Shown in pieces: positions 1-64,000 of a stretch of DNA of 64,000 bases. The position numbers and the translations under genes are program-made. Each line of letters opens with the position of its first letter. Position 1 is the first letter of the stretch. The stretch comes from Curtobacterium flaccumfaciens pv. betae. GTDB taxonomy: Bacteria; Actinomycetota; Actinomycetes; Actinomycetales; Microbacteriaceae. The DNA is taken from contig NZ_JAPJDC010000001.1 of the NCBI RefSeq assembly GCF_026241855.1, positions 2,604,001-2,668,000 of the forward strand, given 5' to 3'. The notes under the pieces are model-generated. The model made no database searches and was not told where the DNA came from. It saw only the letters and a list, made by a program, of their open reading frames with translations.

Positions 1-10
1 GCGCGACCGG

Positions 11-1954
11 TCAGTCCGCCAGCGGGACCTCGATCACGACCCGCTCGGCGGGGTCGGTGAGCACCCGCTCGAGGTCACCCCACGTCGCCGCCCGGCGGTA
101 CTCCCACCCGAGGCCCGTGACGACCCGCTCGACGTCGACGTGCTGCGGGGTCGACATCATCCGCCGCATGTCGGCCTCCGGCGTGGTCTTCGCCACCTCG
201 AGCCCGCGGAAGATCGCGCCACCGTGGTCGTTGCCGACGACGACCTGCACCCGGTGGGTGCGTTCTTCGGTGCCGGTGACGAACGCTCCGAGGTCGTGCA
301 GCAGCGTCAGGTCGCCGAGGAGCACGCGGGTGGTACCCACCGAGGCCGAGGACTGTTCGAGCGCCGCGGCGATGCCGAGCGCGGTCGAGACGGTGCCGTC
401 GATGCCGGCGAGCCCGCGGTTCGCGTGCACCCGGATCTTCTTGCCGAGCACCCGGGCATCGGCTTCACGGATGAGCTGCGACGCCCCGAGGACCAGCCGG
501 TCGTGCGGCCAGGTCACGCCCCAGACGGCCTCGGCGAGCATGGCGCGGTCGACGGGTCGGCGACGGAGCGCGACCTCGTCACGCAGGAACTTGTTCCGCT
601 CGGCGCGGTCGGCGGAGCGCTTGGCGTCGAGGTCCGGGCCGGCGTCGCCGTCGCCCAGGATCCGCCGGCTGGAGCCGACCCAGCGGCCGACCCACGCGCG
701 GTGCTCCGGCCGGGTCCGCCCCGTCACGCGGACGTCGGACACGAAGGTGGTCAATGATTCGCTGGGCCCACGCCGCCGGTTCCCGGGCGACGCGCCAGCG
801 GCGTCCGGGCCGTGCCGGTGGGGAGAGGCGCGGGCCGGGTCGAAGGGGTCGGCCGCCGGTCCGCGGACCACGATCGTCTCGACCCCGTCGCGCTGCAGGA
901 GCGCGGGGACCTCCCTGCTGAGGGTCGGGTGGCCGAGCACGACGGCCCGGCGGACGGCACCGCCGTGGTCCGGGTCGCGCAGCAGTTCGCGGTAGGCCAC
1001 GACCAGGTTGCGGCCGAAGCGCGCGCCGCTCGAGACCTCGGCGAGGAGCGGCGCGCCGAGTTCCCAGGCGATCCGCTCGGCGTCCTCGCCGGCGTCGTGC
1101 CCGGCGATGACGACGGTGCCCGGTTCGTCATCCGGGGTGAGTTCGGCGACCGGCAGACCGGTGTGCGCCCGGCGGGTGGCGAACGCCAGGTCGACCTCGT
1201 CGTCCGGCACGGGGCTGACGTGCTCCGGGGCGAGCCCGGCGGACAGCGGCTCGCGGAACGCGACGTTGAGCTGCGCGGGACCGGGCTGCCCGGTGTGCCC
1301 CGCTGCGGCGGCGACGGCCTGTCGGGCGAGGGTGCGCAGGGCGTCGCGCACCGAGGCGTCGACGCCGTGCGCCGACGGAGCCTCGACGTCGCGGACGAAG
1401 GCGACGGCCTGGCCGAAGATCCCCGGCTGGACGGTGGTCTGGTTGCTGCCGATGCCGCGCAGTTCGTCGGGACGGTCGGCGCTCAGCACGATCATCGGCA
1501 CGCCGGAGTGGTGCGCCTCGAGCACGGCGGGGTGCAGGTTCGCCACCGCGGTGCCCGACGTCGTCACCACCGCTGCGGGCCGGTGCGTCTCGACCGCGAG
1601 CCCGAGTGCGAAGAACCCGGCGGTCCGTTCGTCCAACCGCACGTGCACGGTCAGCCCACCGGCGCGTTCCAGGGCGACCGCCGCGAGGGCGAGTGCCTGG
1701 GAACGCGAACCGGGGCTCACGACGACGTCGGTGACGCCGGCACGCACGAGTTCCTGCAGGAGGGCGAGCGCGGTGTCCGTCGCCGGGCTGCCCGAACCGA
1801 CGGGGCCGTCAGCGATCGGTGCGGCCGTCGTCGTCGCGCTCGTGGAACTGGTCTTCGAGGTCTCGGAGGGTCGCGTCGTCCTGGTCCTTGTCCGTGAGGG
1901 TGGTGCCCGGCTCCGGCGTGGTGCCGAGGAAGTCCGGGTCGTCTTCGGGTCCAC
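11..1954 (-). CDS. menD: MenD, SEPHCHC synthase (menaquinone biosynthesis)
   Basis: Thiamine-diphosphate enzyme joining isochorismate and 2-oxoglutarate, the first committed step of menaquinone synthesis. The N-terminal SPGSRSQ block, the TTSGTAVANLHPAV segment and the C-terminal GDLTLLHDLGAF and GNDHGGAIF TPP-site blocks are present, so the enzyme looks intact. The start is unclear. Family homology begins near 1816, where only ATC is in frame; the nearest usual start codon is GTG at 1954 (used here, 647 aa with an R/T/S-rich extension), and another GTG lies at 2020. Both overlap the upstream PLDc_N gene, and I see no Shine-Dalgarno sequence. An insert of about 26 residues (RASPH...RRGPS, DNA 762-833) sits in a linker and resembles one in nadB. 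Confidence 0.92.
   Translation of the reverse strand: MDPKTTRTSSAPRRSRAPPSRTRTRTTRPSETSKTSSTSATTTAAPIADGPVGSGSPATDTALALLQELVRAGVTDVVVSPGSRSQALALAAVALERAGGLTVHVRLDERTAGFFALGLAVETHRPAAVVTTSGTAVANLHPAVLEAHHSGVPMIVLSADRPDELRGIGSNQTTVQPGIFGQAVAFVRDVEAPSAHGVDASVRDALRTLARQAVAAAAGHTGQPGPAQLNVAFREPLSAGLAPEHVSPVPDDEVDLAFATRRAHTGLPVAELTPDDEPGTVVIAGHDAGEDAERIAWELGAPLLAEVSSGARFGRNLVVAYRELLRDPDHGGAVRRAVVLGHPTLSREVPALLQRDGVETIVVRGPAADPFDPARASPHRHGPDAAGASPGNRRRGPSESLTTFVSDVRVTGRTRPEHRAWVGRWVGSSRRILGDGDAGPDLDAKRSADRAERNKFLRDEVALRRRPVDRAMLAEAVWGVTWPHDRLVLGASQLIREADARVLGKKIRVHANRGLAGIDGTVSTALGIAAALEQSSASVGTTRVLLGDLTLLHDLGAFVTGTEERTHRVQVVVGNDHGGAIFRGLEVAKTTPEADMRRMMSTPQHVDVERVVTGLGWEYRRAATWGDLERVLTDPAERVVIEVPLAD
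762..833. repeat. In-frame repeat insert, copy in menD
   Basis: This segment begins CTGGGCCCACGC and ends GTGGGGAGAGGCGCGG on the + strand. The same two ends, in the same order and orientation, bound a similar segment inside nadB (59438-59518). Both genes read it in the same frame, giving RASPH...RRGPS. The middle can fold (CCCGG..GACGC with GCGTC..CGGG). It looks like a small mobile or spreading palindromic element tolerated in protein linkers, but that is inference from two copies. Confidence 0.6.
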
Positions 1955-2168
1955 GGTAGCGGGCCGACGCACCGGGGTCGGCCGCCGGGGTGCGACCGAG
2001 CAGGAACCAGAGCACGCCACCGAGGACGGGCAGGACGATGACGAGCAGGAGCCACACGCCGCGACGCAGGGAACGGACGCGCTGACGCGGCATCGTGCCG
2101 CAGTCGATGGCCGCGTACACCGTGAAGGCGACGGCGGCCACGGCGACGATCAACCACAAGCGGACCAT
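1809..2168 (-). CDS. PLD nuclease N-terminal domain (PLDc_N) membrane protein
   Basis: A 119-aa membrane protein. Residues 1-20 form one hydrophobic helix and residues 36-58 a second (VWLLLVIVLPVLGGVLWFLLGR), the layout of the short domain found at the N-terminus of cardiolipin synthases and as stand-alone actinobacterial proteins. The acidic C-terminal tail has no catalytic HKD motif, so no enzyme activity is expected. The ATG is 7 nt after TAGACT (reverse strand, 2176-2181), so the mRNA is probably leaderless. The 3' part overlaps the uncertain start of menD and the two may be cotranscribed. Divergent from the DUF4229 gene. Confidence 0.8.
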   Translation of the reverse strand: MVRLWLIVAVAAVAFTVYAAIDCGTMPRQRVRSLRRGVWLLLVIVLPVLGGVLWFLLGRTPAADPGASARYRGPEDDPDFLGTTPEPGTTLTDKDQDDATLRDLEDQFHERDDDGRTDR

Positions 2169-2175
2169 GCGGTGA

Positions 2176-2227
2176 AGTCTAGGTCGCGACCCTGTGATGC
2201 CCCTGCCGGTCGGCGCTTCCGTAGACT
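2176..2227. promoter_or_regulatory. Divergent -10 boxes for PLDc_N/menD and DUF4229
   Basis: TAGACT on the reverse strand (2176-2181) is 7 nt before ATG 2168. TAGACT on the forward strand (2222-2227) is 6 nt before GTG 2234. Both spacings fit leaderless transcripts. No convincing -35 was found. Confidence 0.55.
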
Positions 2228-2233
2228 CACCGT

Positions 2234-2569
2234 GTGAAAGCGTGGCTCCTGTACACCCTGGCTCGGCTCGGCATCTTCGTGGTGGCGCTCGTGCTCCTCC
2301 TGCTCCTGACGCCGATGCCGTGGTACTGGGCGACGATCGTGGCCGCCCTGGTGGGCCTGCTCATCTCGTACATCGCCCTGTCCGGACTGCGCACGCAGGT
2401 GGCCCTGAGCCTGGCGAACCGCCGCGGCACCCCGGAGCGCGACGCCGACTCGGACTTCGAGGACGACTTCGTCGACGCCGCCGACTCCGACGCCGCGGCC
2501 ACCCCGGCCGACCGTCCGGTGTCCGACGCCGACCGGCACGGAGCGCGCCGGGACACCGACGCCGACTGA
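2234..2569 (+). CDS. DUF4229 membrane protein
   Basis: A 111-aa protein with two predicted membrane helices in the first 55 residues (GIFVVALVLLLLLTPMPWYW and ATIVAALVGLLISYIAL), a short basic stretch (LANRRG), then an acidic, disordered tail rich in Asp and Ala. This is the DUF4229 layout, often near menaquinone genes in actinobacteria; the function is unknown. Start GTG 2234 is 6 nt after TAGACT, so a leaderless start is likely. It is convergent with menA. Confidence 0.75.
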   Translation: MKAWLLYTLARLGIFVVALVLLLLLTPMPWYWATIVAALVGLLISYIALSGLRTQVALSLANRRGTPERDADSDFEDDFVDAADSDAAATPADRPVSDADRHGARRDTDAD

Positions 2570-2607
2570 CCCGGGCGCGGGGCCGCCCGGTCGAGCAGCC
2601 GGAACGG

Positions 2608-3603
2608 CTACGGCTGGACGGCCAGGGTGATCCCGAGCACCACGCCGAAGGCGAGCGAGGCGAACGACGACAGCTGCAGGGCCGTGATGAGCTCGCGGGG
2701 CTTCCGTGACGACACCCCGATCGCCAGTGCCGGCAGGGCCAGCAGCAGCGAGAAGTACGTGAAGCCCGTGCGGAAGTACAGCAGCACGAACCAGAGCAGC
2801 ACGACGTACGGCAGCATCAGGAACAGGCCGAAGAGGACGCGGGCCACCGGACGGCCGACGACCACGGCGAGCGTGCGCTTGCCCGCCAGCTGGTCCTCGT
2901 CGATGTCGCGGATGTTGTTCACCATCAGGACCGCGCAGGCGAAGAACCCGGCGGCGACGGCGGCTGCCCAGCCGTTGACGGTGACCTCGCGGATCTGCAC
3001 GAACTGGGTGCCGAGCACGGCGACCAGTCCGAAGAAGACGAAGACGAACACCTCGCCGAGGGCGTTGTACCCGTACGGCTTCTTGCCACCGGTGTAGAAC
3101 CAGGCGGCGACGATGGCGGCGGCCCCCACGAGCAGCAGCCACCACAGCTGGGTGAGCAGCACGATGACCAGGCCGGCGACCGCGGCCAGGCCGAAGAACG
3201 TCAGGGCGACGGTGAGCACGGTCCGGGGCTTGGCCAGGCCGGCTCCGGTGAGTCGTGCCGGACCGACGCGGTACTGGTCGGTGCCGCGGACCCCGTCGGA
3301 GTAGTCGTTGCTGTAGTTCACGCCGATCTGCAGGAACAGCGCCACGGCCAGGGCGAGCAGCGCGACCGCGAGGTGGCCGTCCTTCGCCAGGTAGTCGCCG
3401 AAGTCGCCGGGCTCACCGCTGTCGACGAACGCGACGGCGGTGCCGAGCACGACCGGGACGACACCGAGGGTCAGGGTGCGCAGGCGTGCGCCGCCGATCC
3501 AGTCGCGCGCGGTCGCCTTCCGCTTGGTGCGGGCGGGGGCAGCGGCCTTCGCCGGGTTGCCGGACCGGCCCTGCTTCTGCGTCGAGTTCTTCGTTCGTGC
3601 CAC
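2608..3603 (-). CDS. menA: MenA, DHNA polyprenyltransferase
   Basis: Integral membrane UbiA-family enzyme that attaches the polyprenyl tail to 1,4-dihydroxy-2-naphthoate to make demethylmenaquinone. 331 aa. The first Asp-rich motif is NYSNDYSDG, with the second around NNIRDIDEDQLAGKRTL, and many membrane helices surround them. GTG 3603 is used; it lies 11 bp after the menE stop, so menB-menE-menA form one unit. The first 35 residues are Lys/Ala-rich and probably cytoplasmic. Confidence 0.93.
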   Translation of the reverse strand: MARTKNSTQKQGRSGNPAKAAAPARTKRKATARDWIGGARLRTLTLGVVPVVLGTAVAFVDSGEPGDFGDYLAKDGHLAVALLALAVALFLQIGVNYSNDYSDGVRGTDQYRVGPARLTGAGLAKPRTVLTVALTFFGLAAVAGLVIVLLTQLWWLLLVGAAAIVAAWFYTGGKKPYGYNALGEVFVFVFFGLVAVLGTQFVQIREVTVNGWAAAVAAGFFACAVLMVNNIRDIDEDQLAGKRTLAVVVGRPVARVLFGLFLMLPYVVLLWFVLLYFRTGFTYFSLLLALPALAIGVSSRKPRELITALQLSSFASLAFGVVLGITLAVQP

Positions 3604-3614
3604 GAGCACCGATC

Positions 3615-4790
3615 TTATTGCCGATGCGACCGCCCGGCGGCTCGCGGTCCCGACGAGCGGACCGGGTCGACGAGCGCCTGCACGGCCCGACGGTCGGGTT
3701 TGCCCGACGGCAGCATCGGGATCCGGTCCACCAGGACCACGTCGGCGGGGCGGGCGGCACGCCCCAGGGCGGCTCCGACGTGGGTACGCGCGGCCTCGAG
3801 GTCGAGCGGCTGCTCGGTGACGACGACCGGGACCTCGCCCCACTCCCCCGCCGAGCGCCGGGCGACGACAGCGCTCTCCTGCCCGGGGAGCCCGCGGACG
3901 AGCCGTTCGACCGCACCGAGCTGGACCTTCTCGCCGCCGGAGATCACCACGTCGTCGAGGCGTCCGAGCACGCGGACCACGCCGTCGGACAGGGTCGCGG
4001 TGTCCCCGGTCCGGTACCAGCGCAGCCCGTCCCGCTCGACGAAGGCCGACGCCGTGCGGGCGTCGTCGTCGAGGTACCCCTCGGCGAGCATCGGCCCGGC
4101 CAGGTGCAGCTCGCCGTCGACCAGCGCGGTGCGCACCGTGCCGAACGGGACGCCGTCGTACACGCATCCACCGCTCGTCTCGCTCGCACCGTACGTCGTC
4201 ACGATCCGGACCCCGGCGTCGAGCGCCCGCTGCCGGAGCGGCGCCGGGGTGGCCTGCCCGCCGACCAGCACCGCGTCGAACCGGGCGAGCGCACGCGTGG
4301 CGTCGGGGTCGTCGAGGACTCGTGCGAGCTGCACCGGCACCAGGGAGGTGTAGCGACGGGGCGCGGCCGGACCGACGACGAGCCGTTCGGCCGCCTCGGT
4401 GAACGCGGCGGCCGCGAAGTGCCCGGGTGGCACGACGACGGGGTCGGTGCCCGCGGTGATCGAGCGGGTCAGGACGTTGATGCCCGCGATGTAGTGCGTC
4501 GGCAGGGCGAGCACCCAGCGCCCGGGCCCACCGAGTGCCGTGTCGGCCGCGGCGGCACCGGCGAGGAGCGCCTCGGACGAGAGCGCCACGCGCTTGCCCG
4601 TGCCGGTGGACCCGCTCGTCTCGACCACCAGGGCGACCGCCTGACGGACCTCGGCCGGCGGTGGCGTCGGCAGTGCAGGAGCCCCCTCGGCGACGGGGAG
4701 CAGTGCGGGGCCGCCGGCGAGTGCTGCCTCCAGGCCGCGCAGCACGGCCGTCGGGTCCGACGTGCCGGTCGCGACCAGCGGACGGGGCAT
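3615..4790 (-). CDS. menE: MenE, o-succinylbenzoate-CoA ligase
   Basis: Adenylate-forming enzyme that activates o-succinylbenzoate to its CoA thioester. 391 aa from ATG 4790, short for the family (often about 450 aa or more). The phosphate-binding motif ETSGSTGTGKRV is near residue 82, YGASET is the adenylation core, and WYRTGDTA and GRLDDVVISGGEKV are the later signature motifs; LPSGKPDRR carries the C-terminal lysine. The ATG overlaps the menB stop as TGATG, implying translational coupling; an in-frame start 27 nt upstream is possible but less likely. Confidence 0.93.
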   Translation of the reverse strand: MPRPLVATGTSDPTAVLRGLEAALAGGPALLPVAEGAPALPTPPPAEVRQAVALVVETSGSTGTGKRVALSSEALLAGAAAADTALGGPGRWVLALPTHYIAGINVLTRSITAGTDPVVVPPGHFAAAAFTEAAERLVVGPAAPRRYTSLVPVQLARVLDDPDATRALARFDAVLVGGQATPAPLRQRALDAGVRIVTTYGASETSGGCVYDGVPFGTVRTALVDGELHLAGPMLAEGYLDDDARTASAFVERDGLRWYRTGDTATLSDGVVRVLGRLDDVVISGGEKVQLGAVERLVRGLPGQESAVVARRSAGEWGEVPVVVTEQPLDLEAARTHVGAALGRAARPADVVLVDRIPMLPSGKPDRRAVQALVDPVRSSGPRAAGRSHRQ

Positions 4791-5719
4791 CAGTAGTGCC
4801 AGGGGAACGCGGTCCACTCGGGAGCGCGCTTCTCGAGGAACGAGTCGCGACCCTCGACGGCCTCGTCGGTGCCGTAGGCCAGCCGCGTGGCCTCGCCCGC
4901 GAACACCTGCTGGCCGACCATGCCGTCGTCCACGGCGTTGAACGCGTACTTGAGCATCCGGATCGCCGTCGGGGACTTGCCGAGCACGATCTCGCCCCAG
5001 CGGATCGCTTCACGCTCCAGGTCGGCGTGCGGCACCACGGCGTTCACCGCCCCCATCTCGTACGCGCGCTGGGCGGAGTACTCCTGGGCGAGGAAGAAGA
5101 CCTCGCGGGCGAACTTCTGCCCGATCTGCTTGGCGTAGTAGGCGCTCCCGTAGCCGCCGTCGAACGAGCCGACGTCGGCATCGGTCTGCTTGAACTTCCC
5201 GTGCTCGGCGCTGGCGATGGTGAGGTCGCAGATCGCGTGCAGGGAGTGCCCGCCGCCCGCAGCCCAGCCGGGGACGACCGCGATGACGACCTTGGGCATC
5301 ATCCGGATCAGGCGCTGGACCTCGAGGATGTGCAGCCGCCCCATCGACGCCTGGGCGGCCGCGGGGTCGACGCCCTCCGGCGGTGCACCCTCGTCGCCGA
5401 CGTACTGGTAGCCGCTCCGCCCCCGGATGCGCTGGTCGCCGCCGGAGCAGAACGCCCACCCGCCGTCCTTCGGGCTGGGGCCGTTGCCGGTGAGCAGCAC
5501 GACGCCGACACGGGGGTCCTGCCGGGCGTCGTCGAGGGCGCGGTAGAGCTCGTCGACCGTGCGCGGGCGGAAGGCGTTGCGGACCTCGGGACGGTCGAAG
5601 GCGACCCGGACGATGCCCTTGGAGACGTGCTTGTGGTACGTGATGTCGGTGAACTGCTCCGCGATCGGAGCGGTGGTCCAGACGTCGGGGTCGAACAGGT
5701 CGGAGACGGGAGCAGCCAT
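4790..5719 (-). CDS. menB: MenB, 1,4-dihydroxy-2-naphthoyl-CoA synthase
   Basis: Crotonase-fold enzyme closing the second ring of the naphthoquinone. 309 aa. Family blocks include VAFDRPEVRNAFRP, the oxyanion region AFCSGGDQRIRG, the VVIAVVPGWAAGGGHSL segment and DADVGSFDGGYGSAY near the active site. First gene of the menB-menE-menA unit. TACGTT lies 6 nt before ATG 5719 (reverse strand, 5726-5731), consistent with a leaderless transcript. Confidence 0.96.
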   Translation of the reverse strand: MAAPVSDLFDPDVWTTAPIAEQFTDITYHKHVSKGIVRVAFDRPEVRNAFRPRTVDELYRALDDARQDPRVGVVLLTGNGPSPKDGGWAFCSGGDQRIRGRSGYQYVGDEGAPPEGVDPAAAQASMGRLHILEVQRLIRMMPKVVIAVVPGWAAGGGHSLHAICDLTIASAEHGKFKQTDADVGSFDGGYGSAYYAKQIGQKFAREVFFLAQEYSAQRAYEMGAVNAVVPHADLEREAIRWGEIVLGKSPTAIRMLKYAFNAVDDGMVGQQVFAGEATRLAYGTDEAVEGRDSFLEKRAPEWTAFPWHY

Positions 5720-5750
5720 GCTCCCAACGTACCGCCGGGCGTCTGGCGGG

Positions 5751-6293
5751 TCAGGCGCCCATGTCGGTCAGGATCTCCGGCGCGACGAACACCATGATCA
5801 CGATGAGGATCACGGGGTTCGCGAAGAACGCCAGGACGACCCCGACGGCGCCGTACCAGCGTCCGAACGAGCCGACGGCGGCGACGAACCCGAGCACCGC
5901 GGCGACGAGCGTCAGGAACACGACGACGAAGCAGATGCCGAAGGCGAAGTTCGTGTCACCGCCCATGAACACGGCGAAGGCACTGGCGTCCACCGCGGCG
6001 GAGACGACGGCGAGGCCGAGTGCGATCTTGCCGACGACGGGGTTGCGGCGCCTCGTGGCGCCCGTCTGCCGCACGTCGACGGTGTTGCGCTGCATGAGGC
6101 GGGCGAAGTCGTCGGAGTCGCGCCCGGCAGCCGCCGCGGGTCGAGCGCCCGCTGCCGGTCGGGCTGCCGCCGCTGGTCGGGCTGCGGCCGCCGATCGGGC
6201 TGCCGACGCCGGACGGGCCGCGGCGCCCGACGGGTCGGACGGGCGCTGCGATGCGCGTTGCTGTGCTGCGCGCTGCCGCGGATCCACCGCCAC
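5751..6293 (-). CDS. Membrane protein with Ala/Arg/Pro repeat N-terminus
   Basis: 180 aa, not assigned to a family. Residues 20-58 are a low-complexity run of AARPA-type repeats, followed by a soluble stretch (DSDDFARLMQRNTVDVR) and three or four hydrophobic helices to the C-terminus. GTG 6293 is chosen because GGAGGC lies just before it; GTG 6287 is also possible. It sits head-to-head with menC and follows menB by 31 bp. The repeat is encoded by a GC-rich DNA run at about 6125-6230. Confidence 0.6.
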   Translation of the reverse strand: MAVDPRQRAAQQRASQRPSDPSGAAARPASAARSAAAARPAAAARPAAGARPAAAAGRDSDDFARLMQRNTVDVRQTGATRRRNPVVGKIALGLAVVSAAVDASAFAVFMGGDTNFAFGICFVVVFLTLVAAVLGFVAAVGSFGRWYGAVGVVLAFFANPVILIVIMVFVAPEILTDMGA

Positions 6294-6421
6294 CGAGCCT
6301 CCATCGTCTTCGGGTCGTTCCCCTGCCGACCGAGGCCGACCGATGCATGCTAGTGCCCTGCCCTGGCGGTCCCCTCCGAGGAACCGGCAGGCCCCCTGGG
6401 TGCGGTGGGAGGATGGCGGAC

Positions 6422-7402
6422 GTGCTCCCCGACCTCGCCGAACTCCTCGCCGACGCCCACGTGGTGGCCCTGCCGATGCGCGTGCGGTTCCGCGGCATCA
6501 CCACGCGCGAGGCGGTCGTGCTGCGCGGCCCCGCAGGTTGGACCGAGTTCTCGCCGTTCGTCGAGTACGACGACGCCGAGGCCGCCGCCTGGCTGCGGGC
6601 CACCGTCGACTTCGGGTGGACGGACCACGAACCGGCCGCCGACTCCGTGCCGGTCAACGCCACGGTCCCGGCGATCGCCGCCGACGCCGTCGCCGACCTG
6701 CTCGCGCGGTACCCCGGGTGCACCACCGCCAAGGTCAAGGTCGCGGAGCCCGGCACGACCGTCGACGACGACGTCGCCCGTGTCGCCGCGGTCCGCCGGG
6801 TGATGGGGCCCGAGGCCGCGGTCCGGGTCGACGCGAACGGGCTGTGGAGCGTGGAACAGGCCAGCGCAGCGCTGGAGCGGCTCGCACCGTTCGACCTGCA
6901 GTACGCCGAGCAGCCCTGTGCGACGGTGCCCGAACTCGCCGAGCTCCGGTCGCGCGTCGCCGGTCTCGGGGTCCGGGTCGCCGCCGACGAGAGCGTCCGG
7001 AAGGCGAGCGACCCCCTCGCCGTCGCCCGGGCCGGTGCCGCCGACGTCCTGGTCGTGAAGGCCCAGCCGCTCGGCGGGATCAGCGCGGCCCGTGCCGTCA
7101 TCGCCGACGCCGGGTTGCCGTGCGTCGTCTCCAGCGCGCTCGACACCTCGGTCGGGCTCGGGATGGGAGCGTTCCTGGCCGCCGCGGCGATGACCCCCGG
7201 GTACGCAGCAGGGCTCGGGACGGCGGTGATGTTCGCCGGGGACGTCACGGCCGATCCCCTGTTGCCGGATGGCGGTCGGGTGCCGGTGCGCCGGGTCGAC
7301 GTCGCGCCGGAGCTGGTGGAGCGCTCCGCCGCGTCGCCGGAACGCACGGCGTGGTGGCGTGCGCGGGTGGCCCGCGTGCACGCACTGCTCGCCGCCGGGT
7401 AG
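6422..7402 (+). CDS. menC: MenC, o-succinylbenzoate synthase
   Basis: Enolase-superfamily enzyme that dehydrates SHCHC to o-succinylbenzoate. Catalytic blocks are the KxK motif (TAKVKVAE), the metal ligands in VRVDANGLW, AEQPC and AADESV, and the second Lys in VVKAQPLGG. GTG 6422 is chosen because GGGAGG at 6407-6412 is correctly spaced for it but runs straight into the alternative ATG at 6413. 326 aa. It is convergent with ccsB, with a 52-bp perfect palindrome between them. Confidence 0.93.
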   Translation: MLPDLAELLADAHVVALPMRVRFRGITTREAVVLRGPAGWTEFSPFVEYDDAEAAAWLRATVDFGWTDHEPAADSVPVNATVPAIAADAVADLLARYPGCTTAKVKVAEPGTTVDDDVARVAAVRRVMGPEAAVRVDANGLWSVEQASAALERLAPFDLQYAEQPCATVPELAELRSRVAGLGVRVAADESVRKASDPLAVARAGAADVLVVKAQPLGGISAARAVIADAGLPCVVSSALDTSVGLGMGAFLAAAAMTPGYAAGLGTAVMFAGDVTADPLLPDGGRVPVRRVDVAPELVERSAASPERTAWWRARVARVHALLAAG

Positions 7403-7419
7403 CGCACGCGCCGCGTCCT

Positions 7420-7560
7420 CACGAGACGCCGTCGTCTCCGCAAGACGCCGGCGTCTCCTTTCGGCGCCGCCACGTCATCGAGGCGCCGCCGAGTCATCGA
7501 GCCGCCGCCGAATCCTGCGGCGTCTCGCCGACGACGCGGCGTCCCACCGACACGACGGCG
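7420..7560. repeat. Intergenic short repeats (GACGCCG/CGGCGTC units)
   Basis: Between menC and ccsB the motifs AGACGCCG and CGGCGTCTC recur in both orientations. A 19-bp unit (GCGCCGCC..GTCATCGAG) occurs twice in tandem at 7464-7501 with a degenerate third copy. No coding potential is apparent. This looks like a cluster of decayed palindromic repeats. Confidence 0.5.
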
Positions 7561-7585
7561 TCTTCCTGGCCGTGCACGCGACCCG

Positions 7586-7637
7586 ACGACGGACGGGAGG
7601 CACGGTGCCAGCTGGCACCGTGCCTCCCGTCCGTCGT
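7586..7637. terminator. Perfect 52-bp palindrome, bidirectional terminator
   Basis: Two 26-bp arms with no loop and no mismatch, centred on GGTGCCAGCTGGCACC, lie between the convergent genes menC and ccsB. There is no T-run, as is common in high-GC actinobacteria. The core is shared with the palindrome at 30475-30520. Confidence 0.75.
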
Positions 7638-7673
7638 GGTCGCGACCAGGGCCGCATCAGCGACCCACGCGGC

Positions 7674-8702
7674 TCACAGCCCCGAGTAGCTGTGCAGGCC
7701 CTTGAAGAAGACGTTCACGACCGAGAAGTTGAACATCACCGCAGCGAAGCCGATGAGGGCCAGCCAGGACGACCGCGCACCGCGCCAGCCGCGGGTCGCA
7801 CGGGCGTGGATGTAGCCCGCGTAGACGACCCAGATGATGAAGGTCCAGACCTCTTTCGTGTCCCAGCCCCAGTAGCGTCCCCAGGCGCGTTCCGCCCAGA
7901 TCGCACCGGCGATGAGGGTGAAGGTCCAGAGGACGAAACCGACGAGCAGGACGCGGTAGGTCAGGACCTCGAGCCGGTCGGCGTCGGGCAGCGTCGCCAT
8001 GAAGCGGAGCTTGCCGGAGGCCGTGCGGCCCTGGCGGTACGTCTGCACGAGCTGCGCCACCGCGAGCCCCGCGCCGAGCGCGAAGAACCCGGTTCCGGCG
8101 ATGGCCACGAAGACGTGGATGACCAGCCAGTACGACTGTAGGGCCGGCTGCAGCGGGACGACGGGGACCCAGTAGTTCACCGTCGCGATGCCGAGCAGGA
8201 TGATCGTCAGGCCGGTGATGAAGACACCGAGGAACTTCAGGTTCTGCCAGAACTGCACGAGCAGGAAGATCAGCGTGATCAGCGCCGTGCCGGTCAGCGA
8301 GAACTCGAACATGTTGCCCCACGGCACACGGTCGGCCGCGATGCCGCGGAGGACGACCGAGGCGACGTGCAGCACGAGCGCGAGGATCGTCATCGCCATG
8401 CCGACGCGCTCGAACTTCGTGCCGCGACCGGCCGAGCCACCCGACGGCGGTGCGGCGACCTGCTCGAGCACGACGGTGCCGCCGCGGACGGTCGCGACCG
8501 TCTTCGCGCCGCGTGCCGACGCGGCGCTGACCGCGTCGGACGAGCTGTCGTCGGCACTCGCGTTCTTCGCGGCGGCCGTGACCTCGCCGGAGCGTTTGGC
8601 CATGTCGAGGGCGAACGAGATGAACGCGACCACGTACACCGCCATCGCGGAGTACGTGAGCACGACCGAGTAGGTCGCGAGGTTCGTGGTCATGTCGTTC
8701 AC
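7674..8702 (-). CDS. ccsB: CcsB, System II cytochrome c biogenesis protein (CcsA-type heme channel)
   Basis: Membrane subunit that, with ResB, exports heme and ligates it to apocytochrome c. 342 aa. The tryptophan-rich heme motif WGRYWGWDTKEVW is near residue 280, surrounded by multiple helices and flanking conserved His. GTG 8702 overlaps the resB stop as GTGA; ATG 8693 is a possible alternative. Residues 38-90 form a poorly conserved loop rich in Ala, Gly and Ser. Last gene of the resA-ccdA-resB-ccsB run. Confidence 0.92.
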   Translation of the reverse strand: MNDMTTNLATYSVVLTYSAMAVYVVAFISFALDMAKRSGEVTAAAKNASADDSSSDAVSAASARGAKTVATVRGGTVVLEQVAAPPSGGSAGRGTKFERVGMAMTILALVLHVASVVLRGIAADRVPWGNMFEFSLTGTALITLIFLLVQFWQNLKFLGVFITGLTIILLGIATVNYWVPVVPLQPALQSYWLVIHVFVAIAGTGFFALGAGLAVAQLVQTYRQGRTASGKLRFMATLPDADRLEVLTYRVLLVGFVLWTFTLIAGAIWAERAWGRYWGWDTKEVWTFIIWVVYAGYIHARATRGWRGARSSWLALIGFAAVMFNFSVVNVFFKGLHSYSGL

Positions 8703-10423
8703 TGGGGCATCCTAACTCCGAGGTCCGACGTGTGGCGCTGTGCGATGTCCGCGACGGCCCGTTCGAGGTTCGGGTCCTCGCCGCGTGCGAGTCCGGCGTA
8801 CTCGAGGTCGTACTCGCCGCCCTGCGCATCGCGACGCGGGACGACCTTCACCCAGACGCGGCGGCGCGGGACGAACAGCGAGGTGAGCAGACCGAGGGTG
8901 GAGAGCAGGGCGAACCCGCCCACCCAGAGCTGCGAGGGGTCGTGGTGGACGTCGAGGGAGACGTACCGCTTGACGCCGTCGAAGGTGATCGACCCGGCGC
9001 CCTCCGGCAGCTTCTTCGTCTGGCCGGGCTCGAGCGCGATGCTCGCGGTGTCCGACTGCCGACCGGCGATCTGGTCGAGGCCCTTGGTGCTCAGCGTGTA
9101 CACGCTCTGCGGCACACCGCTGTCGAGCCCGAGGTCACCCGTGTAGACCTGCAGCGTCAGCAGCGGGTTCTGGGTGTCCGGGTAGGCACTCGAGTACGCG
9201 CCGCTCGCGAGCTTCGACGCGGTGGGGTAGAAGAACCCGACCATGCCGAGCTGGTCCGGCTTCGCGTCCGGCACCTTGATGACGCCGGTGGAGGTGTAGT
9301 TCGCGTCCTCCGGCAGGAACGGCACGACGTCCTTGAACGCCACGTTCCCGTCGCCGTCACGCACCGTGACCTGCATCGCGTAGCCGTTGCCGAGCAGGTA
9401 GACGTTCGTGCCGCCGACGTGCAGCGGGTCGTTCACACCGAGGCGGCTCGTCTTCGGCTCGCCGCCCTTCTCGGTGCTCGTGACGGTGGCCGAGTAGTCG
9501 AGCGCCTGGCCGAGGGCGTCGAGGTTGCGCTCCTCGTACTTCGTCACGAACTTGTCGAGCCGGAGGTTGTAGCCCTTGAGGTCGGTCTGCTGGAACCAGC
9601 GACCGGGGTTGAACGAGTCGTACGACCCGAGCACGTTCGAGAAGGTCTGGCCCTCGACCAGCAGGCGCTGTCCGGTGAAGCCGAAACCGCCGCCGACACC
9701 GACCGCCAGGAGCACCCCGACGAGGGCGGCGTGGAACACCAGGTTGCCGGTCTCGCGCAGGTAGCCGCGCTCCGCGCTCACCGAGTCGCCGAACCGCTCG
9801 ACGCGGTAGCCGGACCGCTTCAGGATCGCCATCGCGCGCGTCACCGCGTGCTCGGTAGACGGGAGGCCCGTGGTCGCGTCGATCCCGGTCGTCCCGTCGA
9901 TCATCGCGTCGGGTTGCACCGCCACGGTGCGGAAGCCCGCCAGTCGCGTCAGGCGCGCGGGGGTCTTCGGCGGACGGGTCCGCAGGGCCTGCCAGTGGTG
10001 CTTCGTGCGGGGCACGATGCAGCCGATGAGCGAGATGAAGAGCAGCAGGTAGATCGCGGAGAACCACACCGAGGTGTAGGTGTCGAAGACCTGGAGCTTG
10101 TCGAGGACCGGGTAGAGCTGCGGGTGGTCGGCCTTGTACTGCACGACGCCGTTCGGGTCGGCGGTGCGCTGCGGGACGAGCGAGCCCGGGATCGCCGCGA
10201 GGGCGAGCAGCATGAGCAGGAACAGCGCCGTGCGCATGCTCGTCAGCTGCCGCCAGAAGAACCGGAGGTACCCGACGAAGCCGAGCTTCGGCTGGTTGAC
10301 GCCGCCGTCGGTGGGGCCGGAGCCGTCGACGTGGTCGGACGGCCGCTGCGGGTCGGAGGCGCTGTCGGCCCCGTCGCCTGCGCCCGTCGGGATGTGCTCG
10401 TTGAGGTCAGACCGCGGGGACAA
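8699..10423 (-). CDS. resB: ResB-family cytochrome c biogenesis protein
   Basis: Partner of CcsB in the heme-ligation complex. 574 aa. A soluble N-terminal extension of about 50 residues is followed by helices (MRTALFLLMLLALAAIPGSLVPQR; FSAIYLLLFISLIGCIVPR), a helix near residue 230, a large extracytoplasmic domain, and a last helix ending FALLSTLGLLTSLFVPRRR. This is the ResB architecture. The predicted start is TTG 10423, inside the 3' end of ccdA (17-bp overlap); no better start is close. Confidence 0.92.
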   Translation of the reverse strand: MSPRSDLNEHIPTGAGDGADSASDPQRPSDHVDGSGPTDGGVNQPKLGFVGYLRFFWRQLTSMRTALFLLMLLALAAIPGSLVPQRTADPNGVVQYKADHPQLYPVLDKLQVFDTYTSVWFSAIYLLLFISLIGCIVPRTKHHWQALRTRPPKTPARLTRLAGFRTVAVQPDAMIDGTTGIDATTGLPSTEHAVTRAMAILKRSGYRVERFGDSVSAERGYLRETGNLVFHAALVGVLLAVGVGGGFGFTGQRLLVEGQTFSNVLGSYDSFNPGRWFQQTDLKGYNLRLDKFVTKYEERNLDALGQALDYSATVTSTEKGGEPKTSRLGVNDPLHVGGTNVYLLGNGYAMQVTVRDGDGNVAFKDVVPFLPEDANYTSTGVIKVPDAKPDQLGMVGFFYPTASKLASGAYSSAYPDTQNPLLTLQVYTGDLGLDSGVPQSVYTLSTKGLDQIAGRQSDTASIALEPGQTKKLPEGAGSITFDGVKRYVSLDVHHDPSQLWVGGFALLSTLGLLTSLFVPRRRVWVKVVPRRDAQGGEYDLEYAGLARGEDPNLERAVADIAQRHTSDLGVRMPQ

Positions 10424-11147
10424 AGCTCTGGATCACCGCCCCGACGCTCGACATGACGGCCGACCAGATACCGGTGACCATGAGCAGACCGATGACGATC
10501 AGGATCGCTCCTCCGATGATGTTGACGGTGCGCATGTGACGCTTCACCGCCGCGATGGCCCCCGTGGCCCAGCCGGCGCCGAGGGCGACGAGGACGAACG
10601 GGATGCCGAGCCCGAGGCAGTACGCCACCCCGAGCCACATGCCCTGCCAGGCGCTGCCCGACTGCACGCTGAGCAGGTTGATGGCCGCCAGGGTCGGGCC
10701 GAGGCACGGGGTCCAGCCGAGGCCGAACACGATGCCGAGCAGGGGGGCACCGAGGAGCCCCGTGGCAGGGGTCCAGCTGGGCTTGATGGTGCGCTGCAGG
10801 AACGTGAACCGACCGACGAACACCAGGCCCATCGCGATAACGACGACCCCGAGGATCTGCGTGATGAGGTCGCGCCACCGCACGAGCCAGAAGCCGAGCG
10901 CCCCGAACACGGTGGTGTACGCCACGAACACCGCGGTGAACCCGGCGATGAACAGCAGCACGCCGAGCACCACGCGGCCCCGACGCTGCCCGCCCTCGGC
11001 GACTCCGCCGACGTACCCGAGGTACCCCGGAACGAGCGGCAGCACGCACGGGGACAGGAACGACACGAGCCCGGCGAGCGCCGCCACGGGCAACGCCACG
11101 GCCATCTGGCCGCTCAGGATCGCGTCGGCGAAGGGGTTGGAGGTCAC
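10407..11147 (-). CDS. ccdA: CcdA/DsbD-type thiol-disulfide transporter
   Basis: Six-helix membrane protein that moves reducing equivalents outward so apocytochrome c cysteines stay reduced. 246 aa. The two reactive cysteines are in FLSPCVLPLVPG and LGWTPCLGP. GTG 11147 starts 3 bp before the resA stop is cleared, indicating one transcript. Its electron acceptor is probably the neighbouring ResA. Confidence 0.94.
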   Translation of the reverse strand: MTSNPFADAILSGQMAVALPVAALAGLVSFLSPCVLPLVPGYLGYVGGVAEGGQRRGRVVLGVLLFIAGFTAVFVAYTTVFGALGFWLVRWRDLITQILGVVVIAMGLVFVGRFTFLQRTIKPSWTPATGLLGAPLLGIVFGLGWTPCLGPTLAAINLLSVQSGSAWQGMWLGVAYCLGLGIPFVLVALGAGWATGAIAAVKRHMRTVNIIGGAILIVIGLLMVTGIWSAVMSSVGAVIQSFVPAV

Positions 11148-11150
11148 GGG

Positions 11151-11789
11151 TCAGGACGCCTTGCCGGCGTCGAGCTCGTCGCTGACCAGGGTCTTCAGGA
11201 TGCTCGTGCCGTCGATCGCGCCGAGGACCCGGGCGGCGACGCGGCCCTTGGTGTCGAGGACGATCGTGGCGGGCACCGCGTTCGGTGCGATCTGCCCGGA
11301 CATCGCGAGCTGCATCGTGCCCGTGCGCTGATCGAGGACGGTCGGGTACTGCACGTCGAAGGTGCGCTCGAAGGCGGCCGCGGTCGCTGCTTCGTCACGC
11401 ACGTTGACACCGATGAACGCGACGTCATCGGCGCCGGCGTACTCGTCGTGCACCTGGTTGAGGTACTTCGCCTCGGCACGGCACGGCGGGCAGCTGGCGT
11501 ACCAGAAGTTCAGGACGACGACCTTGCCACGGAGGTCCTTCGACGAGACGGTGTCGCCGTTCGAGTCCTCGGCCCGGAAGGTGACCGGGTCGGTGCGGTC
11601 CTTCGCGGAGACCTCGGTCACGGCGCCGTCGCCGGAGATGTAGTTCTGGGTCGTGCCGTTGCCGTACTGCTTCGCGATGCCGCCGCTGTCCGACGAGCAG
11701 CCGGACAGGACCAGGACGGCGGCCACGGCCGTCGCCGCGAGGACCGCGAACCGCTTGCTGATGACGCGCACACTGCTCGTGCTGTTCAC
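11151..11789 (-). CDS. resA: ResA/TlpA-type thioredoxin-like lipoprotein
   Basis: Extracytoplasmic reductant for apocytochrome c. 212 aa. Residues 1-30 are a lipoprotein signal with lipobox VLSGC; the thioredoxin fold has the active site WYASCPPCRAE and the cis-Pro region NAVPATIVLD. GTG 11789 overlaps the upstream stop as GTGA and is preceded by AAGGAG. A second GTG 18 nt downstream is possible. Confidence 0.92.
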   Translation of the reverse strand: MNSTSSVRVISKRFAVLAATAVAAVLVLSGCSSDSGGIAKQYGNGTTQNYISGDGAVTEVSAKDRTDPVTFRAEDSNGDTVSSKDLRGKVVVLNFWYASCPPCRAEAKYLNQVHDEYAGADDVAFIGVNVRDEAATAAAFERTFDVQYPTVLDQRTGTMQLAMSGQIAPNAVPATIVLDTKGRVAARVLGAIDGTSILKTLVSDELDAGKAS

Positions 11790-12442
11790 ACTGCTCCTTC
11801 GTCGACGGCGGTCGCGCGCAGTTCCTGCGCGGGGTCCGCGTACCCGACCTCGGTGAACCGACCGGTCGACGCGGCGGGTACACGTTCGACGGTGGTGATG
11901 CTCGACAGGTCGCAGCGGCGCTTGCGCGGGTCGTGCCACAGGGGCTCCCCCGCGAGCTTCCGGTGGACCATCCAGATCGGCAGCTGGTGGCTGACCAGGA
12001 CGACGTCGCCCTCGTCCACGCTCTCCCACGCCGTGGTCATCGCCGCGAGCATGCGGTTGGCGATGGACTCGTACGCCTCGCCCCAGCTGGGACGCAATGG
12101 GTTCGCGATCCACGGCCACTCCGCCGGGCGGCCGAGCGAGCGCTTCGTGAACCCGGGGGGCTGCCCCTCGTAGCGGTTCGTCGGTTCGATCAGGCGCTCG
12201 TCGAGCGTCACGTCGAGCCCGTAGGCGGCCGACCAGGGTGCGGCGGACTCCTGCGTGCGCTGCAGCGGGGACGCGACGATCCGACGCACGTCGACGCCGG
12301 CGTCCTTCCAGGCGGTGGCGGAGGTCTGGGCCATCCGCGTGCCGAGGTCGCTCAGCCCGAAGCCCGGGAGCCGGCCGTAGAGGACGCGGCCCGGGTTGTG
12401 CACCTCTCCGTGCCGGACGAGGTGGAGACGGGTCGCGGGCAT
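11786..12442 (-). CDS. Histidine phosphatase family protein
   Basis: Phosphoglycerate-mutase-like phosphatase of unknown substrate. 218 aa. The phosphohistidine motif LVRHGEVHNP is at residues 8-17; the second His is in VLVSHQLPI. It is the first gene of the cytochrome c maturation operon, an arrangement seen often in actinobacteria, but a role in that pathway is not shown by the sequence. TACACT lies 7 nt before ATG (reverse strand, 12450-12455), so it is probably leaderless and carries the operon promoter. Confidence 0.88.
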   Translation of the reverse strand: MPATRLHLVRHGEVHNPGRVLYGRLPGFGLSDLGTRMAQTSATAWKDAGVDVRRIVASPLQRTQESAAPWSAAYGLDVTLDERLIEPTNRYEGQPPGFTKRSLGRPAEWPWIANPLRPSWGEAYESIANRMLAAMTTAWESVDEGDVVLVSHQLPIWMVHRKLAGEPLWHDPRKRRCDLSSITTVERVPAASTGRFTEVGYADPAQELRATAVDEGAV

Positions 12443-12509
12443 GGGTTCCAGTGTAGGTCGCCCGCGGTTCCCACCGCCCCCTCAGGTAATTCACCGGATG
12501 CGGAAGCAC

Positions 12510-14003
12510 TCAGCCGCCGAGCTCACCGGAGAGCCGCCCGTGCAGCGCGATCGAGCCGGTGTCGAGGTTCACCACCTCGACGGTCGACCCGTGCTTCGCG
12601 AACCGCTGTTCGACCCCGTCGAGCGCGGCGACCGTGGACGCGTCGAACACGTGGGCGTCGGCCAGGTCGATGATCACGTGCTCCGGGTCCTCGGCGTACG
12701 AGAACCGTGTGACGAGGTCGTTCGACGAGGCGAAGAACAGCGCCCCGCGGACCCGGTACCGCACGGTGCGGTCGTCGACCGGCTCGCGGACCACGGTCAC
12801 CACGTGCGCCACCCGTCGGGCGAAGACCAGGGCCGCCACGACCACGCCGACGAGCACCCCGGTGGCGAGGTTCTCGGTCACGACGACCACCACGACGGTG
12901 ACGAGCATGACCGCGGTCTCGCCGAGCGGCATCCGTCGGAGGGTGCGCGGTCGGATGCTGTGCCAGTCGAAGGTCGCGACGCAGACCATGAGCATGACCG
13001 CCGTCAGTGCCGCCATCGGGATCTGCGCGACGAGGTCGTGGAGCACGATCGTCAGGACCAGCACCGAGACGCCGACCGCGAAGGTCGAGACGCGGGTCCG
13101 GGCACCCGCGGTCTTCACGTTGATCACCGTCTGGCCGATCATCGCGCAGCCGCCGGTCCCGCCGAAGAAGGCGGACGCGATGTTCGCGACACCCTGACCC
13201 CACGACTCGCGCCACTTGCTCGAGCCCGTCTCCGTGATGGAGTCGACGAGCTGCGCGGTGAGCAGGGTCTCGAGCAGGCCGACGATCGCGACACCGAACG
13301 CGTACGGGGCGATGATCTGCAGCGTCTCGAAGGTGAACGGCGTCGTGATGCCGCCGAAGCCCGGGAGCGCCGTCGGCAGGGCGCCCTCGTCGCCGACCGT
13401 CGGCACGGCGATGCTGAACACCATCGTGAGGCCGGTGACGACGACGACCGCGATGAGCGGTGCGGGGACCGCCTTCGTCAGGAACGGGAAGCCGACGATG
13501 ATCGCGATGCCGAGCACGGTCAGCGGCCAGACGACGAACGGGACGTCGTCGCCGAGCAGGTTCGGCAGCTGGGCGGTGAAGATGAGGATGGCCAGGGCGT
13601 TCACGAACGCGACGTTCACGCTGCGCGGGATGAAGCGCATCAGCCGTGCCACCCCGAGGAACCCGAGCACGAGCTGGAACACGCCACCCAGCACGATCGC
13701 GGGCACGAGGTACTCGATCCCGTGCTCCCGGACGAGCGGGGCGATGACGAGCGCCACCGAGCCGGCTGCGGCGGAGATCATCGCCGGGCGACCGCCGACG
13801 ATGGAGATCACGATCGCGATGACGACGCTCGAGAACAGCCCGACCGCGGGATCGACCCCGGCGACGACGGAGAACGAGATCGCCTCGGGGATGAGGGCCA
13901 GCGCGGTGACGATGCCGGCCAGGACCTCTCGGGTGAGCATGCGGGGCGAGCGGAGGGCGGCGAGGACGCTCGGGGCCGTCGGCGCGTGTGTGATCACGGA
14001 CAT
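12510..14003 (-). CDS. SulP-family anion transporter with STAS domain
   Basis: 497 aa. The N-terminal block LTREVLAGIVTALALIPEAI starts the SLC26/SulP membrane domain (about 10-14 helices). The last 100 residues form a cytoplasmic STAS domain (LFFASSNDLV...VIIDLADAHVFDASTVAALDG). Substrate could be sulfate, bicarbonate or another anion. ATG 14003 lies 8 nt after TAGAGT, part of the operator shared with the divergent MerR gene, so the regulator probably controls it. Confidence 0.9.
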   Translation of the reverse strand: MSVITHAPTAPSVLAALRSPRMLTREVLAGIVTALALIPEAISFSVVAGVDPAVGLFSSVVIAIVISIVGGRPAMISAAAGSVALVIAPLVREHGIEYLVPAIVLGGVFQLVLGFLGVARLMRFIPRSVNVAFVNALAILIFTAQLPNLLGDDVPFVVWPLTVLGIAIIVGFPFLTKAVPAPLIAVVVVTGLTMVFSIAVPTVGDEGALPTALPGFGGITTPFTFETLQIIAPYAFGVAIVGLLETLLTAQLVDSITETGSSKWRESWGQGVANIASAFFGGTGGCAMIGQTVINVKTAGARTRVSTFAVGVSVLVLTIVLHDLVAQIPMAALTAVMLMVCVATFDWHSIRPRTLRRMPLGETAVMLVTVVVVVVTENLATGVLVGVVVAALVFARRVAHVVTVVREPVDDRTVRYRVRGALFFASSNDLVTRFSYAEDPEHVIIDLADAHVFDASTVAALDGVEQRFAKHGSTVEVVNLDTGSIALHGRLSGELGG

Positions 14004-14011
14004 CGATCGGA

Positions 14012-14037
14012 ACTCTACCCTCACGTGGGGGTAGAGT
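14012..14037. promoter_or_regulatory. Symmetrical MerR-type operator with two -10 boxes
   Basis: ACTCTACCC (14012-14020) and GGGTAGAGT (14029-14037) are perfect inverted 9-mers separated by 8 bp. Each arm also supplies TAGAGT as a -10 box, 8 nt from the start of sulP (left) or merR (right). A single site could therefore govern both leaderless transcripts. Confidence 0.7.
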
Positions 14038-14045
14038 CGTACTCC

Positions 14046-14447
14046 GTGAGCACCAGCGACGTCCCCGACACGATGCACATCGGCGAACTCGCCGACCGCG
14101 CCGGCATGTCCCTGCGCACCATCCGGCACTACGACGAGGTCGGGCTGCTCGTACCGAGCGGCCGCACCACCGGCGGATTCCGGGTCTACACGGCGCAGGA
14201 CCTCGAACGGTTGCTCGTGATCCGCCGGATGAAGCCGCTCGGGTTCACGCTCGACGAGATGGCCGAGCTGCTCCGCGTGGTCGACGCCCTCGCGACGAAG
14301 GACCCCGAGGACGAACCATCGCTGGCGGCCCGCCTCGACGCGTACCTCGAGGACGCCCGAGCCCGCCACGCCAAGCTCGTCGAGCGGGCCGGCATGGCCG
14401 AGGAGTTCATCGGCACGCTCGGCTCACTCCGCGCTTCGCTCCCCTGA
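14046..14447 (+). CDS. MerR-family transcriptional regulator
   Basis: 133 aa. MHIGELADRAGMSLRTIRHYDEVGLLVPSGRT is the MerR winged helix-turn-helix (residues 10-42), followed by FRVYTAQDLERLLVIRRMKPLGFTLDEMAELL and a coiled-coil dimerisation helix. There is no C-terminal metal- or drug-binding domain and no cysteines, so the signal is unknown. GTG 14046 is used because of its 8-nt distance from TAGAGT; ATG 14073 is an alternative. Divergent from sulP; its end overlaps the convergent 81-aa gene by 24 bp. Confidence 0.92.
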   Translation: MSTSDVPDTMHIGELADRAGMSLRTIRHYDEVGLLVPSGRTTGGFRVYTAQDLERLLVIRRMKPLGFTLDEMAELLRVVDALATKDPEDEPSLAARLDAYLEDARARHAKLVERAGMAEEFIGTLGSLRASLP

Positions 14448-14669
14448 CGTGGCGACGTCCTCGGCGAGCACCCTGGCGCGCATGCGCTGCCGCTCGAGTT
14501 CGAGCTTGAGCTCCCCCTCCTCAACGTGGAGCTGCCAGTCGATCGCCCCACGTTGCGCCCAGTCCCACGTGCTCTCGCCAGGCGCAGGACCGATGTACGG
14601 CCGCTCCGCGGGAACCGTGTCCTCCTTCCGGACCAGCTCGCGCCAGGCACGGCGCAGACGAGTCGTCAT
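14424..14669 (-). CDS. Small hypothetical protein (81 aa)
   Basis: No family recognised. A basic N-terminus (TTRLRRAWRELVRKED) is followed by a Trp-containing middle (ESTWDWAQRGAIDW) and a C-terminal helix rich in Glu, Arg and Leu (EEGELKLELERQRMRARVLAED) that could form a coiled coil. ATG 14669 overlaps the upstream stop as TGATG, so it is coupled to the membrane protein before it; the two probably act together. Confidence 0.6.
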   Translation of the reverse strand: MTTRLRRAWRELVRKEDTVPAERPYIGPAPGESTWDWAQRGAIDWQLHVEEGELKLELERQRMRARVLAEDVATSGERSAE

Positions 14670-15007
14670 CACGGTCTCCTCTTCTCGATGAACAGTTCCG
14701 CAAGCACCCTTGCAGCGGGTTCTTCTCCGGCAGGCACTTTCTGCATGTCGTACATCGCCTGTGCCAGGTTCCGGCCGATCTCGCGGCGCCCGACCTCGGC
14801 CGCGGTGATCAGCTCGAACACCACGGTCAACCGCGCCCAGTAGCGGTCCCGTTGTTCCCGCGCGACGTCCCGCCGCCACCGGATGACCGCCCACAGTCCA
14901 CCGACGAACGCCACGAGCAGCGTGAACGCCGTCGTGCACAGCGCCGCCACCACCACCGCGACCGCCGCAGGCGGCCAGGTCGCGAGCTCCCCTGTCCCCG
15001 TCCCCAC
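14669..15007 (-). CDS. Small single-helix membrane protein (112 aa)
   Basis: A long hydrophobic segment (residues 12-42, with VAVVVAALCTTAF and LLVAFVGGLWAVIRW) anchors a cytoplasmic C-terminal domain that is mostly helical (VFELITAAEVGRREIGRNLAQAMYD). No family recognised. GTG 15007 is preceded by GAGAGGGGGA at a usable distance. Coupled to the 81-aa gene downstream. Confidence 0.6.
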   Translation of the reverse strand: MGTGTGELATWPPAAVAVVVAALCTTAFTLLVAFVGGLWAVIRWRRDVAREQRDRYWARLTVVFELITAAEVGRREIGRNLAQAMYDMQKVPAGEEPAARVLAELFIEKRRP

Positions 15008-15178
15008 CCGGTCCCCCTCTCGTCCCGCGACCCGGCCACGTCGAGAACGCTACGGAGTCCACGCGCGCCGCCACGGGCCTCCCGGCATTCGGTGGAGAAC
15101 GCCGGACGCAGGCGGCCGTGTGGAGGAAGGGACCCTGCCGCCCACGCCCCCGGACGCAGGCGGTTAGACTCGACCACC

Positions 15179-16519
<1,341 letters not shown>

Positions 16520-16553
16520 GTCCCGCGCTGCGCGGCACCGCCGCGCGCACATG

Positions 16554-16604
16554 GTGAGCAGCAATGGTCGCCTCCCGATGCGGGAGGCGACCATTGCTGC
16601 TCAC
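16554..16604. terminator. REP-like palindrome (GTGAGCAG family), copy 1
   Basis: Arms of 24 bp (16554-16577 and 16581-16604) pair perfectly around a 3-nt loop, between the convergent genes aspS and the Dabb protein. The outer sequence GTGAGCAGCAATGGTCG recurs at 31852 with a compensated base change. Probably also acts as a terminator. Confidence 0.7.
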
Positions 16605-16652
16605 GAAGCGCGCGACGCGAAGCGACGAGCGCGCGCGGACGGGAGGCCCGGC

Positions 16653-16946
16653 TCAGCTCTGCCAGTCAATGGCGGCCCGCGCCGTGACCAGTTCACGGAT
16701 CGCCGCTGCCGCCGCCTGGTGCTCCGGGTGCACCTGGTACGCATCGAGCCCGGCGAGGTCGTCGAAGCTGGCGACCACGGCGACGTCGTGGTTCTTGTCC
16801 GGGTAGGCGACGTTCTCGACGACCTCGAGCGAGCGGATCGACTCGACGGTGCCGACCAGACCGGTCAGGAGTTCGCGGATGCGGGCGATCGACGCGGTGC
16901 GGTCGAGATCGGTCCGCAGGGACCAGGAGACGACGTGGGAGATCAT
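16653..16946 (-). CDS. Dabb (stress-responsive A/B barrel) domain protein
   Basis: 97 aa, one dimeric alpha/beta-barrel domain. The opening MISHVVSWSL, the middle SLEVVENVAYPDKNHDVAVVASFDDLAGLDAY and the conserved HPEHQAAAAAIREL are typical of the family. Its function in bacteria is unclear. ATG 16946 overlaps the glutaredoxin-like stop as ATGA, so the two are translated together. Confidence 0.88.
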   Translation of the reverse strand: MISHVVSWSLRTDLDRTASIARIRELLTGLVGTVESIRSLEVVENVAYPDKNHDVAVVASFDDLAGLDAYQVHPEHQAAAAAIRELVTARAAIDWQS

Positions 16947-17197
16947 GCGCGGGCCTCGGCCTTCTCGAGCGCACGTGCGAGCCGGTCGGCGTCGACGTGC
17001 CAGTTGCTGTGGACGCGCCCGTCGATCAGCACGACGGGGATGTCCTCCGCGTACTCCTGGCGGAGGGCGTCGTCGTCGAGGATCGAGCGTTCCTGCAGGG
17101 TGACCCCCGGGTGGTCGGCGACGACGCGTTCGACCACGGGTCGGGCGTCGTCGCAGAGGTGGCATCCGGGCTTCGTCAGGAACGTCACTGCGGGCAT
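16943..17197 (-). CDS. Glutaredoxin-like protein
   Basis: 84 aa thioredoxin-fold protein with the redox motif KPGCHLCDDA at residues 9-18 and the cis-Pro region EDIPVVLIDG. It matches the DUF836/glutaredoxin group common in actinobacteria; the substrate is unknown. TACGCT lies 6 nt before ATG (reverse strand, 17204-17209), so the pair is probably transcribed leaderlessly from here. Confidence 0.88.
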   Translation of the reverse strand: MPAVTFLTKPGCHLCDDARPVVERVVADHPGVTLQERSILDDDALRQEYAEDIPVVLIDGRVHSNWHVDADRLARALEKAEARA

Positions 17198-17223
17198 GGT
17201 CCCAGCGTAGTCCGGGAACGCGA

Positions 17224-17245
17224 AAGCCCCGGCGAACCGGGGCTT
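17224..17245 (-). terminator. Intrinsic terminator after bS22
   Basis: A 9-bp stem (AAGCCCCGG with CCGGGGCTT) closes a CGAA tetraloop 40 bp downstream of the bS22 stop codon. Confidence 0.8.
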
Positions 17246-17284
17246 CTCGTGCAGGTCCTCCGACCTGCGCAGACCTGTGAGGGT

Positions 17285-17383
17285 CTACTTCTTGTTGCGG
17301 CGCTGGTGACGCGTCTTGCGAAGGAGCTTGCGGTGCTTCTTCTTCGCCATGCGCTTACGACGCTTCTTGATGACAGAACCCAT
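17285..17383 (-). CDS. Ribosomal protein bS22 (AURKAIP1/COX24 domain)
   Basis: A 32-residue, extremely basic protein: [19 protein letters not shown] followed by [13 protein letters not shown]. It closely matches the small-subunit protein bS22 described in mycobacterial ribosomes and is usually missed by gene finders because of its size. The ATG at 17383 is preceded by GAGG at a normal distance. In mycobacteria the same gene lies next to a small HTH protein and proC; here the HTH gene is directly upstream and proC is 4 kb away. Confidence 0.9.
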
Positions 17384-17492
17384 GTGGACCTCGCTCGGAC
17401 TGATGCTGATGTACGGACACCGGGCCGAAGAGACCGCGGAAAATCAACCTGCCCGAGTCTACCGGCTGCCCGCTGTGATGTCGAACGCGCGC

Positions 17493-17687
17493 TCAGCCGA
17501 CGTCCGCCACGCCACCGCGCAGCACGTCGGCGACGGCCGACTCGGGGACACGGAAGGAGCGGCCGAAGCGGATGGCGGGGAGCTCACCGGCGTGCACCAT
17601 CCGGTACACGGTCATCTTCGAGACGCGCATCATCTCAGCGACCTCAGCGACGGTGAGGAAGCGCACGTCGTCGAAACTGCCGGTCAT
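17493..17687 (-). CDS. BldC/excisionase-type helix-turn-helix protein
   Basis: 64 aa, a single MerR-like winged HTH: FLTVAEVAEMMRVSKMTVYRMVHAGELPAIRFGRSFRVPE. Such stand-alone proteins bind DNA cooperatively on direct repeats (BldC type). It lies upstream of the bS22 gene in the same direction, the conserved actinobacterial pairing. Start ATG 17687 has GAAGGCGG upstream, so it is leadered unlike most neighbours. Confidence 0.88.
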   Translation of the reverse strand: MTGSFDDVRFLTVAEVAEMMRVSKMTVYRMVHAGELPAIRFGRSFRVPESAVADVLRGGVADVG

Positions 17688-17824
17688 GGTCCGCCTTCGG
17701 GGCTCGCACGCGCGCTGCGCACGGGAGTGGTGTGACCTGTGTGGTCAGTGGCAACTGTAGAGGCGCGTGCGACCCGGTGTCCAGGATCAGTCCGCGCCCG
17801 GTGCGCACCGACCGTGCCGCGGGC

Positions 17825-18340
17825 TCAGTCCTCGTCGCCCCGCCGGGTGAAGCGCTTGCGGCTGCGGTCGACGACGCGCTCCCAGCCCTGCTGCGCTCCG
17901 GAGATCGCCGCGGTGGCCCGGTACGACGCCTCGGCCATCACACGGCCGAGTTCGGTGCCCACCTCGACGGTCGCCTTGCCGGCCGTGCCGTTCCGGCGGA
18001 TCGACACCGGCTGGCCGTCCGGCGTCCACGCGGTGGTGGCCGGGGTGCCGTCGGCGTCGACCGCGCCCGTGAACGGCAGGACCCAGTCCTCCAGGTGCAC
18101 GAGCGGCTCCGGGTCGAGCCGGTAGTAGCGGTGCTGCCCTTCTTCGCGACTGGTGACGAGACCGATGTCGCGCAGGACACGCAGGTGCTTCGACACCGTG
18201 GGCTGGCTGACCCCGAGGCGTTCGACGAGCTGGCCGACGCTGAGCTCCCCGCCGGTGACGTCCGAACCGTAGGCGGACAACAGCGTGCCGAGCAGCTCGC
18301 GCCGGGTCGGGTCCGCCACGACGGAGAAGATGTCGGCCAT
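17825..18340 (-). CDS. ArsR-family transcriptional regulator
   Basis: 171 aa. An N-terminal winged HTH (DPTRRELLGTLL...LSVGQLVERLGVSQPTVSKHLRVLRDIGLV) is followed by a C-terminal region of about 90 residues with no metal-binding cysteines. ATG 18340 is 6 nt after TAGCCT, consistent with leaderless transcription. It is divergent from trkH and may respond to ionic or osmotic conditions; that link is inference from position only. Confidence 0.88.
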   Translation of the reverse strand: MADIFSVVADPTRRELLGTLLSAYGSDVTGGELSVGQLVERLGVSQPTVSKHLRVLRDIGLVTSREEGQHRYYRLDPEPLVHLEDWVLPFTGAVDADGTPATTAWTPDGQPVSIRRNGTAGKATVEVGTELGRVMAEASYRATAAISGAQQGWERVVDRSRKRFTRRGDED

Positions 18341-18414
18341 GGGGCAAGGCTAGCCGGGGCACCACGGATGTACCATGACGAACCGTCCCGGCCCATGTCC
18401 TCGGAGGCATACGC

Positions 18415-19848
18415 ATGCTCGACCGAACCGAGCCGATCCCGCACCACGTGAGTGTCGGCCGACGACGAGCGAGCCGGATCGCGACGGTGCTGCGGTCGTC
18501 GCCGTCCCGACTGGCGATCGTCGTGTTCATCGCGCTGATCTTCCTGTTCACGGTGGCCTTCATGACGCCGTGGGCCACGGCGGACCGCAGCAGCACCCAC
18601 TTCGCGGACGCCCTCTTCACCGCGGCGTCGGTGGTCTGCGTCACCGGGCTGTCCACCGTCGACATGGCGACGCACTGGTCGGTGTTCGGCAAGGTCCTGG
18701 TGGTCATCGGCACCCAGATCGGTGCCGTCGGCGTCCTGACCTTCGCGTCGATCCTCGGCCTGTTCGTCACCCGGAAGCTCGGCCTGCGCGCGAAGCTCAT
18801 GGCGGCCGGCGACTCGAACCCGCTCCGCACCCACCACGGCGCCGTGCCCGAGGGGCAGGCCGTCCGGCTCGGCGAGGTCGGCACCCTGCTCGCGACGGTG
18901 GCGGTGAGCACCCTGTCGATCGAGATCGTCCTCGGCCTGCTGCTCCTGCCGTCGGTGCTCATCGCCGGCATCCCGTTCTGGACCGCGGTCGGCGACTCCT
19001 TCTACTACGCGGCGATGGCCTTCACGAACACCGGGTTCTCGCCGAACGCGGACGGCCTCGACCCGTTCGCCCACGACTACTGGTTCCTGACGCTGCTCAT
19101 GATCGGTGTCGTGGCGGGGTCCATCGGGTTCCCGGTGATCCGTGCCCTCACGAAGCAGCTGCGCACCCCGCGGCGCTGGCCGATCCACGTCAAGCTCACG
19201 CTGGCGACGAGCGCGGTCCTGCTCCTCGGCGGCGCGGTCGTCTACACCGCCCTCGAGGCGTCGAACCCGACGACCTTCGGCGAAGAAGGAGCGGGGCGCA
19301 CCGCGTTCCAGGCACTCTTCCTGTCGACGATGACCCGCTCCGGCGGGTTCTCGCTCGTCGACTTCGACCAGCTCAACGGCTCGAGCCTGCTCGTCACGGA
19401 CATGCTCATGTTCATCGGTGGCGGATCCGCCTCGACGGCCGGCGGCATCAAGGTGACGACCCTCGCGGTGCTGTTCCTGGCCGCGGTCGCCGAGGCCCGC
19501 GGCCGCCAGAGCATGGAGGCCTTCGGTCGCCGGATCCCGAGCGACGTCCTGCGCGTCGCGGTGGCCATTGTGCTGTGGGGAGCGACGATCGTGGCCGTCG
19601 CGACCGTGGTGCTCCTGCAGATCACCGACGACTCGCTCGACCGTGTGCTGTTCGAGGTGATCTCGGCGTTCTCGACCAGCGGTCTGTCCTCCGGCGTGTC
19701 CGCGAACCTGCCGGAATCGGGCAAGTACGTGCTCGCCGCCACCATGTTCCTCGGCCGGGTCGGTACAGTGACCATCGCCGCTGCCCTGGCCGCCAGCCAG
19801 AGCCGGCAACTGTTCCGCCGTCCCGAGGAGAGGCCGATCGTTGGCTGA
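18415..19848 (+). CDS. TrkH/KtrB-family potassium uptake channel subunit
   Basis: 477 aa. Four repeats of the K+-channel-like M1-P-M2 fold: the filter Gly residues are in VVCVTGLSTV, MAFTNTGFSPN, MTRSGGFSLVD and FSTSGLSSGV, and SASTAGGIKVTT is a family signature. ATG 18415 is preceded by GGAGGC. It overlaps the trkA-like gene by 8 bp. The size fits KtrB, which works with a cytoplasmic KtrA gating ring. Confidence 0.94.
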   Translation: MLDRTEPIPHHVSVGRRRASRIATVLRSSPSRLAIVVFIALIFLFTVAFMTPWATADRSSTHFADALFTAASVVCVTGLSTVDMATHWSVFGKVLVVIGTQIGAVGVLTFASILGLFVTRKLGLRAKLMAAGDSNPLRTHHGAVPEGQAVRLGEVGTLLATVAVSTLSIEIVLGLLLLPSVLIAGIPFWTAVGDSFYYAAMAFTNTGFSPNADGLDPFAHDYWFLTLLMIGVVAGSIGFPVIRALTKQLRTPRRWPIHVKLTLATSAVLLLGGAVVYTALEASNPTTFGEEGAGRTAFQALFLSTMTRSGGFSLVDFDQLNGSSLLVTDMLMFIGGGSASTAGGIKVTTLAVLFLAAVAEARGRQSMEAFGRRIPSDVLRVAVAIVLWGATIVAVATVVLLQITDDSLDRVLFEVISAFSTSGLSSGVSANLPESGKYVLAATMFLGRVGTVTIAAALAASQSRQLFRRPEERPIVG

Positions 19849-20536
19849 CCGCACCCGTTCGTCGCACCAGCACGGTGCCATCAGTCACGACGCTCCCGTC
19901 CTCGTCATCGGGCTCGGTCGCTTCGGGGCCGCCACCGCCGGGCAGCTCGAACGCCAGGACCGCGAGGTGCTCGTCGTCGACACCGACGCCGGACTGGTGC
20001 AGAAGTGGTCCGACCGGGTCACCCACGCGGTGCAGGCGGACGCGACCGACATCGACGCGCTCCGGCAGATCGGCGCGCAGGACTTCGCCATCGCCGTCGT
20101 CGGCACGGGCAGCGACCTGGAGTCGAGCGTGCTCATCACGGCGAACCTGGTCGACCTCGGCGTCCCCCAGATCTGGGCGAAGGCGATCAGCCGCTCGCAC
20201 GGCACGATCCTGTCCCGCATCGGCGCCAACCACGTCGTCTACCCCGAGCGCGAGGCCGGCGAGCGCACGGCGCACCTGGTCTCCGGCCGGATGCTCGACT
20301 TCATCGAGTTCGACGACGACTTCGCCGTGGTCAAGATGTTCCCGCCGCGCGCGGTCCGCGGCAAGGACCTCGCCACCACCGTGATCCGCACCCGCTTCGG
20401 CCTGACCGTGCTCGGCATCAAGCCGCCCGGCAACCCGTTCGTGCCGGCGACGCCGGACAGCGTCATCGGTGAGGACGACGTCATCATCGTCTCGGGTTCC
20501 GAGACAGACCTGGAGCGCTTCGCCGCGTACGAGTAG
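19841..20536 (+). CDS. TrkA/KtrA-family potassium channel regulator
   Basis: 231 aa with one RCK_N Rossmann domain (VLVIGLGRFGAATAGQLE, acidic end of strand 2 at EVLVVDTD) and one RCK_C domain at the C-terminus (residues about 150-231). A ring of these gates the membrane subunit in response to nucleotides. TTG 19841 is used; GAGGAGAGG lies 8 nt upstream and no ATG/GTG is nearer. Confidence 0.92.
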   Translation: MADRTRSSHQHGAISHDAPVLVIGLGRFGAATAGQLERQDREVLVVDTDAGLVQKWSDRVTHAVQADATDIDALRQIGAQDFAIAVVGTGSDLESSVLITANLVDLGVPQIWAKAISRSHGTILSRIGANHVVYPEREAGERTAHLVSGRMLDFIEFDDDFAVVKMFPPRAVRGKDLATTVIRTRFGLTVLGIKPPGNPFVPATPDSVIGEDDVIIVSGSETDLERFAAYE

Positions 20537-20547
20537 CGACCACCGGA

Positions 20548-20591
20548 CGGACGGGAGGCCCGTGGCGACGCCGCCACGGGCCTCCCGTCCG
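20548..20591. terminator. Bidirectional terminator palindrome (GGGAGGC family)
   Basis: Two perfect 20-bp arms (20548-20567, 20572-20591) enclose ACGC between the convergent trkA and proC. Core GGAGGCCCGTGGCG is shared with 33647, 46376 and 54767. Confidence 0.78.
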
Positions 20592-20623
20592 CACTGTGGC
20601 TGCGTCCACGACGCGGTGTGCGT

Positions 20624-21454
20624 CTACGACGCGGCGATCTCCTCGGCACGCGCGATCGCGGCACGCGATGCGCGCAACAGCGTGTCCGCCAGGTCGGCGT
20701 CCTGCAGCACAGCGACGGCCCGTTCCGTCGTGCCCTTCGGGCTCGTCACCGCACGGCGCAGGTCGGCGGGCTCACGGCCCGACCGCTCGAGCAGCTCGAC
20801 CGCGCCGCGGACGGTGCCCTGCACCATCGTCGCCGCCTGCTCGTGGGTGAACCCGAGCTCCTCGGCGGCACGCTGCCACTGCTCGACCAGCAGGAAGACG
20901 TAGGCGGGACCGGAGCCGGACACGGCGGACAGTGCGTCGAGCTGCTCCTCCGGCACCTCGATGACCTCGCCCGAGGCGGTGAACACCGACGACGCCAGTG
21001 CGACGGCCTCGGCGTCGGCCGAGGTGCCCGCGCTGATGCCGGTGACGCCGTGGCCGACGCCGATCGGGGTGTTCGGCAGGGCACGGACGACCCGGACGCC
21101 GGCGGGCACCCGAGCCTCCATGCTCGCGGTCGTGGTGCCGACGGCGACGCTGACCAGGACGGCACCGGGCTCCAGGTCGTCGGCGACCTCGTCGAGCAGG
21201 TCCGCGATCATGTACGGCTTCACGCCGACCACGACGAGGGCCGCGCCACGGACGGCCGCCCGGTTGGCGTCGGGGTCGGTGTCGCTCGCGGTGGCGTCGA
21301 GGCCGCGCTCCCGGTGGGCAGCGGCGGACGCCTCCGACTTCGTGGTGAGGGTCACGGTGGCCGGGTCGAGTCCCGCGGCGAGCAGGCCGTCGAGGACCGC
21401 GCCGGACATGGAGCCGACGCCGAGCAGGGCGGTGCGGGGCAGGTCGATCGTCAT
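20624..21454 (-). CDS. proC: ProC, pyrroline-5-carboxylate reductase
   Basis: Last enzyme of proline synthesis, reducing pyrroline-5-carboxylate with NAD(P)H. 276 aa. The Rossmann motif LGVGSMSGAVL is at residues 11-21, and the dimerisation and substrate region is SAVSGSGPAYVFLLVEQW. ATG 21454 is 7 nt after TAGGGT (reverse strand, 21462-21467), so it is probably leaderless. Confidence 0.95.
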   Translation of the reverse strand: MTIDLPRTALLGVGSMSGAVLDGLLAAGLDPATVTLTTKSEASAAAHRERGLDATASDTDPDANRAAVRGAALVVVGVKPYMIADLLDEVADDLEPGAVLVSVAVGTTTASMEARVPAGVRVVRALPNTPIGVGHGVTGISAGTSADAEAVALASSVFTASGEVIEVPEEQLDALSAVSGSGPAYVFLLVEQWQRAAEELGFTHEQAATMVQGTVRGAVELLERSGREPADLRRAVTSPKGTTERAVAVLQDADLADTLLRASRAAIARAEEIAAS

Positions 21455-21518
21455 GCTCCCGACCCTACCGACGCGACCCGCCTAGGATCGTGTCGCAGAC
21501 CACGAGAAGGGGACAGCT

Positions 21519-22475
21519 GTGAGCGCTTCCGGAGGCACGAAGGCGATCTTCGCCGCACTCGGTGCCAACATCGGCATCGCGATCGTGAAGTTCATCGCGG
21601 CGGCGATCAGCGGATCGGCGTCGATGCTGGCCGAGGGCGTGCACTCCCTGGCCGACTCCGCGAACCAGCTCCTGCTGCTGCTCGGTGGCCGCAAGGCCCG
21701 GCGAGCGGCGGACCAGGAGCACCCGTTCGGCTACGGGCGTGAACGCTACGTGTACGCGTTCGTCGTCTCCATCATCCTGTTCTCGGTCGGCGGTGTCTTC
21801 TCGCTCTACGAGGGCATCGAGAAGCTCGCCCACCCGCACCCGCTCGAGAACTGGTGGCTCCCCCTCGTCGTGCTCGTCATCGCCATCGGTCTCGAGGGCT
21901 TCTCGCTCCGCACCGCCCTGCACGAGGCCCGACCGCAGAAGGGTTCGCAGAGCTGGGTGCAGTTCGTGCGCCGTGCGAAGGCCCCCGAGCTGCCCGTCGT
22001 GATGCTCGAGGACACCGCGGCCCTGCTCGGCCTGGTCTTCGCCCTGTTCGGCGTCGGCCTGACGGCGATCACCGGCAACGGGGTGTTCGACGCGATCGGC
22101 ACGATGCTCATCGCGGCGCTGCTCATCGCGGTCGCGGTGGTGCTCGGCATCGAGACGAAGAGCCTGCTCGTCGGCGAGGGCGCGACCGCCGCCGACGTCG
22201 AGCGCATCAAGCAGGCGGTGCTCGACGGCCCCGAGGTCGACGCGATCATCCACCTGAAGACCCTGTACCTCGGACCGGACGAGCTGATGGTCGGTGTGAA
22301 GGTCGCCGTCGACGGGGACCGCCGGCTCGGTGACGTCGCCGCCGGCATCGACACCGTCGAGCAGCGTGTCCGGAGCGCCGTGCCGATCGCCCGGGTGATC
22401 TACGTCGAACCGGACGTCCTGCGCACCGGGCCGCAGCCGCCGACCGAAGCGATCGTCATCCTCGCCGCGGACTGA
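21519..22475 (+). CDS. Cation diffusion facilitator family transporter
   Basis: 318 aa. About six helices in the first 220 residues, with metal-site residues in HSLADSANQ (helix 2) and MLEDTAALLG (helix 5), then a cytoplasmic C-terminal domain ending VIYVEPDV. Probable Zn/Co/Mn efflux; the ion cannot be read from sequence. GTG 21519 follows AAGGGGA at a usable distance, so this gene has a leader. Its end overlaps tadA by 20 bp, convergently. Confidence 0.92.
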   Translation: MSASGGTKAIFAALGANIGIAIVKFIAAAISGSASMLAEGVHSLADSANQLLLLLGGRKARRAADQEHPFGYGRERYVYAFVVSIILFSVGGVFSLYEGIEKLAHPHPLENWWLPLVVLVIAIGLEGFSLRTALHEARPQKGSQSWVQFVRRAKAPELPVVMLEDTAALLGLVFALFGVGLTAITGNGVFDAIGTMLIAALLIAVAVVLGIETKSLLVGEGATAADVERIKQAVLDGPEVDAIIHLKTLYLGPDELMVGVKVAVDGDRRLGDVAAGIDTVEQRVRSAVPIARVIYVEPDVLRTGPQPPTEAIVILAAD

Positions 22476-22926
22476 AGAAGTCGTCGAGCAGCTCGGCACA
22501 CGCCTGCTCGAGCACGCCCCCGATGACCTCGGAGCGGTGCGGCAGCCGGCGGTCCCTGGCGATGTCGTAGACGCTGCCGCTGGCGCCCGCCTTCGGGTCC
22601 CACGCGCCGAACACGACACGGGGCACCCGTGCGGCCATGACGGCGCCGGCGCACATCGGGCAGGGCTCGAGCGTCACCACGAGCGTGTGCTCCTCGAGGT
22701 GCCAGTCCCCCGTCACCGCCGCAGCAGCACGCAGCGCCAGGACCTCGGCGTGGGCCGTCGGGTCCTGCCGCGCCTCGCGCTCGTTCCGGCCGGTGGCGAC
22801 CACGACGCCGTCGCGGTCGAGCACCACCGCGCCGACCGGCACGTCGTCGGTCTCCAGGCACCGTCGGGCCTCGTCGAGCGCACGCTCCATCGCCGGGACG
22901 AACGGGCGGGCTGCGGGCTCCTCCAC
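22456..22926 (-). CDS. tadA: TadA, tRNA adenosine(34) deaminase
   Basis: Makes inosine at the wobble position of tRNA-Arg. 156 aa. Zinc and catalytic residues are in TAHAEVLAL (His, Glu) and [16 protein letters not shown] (two Cys). GTG 22926 is chosen because AGGAGG lies 5 nt upstream of it. Divergent from upp; about 40 bp separate the starts. Confidence 0.93.
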
Positions 22927-22966
22927 GGGACCTCCTGACGGTCGGCGGCACGCTAGGCTCGACCCT

Positions 22967-23602
22967 ATGCGAGTCCACGTCGCCGACCACCCGCTCATCA
23001 CCCACAAGCTCTCGGTGCTCCGCGACCGTACGACGCCCTCCCCCACGTTCCGCGCCCTGACCGAGGAGCTCGTCACGCTCCTCGCGTACGAGGCCACGCG
23101 GGGCGTCCGGGTCACGGCGACGCCGATCGACACGCCGGTGGCGCACACCATGGGCGTCGCGATCGCCAAGCCGCGGCCGCTCGTCGTCCCGATCCTCCGC
23201 GCCGGGCTCGGCATGCTCGAGGGCATGGTCAAGCTCGTCCCGACGGCCGAGGTCGGCTTCCTCGGCATGGCCCGCAACGAGCAGACGCTCGAGCCGCAGA
23301 CCTACGCCGAGCGCCTGCCCGACGACCTGTCCGGTCGGCAGTGCTTCGTGCTCGACCCGATGCTCGCCACCGGTGGCACCCTCGCCGCCGCGATCGACTT
23401 CCTGTTCGCCCGCGGTGCGCAGGAGGTCACGTGCGTGTGCATCCTCGGTGCCCCCGAGGGGCTCGCCATGGTCGAGCAGGCCGTCGGCGACCGCAACGTC
23501 TCGATCGTCCTCGGTGCGCTCGACGAGAAGCTTGACGAGAACGGGTACATCGTCCCGGGCCTCGGCGACGCCGGCGACCGCCTCTACGGCCTGGCCGAGT
23601 AG
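22967..23602 (+). CDS. upp: Upp, uracil phosphoribosyltransferase
   Basis: Pyrimidine salvage: uracil plus PRPP gives UMP. 211 aa, normal length. The PRPP-binding motif [11 protein letters not shown] and the uracil-binding segment [18 protein letters not shown] are present. TAGGCT at 22954-22959 is 7 nt before ATG, pointing to a leaderless mRNA. Confidence 0.96.
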
Positions 23603-23622
23603 CGCAGACCCGACACGTCTCG

Positions 23623-23662
23623 GACAGGAGGCGCGGTGCCGGCTGGCACCGCGCCTCCTGTC
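23623..23662. terminator. Terminator palindrome after upp
   Basis: Perfect 18-bp arms (23623-23640, 23645-23662) around GGCT, core GCGGTGCCGGCTGGCACCGC, 20 bp after the upp stop. Same family as 7586 and 30475. Confidence 0.78.
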
Positions 23663-23664
23663 GT

Positions 23665-23852
23665 CCGTGCGGTCGCGCCCACCGCACCCGCCGGTTCCGG
23701 GCGTACCAGCCCGTTCCGGGCGTACCTGCCCGTTCCGGGCGTACCCGGTCGTTTCTTTCCACGAGGTACGCCCGATTCGACCTTCCATCGCGTGCGCATT
23801 GGGAAAGAACGGGCGTGGCGCCCGACGCCCGTGCGGTCGCGCCCACCGCACC
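23665..23852. repeat. Composite intergenic repeat, locus A
   Basis: A 24-bp direct repeat of CCGTGCGGTCGCGCCC and following bases stands at 23665-23688 and 23829-23852. Between them lie three tandem GTTCCGGGCGTACC units with a 19-bp period (23694, 23713, 23732), one inverted partial copy near 23765, and a 35-bp block (23781-23815) whose reverse complement is close to 54834-54868. No coding evidence. Confidence 0.6.
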
Positions 23853-23866
23853 GTCCGTGCGGACGG

Positions 23867-23896
23867 TTGACACCGCGTTGGTATACCGCAGATACT
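23867..23896 (+). promoter_or_regulatory. Strong promoter for the leaderless 39-codon ORF
   Basis: TTGACA at 23867-23872 and GATACT at 23891-23896 are 18 bp apart; the ATG of the small ORF is 6 nt further on. The perfect -35 is unusual for this window. Confidence 0.6.
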
Positions 23897-23902
23897 CGTC
23901 AC

Positions 23903-24022
23903 ATGACTGCAACCGTGTCCACCCGCGTCCTCTCCGAGGCGTGCTCCTCCGCAGGGGCAGTGGGGACCGTCGGCATGATGATGCCGACCATGCCGGTCAT
24001 GCGTTGTCGAATGTGTGCCTGA
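23903..24022 (+). CDS. Leaderless 39-aa Met/Cys-rich small ORF, possible leader peptide
   Basis: Encodes 39 aa ending MPTMPVMRCRMCA, with a Met cluster (VGMMMP) and three Cys in all (residues 14, 35 and 38). The ATG is 6 nt after a -10 box with a perfect -35, so ribosomes could start at the 5' end of the mRNA. An 8-bp hairpin (GTCGGCAT with ATGCCGAC, loop GATG, about 23969-23988) lies inside the Met codons. It stands 243 bp upstream of a winged-helix regulator gene in the same direction. Leader peptide, metal-binding peptide, or chance ORF are all possible. Confidence 0.45.
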   Translation: MTATVSTRVLSEACSSAGAVGTVGMMMPTMPVMRCRMCA

Positions 24023-24265
24023 TCGGCACCCGTTCCAGCCGGATCCCCCGCGACACCACCCCCGTCGCGAGCGCGTGATCCCCGGGTGACGGACACCGTC
24101 GGCGACGCGCACCACGTCACGAGGTCTGTCTCCCGTTCCCCCGGGTCGGCCCCGGTCCGCAGCAGGACCGCAGGGCACATCGGCGTACCGCCGTACCCGG
24201 GATGACGCATTCGACACCGGCCGCCGCGCCACCCGCGCACCGGCCACACCGCCCGGAGAACCACC
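24023..24265 (+). other. Intergenic leader of the winged-helix gene
   Basis: 243 bp with no recognisable gene, C-rich and without a clear terminator; it probably forms the 5' untranslated region of the following regulator if transcription starts at the 23867 promoter. CGGAGAACC just before ATG 24266 is the only ribosome-binding signal. Confidence 0.4.
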
Positions 24266-25033
24266 ATGTCGCTCACCATCGCCCAGCCCCGCACCGCGCT
24301 CCGCACCGCACCGGCCCCGACCGACCTCGGCACCGTGACGCCGATCCGCCCGCGCCCGGCCTCCCCGGCAGCCACCGGACCGGCCACCGTGCCGACGAGC
24401 CCCGTGGTCGCACCGCAGCGGAACCGCGCGCTCCCCGAGGGCACCGAGGCCCGCGGCTTCGCCCTGTACGTCGGCATCGACGAAGCGAAGGCCGCAGCCG
24501 CCGGCACGACCCTGGCCGCGGTGGTCGAGCAGCTGAAGGCCCTCACCGCGCAGCTCGTCCCGTCGTCCGAGACCTACGCGGCCGTCGCCGTCGCCGCCGA
24601 GCACTCCGGTGGCCGTGACGTCGACGTCGTCCGGCTCGCCCTGCAGGACCGCTCCGCGGTGGCCGCCCGCAAGCAGGCCGAGAAGCCCGAGCCCGAGGAG
24701 ACCGGCGTCGTCATCGACATCTCGCGGAAGCGCGTGACCCTCGACGGCGAAGCAGCACCCCTGACCTACAAGGAGTTCGAGCTCCTGCAGTTCCTGGTGC
24801 TCCGCGAGGGCCAGACCGTCGACCGGTCCGCGATCATCGACGGCCTCTGGTCGGACGGCGAGGACGAGACCCCGAACGAGCGCACCATCGACGTGCACGT
24901 GCGTCGGCTCCGCTCCAAGCTCGGCGCGTTCGAGGAGATCGTCCGCACCGTGCGCGGCGTCGGATACCGCTTCGACCGGCACGCGGACGTCGCCGTGCGG
25001 TACGCGTCGACCCCGTCGCCCGACCTCTTCTGA
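24266..25033 (+). CDS. OmpR/PhoB-type winged-helix DNA-binding protein without receiver domain
   Basis: 255 aa. The C-terminal 100 residues are a Trans_reg_C winged helix (PLTYKEFELLQFLVLREGQ, ERTIDVHVRRLRSKLG, VRTVRGVGYRF). There is no response-regulator receiver; instead there is a Pro-rich N-terminus (1-60) and an unassigned alpha/beta segment (RGFALYVGIDEAKAAAAGTT, residues about 64-135). The regulator therefore is not phosphorylated in the usual way. It may act in conjunction with the upstream small ORF. Confidence 0.8.
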   Translation: MSLTIAQPRTALRTAPAPTDLGTVTPIRPRPASPAATGPATVPTSPVVAPQRNRALPEGTEARGFALYVGIDEAKAAAAGTTLAAVVEQLKALTAQLVPSSETYAAVAVAAEHSGGRDVDVVRLALQDRSAVAARKQAEKPEPEETGVVIDISRKRVTLDGEAAPLTYKEFELLQFLVLREGQTVDRSAIIDGLWSDGEDETPNERTIDVHVRRLRSKLGAFEEIVRTVRGVGYRFDRHADVAVRYASTPSPDLF

Positions 25034-25291
25034 GCCTGATCGGCTGCTCTTGGTGAACTCGCAGCGAACCGGCCCCGGAGAGGCTGGCGCGCCGTTACCG
25101 CTTCGTTATACAGTCGGTGGTGCAGACGGTGTTTGCTGTGGCACCGCCTGTGGAATGTGATTGCAGGAAACTCTTGGTGCAAGGGAGAGGGCCGGTCGCC
25201 GACAGGCGGCCGGCCCTCGTGCATGTCGCCCGGCTCCTGTCGGACCCCGTCGGTAGTGTGGTCAGACCGTACGACCGGAGGGAACGCGAAC
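25034..25291 (+). other. Intergenic region before MarR
   Basis: About 150 bp without coding signal, then a strong hairpin (25187-25218). The stretch 25090-25185 is less GC-rich than its surroundings and could be the 3' UTR of the winged-helix gene or a small RNA; no promoter was identified with confidence. Confidence 0.4.
25187..25218 (+). terminator. Terminator hairpin before MarR operon
   Basis: A 14-bp stem (one G.U pair) with GACA loop: GAGGGCCGGTCGCC pairs with GGCGGCCGGCCCTC. Confidence 0.75.
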
Positions 25292-25804
25292 GTGAGCGAG
25301 ACACGCCGCAGTGAGAAGGCGACCGCGGTCGCCGCCTGGGAAGCGCTCTTCCGCGCCCAGGTCGCCGTGATGCGGAGTCTCAACGCGGACTTCCCCGGCG
25401 ACGAGATCTCGTTCAACGAGTACGACGTCTGCTTCAACCTGTCGACCCAGCCCGGCCGCCGCTGCCGCATGCGCGACCTCACCGGGCACCTGCTCCTCAC
25501 CCAGCCGAGCGTCAGCCGCCTGGTCGACCGGCTGCTCGCCCGCGGCATCGTCGAGAAGCAGCCGGACCCCACCGACGCCCGCGGCGTGATCGTGGCACTG
25601 ACCCCGCACGGCTTCGACGTCTACCGCCAGGTCGCCGTGCAGCACGCGGCGAGCATCGCGCAGCAGGTCGGCGCCGGACTGTCCGACCCCGAACTCCGCA
25701 CCCTCACCGAGCTCTGCACGAAGCTCCGGCTGGCGGTCGGCACGGCACCGGGCCGGCGGTCGACGGCCCGCCCGGTGGCCGCTGCGGATGCGGCAACGGT
25801 GTGA
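25292..25804 (+). CDS. MarR-family transcriptional regulator
   Basis: 170 aa. Winged HTH with recognition region LTGHLLLTQPSVSRLVDRLLARGIVEKQPDPTDAR, the usual MarR wing ending in DxR, and flanking helices for dimerisation. GTG 25292 is preceded by GGAGGG. Its stop overlaps the photolyase start (GTGA), so it is translated with a DNA-repair gene and may respond to damage or oxidants; this is inference. Confidence 0.9.
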   Translation: MSETRRSEKATAVAAWEALFRAQVAVMRSLNADFPGDEISFNEYDVCFNLSTQPGRRCRMRDLTGHLLLTQPSVSRLVDRLLARGIVEKQPDPTDARGVIVALTPHGFDVYRQVAVQHAASIAQQVGAGLSDPELRTLTELCTKLRLAVGTAPGRRSTARPVAAADAATV

Positions 25805-27150
25805 CCGGCGCGATCGTCTGGCTCCGTGACGACCTGCGGCTGTCGGACAACCCGGCGCTCCGTGCGGCGATCGACCACGGTGGCGACGTCACGGTGGTGG
25901 TCGTCCTCGACGAGCAGTCCCCCGGGCTCCGTCCGATCGGTGCCGCGAGCCGCTGGTGGCTGCACCACTCCCTGACCGCCCTCGATGCCGACCTGCGCGA
26001 GCGGGGTTCCCGGCTGGTCCTCCGGCGCGGTGCCGCGGCGACGGCGATCGACCAGCTCGTCGCCGACGCCGGAGCCGACGCCGTGTACTGGAACCGTCGG
26101 TACGGCGCCGTCGAGCGGGACGTCGACGCCGGCATCAAGGCGGCCCTGCACGACCGTGGCGTCGAGGCGCACAGCTTCGCTGCGAACCTGCTCTGGGAAC
26201 CGTGGACCGTGCTCACCGGGCAGGGCGAGCCGTACAAGGTCTTCACCCCGTTCTGGAACGCCGTCCAGGCGCTGCCCGAACCGCGCCATCCCCTGCCCGA
26301 CCCCGACGACCTGCCCGCTCCGGCCGACGTCACGGGTGATGCGCTGGCCGACTGGGCACTGCTGCCGACGAAGCCCGACTGGGCCGGCGGCCTCCGTGAC
26401 GCCTGGACCCCGGGCGAGCACGGCGCGCAGCAGCAGCTCGAGCACTTCGTCGAGCACGCGCTCGAGGACTACGACCAGCGCGACGAGCCCGCGATGGAGG
26501 CCACGAGCAGCCTGTCGCCGTTCCTGCGGTGGGGCGAGATCAGCCCGTACCAGGTGTGGCACCGCCTGCACGAGCGGCTCGAGCCCGCGCAGCGCCAGAA
26601 CGCCGCCGCGTTCCTCCGGCAGCTGGCATGGCGGGAGTTCAACTGGAACGAGTACTTCCACTGCGACGACATCGCCACCGTCAACGTCCGTCGGAACTTC
26701 GACGCGTTCCCGTGGCGTGACCCGGAAGCGGCCGAGCTCGACCGCTGGCGGCAGGGCCTGACCGGCTTCGACCTGGTCGACGCGGGCATGCGCGAGCTCT
26801 GGCACAGCGGCGCCATGCACAACCGGGTGCGATTGGCGGCCGGGAGCTTCCTCGTGAAGAACCTGCTCGTCGACTGGCGCGTCGGGGAACAGTGGTTCTG
26901 GGACACCCTGGTCGACGCCGACCCCGCCAACAACGCGGCGAACTGGCAGTGGGTCGCGGGCTCCGGCTTCGACGCCGCCCCGTACTTCCGGGTCTTCAAC
27001 CCCGACCGGCAACTCGAGCGCTTCGACCCGCACCGCGAGTACGTCCACCGCTGGGTCCCCGCCGACGAGCTGCGCCCCGAGCCGATGGTCGACCTGAAGG
27101 CGTCGCGGCAGCGGGCGCTCGACGCCTACGAACGGATGCGGCGATCGTGA
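25801..27150 (+). CDS. phrB: Deoxyribodipyrimidine photolyase
   Basis: Light-driven repair of cyclobutane pyrimidine dimers. 449 aa. An N-terminal Rossmann antenna domain (IVWLRDDLRLSDNPAL) precedes the FAD-binding helical domain (LRQLAWREFNWNEYFH, GMRELWHSGAMHNRVRL, SFLVKNLLVDWR, FNPDRQLERFDP). These are class I CPD photolyase signatures. GTG 25801 overlaps the MarR stop, and its own stop overlaps the next start. Confidence 0.94.
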   Translation: MTGAIVWLRDDLRLSDNPALRAAIDHGGDVTVVVVLDEQSPGLRPIGAASRWWLHHSLTALDADLRERGSRLVLRRGAAATAIDQLVADAGADAVYWNRRYGAVERDVDAGIKAALHDRGVEAHSFAANLLWEPWTVLTGQGEPYKVFTPFWNAVQALPEPRHPLPDPDDLPAPADVTGDALADWALLPTKPDWAGGLRDAWTPGEHGAQQQLEHFVEHALEDYDQRDEPAMEATSSLSPFLRWGEISPYQVWHRLHERLEPAQRQNAAAFLRQLAWREFNWNEYFHCDDIATVNVRRNFDAFPWRDPEAAELDRWRQGLTGFDLVDAGMRELWHSGAMHNRVRLAAGSFLVKNLLVDWRVGEQWFWDTLVDADPANNAANWQWVAGSGFDAAPYFRVFNPDRQLERFDPHREYVHRWVPADELRPEPMVDLKASRQRALDAYERMRRS

Positions 27151-28619
27151 CCGGGTCGCACCCCGCGGTCGCCGCCGTCGTCGACCAGGTCGACGAGCTG
27201 TTCCGTGCTCGTGTCGAACAGGGCATCGCGCCGAGCAGCGTGTGGGGCGTGTTCGACCGCTCCGGGCTCGTCGCGTCCGGTGGGCACGGCGACCGCGGGG
27301 ACGGCCGGCGGCCGGACGCCGACACCGTCTACCGCATCGCCTCCTGCACCAAGAGCGTCACCGCCGCGACCCTGCTGACCCTCGTCGCACGAGGTGCGCT
27401 CGACCTCGACGCACCCATCACCGACTTCGTGCCGGCGTTCGGCGCCGTCACCCTGCCGACCCCGGACTCTCCCGTCCCCACAGTGCGGATGCTGCTGACG
27501 ATGTCGGCGGGCTTCCCCACCGACGATCCCTGGGCCGACCGGCAGGAGTCGATCTCGGACGCCGAGCTCGACGAGGTCCTGCGCGGCGGCCTGCTGTTCG
27601 ACTCGCTGCCCGGCACCCGCTTCGCCTACTCGAACCTCGGCTACGCCCTGCTCGGCCGGGTCGTCGCCGTCGTGACGGGGCGGCCCTTCACCGTGGCCGC
27701 CGACGAGACCGTGCTCCGTCCCCTCGGGCTCACCGACACGGTGTTCAGCGCCGACGAGTCCACCGGGTTCGTCGTCACCGGTGTCCGCGGACACGAGGGC
27801 GACTGGGAACCCCTGCCGATGACGGGCCCCGGCGCGTTCTCGTCGATCGGCGGGCTCTTCTCGACCGTCCGCGACCTGGCGCGCTGGGCGACGCACCTCG
27901 GTTCGGCGTTCTCCGCTGCGCCGGAACCCGGCCCGGTCTCCCCCGCCGATCGCCGGCTCATGCAGCAGGCGATGCGGGTCGTCCCGTCGTCCGTCGTGCC
28001 GGGTTCGGCCCGCGCGACGGCGTACGGCTTCGGGCTGTTCGTCGAGCAGGACGACCGCTTCGGCGAGCTCGTCTCGCACTCCGGCGGCTACCCGGGCTTC
28101 TCCGCGCACATGCGGTGGTCCGTGCGCGACGGCCTCGGGGTCGTCGCGTTCGAGAACGCCACGCAGGCCAAGGTCTCCGCGGCCGCGCAGCAGGCGCACG
28201 ACCTCGTGCTCGACGCGGCGCTGACGGCTCGGACACCCGACCCGGCGGAAGCCGGCACCGACGTGGCCGGAGCGACCAGCGGGGTGGCGGCGACCACCCG
28301 CGCGACGCGAGCCGCCCAGGCCGCCGTGACGCGCCTCCTGGCCGACTGGCGCGACGACCTGGCGGATGCCATCTGCACACCGAACGTGGCCATGGACGTG
28401 CCCTACGACCGCCGACGGCGGGCGGTGGCGCAGGCCGTCGCGGACGTCGGCGCCGACCTCGGTGCCGCACCGGTGTCCGAGTACTCGGCGGCACCGTCGC
28501 ACCTGCGCTGGTGGCTCCCCGGCACCTGCGGGCGCCTGCGCGTCGAGATCCGGCTCGCGCCCACCGCCGCGGGGCGCGTCCAGACCCTGAACGTCGTCCC
28601 CGAACCATCGGAGCGCTGA
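27147..28619 (+). CDS. Serine hydrolase, beta-lactamase/penicillin-binding-protein family
   Basis: 490 aa. The nucleophile motif SxxK is in RIASCTKSVTAA (about residue 70), the YxN motif is FAYSNLGYAL, and the third motif is HSGGYPG in place of KTG, as in esterases and D-aminopeptidases of this fold. No signal peptide, so it is cytoplasmic. The last 130 residues form an extra domain that is not assigned. GTG 27147 overlaps the photolyase stop (GTGA). Confidence 0.88.
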   Translation: MTGSHPAVAAVVDQVDELFRARVEQGIAPSSVWGVFDRSGLVASGGHGDRGDGRRPDADTVYRIASCTKSVTAATLLTLVARGALDLDAPITDFVPAFGAVTLPTPDSPVPTVRMLLTMSAGFPTDDPWADRQESISDAELDEVLRGGLLFDSLPGTRFAYSNLGYALLGRVVAVVTGRPFTVAADETVLRPLGLTDTVFSADESTGFVVTGVRGHEGDWEPLPMTGPGAFSSIGGLFSTVRDLARWATHLGSAFSAAPEPGPVSPADRRLMQQAMRVVPSSVVPGSARATAYGFGLFVEQDDRFGELVSHSGGYPGFSAHMRWSVRDGLGVVAFENATQAKVSAAAQQAHDLVLDAALTARTPDPAEAGTDVAGATSGVAATTRATRAAQAAVTRLLADWRDDLADAICTPNVAMDVPYDRRRRAVAQAVADVGADLGAAPVSEYSAAPSHLRWWLPGTCGRLRVEIRLAPTAAGRVQTLNVVPEPSER

Positions 28620-28661
28620 CCCGACGGAGCGCTGGCCGAACACTGACCCGACGGAGCGCTG
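28615..28661. repeat. Two direct repeats of an 18-19 bp unit at the gene end
   Basis: CTGACCCGACGGAGCGCTG occurs at 28615 and 28642, the first spanning the stop codon of the serine hydrolase. No function is evident; possibly slippage. Confidence 0.5.
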
Positions 28662-28691
28662 ACCGGGGGTGCCGACCGAGAACCCGTCGGC

Positions 28692-29663
28692 TCAGACCGG
28701 CGGTCGACCGCCCACGAAGCCGAGTGCCCGCGCGGCGACCCGGGTGCCCTCGCGGGCTGCCGCACCGACGCGGACCGGATCCGTCGCCCACGCACGGACG
28801 AACCCGGCGACGAAGGCGTCCCCGGCGCCGATGGTGTCGACGACGGTCGCCGGTGTCGCGGGGACCCGGTGGACGCTGCGGCCCCGGCGTCCGATGAGCG
28901 CGCCGTCGGCCCCGGCCGTGACGACGACCAGTGGGACGTGCTCCGTCAACCGCCGTACCGCGGCGTCGAGGTCGTCGCCCCCGCCGAGGGCGAGCGCCTC
29001 GTGCTGGTCGGGGAAGAGTACGTCGACGCCCCGCAGGGCCTGCAGGAACCTTTCGGCACCGATCGTCTCGATCACCGCCACCGACGATGGGTCCACCGCC
29101 ACGCGCGCCGGCCCCGTCCGGGCGCACGCCACCAGGTCGGCGAGCCGGTCGGCCCCGCCGCCGAGCATGGCGGCCCCGGTCAGGTGCACGATGTCGGCGC
29201 GGGCGACCACCGACGGCGGGACGTCGGCGGCACTGATCTTCCCGCTCGCGGCCGGGTCGGACATCGCGGTGCGACCGTGGCCGTTGCGGACCGAGACGAC
29301 GACCCCGGTGGACGTCATCGCGTCGTACCGCAGGTGGGCGCGGACCCCGGCGTCCTCGAGCGCGCGTTCGTGGCGGTAGACGTCGTCGACCCCGACCCGG
29401 GCGACGACGTCGACCTCGGCCCCGAGCCAGCCGAGCCAGGTGGCCGTGTTGCCACCGGCACCGGTCGGACGGTGGCGGATCTCCGCAGCGGGGTCGTGCA
29501 CCCCGATCCGGTGTGCGGTGGTGTGCACGAGGACACCGTCCAGGACGTCGCCGACGACCAGGAAGCGTTTTCCGGCGCCACGACGACGGCCCGTGACCAC
29601 CCGTCCGGCGCGGGTCCCTTCGGGCCGGGACGGCGGCGGAGCGCCCTCGTACGGCATGGACAT
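28692..29663 (-). CDS. PfkB-family sugar or nucleoside kinase
   Basis: 323 aa ribokinase-fold protein. The N-terminal signature is TGAGGNTATWLGWLGAEVDVVARVG and the C-terminal one DTIGAGDAFVAGFV with catalytic Asp. Substrate is unknown. Start ATG 29663 (or the second ATG at 29657) is 7 nt after TACACT, so leaderless. It diverges from a TetR gene with an inverted repeat between them, and is probably controlled by that regulator. Confidence 0.88.
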   Translation of the reverse strand: MSMPYEGAPPPSRPEGTRAGRVVTGRRRGAGKRFLVVGDVLDGVLVHTTAHRIGVHDPAAEIRHRPTGAGGNTATWLGWLGAEVDVVARVGVDDVYRHERALEDAGVRAHLRYDAMTSTGVVVSVRNGHGRTAMSDPAASGKISAADVPPSVVARADIVHLTGAAMLGGGADRLADLVACARTGPARVAVDPSSVAVIETIGAERFLQALRGVDVLFPDQHEALALGGGDDLDAAVRRLTEHVPLVVVTAGADGALIGRRGRSVHRVPATPATVVDTIGAGDAFVAGFVRAWATDPVRVGAAAREGTRVAARALGFVGGRPPV

Positions 29664-29693
29664 CCGAAACAGTGTACCCGTAGCCGAGTTTTT

Positions 29694-29719
29694 CTCCGTT
29701 TCTATCGGTGAAAACGGAG
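29694..29719. promoter_or_regulatory. Inverted repeat operator between pfkB-like gene and TetR
   Basis: CTCCGTTT (29694-29701) and AAACGGAG (29712-29719) are perfect 8-bp inverted arms 10 bp apart, upstream of the leaderless kinase promoter. A candidate TetR binding site. Confidence 0.5.
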
Positions 29720-29820
29720 GTTTCGCGGAGAGATCACACACGACGACCATGGTGCCACTGAAATACCGGCTGCTAGTATGTGGGCGGTCGCGCGACCACC
29801 GCCCCGACGACGGAGATGCC

Positions 29821-30444
29821 ATGCCCAGGAAGCCCGACCCCACCCGCAAACCCGCGATCCTCGAGAAGGTCGTCGACCACTTCGTCGAGACCAAGATCGA
29901 GGACGTCACGGTCCGGGGCCTCGGCCGCGTGCTCGGGACGAGCGCCTACCCCGTCGTCTACCACTTCGGCTCACGCGAAGCCCTGATCGACTCCGTCGTC
30001 GAACACCTGGCGGCCGCACGTCCGGTGGCGACACTCGACCCGGACGCCGATGCGGACGCCCTCGCCGATCACCTGGTCGCGGCCTTCGGCGGGCTCGACG
30101 ACCCACACCGCGCGTTGGCCGCGCGACTCACCTTCGAACTCGGTTCGGTCGAGTCCCTCGACGGGCGGGACCGCCAGCGCCGTGCGCACCGCTGCCACGT
30201 GGCGGCCATCCGGGCGTGGTGCCGGGCGCACGGTGCCGACCCCGTCCTCGCCGAACGTGCGGCCCAGGACACGGTGATGGCCGCCCGCGGAGCCCAGTGG
30301 AGCGCGCTCGTCGACCGCGCGCACACCGAGGCCGACGCCGCACTGCGTCGCATCGCGCACGACCTGGCTTCGAGCACGACCGGCGCCGACCCCGCGCTGC
30401 GCGCGACCGTGCCCGCGTCCGAGGACCGGTCCCGGACCCGGTGA
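29821..30444 (+). CDS. TetR-family transcriptional regulator
   Basis: 207 aa. N-terminal HTH: AILEKVVDHFVETKIEDVTVRGLGRVLGTSAYPVVYHFGSREALIDSVVEHL. The C-terminal ligand-binding part is unassigned. ATG 29821 has GGAG 5 nt upstream. Divergent from the PfkB kinase. Confidence 0.9.
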   Translation: MPRKPDPTRKPAILEKVVDHFVETKIEDVTVRGLGRVLGTSAYPVVYHFGSREALIDSVVEHLAAARPVATLDPDADADALADHLVAAFGGLDDPHRALAARLTFELGSVESLDGRDRQRRAHRCHVAAIRAWCRAHGADPVLAERAAQDTVMAARGAQWSALVDRAHTEADAALRRIAHDLASSTTGADPALRATVPASEDRSRTR

Positions 30445-30474
30445 CGGCGTGCGGTCCGGAACGGCACCCGGACC

Positions 30475-30520
30475 ACGAACGGGAGGCACGGTGCCAGCTG
30501 GCACCGTGCCTCCCGTTCGT
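30475..30520. terminator. Perfect 46-bp palindrome, bidirectional terminator
   Basis: 23-bp arms with no loop, centred in GTGCCAGCTGGCAC, between the convergent TetR and sodA genes. Core shared with 7586-7637. Confidence 0.78.
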
Positions 30521-30553
30521 CAGGTGGTCACCGTGGTGACCCGCCGACGCGGA

Positions 30554-31168
30554 TCAGAGCGTGACGAACCGCTGCGACTTCGCGTTCTCGAAACGAGCGG
30601 CGACGTTCTCCCAGTCGACGATGTTCCAGACGGCCTTGACGTAGTCCGCCTTGACGTTCAGGTAGTCGAGGTAGAAGGCGTGCTCCCACATGTCGAGCAT
30701 GAAGATCGGGACGAGACCGAACGGGATGTTGCCCTGCTGGTCGAAGAGCTGGAACGTGGTGAGCTTCTGGCCCACGGTGTCCCAGGCCAGCACGGACCAG
30801 CCGGAGCCCTGGATGCCGTTCGCGACGGCGGCGAACTGCGCCTGGAACTTCTCGAACGAACCGAAGAACTCGTCGATCGCCGCGGCGAGCTCGCCCTCGG
30901 GGACCTTCGTGTCCGGGCCGAGGTTGGTCCAGAAGATCGAGTGGTTCACGTGGCCACCGAGGTGGAACGCGAGGTCCTTCTCGAGCTTGTTGATCGCGCC
31001 GAAGTTGCCGGACTCACGGGCCTCGCCGAGCTGCTGGAGCGCGGTGTTGGCACCGGTCACGTAGGCCTGGTGGTGCTTGTCGTGGTGCAGCTGCATGATC
31101 TTGCCGCTGATGTGCGGCTCGAGCGCGGCGTAGTCGTACGGCAGTTCCGGCAGGGTGTACTCAGCCAT
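30554..31168 (-). CDS. sodA: Superoxide dismutase, Mn/Fe family
   Basis: 204 aa, full length. Metal ligands are in LHHDKHHQAYV (His), HVNHSIFW (His), and DMWEHAFYLDY (Asp, His). The active-site region GSGWSVLAWD and Gly/Gln positions do not cleanly decide Mn versus Fe. ATG 31168 follows AAAGGACC, so it is leadered. No signal peptide: a cytoplasmic enzyme. Confidence 0.96.
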   Translation of the reverse strand: MAEYTLPELPYDYAALEPHISGKIMQLHHDKHHQAYVTGANTALQQLGEARESGNFGAINKLEKDLAFHLGGHVNHSIFWTNLGPDTKVPEGELAAAIDEFFGSFEKFQAQFAAVANGIQGSGWSVLAWDTVGQKLTTFQLFDQQGNIPFGLVPIFMLDMWEHAFYLDYLNVKADYVKAVWNIVDWENVAARFENAKSQRFVTL

Positions 31169-31213
31169 GTGAGGTCCTTTCGATCAGTGGGGTTGTGGAC
31201 GCGGCTCCGCGGC

Positions 31214-31723
31214 TCACGAGAGCCGGGAACGATCGGTGAGGGAGTGGAATTCCCGGTTGTGGTAGACCAGCGGCTCGCCGCGGTCGGCACCGACGATGAT
31301 GTCGAGCACCTCGGCCACGACGACGGTCGAGCTGCCGATGGGCGTCGTCGACAGCGGTCGGCAGCGGAGCGCACTCGCCGCACTCGGCAGGTAGCGGTCG
31401 CCGGACGGCAGGGTGCCCCAGATCGGGTCGTCGGCGGCCGGGCTGCCGGTCGACGCGAAGCGCTTGGCGAGTGCGACCCCGAGGGAGTCGACCAGGTGCA
31501 CGACGAACAACGGCGCACCGAGCACGACCCCGGCCGAGCCGGAGTTCGTCGAGAGCGAGAAGACCAGCACGGGCGGGTCGACGGCCACGCTCGCGACGCT
31601 CGAGGCGGTGAGGCCGGTCGGTCCGTCCGGGCCTTCGGCCGTGATGACGGCGACGCCGGCAGGGTGCCCGCGGAAGGCGGACTTGTACGCGTCGGCGATG
31701 GATGCCGGTGCTTCGTCGGGCAT
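31214..31723 (-). CDS. Flavin reductase-like FMN-binding protein
   Basis: 169 aa from ATG 31723. The family blocks are FRGHPAGVAVITAEGPDGPTGLTASSVASVAVDPP and LFVVHLVDSLGVALAKRFAS, with HNREFHSL at the end. It likely reduces flavin for a partner monooxygenase or acts as a stand-alone reductase. Upstream in-frame starts GTG 31762 and TTG 31780 exist. It is 45 bp upstream of sodA in the same direction, so a shared oxidative-stress role is possible. Confidence 0.85.
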   Translation of the reverse strand: MPDEAPASIADAYKSAFRGHPAGVAVITAEGPDGPTGLTASSVASVAVDPPVLVFSLSTNSGSAGVVLGAPLFVVHLVDSLGVALAKRFASTGSPAADDPIWGTLPSGDRYLPSAASALRCRPLSTTPIGSSTVVVAEVLDIIVGADRGEPLVYHNREFHSLTDRSRLS

Positions 31724-31851
31724 GGTGATCGTGGTCGTTCCTTCGGGAGGGGCTGCCGTCACTCGGCGGCTGTCACCCAACGTATGACCTGAACCCTGGT
31801 TGAGGTCAACGATTCACAGGTTCGGGCGCGGCCGGGCGCGCCGCGGTGGCA

Positions 31852-31910
31852 CTTCGTGAGCAGGAATGGTCGGGTCACGCACGGCGACCCGACCATTCCT
31901 GCTCACGAAG
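31852..31910. terminator. REP-like palindrome (GTGAGCAG family), copy 2
   Basis: 25-bp perfect arms (31852-31876, 31886-31910) with a 9-nt loop, downstream of the MFS gene. Compared with 16554 the C/G pair inside the stem is switched on both strands, a compensated change. The flanking CACGAAGCGC also recurs. Confidence 0.7.
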
Positions 31911-31967
31911 CGCAGCTCACGAAGCGCAGCTCGCGCCCGCAGTGCGCCCGCAGTGCAGCGCGGCCGC

Positions 31968-33491
31968 TCAGCGGCGCTTGAGCATGACGAGCGCACCCAC
32001 GGCCGCCACCACCATGAGCACCGCGGCGACGCCCGCCGTGATCGTCACGCCGGAGTCGAAGGCCGCCCGCGCCGACTCGAGCAGCACCTGCCCGGCGCTG
32101 CCGCCGAGCTGCCCCGCCGCGGCGACCGCCCCGCCGAGGGTCTCCTGCGCCGCGACGTGCGCCGCCGAGGACAGCCCGTCGGGCACCACGACGTGCGCCC
32201 GGTAGGTCGTCGCCAGGATCGTGCCGAGCACCGCGGTCCCGAGCACGGCCCCGATCTCGTACGCCGTCTCGGACATCGCCGACGCCGCACCCGCCTTGTC
32301 CGCCGGAGCCGTCGAGATGATGAGGTCGTTCGTCACCGTCTCGGACGCCCCGATCCCGATGCCGAGCAGCACGAACGCGAACGCCAGGGCGGCGATGGAG
32401 GCGTGGTGTCCGAGGACCGCGACGAGGGCGTACGCCGCCGCCGAGAACAGCAGCGCGACCGACACGACCCAGCGCGGGGCGACACGCGCCACGATCGGCA
32501 CGACCGCGAGCCCGGCGACGATGGTCAGGACCGAACCCGGGATGAGCACCACGCCGGATGCGAACGGGTCGAGCCCCGCCACGAGCTGCAGGTGCTGGGC
32601 GATGAAGAACAGGAACCCGGTGAGCGAGAACATCGCCGCCAGGTTCATCAGCACACTGCCCGTGAAGGCCGTGCTGCGGAACAGCCGCAGGTCGAGCATC
32701 GGCGTGCGGGACCGCAGCTGCCGACGGACGAACGCGATGCCGCACACGACACCGACCGCGAGCATGGCGATCGCGAGGCCGCGCTCCTCGGGGTGCACGA
32801 CCGACTTGATGGCCCACGCGATGGGTGCGAGCGCGCCGAGGGACAGGAACATGCTCGGCAGGTCGACCGGCCCGGGCATCGGGTCGCGGGACTCCGGCAC
32901 GCAGAACGGCACGCCGACGAGCATGAGCACGAGGATCGGCACCGCGACGAGGAACACGCTGCCCCAGTGGAAGTGCGCGAGCAGCGCGCCGCCGACGAGC
33001 GGGCCGAGCGCGTTGCCGGCGGCGAACATCGTCGACCAGACGGCGAGCGCCATCCGCCGCTCCCCCGCGTCCACGAACACGTTGCGGATGATCGAGAGCG
33101 TGGCCGGCATGAGCATCGCGCCGAACACGCCCATCGCGATCCGGGCCGCGACGAGCATCCAGGCGTCGGTCGCGAAGGCCGCGGCCACCGAGAACAGTGC
33201 GAAGCCGGTCGCGCCGATCACCAGGATCCGCCGTCGACCGATGCGGTCACCGATGCTGCCCATCACGACGAGCAGGCCGGCGAGCACCAGCGGGTACGCG
33301 TCCACGATCCAGAGCTGCGTGGTGGCGTCCGGGTTCAGCGCGCGGCTGATCGACGGCAGCGCGAAGCTCAGGATGGTGTTGTCGACCGAAATCAGCAGGA
33401 CCGGCAGCATGAGCACGGCGAGCGCCAGGAACCGTCGGGCGCGGCTCCCGGTGACGCGGGTGGCGACGGGGCTGGTGAGCAGTGCGGACAC
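31968..33491 (-). CDS. DHA2-family MFS drug/proton antiporter
   Basis: 507 aa, about 14 helices. Motif A-like GSIGDRIGRRRILVIG follows helix 2, and DNTILSFALPSISRAL is a DHA2 motif in helix 1. Many such proteins export toxic compounds. GTG 33491 lies about 105 bp downstream of a promoter holding a palindromic operator, so it is probably under TetR-type repression. Confidence 0.92.
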   Translation of the reverse strand: MSALLTSPVATRVTGSRARRFLALAVLMLPVLLISVDNTILSFALPSISRALNPDATTQLWIVDAYPLVLAGLLVVMGSIGDRIGRRRILVIGATGFALFSVAAAFATDAWMLVAARIAMGVFGAMLMPATLSIIRNVFVDAGERRMALAVWSTMFAAGNALGPLVGGALLAHFHWGSVFLVAVPILVLMLVGVPFCVPESRDPMPGPVDLPSMFLSLGALAPIAWAIKSVVHPEERGLAIAMLAVGVVCGIAFVRRQLRSRTPMLDLRLFRSTAFTGSVLMNLAAMFSLTGFLFFIAQHLQLVAGLDPFASGVVLIPGSVLTIVAGLAVVPIVARVAPRWVVSVALLFSAAAYALVAVLGHHASIAALAFAFVLLGIGIGASETVTNDLIISTAPADKAGAASAMSETAYEIGAVLGTAVLGTILATTYRAHVVVPDGLSSAAHVAAQETLGGAVAAAGQLGGSAGQVLLESARAAFDSGVTITAGVAAVLMVVAAVGALVMLKRR

Positions 33492-33595
33492 GGCGGACTC
33501 CTGGGACTTCGAGCCGGACCAGGTCGACGGCGGGTGGTACGTGGGGCAGACGAGACGGGACGCGGGATGGACACGCGCCCCGTCAGGACTCCGTT

Positions 33596-33625
33596 AGTGT
33601 ACCGTCCGGACGGTTTTGGTTGCAA
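33596..33625 (-). promoter_or_regulatory. MFS promoter with palindromic operator in the spacer
   Basis: On the reverse strand, -35 TTGCAA (33620-33625) and -10 TACACT (33596-33601) are 18 bp apart. The spacer contains the perfect 14-bp palindrome ACCGTCCGGACGGT (33601-33614). A repressor bound here would block RNA polymerase. No TetR gene is directly adjacent. Confidence 0.6.
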
Positions 33626-33646
33626 ATGCAACTGACGACGGCCGGG

Positions 33647-33674
33647 AGGCCCGTGGCGGTCCCGCCACGGGCCT
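33647..33674 (-). terminator. Terminator hairpin after LacI gene (GGGAGGC family)
   Basis: 13-bp stem around TC, core GGCCCGTGGCGG, about 30 bp beyond the lacI-type stop codon. Confidence 0.65.
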
Positions 33675-33704
33675 TGCGTCGGTCCACTGGTCGCGTCGTC
33701 GGGC

Positions 33705-34712
33705 CTACGCCGATTCGCGGAGCAGCAACCGGTGGCGCACCGTGCGCTCGACGGCCTCGCCCGAGCGCGGCAGCTCGCCCGCGAGCATGCCGAGCGCCAG
33801 GTCGAGGGCCTGGCCCGCGACCTCGTCGAGGTCGACGGCCAGCGTGGTGAGCGTCGGTGCGACGAGCGTCCCGAGCGGCAGGCCGTCGACGCCGACCACG
33901 CGGACGTCACCGGGGACGTCGACACCGGCACGACGGCAGGCTGACAGCACGCCGAGGGCCAGCACGTCGTTGAACGCCAGGACCGCGTCCACCCGCCGGT
34001 GCTCGGCGAGGATCCGCTCGGTCTGTCCGGCGCCGGCCTCGGCGGTGGGTGCGGACGCGACGACGAGGTCGGGCAGGTACCCGCGACGCCGGAGTGCCGC
34101 GACCATGTGCTCCCCGCGCTGGCTCGGCACGCCGTCGGCAGCGGCGTCGAGCACGACGGGGTGCTTCACCCCGACGTCGACGAGGTGGTCGGCGAGGTCC
34201 TCGATCGCGGCGGTCGGGTCGATCCGGACCGCGGCGCGGGTCACCGGCCCCGAGGGGTCGAGTTCGACGACCGGGACCGAGCCGAGCCGTTCGATCCACT
34301 CCGGCGCACGGGACCCGAGGTAGCCGATCACAACGTCGGTCTGGGCACCGAGGGACTCCACCATCCGGTCCGAGTCGCTCGCGAGCCCGACGTCGGCGAG
34401 CATGACGTTCCACCCGCGGGCGGCGGCCAGGCCGAGCACCGCGGAGGCGAGTGCCGGTGCGTAGGGGTTCCGCAGGTCGTTGACGACGAGCCCGAGCTGG
34501 TGGTCGCCACCCGTGACGAGCCCGCGGCCGAACCGTGACGGACGGTAGTCGAGCGCAGCCGCGGCCTGGAGCACGCGGTCCTTGGTCGCCGCGCTGATGC
34601 CGGACATGCCGTTCATCGCGCGGGTGACGGTCTGCCGGGACACCCCGGCGGCCGCGGCGACGTCGATGATCGTCGCGCGGCCGCCCGGGGTCAGGCGCGG
34701 AGGTCCAGCCAT
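33705..34712 (-). CDS. LacI-family transcriptional regulator
   Basis: 335 aa. The HTH ATIIDVAAAAGVSRQTVTRAMNGMSGISAATKDRVLQAAAALDYRPSRFGRGL is canonical, followed by a periplasmic-binding-like effector domain. ATG 34712 overlaps the end of the oxidoreductase gene by 22 bp, so the two are cotranscribed. It probably represses that gene through the operators at 36745 and 36813. Confidence 0.92.
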   Translation of the reverse strand: MAGPPRLTPGGRATIIDVAAAAGVSRQTVTRAMNGMSGISAATKDRVLQAAAALDYRPSRFGRGLVTGGDHQLGLVVNDLRNPYAPALASAVLGLAAARGWNVMLADVGLASDSDRMVESLGAQTDVVIGYLGSRAPEWIERLGSVPVVELDPSGPVTRAAVRIDPTAAIEDLADHLVDVGVKHPVVLDAAADGVPSQRGEHMVAALRRRGYLPDLVVASAPTAEAGAGQTERILAEHRRVDAVLAFNDVLALGVLSACRRAGVDVPGDVRVVGVDGLPLGTLVAPTLTTLAVDLDEVAGQALDLALGMLAGELPRSGEAVERTVRHRLLLRESA

Positions 34713-36727
34713 GCCACCTGTTCCGGGGAGAGGTCGACGGAGAGGCCGGTCATGGACGACCGGGCCTCCGCGATCGTACGGGGTCCGAAGAGCGGGAACG
34801 TCGGGAACGGCTGGTTGAGCACGTACGCCAGCGCGATCGCCGTCGCGGGGACACCGAACTGCTCGCCGAGTTCGCGCGCACGCCGGAGCCGCTCGAAGTT
34901 GTCGTCCGAGTAGTAGCAGCGGACGAGTTCGGCGTCGCTGGTGTCCTCGGGCGTCGCGCGGCCGGTGAAGAACCCGCGGGCCTGCGACGACCACGGCAGC
35001 AGCGGGACCTGGCGTTCCTCGAGCCAGGCCTTCGATGCCGCATCGGTCGCGTGTTCGCAGCCGTCCCACGGCACGTCGTACGCCTCGGCGAGACCGAAGT
35101 GGTTGCTGAGCACCTCGAACTCGTGCTTGCCGTTGGCCCGTGCGTAGGCGTTCGCCTCGTCGAACCGTGCGGGCGTCCAGTTCGAGCCGCCGTACACCCG
35201 GATGCGCCCGGCTCGGCGGTGCTCGTCGAGCACGTCGACGAACTCCCCCACCGGGATGTCGGGGTTGTCGCGGTGCATCATGTAGACGTCCGCGTAGTCG
35301 GTTCCCTGGCGCTCGAGGCTCTCGAGCAGCTGCCGGGTGATCGACTCCGGGTCACAGTGCGGGGTGTGGGCGCCCTTCGTGATGACGACCACGTCCTCGC
35401 GGATCCCCCGGTTCTGGATCCACCTGCCGAGCCTGCCCTCGAGCACCCCGCCGCCGTAGATGTACCCGGTGTCGAACACGTTGCCGCCCTGCTCGACGAA
35501 CAGGTCGAAGATCGCGCTGGCGTGTGCCAGGTCGGGCTGGTTGTCGACACCCATCACCAGGCGGGACATCCGCTTGCCGACGCCCGGCACCTCGCCGTAG
35601 CGCATCGGGTTGCCGTCCTGCACGGTGAGCGGTCGGCCGGACACCGTCGGGATGTCGGCGGTCTCGGCTTCGAAGGGGTAACGCAGGCCGATCGCCGCGC
35701 GCCACCTGTCGAGCGTGCGGGCCGTGGCGAGGGTCTCGTCGATGGTCATCTGCGCCGCTTCGACCCCGCCGGCACGCAGGGCGTCGGTGGTGGCGTCGGC
35801 TTCTCGGGCGTAGGGGTGCTCACCCGCGAACGACAGCGAGCGAGGGGGTTCGTCGACGGTGTGGATCTCGATGGTGGGGTCGTCGCCGAGGGTCCACGGG
35901 TCGGTGAGCACGATGCGACCGCGCGAGCCGTACACCGACACGGCGTTGTCGTCCTGCACGAAGACGCCGGTCCGGACCGTCGCCGTGGTCCCGCCCTTGT
36001 AGGTGAGCTGCGCGACCGTCCACTCGTCGACCCCGGTCGGCCCGAGCGTGCCCGTGGCGGTGAGGTCCACCGGCTCGGCGACGGCGACCCCGGTGGCGGC
36101 CTGCACGATCGCCGCGGCCATCGTCACCGGGTACCCGCCGACGTCGAGGATCCCGCCGCCGGCGGTGTCGACGTCGAACAGGCGACCGGTGCGCTCGCCC
36201 GTCCGGAAGGCGAACGAGGCGTCGACGTGGGTCACGTCGCCGATCACGCCGTCGCGGATCAGCTCGAGCAGCGCCGCGGTCTGCGGGTGGAAGCGGTACA
36301 TGAACGCCTCGACGAGCGGCAGGCCGGCCTGGCGTGCGGCGTCGGTGAGCGCCATCGCGGTGCCGTGGTTCACGGCGAGGGGCTTCTCGCAGAGGACCGC
36401 CTTGCCGGCCTCGAGTGCGGCGAGCACGAGTCGGGCGTGCCCGGTGTGCACGGTCGACACGTAGACGGCGTCCACCCGCGGGTCGGCGAGGACCTCGTCG
36501 TAGGTCCCGGCGGTCACGTCCGCGAACCCGAACCCGGCGGCCTCGTCGGCGAAGCCCTGCGCCCGCTCGGCGGACGAACTGCCGGCCGCGACCAGGACAC
36601 CCCCGCTGGCGGGCAGCTGCGAGAGGAAGCGTCGGGCGATGCTGCCGGGGCCGAGGACGGCCCACCCGGGGCGGTCGGTGGTGGTCGAGGTCGGGGTGGT
36701 GGCGGTGTTCGCCGTCTGCGCTGACAT
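34691..36727 (-). CDS. Fusion of Gfo/Idh/MocA oxidoreductase and aldo/keto reductase
   Basis: 678 aa. Residues about 20-340 form a Gfo/Idh/MocA dehydrogenase: Rossmann start WAVLGPGSIARRF, the EKPLAVNH motif, and GGGILDVGGYPV. Residues about 375-678 form an aldo/keto reductase: DTGYIYGGGVLEGRLG with catalytic Tyr, HRDNPDIPV, and LPWSSQARGFF. The fusion could channel a sugar through two redox steps. ATG 36727 has AAGGATCC upstream. The LacI gene follows; the two operators are in the promoter. Confidence 0.9.
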   Translation of the reverse strand: MSAQTANTATTPTSTTTDRPGWAVLGPGSIARRFLSQLPASGGVLVAAGSSSAERAQGFADEAAGFGFADVTAGTYDEVLADPRVDAVYVSTVHTGHARLVLAALEAGKAVLCEKPLAVNHGTAMALTDAARQAGLPLVEAFMYRFHPQTAALLELIRDGVIGDVTHVDASFAFRTGERTGRLFDVDTAGGGILDVGGYPVTMAAAIVQAATGVAVAEPVDLTATGTLGPTGVDEWTVAQLTYKGGTTATVRTGVFVQDDNAVSVYGSRGRIVLTDPWTLGDDPTIEIHTVDEPPRSLSFAGEHPYAREADATTDALRAGGVEAAQMTIDETLATARTLDRWRAAIGLRYPFEAETADIPTVSGRPLTVQDGNPMRYGEVPGVGKRMSRLVMGVDNQPDLAHASAIFDLFVEQGGNVFDTGYIYGGGVLEGRLGRWIQNRGIREDVVVITKGAHTPHCDPESITRQLLESLERQGTDYADVYMMHRDNPDIPVGEFVDVLDEHRRAGRIRVYGGSNWTPARFDEANAYARANGKHEFEVLSNHFGLAEAYDVPWDGCEHATDAASKAWLEERQVPLLPWSSQARGFFTGRATPEDTSDAELVRCYYSDDNFERLRRARELGEQFGVPATAIALAYVLNQPFPTFPLFGPRTIAEARSSMTGLSVDLSPEQVAWLDLRA

Positions 36728-36744
36728 GCGGATCCTTGTCGTCT

Positions 36745-36826
36745 CGTGAACCTTCACGGTCGGCTCGACGCTAGCCGGTGCGGGAACGATGAGCAATGGT
36801 CCCGCGGCATTTCGTGAGCGTTCACG
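36745..36826 (-). promoter_or_regulatory. LacI-regulated promoter with two operators
   Basis: CGTGAACCTTCACG (36745-36758) and CGTGAGCGTTCACG (36813-36826) are near-identical 14-bp palindromes, 68 bp centre to centre. Between them, on the reverse strand, TTGCTC (36791-36796) and TAGCGT (36768-36773) form a promoter with a 17-bp spacer. One operator is upstream of -35, the other downstream of -10. Confidence 0.62.
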
Positions 36827-36882
36827 GCGACCACGGAGGAGCTGGCGTCCGCGCCCCCCGGAACTGCTCCTAGACTCTCGGC

Positions 36883-37431
36883 ATGGCCAGTGCCCGCGAC
36901 CGTGTCCTCGACAGCTTCGTCGCCATCGTGTGCGAGGAAGGCGAGCGTCCCGCCACGCTCGACGCCGTCGCCGCGCGCGCCGGTGTCTCGAAGGGCGGGC
37001 TGCTCTACCACTTCGGCTCCAAGGCCGCCCTGGTCGAGGGGCTCTGCGAACGGCTGTCGGACCTGTCCGCGATCGACGTCGAGCGCATGCAGGAGGCCGA
37101 GGACGGCGCCGCGCGCTACTTCGTCCGCAACTGCCTGTTCGTCGGCAGCGAGCTGGACCTCGCCCTGCTCGCCGCGAGCCGCCTGCAGCAGGCCGGTTAC
37201 GAAGAGGCCGGACGGACCCTCGACGACACCGAGAACGCCTGGCTCGCGACCCTCGTCGACGCCCTCGGCGACGAGCCGACCGCGCAGGCCGTCAAGCTCC
37301 TCGGCGACGGGCTGTACCACCAGGCCTCACTCGGTGCCGCGAGCGAGGTGCGACCGAAGCGGGGCAGCGTCGACATGGAGACCCTGCTCACCGTCGTCGA
37401 CCGTCTGATCGCGACGCGACCGGGAGCGTGA
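36883..37431 (+). CDS. TetR-family transcriptional regulator
   Basis: 182 aa. HTH region RVLDSFVAIVCEEGERPATLDAVAARAGVSKGGLLYHFGSKAALVEGL. The C-terminal domain has no assigned ligand. ATG 36883 is 6 nt after TAGACT (36871-36876), suggesting a leaderless transcript. No obvious target gene is adjacent, apart from the small membrane protein downstream. Confidence 0.9.
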   Translation: MASARDRVLDSFVAIVCEEGERPATLDAVAARAGVSKGGLLYHFGSKAALVEGLCERLSDLSAIDVERMQEAEDGAARYFVRNCLFVGSELDLALLAASRLQQAGYEEAGRTLDDTENAWLATLVDALGDEPTAQAVKLLGDGLYHQASLGAASEVRPKRGSVDMETLLTVVDRLIATRPGA

Positions 37432-37497
37432 ACCGGCACACCTCCGGCTGGGGATAGACTGGGGAACGATCCACTCGTCGACACCCGGAGGTATCCC

Positions 37498-37668
37498 GTG
37501 GGCCGCGTCATCGCCGCTGTTTTCTCGATCCTGCTGCTGCTGGTGTCGATGTACCTGTTCGGGTTCGCCTTCCAGGTGGAGTCGGGCCAGGCCTTCGTCT
37601 TCATGGCTGGCGTGCTCCTGATGAGCCTCTCCTTCTTCCTGCCGATCCACGTGTTCGGCAAGCGCTGA
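37498..37668 (+). CDS. Small two-helix membrane protein (56 aa)
   Basis: GTG 37498 preceded by GGAGG at a good distance opens a 56-codon frame: MGRVIAAVFSILLLLVSMYL then FGFAFQVESGQAFVFMAGVL and LMSLSFFLPIHVFGKR. Two hydrophobic helices with a short loop; no family recognised. The strong ribosome-binding site and terminator downstream support a real gene. Confidence 0.65.
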   Translation: MGRVIAAVFSILLLLVSMYLFGFAFQVESGQAFVFMAGVLLMSLSFFLPIHVFGKR

Positions 37669-37737
37669 CCAGCAAGCACAGACCAGCAACGCTGATCAGC
37701 AAGCACTCACCAGCAAGCACTGACCAGCTAGCACAGA
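37668..37737. repeat. Short tandem repeat (ACCAGCAAGCAC units)
   Basis: About five imperfect copies of a 13-15 bp unit, ACCAGCAAGCACTG, run from the stop codon of the small membrane gene to the terminator. Probably replication slippage. Confidence 0.6.
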
Positions 37738-37774
37738 ACGGCCCCGCACCTCACCGGTGCGGGGCCGTTCTGTG
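37732..37774. terminator. Bidirectional terminator before ribH
   Basis: 19-bp perfect arms (37732-37750, 37756-37774) around TCACC, between the convergent small membrane gene and ribH; AACGGCCCCGCACC core. Confidence 0.82.
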
Positions 37775-37790
37775 TGGGGTGTCCGGCGCC

Positions 37791-38270
37791 TCAGACCAGG
37801 ACGCGCAGGGACCGCAGCGTCACCGCGGTGCTGATCGCCGCGTGTGCGGCCTCGGCGCCCTTGTCCTCCTTGGAGTCGGGCAGTCCGGCGCGGTCGAGTC
37901 CCTGCTGCTCGTCGTCCAGCGTGAGCACACCGAACCCGACGGGCTTGCCGGTGTCGATCGCGACCTGCGTCAGGCCGCTCGTCGCCGCGCCCGACACGTA
38001 CTCGAAGTGCGGGGTGCCACCGCGGATGATCACGCCGAGCGCGACCGCCGCGTCGAAACCGGCCTCGAGCGCGGTCTTCGCGACCACGGGCAGCTCGAAG
38101 CTGCCGGGGACGGGGATGACGTCGGCCGTCGCCCCGAGCCGCTCGACCTCGCGCTGCGCCCCGGCCAGCAGGCCCGCCGCGATCGTGTCGTGCCACTGTC
38201 CGGCGATGATGGCCACCCGGATCCCGGTGCCGTCGACCTGGTCGCGGTCCGCCGCGCCTGCTCCGCTCAT
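37791..38270 (-). CDS. ribH: RibH, lumazine synthase
   Basis: Condenses 5-amino-6-ribitylamino-uracil with dihydroxybutanone phosphate. 159 aa. Signature blocks are [15 protein letters not shown] and [32 protein letters not shown] completes the family core. ATG 38270 overlaps the ribB stop as ATGA. Last gene of the riboflavin operon. Confidence 0.96.
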
Positions 38271-38956
38271 CGTGTCGTTCCTTCCGTGGGCGCTGCGGTC
38301 GCTGCCGCCGCCCGGTCTGCCGCGTCCAGCCACTCGGCGAGCGCGGCGATGGTGATGACGGGCACGCCCTCGCGTGCCCCGAGTCCGACGAGTGCCGGCA
38401 GCCGCATCATGCTGCCGTCCTCGTCGACGATCTCGCAGATCGCCGCAGCGGGCCGGAGTCCGGCCGCGGTGACGAGCTCGATCGCTGCTTCGGTGTGCCC
38501 GGCGCGCTCGCGGACCCCACCCGGTCGTGCACGCAGGGGCACCACATGTCCGGGGCGGTGCAGGTCGTCGCGCACCGAGGTCGGGTCGGCGAGGACCCGC
38601 AGGGTGCGGGCGCGGTCGTGGGCGCTGATGCCCGTGGTCACGCCGACGGCGGCGTCGACGGTGACCGTGTAGGCCGTACCGCGGACGTCCTCGTTGTGCG
38701 CCACCATCGGCGGCAGGTCGAGGGCGTCGGCGATCTCGGTGCTGACCGGCGCGCAGATGAACCCGGACGAGTGCGCCACGGTCCACGCGATCCACTCCGG
38801 CGAGGCGAGCTCGGCGGACAGGATGACGTCGCCCTCGTTCTCGCGGTCCTCGTCGTCGACGACGATCACCGGGCGACCGGCCGCGATCGACGCGATCGCG
38901 GTCTCGATGCTCGACAACCCGAGTGCCTGCGGGGCGGCACCGACCTCGGCGACCAT
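38267..38956 (-). CDS. ribB: RibB, 3,4-dihydroxy-2-butanone-4-phosphate synthase
   Basis: Makes the four-carbon precursor from ribulose 5-phosphate. 229 aa. The metal and substrate motif [10 protein letters not shown] is near residue 38, and [25 protein letters not shown] is the second. There is no GTP cyclohydrolase II domain, unlike the common RibBA fusion, so ribA must be elsewhere. ATG 38956 forms TGATG with the ribE stop; GTG 38959 is also possible. Confidence 0.95.
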
Positions 38957-39609
38957 CACCGGGCCTCCGATCCGACGGTCTCGAGCGACTGCGCCGCGGC
39001 GTCGAGCCGCAGCATGCGGCGGACGTGCCGGGCCAGGACGTCGGTCTCGACGTTCACCCGGTCCCCCGGCACGCGGAGCCCGAGCGTCGTCGCCTCGAGC
39101 GTCTCGGGGATCAGGCTCACCTCGAACCAGGCCGCGTCGGGCGCGGTGTCCTCGGGCGAGACCGCGCTGACCGTGAGCGAGACGCCGTCGAGCGCGACGG
39201 AACCCTTGTCGACCACGAGCGGGCTGAGCGCCGGCGCGAGCGAGAACCGCACGCGCCGCCAGCCGTCACCGTCGGCCGTCTCGAGCACGGTGGCGGTGCC
39301 GTCGATGTGACCCTGCACGATGTGCCCGCCCAGGCGGTCGCCCACCGAGGCGGCGCGCTCGAGGTTCAGGCGGTCCCCCACCCGGAGTGCGCCGTGGGCG
39401 CTCATGTCGAGGGTCTGCTTCATGACGAAGGCGGTGAAGGTCTCGGGGGTCTGCTCGACGACGGTCAGGCAGACACCACTCGTCGCGATCGAGTCGCCGT
39501 GCCGGGCGTCCTGCACGACGACGGGGCCGTGCACGGTGAGCGCGACGGAGTCGCCCTGCTGCTCGACGGCGGTGACGGTGCCGAGTTCCTCGATGATGCC
39601 GGTGAACAC
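38956..39609 (-). CDS. ribE: RibE, riboflavin synthase (alpha chain)
   Basis: Dismutates two lumazine molecules to riboflavin. 217 aa. Each of the two lumazine-synthase-like barrels has its repeat: [12 protein letters not shown] and [14 protein letters not shown], with GVCLTVVEQ and [12 protein letters not shown] 39609 is preceded by GAGAGGAC. First gene after the FMN riboswitch, so the whole operon should be turned off by FMN. Confidence 0.95.
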
Positions 39610-39666
39610 TGGTGTCCTCTCAACGGGACTCCGGGGGCGTTCGACGATCGTCGGCATCGACGGACG

Positions 39667-39697
39667 GGTCGCACCCCACGGGTCGTGGGGTCGTCCT
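39667..39697 (-). promoter_or_regulatory. Expression-platform hairpin of the FMN riboswitch
   Basis: ACCCCACG...CGTGGGGT pairs just downstream of the aptamer and about 60 nt upstream of ribE. It may be the terminator or sequestering helix of the switch; not proven. Confidence 0.5.
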
Positions 39698-39704
39698 GTC
39701 CGCC

Positions 39705-39840
39705 CAGCGCGCCTCCCATCCGGACTTTCACCGTCGGTCCCGGAATCCCACCGGGTCAACCTCTGTCGGGTTCGCACCCGTCATCAGTTCGTGGACTGTC
39801 ACCACCGGCTCGGAATTACACCGACCCCGGAGCGCTTGCG
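39705..39840 (-). ncRNA. FMN riboswitch (RFN element)
   Basis: On the reverse strand the conserved RFN segments appear in order: GGGGTCGGTGTAATTCC, GGTGACAGTCC, GATGACGGGTGCGAACCC, and GTGAAAGTCCGGATGGGAG. They match the six-stem aptamer that binds FMN. It stands upstream of ribE-ribB-ribH. Confidence 0.93.
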
Positions 39841-39919
39841 TAGTCGAACGATACCCCAGGCCGCTGACGGCCGCGCCACGGTGTCAGCGCCGTCGTAACC
39901 GGGCGTCTCCCCCGGGCAT

Positions 39920-39960
39920 GGTGACCGAGGGGCGCCACGGTGTGACGCCCCTCGGTCACC
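39920..39960 (-). terminator. Terminator after the chaplin-like repeat gene
   Basis: 15-bp arms (39920-39934, 39946-39960) around an 11-nt loop, starting 7 bp after the stop codon. Confidence 0.8.
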
Positions 39961-39966
39961 CGCCGG

Positions 39967-41700
39967 TCAGTGCCGGCGACGGAGCATGAGCGTGCCCGCT
40001 CCGGCGAGGAGCAGCAGGAGCGCGAACCCGGCCGGCAGGACCGGCGAGCCGGCTCCCGTGTAGGCGAGCTCCGGCTGGCCGTCACCGGCCGCGGCGGCTG
40101 GCGCGACGGTCACGGCGCTCGCCCGGACCCCGCCGGTGGCAGCGGTCGTGGTGGTCACCACACCCGCCGTGGAGGCCCGGGTCGGCTCGACGACGCCGAC
40201 CACGCCGACCGGGATGGTCGCCGTGCCGGGCGTGGTGCCGGTGTCGGTGCCCGTCCCGTCGGTGGGGACGGTTCCCGGGTCGGTGCCCGGGTCGGTGCCC
40301 GGGTCGGTGCCCGGGTCGGTACCGGGGTCGGTACCGGGGTCGGTACCGGGGTCGGTACCGGGGTCGGTGCCCGGGTCGGTACCGGGGTCCGTACCGGTGC
40401 CGGTGCCGGGGGTGGTGCTGGTGCCGTCACCGACGATGCCGATCCCGTTGCCGCCGATGGTGATCGGCAGGCTGATCACCGGGGTGACCTGGGTGCCGGA
40501 GAGCAGGCCGCCGTCGCCGGAGGTCGAACCGCCGGTCGTCGGGGTCGTGGTGCCGGTGGCCGGAGCCGTCGTGCCGCCGGTGCTCGTGCCGTCGCCGAGG
40601 ACGCCGATGCCGTTGCCACCGATCGTCACCGGGACGTCGACGACCGGGGACACCTGCGTGCCCGAGGCCGTGCCGTCCGAACCCGAGGTCGAACCACCGG
40701 CCGCCGGAGCAGTCCCAGTGCCCGTGCCCGCGGCGGGCGTCGTGCCCGTCGCGGTGCCCGTCCCGAGCAGTCCGATGCCGTTGTCCGCGACCGTGACCGG
40801 GATCGAGACCACCGGGGACACCTGCGTGCCCGAGGCCGTGCCGTCCGAACCCGAGGTCGAACCACCGGCCGCCGGTGCAGTCCCGGTCCCGGTACCCGTG
40901 CCCGCGGCAGGCGTCGTGCCCGTCGAGGTCCCGTCACCGAGGACGCCGATGCCGTTGCCACCGATCGTCACCGGGACGTCGACCAGGCCGGTCACCTGGG
41001 TGCCGGAGAGCAGTCCGTCGGTGCCCGAGGTGCTGGGTGCCGACGGTGCTTCGGCAGCCGGCGCCGGAGTGGTCGCCGCCGGGGCGGTCGACGTCGAGGT
41101 GCCGTCGCCGAGGACGCCGATCCCGTTGCCGGCCACCGTCACGGGGACGGTCACGGTCGGGGCGACCTGGGTGCCGGAAGCCGTGCCGTCCTCGCCCGAG
41201 GTGCTCGGAGCCGGAGCGGCAGGAGCCGGAGCGGCAGGAGCCGGAGCGGCAGGAGCAGGAGCAGCAGGCGCCGGTGCCGGAGCCGGAGCCGATGCTGCAG
41301 GCGTCGGAGCTGCCGCGGGTGCGGCGGCCGAGACGGCGTCACCGGCGACGGCCACGGCGTTGCCGCCCACCGTCACCGGTGCCGCGACGTCCGGCACCAC
41401 CTGGGTGCCCGAGAGCGTGCCGTCCTCGCCCGAGGTGCTGGGGGAAGGAGCGGTCGTGGCCGGAGCCGGAGCCGGAGCGGCGGGCGTGGACCCAGTCGCC
41501 GTCGACACTGCGTCGCCGAGCACGGCGATCGCGTTGCTGCCGAGGGACACCGGGGCGTCCACGGCGGGGGCCACCTGGGTGCCCGAGACGATGCCGTCGG
41601 CACCGGATGTCGTGGCCGCGTTCGCCGCAGCCGTGCCGCCGAGCGTGAGCCCGCCGACGAAGAGGGCGAACCAGAGCCCTCTGGAGACGTACTTGTTCAT
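39967..41700 (-). CDS. Secreted protein with seven chaplin-like repeats and LAYTG sorting signal
   Basis: 577 aa. Signal peptide at residues 1-30 (LWFALFVGGLTLGGTAAANA). Seven repeats of about 40 residues follow, each with TSGxDGxxSGTQVxPxVxxP and (V/I)T(V/I)xGNxIxVLGD, which resembles the Streptomyces chaplin core but has no cysteine; they are separated by Ala/Pro/Thr/Gly linkers. Then come about ten DPGT units, a Thr-rich stem and ELAYTG, a hydrophobic helix and RRRH, the anchor of a class E sortase substrate. Function is inferred: a wall-anchored fibrillar or surface-active protein. Confidence 0.85.
   Translation of the reverse strand: MNKYVSRGLWFALFVGGLTLGGTAAANAATTSGADGIVSGTQVAPAVDAPVSLGSNAIAVLGDAVSTATGSTPAAPAPAPATTAPSPSTSGEDGTLSGTQVVPDVAAPVTVGGNAVAVAGDAVSAAAPAAAPTPAASAPAPAPAPAAPAPAAPAPAAPAPAAPAPSTSGEDGTASGTQVAPTVTVPVTVAGNGIGVLGDGTSTSTAPAATTPAPAAEAPSAPSTSGTDGLLSGTQVTGLVDVPVTIGGNGIGVLGDGTSTGTTPAAGTGTGTGTAPAAGGSTSGSDGTASGTQVSPVVSIPVTVADNGIGLLGTGTATGTTPAAGTGTGTAPAAGGSTSGSDGTASGTQVSPVVDVPVTIGGNGIGVLGDGTSTGGTTAPATGTTTPTTGGSTSGDGGLLSGTQVTPVISLPITIGGNGIGIVGDGTSTTPGTGTGTDPGTDPGTDPGTDPGTDPGTDPGTDPGTDPGTDPGTDPGTVPTDGTGTDTGTTPGTATIPVGVVGVVEPTRASTAGVVTTTTAATGGVRASAVTVAPAAAAGDGQPELAYTGAGSPVLPAGFALLLLLAGAGTLMLRRRH
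40265..40395. repeat. 12-bp tandem repeat encoding DPGT
   Basis: Units of GGGTCGGTRCCC or close variants (12 bp, reading DPGT on the reverse strand) repeat about ten times. Because the unit is four codons, copy-number change would keep the frame. Confidence 0.85.
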
Positions 41701-41787
41701 GGTCGTACTCCCTGATCGAGATCGTCACCGACCGCGGACGCAGCCGGGATGTGTGCGTGCCTGCCGTGGCGGACAGGCGCACCGATC

Positions 41788-43098
41788 TCAGTCAGGGGCG
41801 ACGTCGTGCTCGCCGACGACGGATGCGGGGACCGCGTCGTCGGAGAGCGTGCCGCGAGACCCCGCGGCGAGGGAGACGATGTCGTCGGTCGAGCCGACGA
41901 TGCCGACGGCTGCTGCGCCGCCGGAGGTCGAGGAGGCACTGCCGCCGAGCACACCGGCGTCGGCTCCGTCGAACGGGAGCCCGTGGCCCTCGCCGTCCGC
42001 GGGGACGAGCAGCGCGCGCCCACCGAGGGTCGCGTCCTGCGCCTCGACGGCCGCGGCGAGCGGGCCGACCGTGACCGTCGTGGCGACTGCGACGACCGGC
42101 TCCGACGGGCGGAGCCCGGCAGAGCGGTGGCCCAGGGCATCGGCGGCGACGGCGCGTGCGGGCGCCGAGGTGCCCTGCGCGGGGACCGTTCCGGGCCGGA
42201 CGGGGGCGTTCGCGACCGGCACCGACGGGACGGGCCCGGCGGACGGGTTCGAACCGCCGCCCACCGGGAGCGCGGGGACGTCGACGACGGGGGCCGTGCC
42301 TCCTGGCAGGGTGCCGCCGACGGACGGGACGACGCCCCCGACCACGTCGGGGACGGTGCCCACGGTCGTGCCGACCGAGCCGAGCGTGTCGTCGACGAGG
42401 CCCGTGACCGGGCCGGTGACGGTGCCGAGGGTGTCGTCACCGAGGACCGTGCCGACCACCGGGACGCTGCCGACCACGTCGTCGACGGTGTCGACGACGG
42501 CGGTCACGGGGCGCGTGTCGGAGACGCGTTCCACGGTGCCGGTGACGGGGCGCAGGACGTTCGCGACGGTGTCGGTGACCGGCCGGGAGGCACTGGTCAC
42601 CTGGTCGACGACCTGTCGCACCGGGCGCGTGGCCGGGCCGGCCGCGGGGGCGGTCGTGGTGGGCGCGGCAGCCGGGGTGGTCGCGACCGGAGCGGGGCTC
42701 GACGGCGCGGCGGGGGCCGCGGCAGGTGCGGGTGCCGCGGGCACCTGAGCGGGTGCGGGCGCGGGGGCCGGAGCGGGCGCGGGGGCCGGAGCGGGCGCAG
42801 CAGGAGCAGGTGCAGGTGCGGGCGCGGGTGCGGGCGCCACGGCCTTTCGGACGGGAGCCGTCACGCCGCCGACGACCTTGCCGACCTCCCCGGTCACGCC
42901 CTGCACGGTGCCACCGACGCCGTCCACGACGCCGCCGACGAGGCCGCGCTGCTCGGTCGGTACGGCCGAGGTCGTCGCGGCGGAGGCCGGTCGCGCGCCG
43001 AGCAGCAGGGACAGCAGCACGAGGGCGGCGAGGGTCCCGACGCCCAGCAGGACGATGCGGAGTGCGGCGCGCCAGGGTGCGCGCAACCGGTGGTCCAT
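41788..43098 (-). CDS. Secreted Pro/Ala- and Val/Gly-rich protein
   Basis: 436 aa, no family. Signal peptide/anchor in residues 1-41 (IVLLGVGTLAALVLLSLLLG then PASA). After it come short Val-Gly-rich runs (GLVGGVVDGVGGTVQGV), a Pro/Ala linker with PAPAPAPAP, and Val-Asp-Gly-rich segments (TVGTVPDVVGGVVPSVGG). No sorting signal at the C-terminus, so it is probably released or held by the neighbour. ATG 43098 has AGGAGGTGAG upstream. It is 87 bp upstream of the chaplin-like gene in the same direction, likely one unit. Confidence 0.7.
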   Translation of the reverse strand: MDHRLRAPWRAALRIVLLGVGTLAALVLLSLLLGARPASAATTSAVPTEQRGLVGGVVDGVGGTVQGVTGEVGKVVGGVTAPVRKAVAPAPAPAPAPAPAAPAPAPAPAPAPAPAPAQVPAAPAPAAAPAAPSSPAPVATTPAAAPTTTAPAAGPATRPVRQVVDQVTSASRPVTDTVANVLRPVTGTVERVSDTRPVTAVVDTVDDVVGSVPVVGTVLGDDTLGTVTGPVTGLVDDTLGSVGTTVGTVPDVVGGVVPSVGGTLPGGTAPVVDVPALPVGGGSNPSAGPVPSVPVANAPVRPGTVPAQGTSAPARAVAADALGHRSAGLRPSEPVVAVATTVTVGPLAAAVEAQDATLGGRALLVPADGEGHGLPFDGADAGVLGGSASSTSGGAAAVGIVGSTDDIVSLAAGSRGTLSDDAVPASVVGEHDVAPD

Positions 43099-43209
43099 GC
43101 GCTCACCTCCTGATCTCGGCTGCGCACGTAGAGTGGTTGACCGGCAATGTACGCCGATCCGGTCCGGAACACACCCTGTTTCGGAAGAAATTCTCAGGAA
43201 GGGCCGTCC

Positions 43210-43641
43210 GTGGTCTCGATCTTCAACGCTCCGACCCGCAACCTGGACATCGTCACGCTGCACGAGATCCTGCGGCTCCGCCAGGACGTCTTCGTCGTCG
43301 AGCAGGAGGCCGCGTACGGCGACATCGACGGCCGTGACCTCGAGCCGGGCACCGTGCAGTTCTGGGCCGGCAACGGTTCGGTGGACGCGACGCTCCGCCT
43401 GCTCCGCGAGCCCGACGGCACCGAGCGCATCGGCCGGGTCGCCACCGCGAAGCACGCCCGCGGCCAGGGACTCGGCGCGCAGCTCATGGAGGCCGCGATC
43501 GCCGAGTCCCGCTCGCCGAGCATCGCCCTCGGTGCCCAGTCGCACCTGGAGCAGTGGTACGGCCGCTTCGGCTTCGTGCGCTCGGGGGACGAGTACCTGG
43601 AGGACCGCATCCCGCACATCCCGATGACCCGGAAGCGCTGA
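43210..43641 (+). CDS. GNAT acetyltransferase, ElaA-like
   Basis: 143 aa. ILRLRQDVFVVEQEAAYGDIDGRDLEPG is the ElaA N-terminal block, and RVATAKHARGQGLGAQLMEAAI is the acetyl-CoA loop (RxxGxG/A). GTG 43210 follows AGGAAGGG. Substrate unknown. Divergent from the secreted protein gene. Confidence 0.88.
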   Translation: MVSIFNAPTRNLDIVTLHEILRLRQDVFVVEQEAAYGDIDGRDLEPGTVQFWAGNGSVDATLRLLREPDGTERIGRVATAKHARGQGLGAQLMEAAIAESRSPSIALGAQSHLEQWYGRFGFVRSGDEYLEDRIPHIPMTRKR

Positions 43642-43657
43642 TCCGGGCTTCCGCGCG

Positions 43658-44185
43658 TCACGCCCGCCAGCGCCGCAGTTCGTCGAACGAGCGGCCCTGG
43701 GTGGCCCGGTCGGCGACGAGGCGTTCGAACACGATGTTCGTCTGCGTCGTCGCCACCGAGGGGTCGCCGCTCAGTTCGTCGGCGACGAAGTCGCGGAGCT
43801 GCTCGGTCGACTCGCACGCGATGTGCACGAGGAAGTCCTTGTCCCCCGCCAGGAACGACACGTCCTGCACGACGGGCACCCGCAGCAGGCGCTTGGCGAA
43901 GTCCCGCAGTTCGTGGCGGGCCGCGGCGTGCACCCGGACGGACACCATCGCCTCGATCGAGAACCCGAGCCGGGCGACGTCCACCTCGGCCCGGTAGCCG
44001 CGGATCACCCCGGCGTCCTCGAGCGCGCGGACCCGTGCCAGGCAGGTCGACGGCGCGATGCCGACGGCGGCGGCGAGCCGGTTGTTCGGGATCCGGGCGT
44101 CGGCCGACAGGGTCCAGAGGATGCGCTCGTCGACCTCGTCGAGGCGCGGAGCGGGGTCGGGGCGACGTGCGGGACGGTCGGACAC
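43658..44185 (-). CDS. Lrp/AsnC-family transcriptional regulator
   Basis: 175 aa. HTH LDEVDERILWTLSADARIPNNRLAAAVGIAPSTCLARVRALEDAGVIRGYRA and an RAM effector domain (residues about 85-150) ending QTNIVFERL. Such proteins sense amino acids. GTG 44185 is 6 nt after TAGCGT (reverse strand, 44192-44197). The adjoining TetR gene ends 9 bp upstream. Confidence 0.92.
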   Translation of the reverse strand: MSDRPARRPDPAPRLDEVDERILWTLSADARIPNNRLAAAVGIAPSTCLARVRALEDAGVIRGYRAEVDVARLGFSIEAMVSVRVHAAARHELRDFAKRLLRVPVVQDVSFLAGDKDFLVHIACESTEQLRDFVADELSGDPSVATTQTNIVFERLVADRATQGRSFDELRRWRA

Positions 44186-44194
44186 GGCTCGACG

Positions 44195-44761
44195 CTACCG
44201 CGGCGGCGCGAGCAGGGCGCGGAGGGCGTCCTCGAGCGCGGCCGACACGACGGCGTCGTCGGCGGATGCCAGCGGTTCCACCGCGGTGGACTGACGGAGC
44301 ATCGACATCCCGAGCACCACCGCCAGCGCGATCTCGGCACGGACGAGCAGTTCCTCGGACCCCGCGCCGCCGACCGTGCCCGCGAGCCGTTCGGCGTACC
44401 GGCGCAGCGTCTCCCGGCGGATGGCATCGGCACCGTCGTCGCCGGAGGACCGGAGCAGGAGCATGAGCTGCAGGGAGTCATCGTCGGTCGGGGCGCGCAC
44501 GATGTGCGTGATGATCCCGGTCAGCGCCCGTTCGAGTCCCTGCTGGCTCGTCTCCTCTGCCCCCAGGTCGCGGACGACCCGGTCGAGGCAGGCGCGGAAG
44601 AGCCCCTCCTTCGAGCCGAAGTACCGGTTGATGAGGGCCACGTTCACCCCGGCGTCCCCGGCGATGTCGCGCACCGTCGTCCCGCGGTACCCGTCGAAGG
44701 CGAACCGACGCCGGGCGGCCTGCACGAGCAGGAGTCGGGTGGCCGCGGCGTCCTTGCTCAT
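44195..44761 (-). CDS. TetR-family transcriptional regulator
   Basis: 188 aa. HTH LLLVQAARRRFAFDGYRGTTVRDIAGDAGVNVALINRYFGSKEGLFRACLDRVV, then a helical effector domain. ATG 44761 is 7 nt after TAGGCT (reverse strand, 44769-44774). It is divergent from the MFS gene at 44881 and should repress it through the inverted repeat at 44790-44854. Confidence 0.92.
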   Translation of the reverse strand: MSKDAAATRLLLVQAARRRFAFDGYRGTTVRDIAGDAGVNVALINRYFGSKEGLFRACLDRVVRDLGAEETSQQGLERALTGIITHIVRAPTDDDSLQLMLLLRSSGDDGADAIRRETLRRYAERLAGTVGGAGSEELLVRAEIALAVVLGMSMLRQSTAVEPLASADDAVVSAALEDALRALLAPPR

Positions 44762-44789
44762 GGAGCGCAGCCTATCGGTCCTCACAGGG

Positions 44790-44854
44790 ATGTAAGCAAG
44801 CGTTGACATGCTCACCCGAGCGCGTACGCTCGTCATGTCAGCAATTGTTTACAT
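44790..44854. promoter_or_regulatory. TetR/MFS divergent promoter with imperfect inverted arms
   Basis: ATGTAAGCAAGCGTTGACAT (44790-44809) and the reverse complement of 44835-44854 (ATGTAAACAATTGCTGACAT) agree at most positions. The first arm carries TTGACA (44803-44808), which with TACGCT (44825-44830, 16-bp spacer) forms the MFS promoter. Both arms resemble TGTAARCAA half-sites. Confidence 0.55.
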
Positions 44855-44880
44855 CGACGACCACGACGACACGGAGCACG

Positions 44881-46356
44881 ATGACCGACACCATGCGGAG
44901 CCCACGGACCGGCTCGCACCCCACCACGGACGGACGCCGGCCGAACAGCACGGCGATCATCGTCTACCTGTCCCTCGGCGGCCTGTCCTTCGCCGTCCTG
45001 CAGTCGCTCGTCGCCCCGGCACTGTCGACCATCGGGCAGGACCTCGGCGCCTCCACCAGTGCGACGAGCTGGGTGCTCACCGCCTACCTGCTCTCCGCCT
45101 CGGTGCTCACGCCGATCCTCGGTCGCCTCGGCGACATGATCGGCAAGCGCAAGGTCCTGATCGTGGTGCTGTCGATCCTGCTCGTCGGCGCCGTGCTCGC
45201 CGCCCTCGCACCGAACCTCGGCGTCCTGATCGTCGGGCGCGCGCTGCAGGGTGCCGCCGGAGCCGTGATGCCGCTGTCGATCGGCATCGTGCGTGACGAG
45301 CTGCCGAAGGAGAAGGTCAGCGTCACGATCGGCCTGCTGTCCGCGATCTTCGGCATCGGTGCCGGTGTCGGCATCGTCGCCGCCGGACCCATCGTCGAGC
45401 ACCTGTCCTGGCACTGGCTGTTCTGGCTCCCCGCCGTGCTCGTCGTCATCGCACTGCTCGGCGCCGTCTTCGGCATGCCGGAGTCCCCGGTGCGGAAGCC
45501 CGGCCGCCTGGACATGGCCGGCACGTTCGTCCTGGCGGTGTCGCTCGTCGCGATCCTGCTCGCCGTCAGCGAGGGCGAGACCTGGGGCTGGGGCGACGGC
45601 AAGACCATCGGCCTGCTGGTCCTCGGCGCCGTCGCACTGGTCGTGTTCGTCCTGGTCGAGCTCCGGGTCGCCGAGCCGCTCATCGACGTCCGGCTCTTCG
45701 CGGTCCGCGGGGTCTGGACCGCCCACGTCGTCGCACTCGTCTTCGGGTTCGCGATGTTCGGCACCTTCGTCCTCGTGCCGACGCTCCTGCAGCTCCCGAC
45801 GGCGCTCGGCTACGGCGTCGGCAAGGACGTCACCCAGGCCGGTCTCTTCCTGCTGCCGACCGTCGTGATGATGGTCGTCGCCGGGCCCATCGCGGGCATC
45901 CTGGTGCGCAAGGTCGGCCCGAAGCCGCCGATGCTCATCGGCGGGTTCGCCATCGTCGCCGCGTTCGTGCTGCCGGCGATCGCACACGCCGAGCTGTGGC
46001 AGGTGGTGGCCTCCGGCGTCCTGACCGGCATCGGCATCGGCATGGCCCTCGCCGCCTGCTCGAACGCGATCATCGAGAGCGTCCCCGCGAACCAGACCGG
46101 TGAGGCCATCAGCGCCAACACGGTCGTCCGCACCATCGGCTCGAGCGTCGGCACCGCCGTCATCGCAGCGCTGATCACCTCGCACAGCACGCCGCAGGGA
46201 CTGCCGACCGACGACGCGTTCACCATCGGGTTCTGGGCGTGCACCGGCGTGGCGGTCGTGGCCGTGCTCGCCGCGCTCGCCGCGCCGTCGATGCGCGCCC
46301 GCCGCGCAGCGGCCGCCGCCCGTGGGATCGACGACCTCGAGGAGGTCACCGAGTAG
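44881..46356 (+). CDS. MFS transporter (DHA2-like)
   Basis: 491 aa, about 14 helices. Motif A-like GRLGDMIGKRKVLIVV follows helix 2; helix 5 is GIVRDELPKEKVS...FGIGAGVGIVAAGP. Probably drug or metabolite efflux. ATG 44881 is preceded by CGGAGCACG; the leader is about 50 nt. Regulated with the divergent TetR gene. Confidence 0.92.
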   Translation: MTDTMRSPRTGSHPTTDGRRPNSTAIIVYLSLGGLSFAVLQSLVAPALSTIGQDLGASTSATSWVLTAYLLSASVLTPILGRLGDMIGKRKVLIVVLSILLVGAVLAALAPNLGVLIVGRALQGAAGAVMPLSIGIVRDELPKEKVSVTIGLLSAIFGIGAGVGIVAAGPIVEHLSWHWLFWLPAVLVVIALLGAVFGMPESPVRKPGRLDMAGTFVLAVSLVAILLAVSEGETWGWGDGKTIGLLVLGAVALVVFVLVELRVAEPLIDVRLFAVRGVWTAHVVALVFGFAMFGTFVLVPTLLQLPTALGYGVGKDVTQAGLFLLPTVVMMVVAGPIAGILVRKVGPKPPMLIGGFAIVAAFVLPAIAHAELWQVVASGVLTGIGIGMALAACSNAIIESVPANQTGEAISANTVVRTIGSSVGTAVIAALITSHSTPQGLPTDDAFTIGFWACTGVAVVAVLAALAAPSMRARRAAAAARGIDDLEEVTE

Positions 46357-46375
46357 GGCCCTGGCCCCGACCACC

Positions 46376-46418
46376 CGGGAGGCCCGTCCAGCGTCGTCGA
46401 CGCGGGGCGGGCCTCCCG
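46376..46418 (+). terminator. Terminator after MFS gene (GGGAGGC family)
   Basis: 11-bp perfect arms extended by three weaker pairs (46376-46389, 46405-46418): CGGGAGGCCCG with CGGGCCTCCCG, 15-nt loop, 20 bp after the MFS stop. Confidence 0.72.
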
Positions 46419-46530
46419 TCCGTCGCACAACCTGGGAACGCACCGGGCGCATCCGAGCCGGCGTGACGATCATCGGACCAGTCGCGTCCCGTCAGGGGAC
46501 GCGGACCGCCGCGCCCGGACAGGAGACCCC

Positions 46531-46980
46531 ATGAGCAGCACCGACCACGACGACACCACCGCTCCCGGACGGCCGTCGTTCCGCGACACGGTGACCGCGG
46601 GACTCGTGCAGAAGGCCCTCGAGCCGGTGCTGCGGGCCGTGCGCGACGAGGTCGCCTCGGCGCGGCGCGAGATCGGCGAGCGCGCGAGCGGTGCGAAGAC
46701 CGGGCTGGTGCTCACCGGGGTGGCCGTCGGGTTCGCCGTGACCACCCTGGTCGCGCTGGCTGGCTTCGCGGTGGCGCTGCTCGCCCTGGCGCTGCAGCTG
46801 TGGGCGGCGACCGGGATCACGTTCGTCGTGTTCGCGATCGTGACCGCTGTCCTGTTCGTCGTCGGCCTGCGTGGGATCCGGCGGGGTGTGCCGCCGGTGC
46901 CGAAGGACACGATCCAGGCGGCGAAGCAGCGGGTGACGCACGCGACGGACGCCCGGACGGACGGCGTCGCGCGCGACTGA
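46531..46980 (+). CDS. Phage-holin-like (holin_3_6 family) actinobacterial membrane protein
   Basis: 149 aa. A soluble N-terminal half with a charged helix (ALEPVLRAVRDEVASARREIGERASG) is followed by two membrane helices (TGLVLTGVAVGFAVTTLVAL and LQLWAATGITFVVFAIV) and a basic tail. This is the Holin-X family of actinobacteria, usually not phage-encoded. ATG 46531 is preceded by AGGAGA. No other phage genes are around. Confidence 0.78.
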   Translation: MSSTDHDDTTAPGRPSFRDTVTAGLVQKALEPVLRAVRDEVASARREIGERASGAKTGLVLTGVAVGFAVTTLVALAGFAVALLALALQLWAATGITFVVFAIVTAVLFVVGLRGIRRGVPPVPKDTIQAAKQRVTHATDARTDGVARD

Positions 46981-47030
46981 CGGACTCGACGGACCGGCTG
47001 CGGGGGCCGTGACCGCCGGCGCGGGCTCCG

Positions 47031-47537
47031 CTACATCGCCAGGGTCATGCCGACCACGGCGACGGTCATCGCGAAGACCTCGCCGCTGCGGACGGCCCGC
47101 CGGTCCTCACGGCCCCACTCGTACCGGAGCAGCCAGCCGCTGAACGCGCAGTAGCCGATCACGCCGGCGCCGAGCACCGCGGACAGGGCGATGCCGTGCC
47201 CGGCGTGGTCGCCGGCGACGCCCGAGGCGTGACCCATCAGCAGCATCCCGGCCATCACGACGGCGGAGAGCGCGCGGTGGACGTCCATCGGCTCCGCGCG
47301 GCGACCGTCGGCGCGGCGGCGACGCATCACGGGCAACGGCGCGAGCAGGAGCAGGAGGGTCGCGGCGAACAGGGTCCACACCGCACCGGCGTCGACGACG
47401 GGCATGAGCATCGCGACGAGCATCACGCCCGCCGGCACGATCACGCCCGGGCGCGGTCGGTAGCGGTCACCGACGATGCAGCACACCGACGCGAACTGCG
47501 GCACGACGAGCATGGCGTCGGCGACGGTCTCGTGCAC
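47031..47537 (-). CDS. Membrane protein of unknown function
   Basis: 168 aa with about five hydrophobic helices and a basic loop MRRRRADGRRAEPMDVHR. His and Met residues inside helices (HRALSAVVMAGMLLMGHAS, GDHAGHGIALSA) resemble DUF5134-type proteins, a group with suspected metal or heme handling, but the match is not certain. Start is not well supported. Confidence 0.55.
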   Translation of the reverse strand: MHETVADAMLVVPQFASVCCIVGDRYRPRPGVIVPAGVMLVAMLMPVVDAGAVWTLFAATLLLLLAPLPVMRRRRADGRRAEPMDVHRALSAVVMAGMLLMGHASGVAGDHAGHGIALSAVLGAGVIGYCAFSGWLLRYEWGREDRRAVRSGEVFAMTVAVVGMTLAM

Positions 47538-47577
47538 GTGGGGCGTCCTCGGTGCGGCGGAGTGGTGCGGGGTGGGG

Positions 47578-47967
47578 TCAGTCCTCGGCGCGGGCAGCGG
47601 CCTTGGCGGCGCGCTCCTGCTTCACGCGGGCGTTCTCGGCGTGCACGGCGGCCTGCGTCGCACGCTCGCGGACGAGCCACTCGGGCTTCTGCTCGAGCAG
47701 CGTCTTGATGTCCGCCGTCGTCAGTGCGTCGTCGATCCCCGCACGGCTCAGGCCGGAGATGGAGATCCCGAGCTTCTGCGCCACGACGGGTCGCGGGTGC
47801 GGGCCGTCGCGTCGGAGGTCCTCGAGCCAGGTCGGGGGTTCGGTCCGGAGCTCGTCGAAGGCGGTCCGCGTGAGGGGAGCGCTCTGGAAGGACTCCGGAG
47901 CGGCCGTCAGCAAGATGCCGAGCTTCTTCGCAGCCGTCTCGGGCTTCATGGTCTGTTCCTGCGCCAT
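47578..47967 (-). CDS. DUF5997 family protein
   Basis: 129 aa. Residues 6-95 form the conserved block (MKPETAAKKLGILLTAAPESFQ, LTRTAFDELRTEPPTWLEDLRRDGPHPRPVVAQKLGISISGLSRAGI); the tail is Ala/Lys/Arg-rich. Unknown function; in actinobacteria it is divergent from a LysR substrate-binding-like gene, as here. TACCCT lies 7 nt before ATG (reverse strand, 47975-47980). Confidence 0.82.
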   Translation of the reverse strand: MAQEQTMKPETAAKKLGILLTAAPESFQSAPLTRTAFDELRTEPPTWLEDLRRDGPHPRPVVAQKLGISISGLSRAGIDDALTTADIKTLLEQKPEWLVRERATQAAVHAENARVKQERAAKAAARAED

Positions 47968-47974
47968 GAGGACA

Positions 47975-47993
47975 AGGGTACGGCCCCTATGCT
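47975..47993. promoter_or_regulatory. Back-to-back -10 boxes, DUF5997 and LysR-effector genes
   Basis: TACCCT on the reverse strand (47975-47980) and TATGCT on the forward strand (47988-47993) are each 7 nt from their start codons, in a 33-bp intergenic gap. Confidence 0.5.
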
Positions 47994-48000
47994 CGTCTGC

Positions 48001-48819
48001 ATGACCGCGGCTCTCACCATCGCCTTCGTGCCGGGGGTCTCCCCCGCAAAGTGGGCCCGTGTCTGGCGGGAACGCTTCCCCTCCGTCGAGCTCCGGCTGC
48101 GGCCGATCGGCGCCGACGACGTCGACGACACGCTGGCGGGCGAGGCCGACATGGTCTTCGCACGCATGCCCGTGTCCGAGCAGCACAACGCCATCCCGCT
48201 CTGGACCGAGACGGCCGTCGTCGCGATGCCCAAGGACTCCCCCCTCGCCGAACTCGCCGAGGTCGACCTCGCCGACGCCGAGGTCCACGTGATCGACGCC
48301 GGCCCGGTTCCGGCCGACATCGACGGATCGCTCGACCTGGTCGAGGCGAACGTCGGCGTCGTCGTGCTCCCCCAGTCGCTGTTCCGCGCCGCCAGCCGCA
48401 AGGATCTGGTGGGTCGTCCGCTCATGAACGCCGAGGGCACGCGCATCGCGCTGGTCTGGCGGGACGAGGACACCACCGAGACCACCGAGGAGTTCATCGG
48501 CGTGGTGCGCGGGCGGACCGCCAACAGTTCGCGCCAGCCGGGAGGCACGGATCGCGACGACGACGACGGCTCGCGTCCGGCTCGTGGCGGCACCAAGGCC
48601 GGGTCGGCTGCCAAGGGTGCGTCCGGTGGGTCGGGCGGGTCGGGCGGGTCGGGCGCGCCGGGCTCCAAGGGCGGCTCCGCCGGCGGCAAGGCCAAGGCCA
48701 AGTCGCCCGGCAGCGGGAAGTCCGGCAGCGGCAAGAAGTCGAACACCGGCAAGGGACCCACGCCCGGTCGCGGCAAGATGCGCGGCAAGCCGAGCCGGGG
48801 CTCCAAGGGCAACCGATGA
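48001..48819 (+). CDS. LysR-type substrate-binding domain protein without HTH
   Basis: 272 aa. Residues 5-165 are a compact LysR effector-binding-like fold (LTIAFVPGVSPAKWARVWRERFPSVEL, FARMPVSEQHNAIPLWTE), but the N-terminal DNA-binding HTH is missing. The last 100 residues are a flexible Gly/Ser/Lys/Ala tail (GKAKAKSPGSGKSGSGKK) that could bind nucleic acid. ATG 48001 is 7 nt after TATGCT. Its stop overlaps a GNAT gene (ATGA). It may form a two-gene sensor with DUF5997. Confidence 0.78.
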   Translation: MTAALTIAFVPGVSPAKWARVWRERFPSVELRLRPIGADDVDDTLAGEADMVFARMPVSEQHNAIPLWTETAVVAMPKDSPLAELAEVDLADAEVHVIDAGPVPADIDGSLDLVEANVGVVVLPQSLFRAASRKDLVGRPLMNAEGTRIALVWRDEDTTETTEEFIGVVRGRTANSSRQPGGTDRDDDDGSRPARGGTKAGSAAKGASGGSGGSGGSGAPGSKGGSAGGKAKAKSPGSGKSGSGKKSNTGKGPTPGRGKMRGKPSRGSKGNR

Positions 48820-49286
48820 CGGACACGCGGCTGGCACTGATGCCGGCCACGCGCCTCCCGGCCTGGCTCCGGCGCACGATGGCCGAGTACGTCGAGTCAC
48901 GGATGCAGGCGGGCGAGACCCGCGAGCAGGCCGAGGCGAACGAACAGCAGTCGCGGGACCGTTGGTTCCCGGGCGGGTCTCCCGCCGACGGGCACCTCGT
49001 GTGGGACGTCATCGACCAGGACGACACCGTCATCGGGTACCTGTGGATCGGACCGCTCACGCCGGGCAGCACCGATTGGTGGGTGTTCAACGTCGAGATC
49101 GACGAGGCGCACCGGCGCCGCGGGCACGCGCGGCGGGCACTCGAACTCGGGCACCGCGCCGCCGCTGAGAACGGTGCGACGAGCATCGGGCTCAACGTGT
49201 TCGGCTACAACACCGGGGCGCAGGAGCTCTACGCGGCGCTCGGGTACCAGGTGACGTCGGCGCAGATGCGGAAGCCGCTGGTCTAG
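48816..49286 (+). CDS. GNAT acetyltransferase
   Basis: 156 aa. The acetyl-CoA region is VEIDEAHRRRGHARRALELGHRAAAENG, with the following GLNVFGYNTGAQELYAALGYQVT typical of N-acetyltransferases. Substrate unknown. ATG 48816 overlaps the upstream stop as ATGA, so it is coupled to the LysR-effector protein. Confidence 0.88.
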   Translation: MTDTRLALMPATRLPAWLRRTMAEYVESRMQAGETREQAEANEQQSRDRWFPGGSPADGHLVWDVIDQDDTVIGYLWIGPLTPGSTDWWVFNVEIDEAHRRRGHARRALELGHRAAAENGATSIGLNVFGYNTGAQELYAALGYQVTSAQMRKPLV

Positions 49287-49343
49287 CCCGCGGCGGCAGC
49301 GCGGCTGCTCGGGTCACAACACCCCGCGTGCATGGCCCCGGGC

Positions 49344-49390
49344 GGTCACGAAGTGTCGACTGGCCGCGCCCGGATCGACGTGTCGTGACC
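49344..49390. terminator. Imperfect hairpin between convergent GNAT and DJ-1 genes
   Basis: GGTCACGA pairs with TCGTGACC, and the stem continues with one mismatch and two wobble pairs (49344-49359, 49375-49390). The ~150-bp gap has no other feature. Confidence 0.5.
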
Positions 49391-49436
49391 ACTCGGCGGA
49401 GGCCAGCGGGGATTCGTGACCGTCCGAAGGTCCGTG

Positions 49437-50117
49437 TCAGCGCAGGACGGCTGCGGCGGCGCGGGTCACCCTCGCGCCGCGCGATTCCTCGGCTGCTGCG
49501 CGGGCCCGGGTGACGACGACGGCGTCGGCACGCTCGGCCGATCCGTTGTCGAAGGGCGGTTGCGGGTCGTACTCGATCTGCAACTGGATCGCCTCGGCCG
49601 CGGACTGTCCGGCGAGCTCGGCCGCGAGCCACAGCGCCATGTCGATGCCCGCGCTCACGCCGGCGGCGGTGACGACGGCGCCGTCCCGGGCGATCCGGGC
49701 GTCCACCGGCTGCGCTCCGAAGGCCTCGAGCATCGGCTTCGAGGCCCAGTGGGTCGTCGCGCGTCTGCCGGCGAGCAGCCCGGCAGCGCCGAGCACGAAG
49801 GCACCGGTGCACACCGAGGTGATCCACGTCGCGTGCTCGGCCTGGCGCCGCACGAAGGCCACGACGTCCGGGTCGAGCATCGCGTCGAAGGCACCGTCAC
49901 CACCGGGCACCACGAGCACGTCCGCCGCTCGGGCTTCGCTCATCGTGGTCGTCGGGACGAGTGACAGGCCACAGTCGCTCGGCACCGGGTCGAGCGTCGC
50001 CGCCGCGTACTCGACGCGTGCGCCGGGCACGCGGCTGAGGACCTGCGCCGGACCGGTCAGGTCGAGCTGGGTCAGGTGCGGGAACAGCAGGAACGCGATC
50101 CGGATGTCGTCGGCCAT
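49437..50117 (-). CDS. DJ-1/PfpI-family protein
   Basis: 226 aa. The nucleophile elbow is TSVCTGAFVLGAAGLLAGRRATTHW with the Cys near residue 103; FLLFPHLTQLDLTGPAQVLSR opens the fold. It is related to isonitrile hydratases and transcriptional-regulator effector domains; role unknown. ATG 50117 is 6 nt after TATGGT (reverse strand, 50124-50129). Confidence 0.88.
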   Translation of the reverse strand: MADDIRIAFLLFPHLTQLDLTGPAQVLSRVPGARVEYAAATLDPVPSDCGLSLVPTTTMSEARAADVLVVPGGDGAFDAMLDPDVVAFVRRQAEHATWITSVCTGAFVLGAAGLLAGRRATTHWASKPMLEAFGAQPVDARIARDGAVVTAAGVSAGIDMALWLAAELAGQSAAEAIQLQIEYDPQPPFDNGSAERADAVVVTRARAAAEESRGARVTRAAAAVLR

Positions 50118-50168
50118 GTCGCGACCATAGTCCCGGCGTTCCCGTTCCCGTTCTCGCTGGATTGCCCG

Positions 50169-50789
50169 TCAGCTCCAGACGCCGGAGGTCCCGCGCCGGT
50201 GGCTGCCCATCAGGTGGGTGTCGACGATGCCGAGCGCTTCCATCAGGGCGTACATCGTCGTCGGTCCGACGAAGGCGAAGCCGCGCTTCCGCAGCGCCTT
50301 CGACAGGGCGAGGGATTCGTCCGACTTCGTCGGGACCTCGGCGGCGGACCGTGGTTCGGGCGTGGTCGTCGGCCGGAACGACCACACGAAGTCGGCGAGG
50401 CCACCGTCCTGCCGCAGGGCGATCGTGGCGTTCGCGTTGGTGATCGTGGCGAGGATCTTCGCGCGGTTCCGGACGATCCCGGCGTCCGCCATCAGCCGTG
50501 CGACGTCGTCCTCGCCGAAGGCCGCGACGGTGTCGGCGTCGAAGTCGGCGAAGGCGGTACGGAACGCCGGTCGTTTCGCGAGTATCGTGCGCCACGACAG
50601 ACCGGACTGGAACGCCTCGAGCGAGAGCCGCTCGAACACCCCGCGTTCGTCGCGGACGGGCATGCCCCACTCGGTGTCGTAGTACTCGCGCAGGAGCTCG
50701 TCCGACGACGCCCAGACCGGCCGGGCGAGGCCGTCGTCGCCGGTGACGAGGTCGGGCACGGGCGGGGCGTCGACGGGCTCGGTGCTCAT
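50169..50789 (-). CDS. tag: DNA-3-methyladenine glycosylase I (Tag) lacking zinc ligands
   Basis: 206 aa. Removes 3-methyladenine from DNA. The core YYDTEWGMPVRDERGVFERLSLEAFQSGLSWRTILAKR matches Tag, with catalytic Glu and Trp in LEAFQSGLSW, and FAFVGPTTMYALMEALGIVDTHLMG. In E. coli Tag the zinc ligands are Cys4, His17, His175 and Cys179; here the equivalents read V, Y, H and S (RPVWAS, EYYDTE, VDTHLMGSH), so three of four are lost. Start ATG 50789 is leadered (AGGATGG). Confidence 0.9.
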   Translation of the reverse strand: MSTEPVDAPPVPDLVTGDDGLARPVWASSDELLREYYDTEWGMPVRDERGVFERLSLEAFQSGLSWRTILAKRPAFRTAFADFDADTVAAFGEDDVARLMADAGIVRNRAKILATITNANATIALRQDGGLADFVWSFRPTTTPEPRSAAEVPTKSDESLALSKALRKRGFAFVGPTTMYALMEALGIVDTHLMGSHRRGTSGVWS

Positions 50790-50826
50790 GCGTCCATCCT
50801 GGCGGGCGCCGCCGACAGTGCCCGGC

Positions 50827-51243
50827 TCACTCGGCGGGCGGGCCGTCCTGCGTCGCCTGCTCGTCCATCCACACGTACTCCCAGCGGTGTCCGTCCGGGT
50901 CGGTGAAGCTCCGCTGGTACATGAAGCCGAGGTCCATCTCCGGCCGGTCTTCGGCGCCGCCGGCAGCGACCGCGGCGTCGACGATGCGGTGGACGTCCTC
51001 CTTCGACGGGGCGCTGAGCGAGTTGATGACCTCGATCGTGTCGGCGTCGGCGATCGTCTTGTCGGTGAACTCGGCGAACTTCGCCGTCGTCAGGATCATG
51101 ACGTAGATCGACTCGGACACCACCACGCACGCCGCGGTGTCGTCGCTGAAGGCCGGGTTGATCGAGTACCCGAGCGCCTCGTAGAACGCCTTCGAGCGCT
51201 CGAGGTCCGTGACGGGCAGGTTGATGAAGACCATCGTGTCCAT
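50827..51243 (-). CDS. VOC-family (glyoxalase-like) protein
   Basis: 138 aa, one glyoxalase/bleomycin-resistance fold: FINLPVTDLERSKAFYEALGYSINPAFSDD at the start and SFTDPDGHRWEYVWMD near the end. The family binds a metal, but its substrate is not evident. ATG 51243 follows AAAGGAACC. Divergent from the DUF3800-like gene. Confidence 0.88.
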   Translation of the reverse strand: MDTMVFINLPVTDLERSKAFYEALGYSINPAFSDDTAACVVVSESIYVMILTTAKFAEFTDKTIADADTIEVINSLSAPSKEDVHRIVDAAVAAGGAEDRPEMDLGFMYQRSFTDPDGHRWEYVWMDEQATQDGPPAE

Positions 51244-51337
51244 GGCGGTTCCTTTCGTCACGCTCAACCTGGACCCACCTGGAGCAGCGCGCAACCGTTT
51301 CGTGGGGGAACCAACCGGTACACAATATGCTGGCGTG

Positions 51338-51868
51338 ATGCGGGCCTACGTGGACGAGTCAGAACCGGGTGGTGGGCGGGACCACACCGCGTACGTCCTC
51401 GCCGCGGTGATCATGCGGATCAACGGCGAGGAAGAAGCTCGCGAGGCGGTTCGACGGGCGACCCCTCGGCGCATGCGGAAGCTGCACTGGTACGAGGCGC
51501 TCGGGGAACAGCGCCTCTCATGGCTCGATCTCCTGCGACATGCCGTCGCCATCGTCGTCGTCCGTTACACCGGTCGACCGGCCCGGACGGAACGCCGTCG
51601 CAGGCGGTGCCTGGAGCGTCTCGCTTGGGAGCTCGATCAGCGAGGAGTCAGTCGTGTGGTCTTCGAGTCACGCGGGCCGGCACGGGACGCTGGTGATGCG
51701 TCGATGATGGAATCGCTCCGCGCTCGGGGCCTCGGCGCCGAGTTGCAGTACGAACACGTCCGAGGCGGTTTGGAGCCGCTGTTGTCACTCGCCGACATCG
51801 CCTGCGGGATGCACGTGCACGGGGCCGAGAGCGAGCACGTGCGATTGGAGGTCGTGCGGGCCGAATGA
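51338..51868 (+). CDS. DUF3800-like RNase H-fold protein
   Basis: 176 aa. MRAYVDESEPG at the N-terminus and LLSLADIACGMH near the C-terminus match the acidic positions of DUF3800; the middle is Arg-rich (RRATPRRMRKLHWYEAL). DUF3800 proteins are sometimes found in defence or mobile settings; here nothing else supports that. ATG 51338 is 6 nt after TATGCT, so leaderless. The gene stands alone between convergent and divergent neighbours. Confidence 0.65.
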   Translation: MRAYVDESEPGGGRDHTAYVLAAVIMRINGEEEAREAVRRATPRRMRKLHWYEALGEQRLSWLDLLRHAVAIVVVRYTGRPARTERRRRRCLERLAWELDQRGVSRVVFESRGPARDAGDASMMESLRARGLGAELQYEHVRGGLEPLLSLADIACGMHVHGAESEHVRLEVVRAE

Positions 51869-52086
51869 CCGCCCGGACAGCGCAAAACCCCGGTCCCGCG
51901 CTGGCTGCAGGATGCTCCGGGGCTCACTTTCGACCGAGCAGCACCCGATCGACATATCAATGCTACCCGCCGTGCTCGGCTCCGGTCAAGGCGTGTGCAG
52001 CCCAGGCCGGAAACGACGAAGTCGCTGTCGTCCGACAGCGACTTCGTCGTTCCGTGTCAGGCCGGGGACGCCCGACCCGAGCGGCC
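51869..52086. other. Intergenic region between DUF3800-like gene and symporter
   Basis: 218 bp. CCCCGG/CCGGGG at 51888-51922 could form a weak terminator for the upstream gene. A stretch near 51950 (GACATATCAATGC) is unusually AT-rich for the genome. The strong hairpin at 52012 serves the symporter side. No gene seen. Confidence 0.5.
52012..52051. terminator. Bidirectional terminator hairpin
   Basis: Perfect 19-bp arms (52012-52030, 52033-52051) with a 2-nt loop, AACGACGAAGTCGCTGTCG, between convergent genes. Confidence 0.75.
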
Positions 52087-52422
52087 TCAGGCCAGCTCGC
52101 GTCCCTCGCCCGCGGCACGCTGGTGCGACTCGGCCTCGGCCTGGCCGATGATGTCCTCGGCGGGCACCGGGTTCAGGCGGTCCCAGAGGAAGAACAGGCC
52201 GCCGCCGATGAGCAGCGAGATTCCGACCCACAGGTTGATGTGGATGCCGCCGGTCTTCTCGGGGTCGGTGTTCCAGTGCACGATCCCGACGATGGTCGTG
52301 ATCACGCCGTAGAGCACGAACAGGCCGCCGAGGATGCGGCGCAGGTCGAGTCGGCGGGTGGAGCGGACGAGGGCTGCCTTCTGCTCCTCGGTCATCGCGC
52401 CGGGGGTGGTGGTGTCACTCAT
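52087..52422 (-). CDS. Two-helix membrane protein, symporter partner
   Basis: 111 aa with two helices (ILGGLFVLYGVITTIVGIVHW and INLWVGISLLIGGGLFFLWDRL) and a Glu/Gln/Arg-rich C-terminal tail. Its gene follows a sodium/solute symporter by 22 bp, in the same direction, so it probably is its small accessory subunit. ATG 52422 is preceded by AAGGAG (reverse strand). Confidence 0.65.
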   Translation of the reverse strand: MSDTTTPGAMTEEQKAALVRSTRRLDLRRILGGLFVLYGVITTIVGIVHWNTDPEKTGGIHINLWVGISLLIGGGLFFLWDRLNPVPAEDIIGQAEAESHQRAAGEGRELA

Positions 52423-52444
52423 GAGAAGTGGTCTCCTTCGCGGA

Positions 52445-54115
52445 TCAGAGGAACGGGAGGTACAGGACGACGCACAGCACGAGCGCGACGGTGCCGAGCA
52501 GGGCGGGCGAGCGGTACCAGGCAGTGTCCGTCGCGACCGAGTCGCCGTGCAGGTCGATCTTGCCGACGCCGTAGACGAGCCCACCGAGCTCCTTCTCGTC
52601 CTTCGGCTTGGTGAGCATCGAGACGACGAAGCCGACGACCAGCACGGTGACGAACGAGATGATCGCGCCGTACAGGGTCTCCGCGGTCGCGGTGGCGAAC
52701 AGGTCCGGGTTCACCAGGTAGGCGATCCAGGTGATCGTCGGGGTCACGATGCCGAGGACGTAGCCCCAGAGCGCTCCCTGCGTCGTCATGCGCTTCCACA
52801 GCAGGCCGAGGATGAACACGGCGAACAGCGGTGCGTTGAAGAACGAGAACAGCGTCTGCATGTACGTCATGATGTTCGACGCCTGGGCCGCGATGAACGC
52901 GGTCGCGATGCCGACCACGACGCCGACGACGGTGACCCAGCGGCCGGTCTTCAGGTAGTGCAGGTCGGGCATGTTCGGGCGGATGTAGCGCTGCCAGATG
53001 TCGTAGGTGAAGACGGTGTTGAACGACGAGACGTTCGCCGCCATGCCGGCCATGAAGGACGCCAGCAGGCCGGTCACCGCGATGCCGAGCACACCGGTCG
53101 GCAGGTACATCTGGATGAGCTTCGGGATCGCGTCGTTGTAGGTCAGCGTGCCGTCGGCGAACTGGTTGCCCACCACGGCCGCGGCGATGAGGCCCGGGAT
53201 CACGACGATGGCCGGGATGAAGAGCTTCGGGATCGCGGCGATGAGCGGGGTGCGGCGGGCCGCGGACATGTTCTTCGCCGAGAACGCGCGCTGCACCTCG
53301 GTGAAGTTCGTCGTCCAGTAGCCGAACCCGAGCACGAAGCCCAGGCCGAGCACGATGGCGAGCCAGTTGGCGCCGATCGGGTTGGTGACGTCGCCGAAGC
53401 CGGTGCCGGCCCAGGCCTGCAGGTGCTGCACGCCCTGGGTCTCGGTGATGGCCTTGGACAGGCCGTCCCAGCCGCCGACGCGGTGCAGACCGACGATCGT
53501 CAGCGGGATGAGCCCCGCGATGATCACGAAGAACTGCATGACCTCGTTGTAGATCGCGCTCGAGAGCCCGCCGAGGGTGATGTAGACGAGCACGAAGCCG
53601 GCGGAGACGATGATCGCCAGCCACTCCGGCCAGCCGAGCATGGCCTCGATGACGATGGCCATCGCGTAGAGGTTGATGCCCGCGATGAGCACGTTCGACA
53701 CCGCGAACGCGATCGCGTTCACCAGGTGCGGTGCCTTGCCGAAGCGGCGCAGCATGAACTCCGGCACGGAGCGGACCTTCGAGCCGTAGTAGAACGGCAT
53801 CATCACGAGGCCGAGGAACACCATCGCGGGCACGGCGCCGACGAGGTAGTAGTGCAGGGTGGCCATGCCGATCTGGGCACCGTTGGCCGCCATGCCGAGG
53901 ATCTCGGTGGCACCGAGGTTCGCGGACACGAACGCCAGGCCCGTGATCCACGCCGGCATCGAGCGCCCGGACAGGAAGAAGTCCATGCTCGTCCGGACCT
54001 GCTTGCGGGCGGTGAACCCGATCCCGATGACGACCGCGAAGTACACGATGATCATCAGGTAGTCGACCCAGCCCAAGTCGAGCCGGATCCCTTCGTTCGC
54101 TGCAGCGAGAACCAT
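52445..54115 (-). CDS. Sodium:solute symporter (SSF family)
   Basis: 556 aa, about 14 helices. SSF signatures include VDYLMIIVYFAVVIGIGFTARK at the N-terminus, the FFLSGRSMPAWITGLAFVSANLGATEILGM block, and GFGYWTTNFTEVQRAFSAKNMSAARRTPL. Sugar or carboxylate symport is likely; the substrate is not identified. ATG 54115 follows GGAGATG. A TGTGACCGTTCACA palindrome is 70 bp upstream. Confidence 0.92.
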   Translation of the reverse strand: MVLAAANEGIRLDLGWVDYLMIIVYFAVVIGIGFTARKQVRTSMDFFLSGRSMPAWITGLAFVSANLGATEILGMAANGAQIGMATLHYYLVGAVPAMVFLGLVMMPFYYGSKVRSVPEFMLRRFGKAPHLVNAIAFAVSNVLIAGINLYAMAIVIEAMLGWPEWLAIIVSAGFVLVYITLGGLSSAIYNEVMQFFVIIAGLIPLTIVGLHRVGGWDGLSKAITETQGVQHLQAWAGTGFGDVTNPIGANWLAIVLGLGFVLGFGYWTTNFTEVQRAFSAKNMSAARRTPLIAAIPKLFIPAIVVIPGLIAAAVVGNQFADGTLTYNDAIPKLIQMYLPTGVLGIAVTGLLASFMAGMAANVSSFNTVFTYDIWQRYIRPNMPDLHYLKTGRWVTVVGVVVGIATAFIAAQASNIMTYMQTLFSFFNAPLFAVFILGLLWKRMTTQGALWGYVLGIVTPTITWIAYLVNPDLFATATAETLYGAIISFVTVLVVGFVVSMLTKPKDEKELGGLVYGVGKIDLHGDSVATDTAWYRSPALLGTVALVLCVVLYLPFL

Positions 54116-54183
54116 TCACATCTCCACGTCAGTGTGTTGCAGTCGACAACTCTGCCGACCCGGACGGAGACGTTACACCGATT

Positions 54184-54197
54184 TGTGACCGTTCACA
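54184..54197. promoter_or_regulatory. Palindrome TGTGACCGTTCACA between symporter and aroQ
   Basis: A perfect inverted repeat of 5-bp arms with N4 (TGTGA-CCGT-TCACA). The spacing is shorter than Crp/GlxR sites (N6) and closer to the LacI-type boxes at 36745 and 36813 (CGTGANCNTTCACG). Confidence 0.45.
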
Positions 54198-54257
54198 TAG
54201 CCAGCGCATGCATCGTCCGAGCCGCGCAGCACTCCCCCGGTTCGCTACGCTCGGCCC

Positions 54258-54701
54258 ATGACCGACGCGTCGCGCATCCTCGTCCTCAACGGCCCGAACC
54301 TCGACATCCTCGGGCGCCGCGACCCGGAGCAGTACGGCACCGTGACGCTCGCCGAGATCGAGGCGATCGTGCACACCGAGGCGGCCGTGCACGGGCTCGA
54401 GGCCGACTTCCGCCAGACGAACCGCGAGGGCGAGCTGGTCGAGTGGCTGCACGAGGCGCTGGACGACTTCGCCGCGGTCGTCATCAACCCCGCCGCCTAC
54501 GCGCACACCTCGGTCGCGCTGCACGACGCGGTGGAGGCCCTGTGGGTCCCCGTCGTCGAGGTGCACCTGTCGAACACGTGGAAGCGCGAGCCGTTCCGCC
54601 ACGTCGACCACGTCGCCACCGCCGCGACGGCGGTCATCGCCGGCGCGGGCGCCGACGGCTACCGCCTGGCGGTCGCGCACGTCGCGTCCCTGCTCGGCTG
54701 A
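54258..54701 (+). CDS. aroQ: AroQ, type II 3-dehydroquinate dehydratase
   Basis: Shikimate pathway enzyme dehydrating 3-dehydroquinate. 147 aa. NGPNLDILGRRDPEQYG contains the catalytic Tyr and Arg; VVINPAAYAHTSVALHDAV and VEVHLSN complete the type II core. ATG 54258 is 6 nt after TACGCT (54246-54251). Confidence 0.95.
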   Translation: MTDASRILVLNGPNLDILGRRDPEQYGTVTLAEIEAIVHTEAAVHGLEADFRQTNREGELVEWLHEALDDFAAVVINPAAYAHTSVALHDAVEALWVPVVEVHLSNTWKREPFRHVDHVATAATAVIAGAGADGYRLAVAHVASLLG

Positions 54702-54766
54702 GTCACGGACGGACCGGACCCACGCCGCCGGTACCGGGGACGCGCCGGCGGTCTCCGTGCGGTGCG

Positions 54767-54814
54767 GGCGGACTGGAGGCCCGTGGCGGCGTCGCCACGG
54801 GCCTCCAGTCCGCC
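54767..54814. terminator. Terminator palindrome (GGGAGGC family) after aroQ
   Basis: 22-bp perfect arms (54767-54788, 54793-54814) around a GCGT loop between convergent aroQ and the FMN-reductase-like gene. Core GGAGGCCCGTGGCG is shared with 20548. Confidence 0.8.
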
Positions 54815-54833
54815 TGCTGGTCACGCTGGGTCG

Positions 54834-54935
54834 CGCCCGTTCCTTCCCATCGCACGCGCGATGCAAGGTGGTTCCGGGCGTACCTGATGAGGAGTTCCGA
54901 CCCGGTACGCCCGGAAGCACCAGGTACGCCTGGAA
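54834..54935. repeat. Composite intergenic repeat, locus B
   Basis: A 35-bp block (54834-54868, CGCCCGTTCCTTCCCATCG...) is close to the reverse complement of 23781-23815. It is followed by GTTCCGGGCGTACC (54871-54884) and two inverted copies GGTACGCCTGGAA-type (54904-54916, 54923-54935), matching the tandem units at locus A. Confidence 0.6.
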
Positions 54936-54957
54936 GAGCCGGGCGCGCGCACGCTGA

Positions 54958-55554
54958 TCAGAACTCGGCGGGGCGCCGCACGTCGGTCAGGCCGGCGGTG
55001 GCGAAGCCGCCGCGGATGAGCGGCACGGCCCGGCGCACGGCCTGGTCGATGCGGAGCTCCAGGTCGACGCTCGCGATGTCGTAGCCACCCTCGCGCTTGG
55101 TGAAGTCCCGCTCGTTCCCGAACACCCCGAGCGGCAGGGTGGTGGACTGGAAGAACCCGAACAGCGGGCGCATCTGGTGCTCGACGAGCAGGGCGTGCCG
55201 GTCGCTGCCACCGGTCGCGGTCAGGAGCACCGGGGTGTCGACGAGGTCGTACTGGCCGACCCAGTCGAAGAACAGCTTGAAGGCACCGGAGTAGGCCGCC
55301 CGGAAGGCCGGGCTGCCGACGACGAGCACGTCCGCGGCCTCCACCGTCTCGAGGGCCTGGCGGGTGCGGTCGGACATCGTCTCGCGACCCGACGCCGCTC
55401 CGAGGTCGGCCAGCAGCGGCCCGATCTCGATCGTCTCGGTCCGGGCGCCGTCGATCTCCTCGGCCAACCGTGCCACCGTCGCCGCGACCAGGGTCGAGGT
55501 CCGCGAGGGGTCCGATGGGCTGCCACTGACGCCGACGACCAGTTCTCCGCTCAT
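54958..55554 (-). CDS. NADPH-dependent FMN reductase-like flavoprotein
   Basis: 198 aa. Flavodoxin-like fold: VVGVSGSPSDPSRTSTLVAATV (phosphate loop) and VVGSPAFRAAYSGAFKLFFDWV. It resembles the CE1759/MsuE group of FMN reductases, supplying reduced FMN for desulfonation or other oxygenases. ATG 55554 is used; GTG 55569 is possible. Confidence 0.85.
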   Translation of the reverse strand: MSGELVVGVSGSPSDPSRTSTLVAATVARLAEEIDGARTETIEIGPLLADLGAASGRETMSDRTRQALETVEAADVLVVGSPAFRAAYSGAFKLFFDWVGQYDLVDTPVLLTATGGSDRHALLVEHQMRPLFGFFQSTTLPLGVFGNERDFTKREGGYDIASVDLELRIDQAVRRAVPLIRGGFATAGLTDVRRPAEF

Positions 55555-55642
55555 GCGGTCGATGCTCACACGCTGCCGGGGCGGGCGGCACGTTCGTGAC
55601 GACATGTGTCGGGTGCCAGTCGGTCGGGGTAGCGTCCGCGCC

Positions 55643-56110
55643 ATGCAGACCTTCCTGCCGTACGCCGACTTCCGGGCATCCGCCGAGGTCCTCGACGACC
55701 GGCGGCTCGGCAAGCAGCGGGTCGAGACACTGCAGGTGATGCGAGCACTGACGCTCCCCGACTACGGCTGGCAGCACCACCCGGTGACGGCGATGTGGCG
55801 CGGCTACCGTCCGGCGCTGATGGCGTACCAGGAGGCCACGTGCCGCGTCTGGGCCGAGCGCGGGTACGCCGACACGTGCCTCGAGAAGACCCTGCTCGAC
55901 CTGGGCCGCGTACCGGAGGACCTGGCGGCGTACGAGCGCGGCGGCGTGCCGATCCCGCCGTGGAACGACGACGAGGCCCTGCACGTCTCGCACCGGTCGA
56001 AGCTCGTACAGAAGGCGCCTGAGCACTACCGGGAGCTGTTCCCCGACGTGCCGGACGACCTGGACTACGTCTGGCCGGGGACCTCCGAACCGGCGACGCA
56101 CACCGTCTGA
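55643..56110 (+). CDS. MSMEG_6728-type / pyrimidine dimer DNA glycosylase-like protein
   Basis: 155 aa. QTFLPYADFRASAEVLDDRRLGKQRVETLQVM and HHPVTAMWRGYRPALMAYQ match a family related to T4 endonuclease V-type pyrimidine dimer glycosylases (Pyr_excise). It could add to the photolyase pathway, but activity is not shown. TAGCGT is 7 nt before ATG (55630-55635), leaderless. Confidence 0.8.
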   Translation: MQTFLPYADFRASAEVLDDRRLGKQRVETLQVMRALTLPDYGWQHHPVTAMWRGYRPALMAYQEATCRVWAERGYADTCLEKTLLDLGRVPEDLAAYERGGVPIPPWNDDEALHVSHRSKLVQKAPEHYRELFPDVPDDLDYVWPGTSEPATHTV

Positions 56111-56132
56111 CCGTCAGGCAAGCGCCCGACCG

Positions 56133-56423
56133 TCAGGCGACCGGGATCCAGCGACCGCCCTCGCGCCGGGTGACGACGTCGGAGCGGATCTCGACCACGT
56201 CCCGCAGCCCGTCGACGGCGGCGTCACGGACGCCCGCGGCGACACGGTCGTCCTCGGCCTCGAAGCGCACGACCGCGCACGGGACGCCACGGAGCAGCCG
56301 GACGTCCTCGGCCTCGACCACGGCGTGTTCGCGCACCAGGGCGGCAGCGGCGGGCAGGACGGCGTCCGGTGCCGTGCCGGGCGCGAGGGCGCCGATCGCC
56401 AGGGTCACGCGGTACGAGGGCAT
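56133..56423 (-). CDS. Small hypothetical protein (96 aa)
   Basis: Alpha/beta pattern with no membrane helix or signal (MPSYRVTLAIGALAPGTAPD, VVEAEDVRLLRGVPCAVVRFEAEDDRV, EIRSDVVTRREGGRWIPVA). No family recognised. ATG 56423 is 6 nt after TAGCGT (reverse strand, 56430-56435), which supports a real, leaderless gene. Confidence 0.6.
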   Translation of the reverse strand: MPSYRVTLAIGALAPGTAPDAVLPAAAALVREHAVVEAEDVRLLRGVPCAVVRFEAEDDRVAAGVRDAAVDGLRDVVEIRSDVVTRREGGRWIPVA

Positions 56424-56446
56424 GCGACGACGCTACCGGGGAACCG

Positions 56447-56641
56447 GATCCCGCCGTGGGCTGCAGGGGAACCGACGCCGCTCAGGGGTGCGGACGTCGA
56501 CCCACGGCGGGATCGCGGTGTACGGCGGGACACGACGACAGGGGGAACGTCGCGCCCCGCGCCGGACGTCGATCAGGGGGTCGACATCCGGTCTGGGTCC
56601 ACCGCGCGGCTCGGTTCAGGGGAACCGCACGGTGGTGGACC
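56447..56641. other. Intergenic multi-hairpin element with CAGGGG loop motifs
   Basis: A 14-bp perfect inverted repeat (56447-56460 with 56501-56514) encloses a hairpin CGACG-CCGC-TCAGGGGT-GCGG-A-CGTCG. Next come a stem CGACG/CGTCG with loop ACAGGGGGAA (about 56533-56552), a stem 56562-56591 with loop TCAGGGGG, and a double stem 56596-56641 ending in CGGTTC-AGGG-GAACCG. CAGGGG occurs five times (56464, 56483, 56539, 56574, 56617). No gene or promoter was found; an RNA with a repeated loop motif is one reading. Confidence 0.5.
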
Positions 56642-56908
56642 TCAAGGGTGTTCGGTGTCCTCTCGGTACCGGTCCGTCTCGGCCGGTGCGGGCATCGACC
56701 GGTGGGCGGCGGCTGGCCGGACCATCGGGAGCAGGGCACTCCCGGCGGTCGCGAGCGCTCCGACCACGGCGATGATCCCGAGCGGGGCCGTGCCGAGGTC
56801 GTGCTGCGCTGCCAGGGCGAGCGCGACGAGGGTGGCCGGCGCCGGCAGGAGCTGCACCGCTCGGAAGCGGTCGTCCCGTCGTGTCCGGGTCATCATCGCG
56901 TTTGCCAT
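56642..56908 (-). CDS. Small membrane protein (88 aa)
   Basis: A basic N-terminus (MANAMMTRTRRDDRFR) leads to two hydrophobic stretches (AVQLLPAPATLVALALAAQ and LGIIAVVGALATAGSALLPMV). No family recognised. ATG 56908 is chosen; an upstream in-frame start adds 15 residues. Followed by the multi-hairpin element. Confidence 0.55.
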   Translation of the reverse strand: MANAMMTRTRRDDRFRAVQLLPAPATLVALALAAQHDLGTAPLGIIAVVGALATAGSALLPMVRPAAAHRSMPAPAETDRYREDTEHP

Positions 56909-56987
56909 GACGACACTCTGACGCAGATCGGTTGTCCGCAGAAGGGGGGACACGTACCCAGAGATGGAGTAGAACGTCTAGTACACC

Positions 56988-58127
56988 TCAGCCGAGAGCA
57001 CGGACGGTCGCCACGGCGTCGGCCACGGCCCCGACGACGACCGGGACGTCGTCGGCCGTCAGGGCCGCGTCGAACGTCAGGCGCAGCGCGGTGCGCGCCA
57101 CGTCCTCGGGGATCCCGAGCGCCGTGAGCACGTGGGAGGCCTCGGTGCTGCCCGCGGCACAGGCGCTGCCCGACGACGACACCACGTCGCGCTGCTCGAG
57201 CTCGAGCAGGACGGTCTCGCCGTTGACGCCCGGGAAGCAGAACGACGCGTGCCCGGGCAGCCGGTGCTCCCGCGACCCGGTGACGAACGCGCCGGGCACC
57301 GCGGCGAGCACGCCGTCGAGCACCGCGTCGCGCACGGTGGTCGCGGTGCCCTCCCCCGACCGCACCGTCTCCGCCGCCAGGCCGAGGGCGGCCGCCACCG
57401 CCACGGCACCGGCCACGTCCTCGGTGCCGGACCGCCGCCCCCGCTCCTGTCCCCCGCCGTGCAGCAGCGGCTCGAGCGGGACGCCGGAGCGCACGGCGAG
57501 CACGCCGGTGCCCTTCGGGGCGCCGAGCTTGTGCCCCGACAACGACAGCGCGTCGACGCCCAGGGCCCCGAGACCGATCGGCAGCCAGGGCGCGGACTGC
57601 ACGGCGTCGGTGTGGAACCGCGCCCCGACCTCGTGCGCCACCGCCGCCAGCGCCGGCACGTCCTGCACGGTGCCGATCTCGTTGTCGGCGTGCGCGATCG
57701 AGACGAGCGTGGTGTCCGGGCGGAGGGCCGCTCGCAGCACCGCCGGGTCCACGCGGCCGTCCGGCCCGACGGGCAGCACGGTGACGTCGAAGTCGTGGAA
57801 GCGGGCGAGGTACGCGCAGCTCTCCAGCACCGCCTCGTGCTCGATGGCGCTCGTGACGACGTGCCGACCGCGGGGCGCGGCGAGGGCGATCCCCTTGATC
57901 GCGGTGTTCGCCCCCTCGGTGCCGCCGGTGGTGAAGACGACCTCGGCGGGCCGGCACCCGAGCACCCCGGCGACGGCGGCCCGTGCGGCGGTGAGTCCCC
58001 GCGCGGCCTCGTCCCCGACGCCGTGCGTCGACGAGGGGTTGCCGAACACCCCCGTCAGGTAGGGCCACATCGCCTCGAGCACCTCGCGGCGGACCGGGGT
58101 GGTGGCGGCGCGGTCCAGGTAGAACAC
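56988..58127 (-). CDS. Cysteine desulfurase (NifS/IscS-like)
   Basis: 379 aa PLP enzyme that supplies sulfur from cysteine, here probably for the Fe-S cluster of NadA. The PLP lysine is in LSLSGHKLGAPKG, HADNEIGT is the substrate region, and the active Cys is in SSSGSACAAGS. GTG 58127 follows 2 bp after the nadC stop, so it ends the nad operon. This pairing with nadA is known in other bacteria. Confidence 0.93.
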   Translation of the reverse strand: MFYLDRAATTPVRREVLEAMWPYLTGVFGNPSSTHGVGDEAARGLTAARAAVAGVLGCRPAEVVFTTGGTEGANTAIKGIALAAPRGRHVVTSAIEHEAVLESCAYLARFHDFDVTVLPVGPDGRVDPAVLRAALRPDTTLVSIAHADNEIGTVQDVPALAAVAHEVGARFHTDAVQSAPWLPIGLGALGVDALSLSGHKLGAPKGTGVLAVRSGVPLEPLLHGGGQERGRRSGTEDVAGAVAVAAALGLAAETVRSGEGTATTVRDAVLDGVLAAVPGAFVTGSREHRLPGHASFCFPGVNGETVLLELEQRDVVSSSGSACAAGSTEASHVLTALGIPEDVARTALRLTFDAALTADDVPVVVGAVADAVATVRALG

Positions 58128-58129
58128 GA

Positions 58130-59032
58130 CTAGTCCCGCACGGGCACCGCGACGTGCTCGGGCACCGCGACGTCGATGTCGAGCCCGAGGTCGAGTGCCC
58201 GAGCCGAGTGGGTCAGCGCCCCGACCGAGATGACGTCGACGCCGGTGGCCGCGATCGCCGCGACGGTGTCGAGCGACACGCCTCCCGAGGCCTCGACGAG
58301 CGCGCGCCCGGCGACGATGCCGACTCCGATCACGAGTTCGTCCGGGGTGAAGTTGTCGAGCATGATCGTGTCGACCCCGGCCGCGACGACGGGTTCGATC
58401 TGGTCGATGCGGTCCACCTCGACCTCCACGTGCACGGTGTGCCCGAGGCGCTGGCGGGCCCGGGCGATCGCGTCGCCGATGCCGATCCCGCCGGCCAGGA
58501 GCACCGCCAGGTGGTTGTCCTTGGCGAGCACGGTGTCCGAGAGCGAGGTGCGGTGGTTGTGTCCGCCACCGCACCGGACGGCGTACCGCTCGAGTGCTCG
58601 GAGGCCCGGCGTCGTCTTCCGGGTGTCGACGATCCGCGCAGCGGTGCCCGCGGCGGCCGCGACGTGGGCCGCGGTGGTCGTCGCGATGCCCGACATCCGC
58701 TGGACCAGGTTGAGGGCGACTCGTTCGGCCCGCAGCACGGCCCGCGCCGACCCGGTCACGGTCGCGAGGACGTCGCCCGCCGCGAAGTGGGTGCCGTCGG
58801 CGACGTGCACCACGGCCTGGATCGACGGGTCGACGGCGTGCATCACGGCGACGAACACCGCACCGCCGCTCAGCACGCCGGGCTCGCGCGCGCCGAGGGT
58901 CGCGGTCGCGGTCGCCTCCGCGGGGATCAGGGTCTCGCTGGTGACGTCGCCCCAGGGCGCGTCCTCCTCGAGCGCGGTCTCGATCACGCGACGGAGCGCG
59001 TGCGGCGGGATGGTGCCGGGGTCGGTGGTCAT
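58130..59032 (-). CDS. nadC: NadC, nicotinate-nucleotide pyrophosphorylase
   Basis: Converts quinolinate and PRPP to nicotinate mononucleotide. 300 aa. RKTTPGLRALERYAVRCGGGHNHR holds the substrate-binding Arg/Lys/His residues; MLDNFTPDE and VEASGGVSLDTV are family motifs. ATG 59032 overlaps the nadB stop as ATGA. Confidence 0.96.
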   Translation of the reverse strand: MTTDPGTIPPHALRRVIETALEEDAPWGDVTSETLIPAEATATATLGAREPGVLSGGAVFVAVMHAVDPSIQAVVHVADGTHFAAGDVLATVTGSARAVLRAERVALNLVQRMSGIATTTAAHVAAAAGTAARIVDTRKTTPGLRALERYAVRCGGGHNHRTSLSDTVLAKDNHLAVLLAGGIGIGDAIARARQRLGHTVHVEVEVDRIDQIEPVVAAGVDTIMLDNFTPDELVIGVGIVAGRALVEASGGVSLDTVAAIAATGVDVISVGALTHSARALDLGLDIDVAVPEHVAVPVRD

Positions 59033-60777
59033 GCGGGTACCTCCTGCGGGACGGCTGCGGAGCCGTCGGCGCGTTCGTCCGTGTGCTCGTCGGGGTGTGC
59101 GTCGGGGTGTGCGTCGGTGTGGTCGGCGACCCAGGCGTACGAGGCCGGGGCGGTGGGGTCGGTGTCGGGGTGGTCGGTGCGGGCGTGCGCCCCGCGGGAC
59201 TCGGTGCGGGCCTCGGCGGCGAGCGCGACGAGTCGCGCCAGGTCGAGCAGCGCACGGTCCTCGTGCTCGCGCACGCCGCCGCCGGTCGGCGCCGTCAGCG
59301 CGTCGAGGTCGCGGCGTGCGCTGGCCAGCCCGACGGCGTCACGGAGCAGCCCGACGCGGTCCGTCATGACGGACTGGACCGCCTGCCGGACGGCGCCCAC
59401 GTCGTCGAGGTGGGTCGCGCCTCCAGGCAGGGTCGGACTGGGCCCACGCCTGCCGGTTCCGGCGCGCTGCGGAGCCTGCGGAGCGGCGTGACGGCCGAGC
59501 AGGTGGGGAGAGGCGCGGATCGCGTCGGCCGCTCGGGGCACCCTGGTCACGTGGAGACCGGCGTCCCCGCGCAGGCGGAGCAGGCCGGGTCGCGGTGCAG
59601 CGACCGCGTCCGCTGCGCGGACCGCGAAGACGAGTCCCTCGAGCAGGGAGTTCGAGGCGAGCCGGTTGGCGCCGTGGACCCCGGTGCAGGCGGCTTCACC
59701 GACGGCGAGGAGTCCGGGCAGGCTGGTGCGGCCCTCGGCGTCGGTGGCGATGCCGCCCATCGAGTAGTGCGCGGCCGGTGCGACGGGGACGCCTTCGCGG
59801 GTCCAGTCGAAGCCGGCGGCGCGGGTGGCCCGGGTGAGTCCGGGGAACCGCGTGACCAGGAACCCGGCGTCGAGGCCGGTGGCGTCGAGGAGCACGGGTG
59901 CGCCGCCCTGGTCGCGCACCGCGGCGGCGATCCCCCGGGCGACGACGTCACGCGGAGCGAGCTCGGCGTCCGGGTGCACGTCGGTCATGAAGCGGTGCCC
60001 GGCGGCGTCGCGCAGGACAGCACCTTCACCCCGGACGGCTTCGGACACCAGGCCGCCACCGGGGACGGCCAGCCGCGTCGGGTGGAACTGGACGAACTCC
60101 AGGTCGGCGAGGACGGCGCCGGCGCGCCAGGCGGCGGCGACCCCGTCACCGGTCGCGACCAGGGGGTTCGTCGTCTCGCGGTACAGGTGCCCGGCTCCCC
60201 CGGAGGCGATGACGACGGCGTCCGCGTCGAGCCGGCGGGGTTCCCCGAGCAGGTCGAGGACGTCGACGCCGACGACCACGCCGCCGCGGACGACCAGGTC
60301 GGTCAGGCTCGTGCGCTCGAGGATCGTGACGTGTCGGCGGTGCAGTGCCGCGATGAGGGTGCGTTCGATGGCGGCTCCGGTCGCGTCACCGTCGGCGTGC
60401 ACGACGCGCCACCGGCCGTGCGCGGCCTCACGACCGCGGGCGAGGTCGTCGCCGTACCGGTCGAGGGTCGCCGGGTCCGACGACCGGTCGAAGGGCACCC
60501 CGAGGGCGAGCAGGTCGCGGACGCGGGCCGGGCCGTCGGTGCACAGGACCTCGACGGCCCGGGCGTCGGCGCTGCCCGCCGCAGCGACGTGGGTGTCGGC
60601 CTGGTGCAGCGCCGCGGAGTCGTCGGCGCCGAGCGCCACCGCGATCCCGCCCTGGGCGTACGCGGTGGCGCTGTCGGCGAGCGCCCCCTTCGTCACCAGG
60701 GTGACGTCGTGCAGGGCACTGGCCCGGATCGCTGCGGTCAGGCCGGCGATGCCGGACCCGACGATGACGACGTGCAC
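59029..60777 (-). CDS. nadB: NadB, L-aspartate oxidase
   Basis: FAD enzyme oxidising aspartate to iminoaspartate for quinolinate. 582 aa. The FAD motif VIVGSGIAGLTAAIR starts the protein, and TDGPARVRDLLALG, EFVQFHPTRL, HYSMGGI and GANRLASNSLLEGLVF are family blocks. Two oddities: an insert (RASPH...RRGPS, DNA 59438-59518) like one in menD, and a His/Asp/Glu-rich C-terminal tail (HPDAHPDEHTDER). GTG 60777 is preceded by GAGGGAGACC. Confidence 0.94.
   Translation of the reverse strand: MHVVIVGSGIAGLTAAIRASALHDVTLVTKGALADSATAYAQGGIAVALGADDSAALHQADTHVAAAGSADARAVEVLCTDGPARVRDLLALGVPFDRSSDPATLDRYGDDLARGREAAHGRWRVVHADGDATGAAIERTLIAALHRRHVTILERTSLTDLVVRGGVVVGVDVLDLLGEPRRLDADAVVIASGGAGHLYRETTNPLVATGDGVAAAWRAGAVLADLEFVQFHPTRLAVPGGGLVSEAVRGEGAVLRDAAGHRFMTDVHPDAELAPRDVVARGIAAAVRDQGGAPVLLDATGLDAGFLVTRFPGLTRATRAAGFDWTREGVPVAPAAHYSMGGIATDAEGRTSLPGLLAVGEAACTGVHGANRLASNSLLEGLVFAVRAADAVAAPRPGLLRLRGDAGLHVTRVPRAADAIRASPHLLGRHAAPQAPQRAGTGRRGPSPTLPGGATHLDDVGAVRQAVQSVMTDRVGLLRDAVGLASARRDLDALTAPTGGGVREHEDRALLDLARLVALAAEARTESRGAHARTDHPDTDPTAPASYAWVADHTDAHPDAHPDEHTDERADGSAAVPQEVPA
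59438..59518. repeat. In-frame repeat insert, copy in nadB
   Basis: Starts CTGGGCCCACGC and ends GTGGGGAGAGGCGCGG on the + strand like the menD copy at 762-833, with a longer, diverged middle. Read in the same frame (RASPH...RRGPS). It lies between the FAD-binding body and the C-terminal helical domain. Confidence 0.6.
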
Positions 60778-60809
60778 GGTGGTCTCCCTCGTTCGGTCGG
60801 GTCCGCGTC

Positions 60810-62081
60810 TCAGCCGCGGGGCTTGGCCGCGAGCATGCGCTCGAGCGCCACCTTGGCGTCGGCCTGCACGTCGGCGGGGACGACGATCTCGTTGAGGACC
60901 TCGCCGCGGACGAGTGCCTCGAGCACCCAGGCGAGGTAGCCCGGGTGGATCCGGTACATCGTCGAGCAGGGGCAGACGACCGGGTCGAGGCAGAAGATCG
61001 TGTGCTGCGGGTACTCGGCGGCGAGCCGGTTCACCATGTTGATCTCGGTGCCGATCGCGAAGGTGGTCGGCTCGGTGGCCGCGGCGACGGTCTTCCGGAT
61101 CAGGTCGGTGCTGCCGGCGTGGTCGGCGGCGTCGACGACGGCCATCGGGCACTCGGGGTGCACGATGACCTGCACGCCCGGGTGCTCGCGGCGGGCCTGG
61201 TCGATCTGGTCGACGGTGAAGCGGCGGTGCACCGAGCAGAAGCCGTGCCAGAGGATGACCTTCGCCGCTTCGAGGTCGCTCGTCTCGTTGCCGCCGAGGG
61301 GCTTCCGGGGGTTCCACATCGGCATCAGGTCGGTGCTGATGCCCATCGCCTTCGCGGTGTTGCGGCCGAGGTGCTGGTCGGGGAAGAACAGGACGCGCTG
61401 CCCGCGCTCGAAGGCCCACTCGAGCACCGTCGCGGCGTTCGACGAGGTACACACGATGCCGCCGTTGCGACCGCAGAAGGCCTTGAGGTCGGCGGCGGAG
61501 TTCATGTAGGTGACCGGGATCACGGGGACGCGACCGTCGGCGTCGGGCTCGGTGCCGTACACCGCCGTCAGCTCCGCCCACGCCGCCTCGACGCTGTCGA
61601 TGTCCGCCATGTCGGCCATCGAGCAGCCGGCGGCCAGGTTCGGCAGGATCACGCGCTGGTCGTCGCGCGCCAGGATGTCGGCGGTCTCGGCCATGAAGTG
61701 CACCCCGCAGAACACGATCGCCTCGGCGTCGGGCTTCGTCAGGGCGGCGTTCGCGAGCTGGAACGAGTCGCCGAGGAAGTCCGCGTGCCGGACGACCTCG
61801 TCGCGCTGGTAGAAGTGCCCGAGGACGACGACCCGGTCGCCGAGGGTGGCCTTCGCCCGCTCGATGCGCTCGTGGAGCTCGTCGGTCGGGGCCGTCTTGT
61901 ACTCGTCGGGCAGGACACCCTGGCGCGGGGCACTCGTCGGGATGACGTCGGACATCGACGACCCCGGGCCGTACCCGGGGCGGGAGTCGAAGTCCCACGT
62001 CGGCACGGCGAGGTCGGGCGTGCAGGTGCTGCCTGCGGCCCTGCCGTTGGAGATGAGTTCGATCGTCGTGGCGATGGACAC
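60810..62081 (-). CDS. nadA: NadA, quinolinate synthase
   Basis: Iron-sulfur enzyme condensing iminoaspartate with dihydroxyacetone phosphate. 423 aa. The three cluster cysteines are expected in IVFCGVHFMAETADIL, GGIVCTSSNAATV and CLDPVVCPCSTMYRIHPG. GTG 62081 follows AGGAAACC. It lies 8 bp after the nrtR stop, first enzyme gene of the nad operon. Confidence 0.95.
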   Translation of the reverse strand: MSIATTIELISNGRAAGSTCTPDLAVPTWDFDSRPGYGPGSSMSDVIPTSAPRQGVLPDEYKTAPTDELHERIERAKATLGDRVVVLGHFYQRDEVVRHADFLGDSFQLANAALTKPDAEAIVFCGVHFMAETADILARDDQRVILPNLAAGCSMADMADIDSVEAAWAELTAVYGTEPDADGRVPVIPVTYMNSAADLKAFCGRNGGIVCTSSNAATVLEWAFERGQRVLFFPDQHLGRNTAKAMGISTDLMPMWNPRKPLGGNETSDLEAAKVILWHGFCSVHRRFTVDQIDQARREHPGVQVIVHPECPMAVVDAADHAGSTDLIRKTVAAATEPTTFAIGTEINMVNRLAAEYPQHTIFCLDPVVCPCSTMYRIHPGYLAWVLEALVRGEVLNEIVVPADVQADAKVALERMLAAKPRG

Positions 62082-62089
62082 GGGGTTTC

Positions 62090-62797
62090 CTATCGGTTCC
62101 GCTGCTGGTGCTGATCGGCCCCGGTCTGCAGCGGGCCGTTGTCCGCGTAGGCCAGGTCGGGGTTCGAGCGGTACAGCCGGGCCGGACGGTGCCGGCCCCC
62201 GCTCGTGGTCTCGTCGGTCGGCAGGACCGCGTCGGTCTTCTCGACCTGCCGACGGAAGTTCGCGGGGTCGAGTGCTCGGCCGAGCACCGCCTCGTACACG
62301 CCCCGGAGTTCGGCGAGGGTGAAGCGGTCGCCGAGGAACGCCTGCGCGATCCGCGAGTACGACATCTTGTTGCGCAGCCGCCACAGGGCGTACTCGACGA
62401 TGCGGTCGTGATCGAAGGCGAGCGGCGGGTGCTCGTCGGCCAGGAACCACCGGACGTTCCAGTCGTCGGGCACGACGTTCGCCTCGTCCGGGTGCACGAG
62501 CGCCCAGTAGACGATCGACACCACGCGGCTCGGGGAGCGTCCGACGTCACCGAACGCGTACAGCTGCTCGAGGTACCGCGGCTGGACGTTCGTCGTCTCG
62601 CGCAGTCGGGCGGCCGCGGAGTCCTCGAGGCCCTCGTCGTCGCCGACCCAGCCGCCGGGGAGCGCCCAGGAACCCTCGAACGGTTCGGCGACGCGACGGA
62701 CGAGCGGCATCCACAGCGCCGGGGCCCCGGTGTCGGGGTGCGGGCGCAGTGCGACGATCACGGTGGAGACCGCGACGCGGATGCCTGCTTCGTCCAT
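62090..62797 (-). CDS. nrtR: NrtR, Nudix-related repressor of NAD synthesis
   Basis: 235 aa. An N-terminal Nudix domain (WALPGGWVGDDEGLEDSAAARLRETTNVQ), with the catalytic Nudix box degenerate so it binds rather than hydrolyses an ADP-ribose ligand, is followed by a winged HTH (MSYSRIAQAFLGDRFTLAELRGVYEAVLGRALDPANFRRQV). Known NrtR proteins repress NAD genes until ADP-ribose rises. The inverted arms upstream are a likely operator, controlling itself and nadABC. Confidence 0.92.
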   Translation of the reverse strand: MDEAGIRVAVSTVIVALRPHPDTGAPALWMPLVRRVAEPFEGSWALPGGWVGDDEGLEDSAAARLRETTNVQPRYLEQLYAFGDVGRSPSRVVSIVYWALVHPDEANVVPDDWNVRWFLADEHPPLAFDHDRIVEYALWRLRNKMSYSRIAQAFLGDRFTLAELRGVYEAVLGRALDPANFRRQVEKTDAVLPTDETTSGGRHRPARLYRSNPDLAYADNGPLQTGADQHQQRNR

Positions 62798-62803
62798 GGT
62801 GGA

Positions 62804-62850
62804 GATAGTGTCAATCTGACTCGAAGTGTTCGGGTTGGGATGACACTATC
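62804..62850. promoter_or_regulatory. NrtR operator candidate
   Basis: GATAGTGTCA (62804-62813) and TGACACTATC (62841-62850) are perfect inverted 10-mers 27 bp apart, immediately upstream of nrtR and facing acyP. Confidence 0.65.
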
Positions 62851-62941
62851 ACTGCCGACGCGGTGCGCTCGTCACGAGCCGGAAACAGATCGTCACGGGG
62901 CCGAAAACTCCCGGGAGGCCGCCGCGGTTAGCGTGGAGGAC

Positions 62942-63223
62942 ATGACGACGGTGACGAGGGTGCATGCCGTGGTGTCGGGGACGGTCCAGGGGGTCGGCTT
63001 CCGGTACTGGACCGCTCGGAAGGCCGACGGGCTCGACCTCGTCGGCTACGCGAGGAACCTCTGGGACGGCACGGTGGAGGTCGAGGCAGAGGGACCCTCG
63101 GTCGCTGTGGACTCGTTGGTCGAGTGCCTGCGCACCGGGCCGCCGTCAGCGACCGTGACCGACGTCAGCCTGCGGTCGGTGGTACCGCACGGCGACGCCG
63201 ACGGGTTCGCGATCCTGCACTGA
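62942..63223 (+). CDS. acyP: Acylphosphatase
   Basis: 93 aa. The signature VSGTVQGVGFRYWTARKADGLDLVGYARNLWDGTVEVEAEG includes the catalytic Arg and Asn, and the C-terminal VPHGDADGFAILH is usual. It hydrolyses acylphosphates. ATG 62942 is 7 nt after TAGCGT (62929-62934), leaderless. Divergent from nrtR. Confidence 0.93.
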   Translation: MTTVTRVHAVVSGTVQGVGFRYWTARKADGLDLVGYARNLWDGTVEVEAEGPSVAVDSLVECLRTGPPSATVTDVSLRSVVPHGDADGFAILH

Positions 63224-63390
63224 GCCGACGTGCGTGGGAGCTGCGCCGACGACCGGCGTGCTCGGCACCGATCGTTCACCTGCGGATGTCGGAGCGAAGC
63301 GGAATAATCGCATCCACTCAGGGAGTTGGCCTGTCTGCGCGTCCTGCGCCACACCCGTTCCACCCGTCGTGACCCACCAGGAGCACCCGC

Positions 63391-64000
63391 ATGACCCAGG
63401 CCGTCGATTCCGCCCCCCGCACGGGAAGCGTCTCGCAGCCGTCCGCTGCCGAGACCCGACTCGTGATCGGGCTGCTGCTCGTCTCCGCGTTCGTCGTCAT
63501 CCTCAACGAGACCATCATGGGCGTGGCCCTGCCCCGGCTCATGGACGACCTGGACATCAGCGCCGCGACCGGCCAGTGGCTGACCACCGGCTTCCTGCTC
63601 ACCATGGCGGTCGTCATCCCGATCACCGGGTTCCTGCTGCAGCGCTTCAACACGCGACCGGTGTTCGTCTGGGCGATGGGCCTGTTCTCGGTCGGCACGC
63701 TGATCGCCCTGCTCGCGCCGGGCTTCACCGTCCTGCTCGTCGGCCGCATCGTGCAGGCCAGCGGCACCGCGATCATGATGCCGCTGCTGATGACGACGGT
63801 CCTGACCCTCGTCGACCCCGCGCACCGTGGCCGCATCATGGGCAACATCTCGATCGTCATCTCGGTCGCTCCGGCCATCGGCCCGACGATCTCCGGCCTG
63901 ATCCTCAACGCGTTCTCGTGGCGCTGGCTGTTCGGCTTCGTGCTGCCCATCGCGATCGCGGCGCTCATCCTCGGCATGGTCAAGGTGCAGAACGTCTCGA
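63391..64000 (+). CDS. DHA2-family MFS transporter, partial (window end)
   Basis: The frame runs off the window after 203 codons. ATG 63391 follows AGGAG. Helix 1 is LVIGLLLVSAFVVILNETIMGVALPRLM, a DHA2/EmrB signature, followed by WLTTGFLLTMAVVIPITGFLL and motif-C-like sequence MGNISIVISVAPAIGPTISG. Likely a multidrug exporter; the C-terminal part is not visible. Confidence 0.85.
   Translation, partial: MTQAVDSAPRTGSVSQPSAAETRLVIGLLLVSAFVVILNETIMGVALPRLMDDLDISAATGQWLTTGFLLTMAVVIPITGFLLQRFNTRPVFVWAMGLFSVGTLIALLAPGFTVLLVGRIVQASGTAIMMPLLMTTVLTLVDPAHRGRIMGNISIVISVAPAIGPTISGLILNAFSWRWLFGFVLPIAIAALILGMVKVQNVS

Follow-up and report, generated by a model that had tools for sequence, protein, structure and literature searches.

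A dispersed 60- to 69-nt hairpin element inserted in menD and nadB of Curtobacterium flaccumfaciens, with relatives at tRNA genes of other Microbacteriaceae

Host genes and copies of the element

The analysed DNA (the window, 64,000 nt in total) contains two minus-strand reading frames, designated menD and nadB in the initial annotation, each of which carries one copy of a short element (Table 1). The Pfam matches are consistent with both putative gene names. The two copies are of two length classes: the inserted part was confirmed as 60 nt in menD (766-825, flanked by CTGG and AGGCGCGG) and as 69 nt in nadB (59442-59510). In the predicted NadB, with residues counted from position 60936 as the putative frame start, the insert is located between the domains FAD_binding_2 (residues 55-431) and Succ_DH_flav_C (518-595). 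Almost every congener has a palindrome with similar arms at the site of this copy, enclosing a loop of hypervariable sequence; locus L096 lacks the left arm. Elsewhere in the window, an FMN riboswitch was found at 39704-39838 on the minus strand (92.4 bits).

The initial annotation had described segments 762-833 and 59438-59518 as sharing both ends, and this was borne out by the sequence. Both are also read in the same phase, as had been proposed, namely on the minus strand as RASPHRHG...RRGPS (MenD) and RASPHLLG...RRGPS (NadB). The plus orientation given to them is correct for the folded strand (see below), but the genes are read on the minus strand and the element is antisense to them. A third match, placed in intergenic DNA at 54717-54750, is real and longer than claimed; this degenerate copy abuts a terminator-like palindrome.

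Table 1. Coordinates of the element copies, host reading frames and palindromes in the window.
Feature	Position	Strand	Evidence
Element copy, 60-nt class, inside menD	762..830	+ (antisense to gene)	Covariance model, 82.4 bits, E 1.9e-17
menD reading frame, 669 aa; insert at about residues 396-420	11..2020	-	Open frame; Pfam TPP_enzyme_N, 8.8e-20
Element copy, 69-nt class, inside nadB	59438..59515	+ (antisense to gene)	Covariance model, 68.5 bits, E 9.1e-14
nadB reading frame; insert at about residues 473-500	59029..60936	-	Pfam FAD_binding_2 and Succ_DH_flav_C
Palindrome CGCGCCTCC...(GG)AGGCGCG in nadB, holding the element	59416..59518	+	Alignment of 30 genus loci
Degenerate intergenic copy	54714..54774	+	27.7 bits; E 0.005 and 4.7e-4 in two model searches
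Terminator-like palindrome GGACTGGAGGC...GCCTCCAGTCC, abundant family	54770..54811		Pattern counts

A BLAST search with window 750-845 (menD copy) against the source genome (3.78 Mb, two contigs) returned the query and nine further places at E <= 1.7e-4, the nadB and intergenic copies included, with E-values as low as 7.1e-22 between unlinked copies. Two additional copies of the nadB-copy subtype were recovered with the nadB copy as query. A covariance model was built from 12 own copies, the same 12 having been detected by BLAST beforehand; it recorded these as strong matches (E <= 3.4e-12) together with two weaker ones (4.7e-4 and 0.005), and four further matches with E-values of 0.34 or more were left out of the count. 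The source genome therefore contains 12 strong and two weaker copies of one dispersed element.

The consensus of 98 Curtobacterium model matches, taken over the window and 95 loci, is CTGG-GCCCACGCCGCCGGTTCCGGnnCGACGCGCCAGCGGCGnnCCGGCCGTGCCGGTGGGGAG-AGGC, with the ends CTGGGCCC and GGTGGGGAG. Insert length could be read in the 76 copies whose ends are recognisable: 71 measure 60 nt, three 69 nt and two 61 or 62 nt. In 57 of these copies, none of the six frames contains a stop. A sub-type with the ends GGCCCC and GGAGGGAC was seen at L006, L007, L014, L117 and L119; the first four of these copies are fused to CAGCTGGCACC palindromes.

A longer, autonomous copy was not noticed among the match lists, and a BLAST search with the menD copy gave no copies in plasmid or phage records. 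Pattern matches occurred in three viral contigs, of which L331 scored 57.2 bits under the model; the model found nothing in L330, and in L332 a 13.6-bit match elsewhere only. Positions 8640-8860 of L331, a contig from a viral collection, comprise a tRNA 3' end, a terminator, the element and a second tRNA 3' end, and this stretch is probably the host flank of a prophage.

Fold, spread and occupancy of sites

The fold of the element is a single long, imperfect hairpin. Its bulges are conserved, and its upper stem is variable, with both sides varying in concert. TT is unpaired on the 5' side, single unpaired bases occur on the 3' side, and the two element ends pair imperfectly. In a sequence-only alignment of the 12 own copies, 91.6% of the cells pair and 9 of 22 pairs show two-sided changes, which was equalled by none of 500 shuffles. 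Two larger alignments were fitted to the model and are thus biased towards structure: 92 distinct Curtobacterium rows gave 95.7% paired cells and nine covarying pairs (pair count attained by 1 of 500 shuffles, the other measures by none), and 21 rows of other genera gave 94.1% paired cells and two-sided changes in 14 of 22 pairs (0/500 shuffles). Wobble cells were counted as 120 G-T versus 4 A-C in Curtobacterium and 28 versus 2 in the other genera. From this excess, the plus strand of the element is identified as the folded strand; in the window, it is antisense to both menD and nadB.

High GC content and the hypervariable linkers at the nadB and ABC-gene sites would favour chance similarity of GC-rich linkers. 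This explanation is refuted by the E-values down to 7.1e-22 between unlinked copies and by covariation that no shuffle of 500 equalled.

All 36 Curtobacterium genomes, the own genome included, contained matches, with numbers ranging from at least 1 to at least 67 per genome (at least 14 in the own genome, 34 in G005, 24 in G028, 67 in G025, 32 in G027 and 1 in G014). The element also occurs, in diverged form, in other Microbacteriaceae. Within a Microbacteriaceae sample, 44 of 249 genomes and 29 of 85 genera gave matches, the own genus included; stricter filters applied there, under which two of the five listed Curtobacterium members were without match. Other families yielded weak matches in 3 of 23 genomes, with a best E-value of 1.4e-4. 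A pattern scan of named genomes returned at least 120 stretches, and among the 80 matches listed, 74 were from Curtobacterium and six from 'Microbacteriaceae bacterium'.

The menD site was matched in 40 genomes and 30 loci were aligned, own included; the nadB site was treated likewise (30 of 40). Both inserts are missing at 26 of 30 loci and hence are not conserved in all relatives. At menD, the four filled loci belong to the own genome, G004, G005 and G011, and the same-species genome G059 is among the empty ones. At nadB, the own genome, G032, G004 and G025 are filled at the identical point, and G059 is empty again. One of the 26 non-filled nadB loci (L084, from G013) carries a copy of the 69-nt class, reversed in orientation and located in the other arm of the nadB palindrome, apparently an independent event on one gene.

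The net gain in length between filled and empty sites was +57 at menD (versus the same-species genome), +69 at nadB and +60 at L002. The cleanest site is nadB, where the empty GGTCGGACGGG^AGGCGCGGATCGCG of L085 compares with GGTCGGACTGG[69 nt]AGGCGCGGATCGCG in the own genome; a single base differs besides the 69 nt, and a target duplication is absent. Left junctions are often not clean: at menD, 16 nt of the empty site are replaced by 13 unrelated nt. In the pair L308 (filled) and L327 (empty), the two sequences agree on the left up to CCTGG and have diverged on the right, and their lengths differ by a net 59 nt.

Eight more own copies were compared against six genomes. Two (L002, L013) were empty in the aligned relatives, and four (L003, L004, L006, L012) were filled in some relatives and empty or shortened in others; for L001 only a filled relative was found, and for L007 no relative matched. 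Partly deleted copies are present in several relatives (L304, L306, L316), so some absences may be losses.

A conserved structured RNA, cis-regulatory or small, would account for the covariation, the one-strand G-U bias and the family-wide spread without any mobility. We consider it very unlikely, given that copies lie in both orientations relative to host genes, are dispersed at up to at least 67 per genus genome and are absent in close relatives. Moreover, none of the stretches compared with Rfam gave a match for the element that passed the gathering score: it had none at this level in the window, and a search by E-value of five own loci and six loci of other genera returned sub-threshold matches only, besides tRNAs and one SRP RNA.

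Protein genes, junctions and tRNA sites

By a codon-usage test, 26 of the 98 copies were flagged as intragenic. Long frames continue on both sides of 23 of these, orthologous copies from different genomes included, and the remaining three (L019, L111, L142) sit at frame ends. The test overlooked L079 (the nadB copy of G025) as well as L012 and L013, the latter in the frame of a DEAD helicase. Pfam matches were obtained for 16 of 19 scanned host frames (none for L107, L012 and L004): MenD-like, NadB-like, S-adenosylhomocysteine hydrolase, Mur ligase (L018, L027, L029), GH92, ABC transporters (L124, L136, L002), MFS, HGSNAT-like, alpha/beta hydrolase, DUF6177, DEAD helicase and GH8 (L019, at the frame end). 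The element is thus hosted by 11 unrelated Pfam families, or 12 if GH8 is counted. The L002 gene has two ABC domains and may be ABC-F-like.

The 23 intragenic copies lie in both orientations and in five of the six phases (11, 3, 6, 2 and 1). The common RASPH frame is accordingly true of the MenD/NadB pair but not general, and is a coincidence. A protein module selected for its peptide is ruled out by the same two observations. Copies in genes would survive, with the frame kept in either orientation, since most inserts measure 60 or 69 nt, stops are largely lacking in them and the linkers they enter are tolerant; their survival need not be an adaptation.

The right junction reads GGGG(A/G)G^AGG in 76 of 97 Curtobacterium copies (orthologous copies counted separately, and one of the 98 dropped as its end was not recognisable). 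The 3' end GGTGGGGAG is most often joined to AGG in this genus, often in the arm of a GGAC(T/G)GGAGGC palindrome. CCTCC was found in the 60 nt to either side of 52 of 98 copies, compared with about 13% for random points drawn from those loci. The terminator-like palindromes are often split by the element; in L036, L120, L126 and L141 it interrupts one arm. Almost all congeners have a palindrome of this kind as their empty nadB site. In the window, GGACKGGAGGC was found eight times exactly (0.42 expected) and 18 times with one mismatch (8.8 expected), and the stretch around the palindrome at 54770-54811 gave 79 genome matches, both strands counted. Besides this one, terminator-like palindromes with arms GGAC(T/G)GGAGGC were observed at window 7591-7632, 20549-20590 and 30477-30518, the arms of the last carrying one mismatch.

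Direct repeats flank 1 of 98 Curtobacterium copies versus 3 of 118 control pairs, in a scan that repeats under 11 nt escape. A tRNA was present in one of the 60 Curtobacterium loci, of about 95 in all, that were scanned for tRNA genes. Evidence that all copies share an outer palindrome is weak: in Curtobacterium, flanks of 35 nt had a mean of 6.56 versus 6.23 (sd 0.15) for mismatched pairs, the top of 200 shuffles being 6.59, and flanks of 60 nt had 7.96 versus 7.70 (sd 0.19).

For the other genera, 20 loci were chosen from the match list, one place per genome and mostly high-ranking. ARAGORN detected a tRNA in ten of them (two each of Ser, Leu, Pro and Lys, one Tyr, and one Met with a neighbouring Thr), and at these ten the element starts 62-79 nt downstream of the tRNA end on the same strand. 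A tRNA-Pro 3' fragment was seen by eye in L291. At 9 of the 20 loci, the tRNA 3' end is repeated directly after the element over 13-98 nt, compared with 3 of 118 control pairs; the repeat of L297 barely attains the threshold score. The repeated sequence begins in the T-loop in seven of the nine and includes the terminator in L285, L287, L289 and L298. The 3' end of the element in these genera, GGTGGGGA, is often joined to the duplicated tRNA 3' end.

A tRNA-Ser(GGA) lies in positions 1340-1942 of L287, with two units of 155 nt in tandem behind it; each unit comprises the tRNA 3' end, the terminator, an inverted stretch resembling the T-arm, and the element. This tRNA-Ser locus was compared across nine genomes of that genus, the one holding L287 among them. 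Under the model, three carry the element there (G289, G314, G312), G189 has a weak truncated match of 15.5 bits and the remaining five have no match. Inspected by eye, two of these five have degenerate versions (G242, G310) and three have none (G311, G120, G313).

Around eleven tRNA-associated copies, 40-nt flanks gave an outer palindrome score of 8.55 versus 6.08 (sd 0.46, highest 7.36) in controls; with flanks of 30 and 32 nt, the same copies lay inside the range of the controls or at its margin, and nine non-tRNA copies of other genera lay inside it. The inverted left flank resembles the 3' end of the site's own tRNA at seven of ten tRNA sites (random 28-mer fractions 0.016-0.053), the exceptions being L281, L295 and L297. 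L284, L287 and L299 also score 10 in the sense orientation, because the T-arm is itself nearly palindromic. An inverted T-arm to the left of the element is likely at tRNA sites.

Integrative elements at tRNA sites leave the tRNA 3' end duplicated beside an intact tRNA. The order tRNA then X-element-X at 9 of 20 loci, with X usually starting in the T-loop, and the tandem units of L287 could accordingly reflect a very small integrative unit of about 155-170 nt, with the tRNA 3' end as attachment core, the element as one end and a phage-type tyrosine recombinase moving the unit in trans. This explanation is improbable in our judgement: an integrase gene cannot fit into such a unit, X includes the terminator in four of nine cases and so exceeds what an attachment core needs, and the Curtobacterium copies are without tRNA core and without direct repeats above control level.

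Proposed movement and comparison with known repeats

To the observed repeat, fold, one-strand signature, polymorphism and junctions we add the following reading. The element is probably a non-autonomous mobile hairpin, moved by an enzyme that acts on a folded single strand. A putative recombinase or transposase would recognise the folded strand as ssDNA or RNA and would join the hairpin 3' end to hairpin-prone targets.

A more specific version is offered tentatively, as one possibility. The folded single strand (ssDNA or RNA) might be copied by an enzyme outside the described element families, RNA being allowed because of the G-U bias. In several genera, this enzyme might join the 3' end of the hairpin to T-loops of tRNAs, copying the tRNA 3' end, in some cases with the terminator, and with an inverted T-arm opposite; Curtobacterium might have switched to the terminator palindrome, giving rise to protein inserts of about 20-23 residues. 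As long direct repeats occur at the tRNA sites and not in Curtobacterium, one mechanism for both is an assumption.

An imperfect dispersed hairpin in which unpaired bases of one strand are conserved and which inserts without target duplication is also what a REP-like element moved by a RAYT or IS200-IS605 HUH transposase on single-stranded DNA would look like. This origin is unlikely, since PF01797 (Y1_Tnp) was detected in none of 40 genus genomes at E <= 0.001, with 5 of 14 control genomes positive, and since the GTAG tag of such REPs is at neither end of the 98 copies read. IS110 was considered separately and is not supported as mover: its transposase is present in 6 of 40 genomes, one each in the copy-rich G025 and G027 and in G014, and is lacking in the own genome as well as in G005 and G028.

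Protein-coding palindromic repeats have been described for Rickettsia and Wolbachia, in accounts that leave their movement open (PMC2229807, PMC3767692). The RPEs of Rickettsia, given as 105-146 bp, lie in frame in 19 protein genes, and translation and enzyme activity were demonstrated for one RPE-bearing protein (PMC2229807). Those of R. conorii end in CGTC, and CGTC repeats are apparently without a dedicated transposase (PMC3733652). The mobile hairpin proposed here resembles RPEs as a small palindromic repeat found in frame in many conserved proteins and in intergenic DNA, with a mode of movement not shown in the accounts cited (PMC2229807, PMC3767692, PMC3733652). However, it measures 60-69 nt versus about 100-150 for RPEs, as far as the cited description goes, is of high GC content and actinobacterial (Curtobacterium and other Microbacteriaceae), is without a CGTC end tag, and has a preferred target, five of six phases and tRNA 3'-end junctions in relatives. 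It works like the RPEs but is not a member of that family, as length, end tag and host do not agree.

The CGTC REPs, as characterised in PMC3733652, likewise are a palindromic family apparently without dedicated transposase; in contrast, our element is without their tag and preferentially enters another palindrome. Bacterial MITEs (Correia/NEMIS, ERIC, RUP) are in the same way small, non-autonomous and stem-loop forming and occur between and inside genes (PMC2229807). Measured against that description, the Curtobacterium element differs in having neither target duplication nor TA ends, and no related IS was noticed. A literature search limited to open-licence papers found no published description of the element.

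The interpretation given in the initial annotation, a small repetitive element comparable in concept to RPEs that enters proteins, is supported by the dispersed copies, by presence and absence among relatives and by in-frame inserts in unrelated proteins. The hosts here are a GC-rich, free-living group of soil- and plant-dwelling bacteria. For annotation, caution is advised, as inserts of the element resemble natural linkers. The element is polymorphic within one species, has a preferred target and two classes of target, and forms a covarying structure specific to one strand, which makes both the mechanism and the cost of an insert to an enzyme directly testable.
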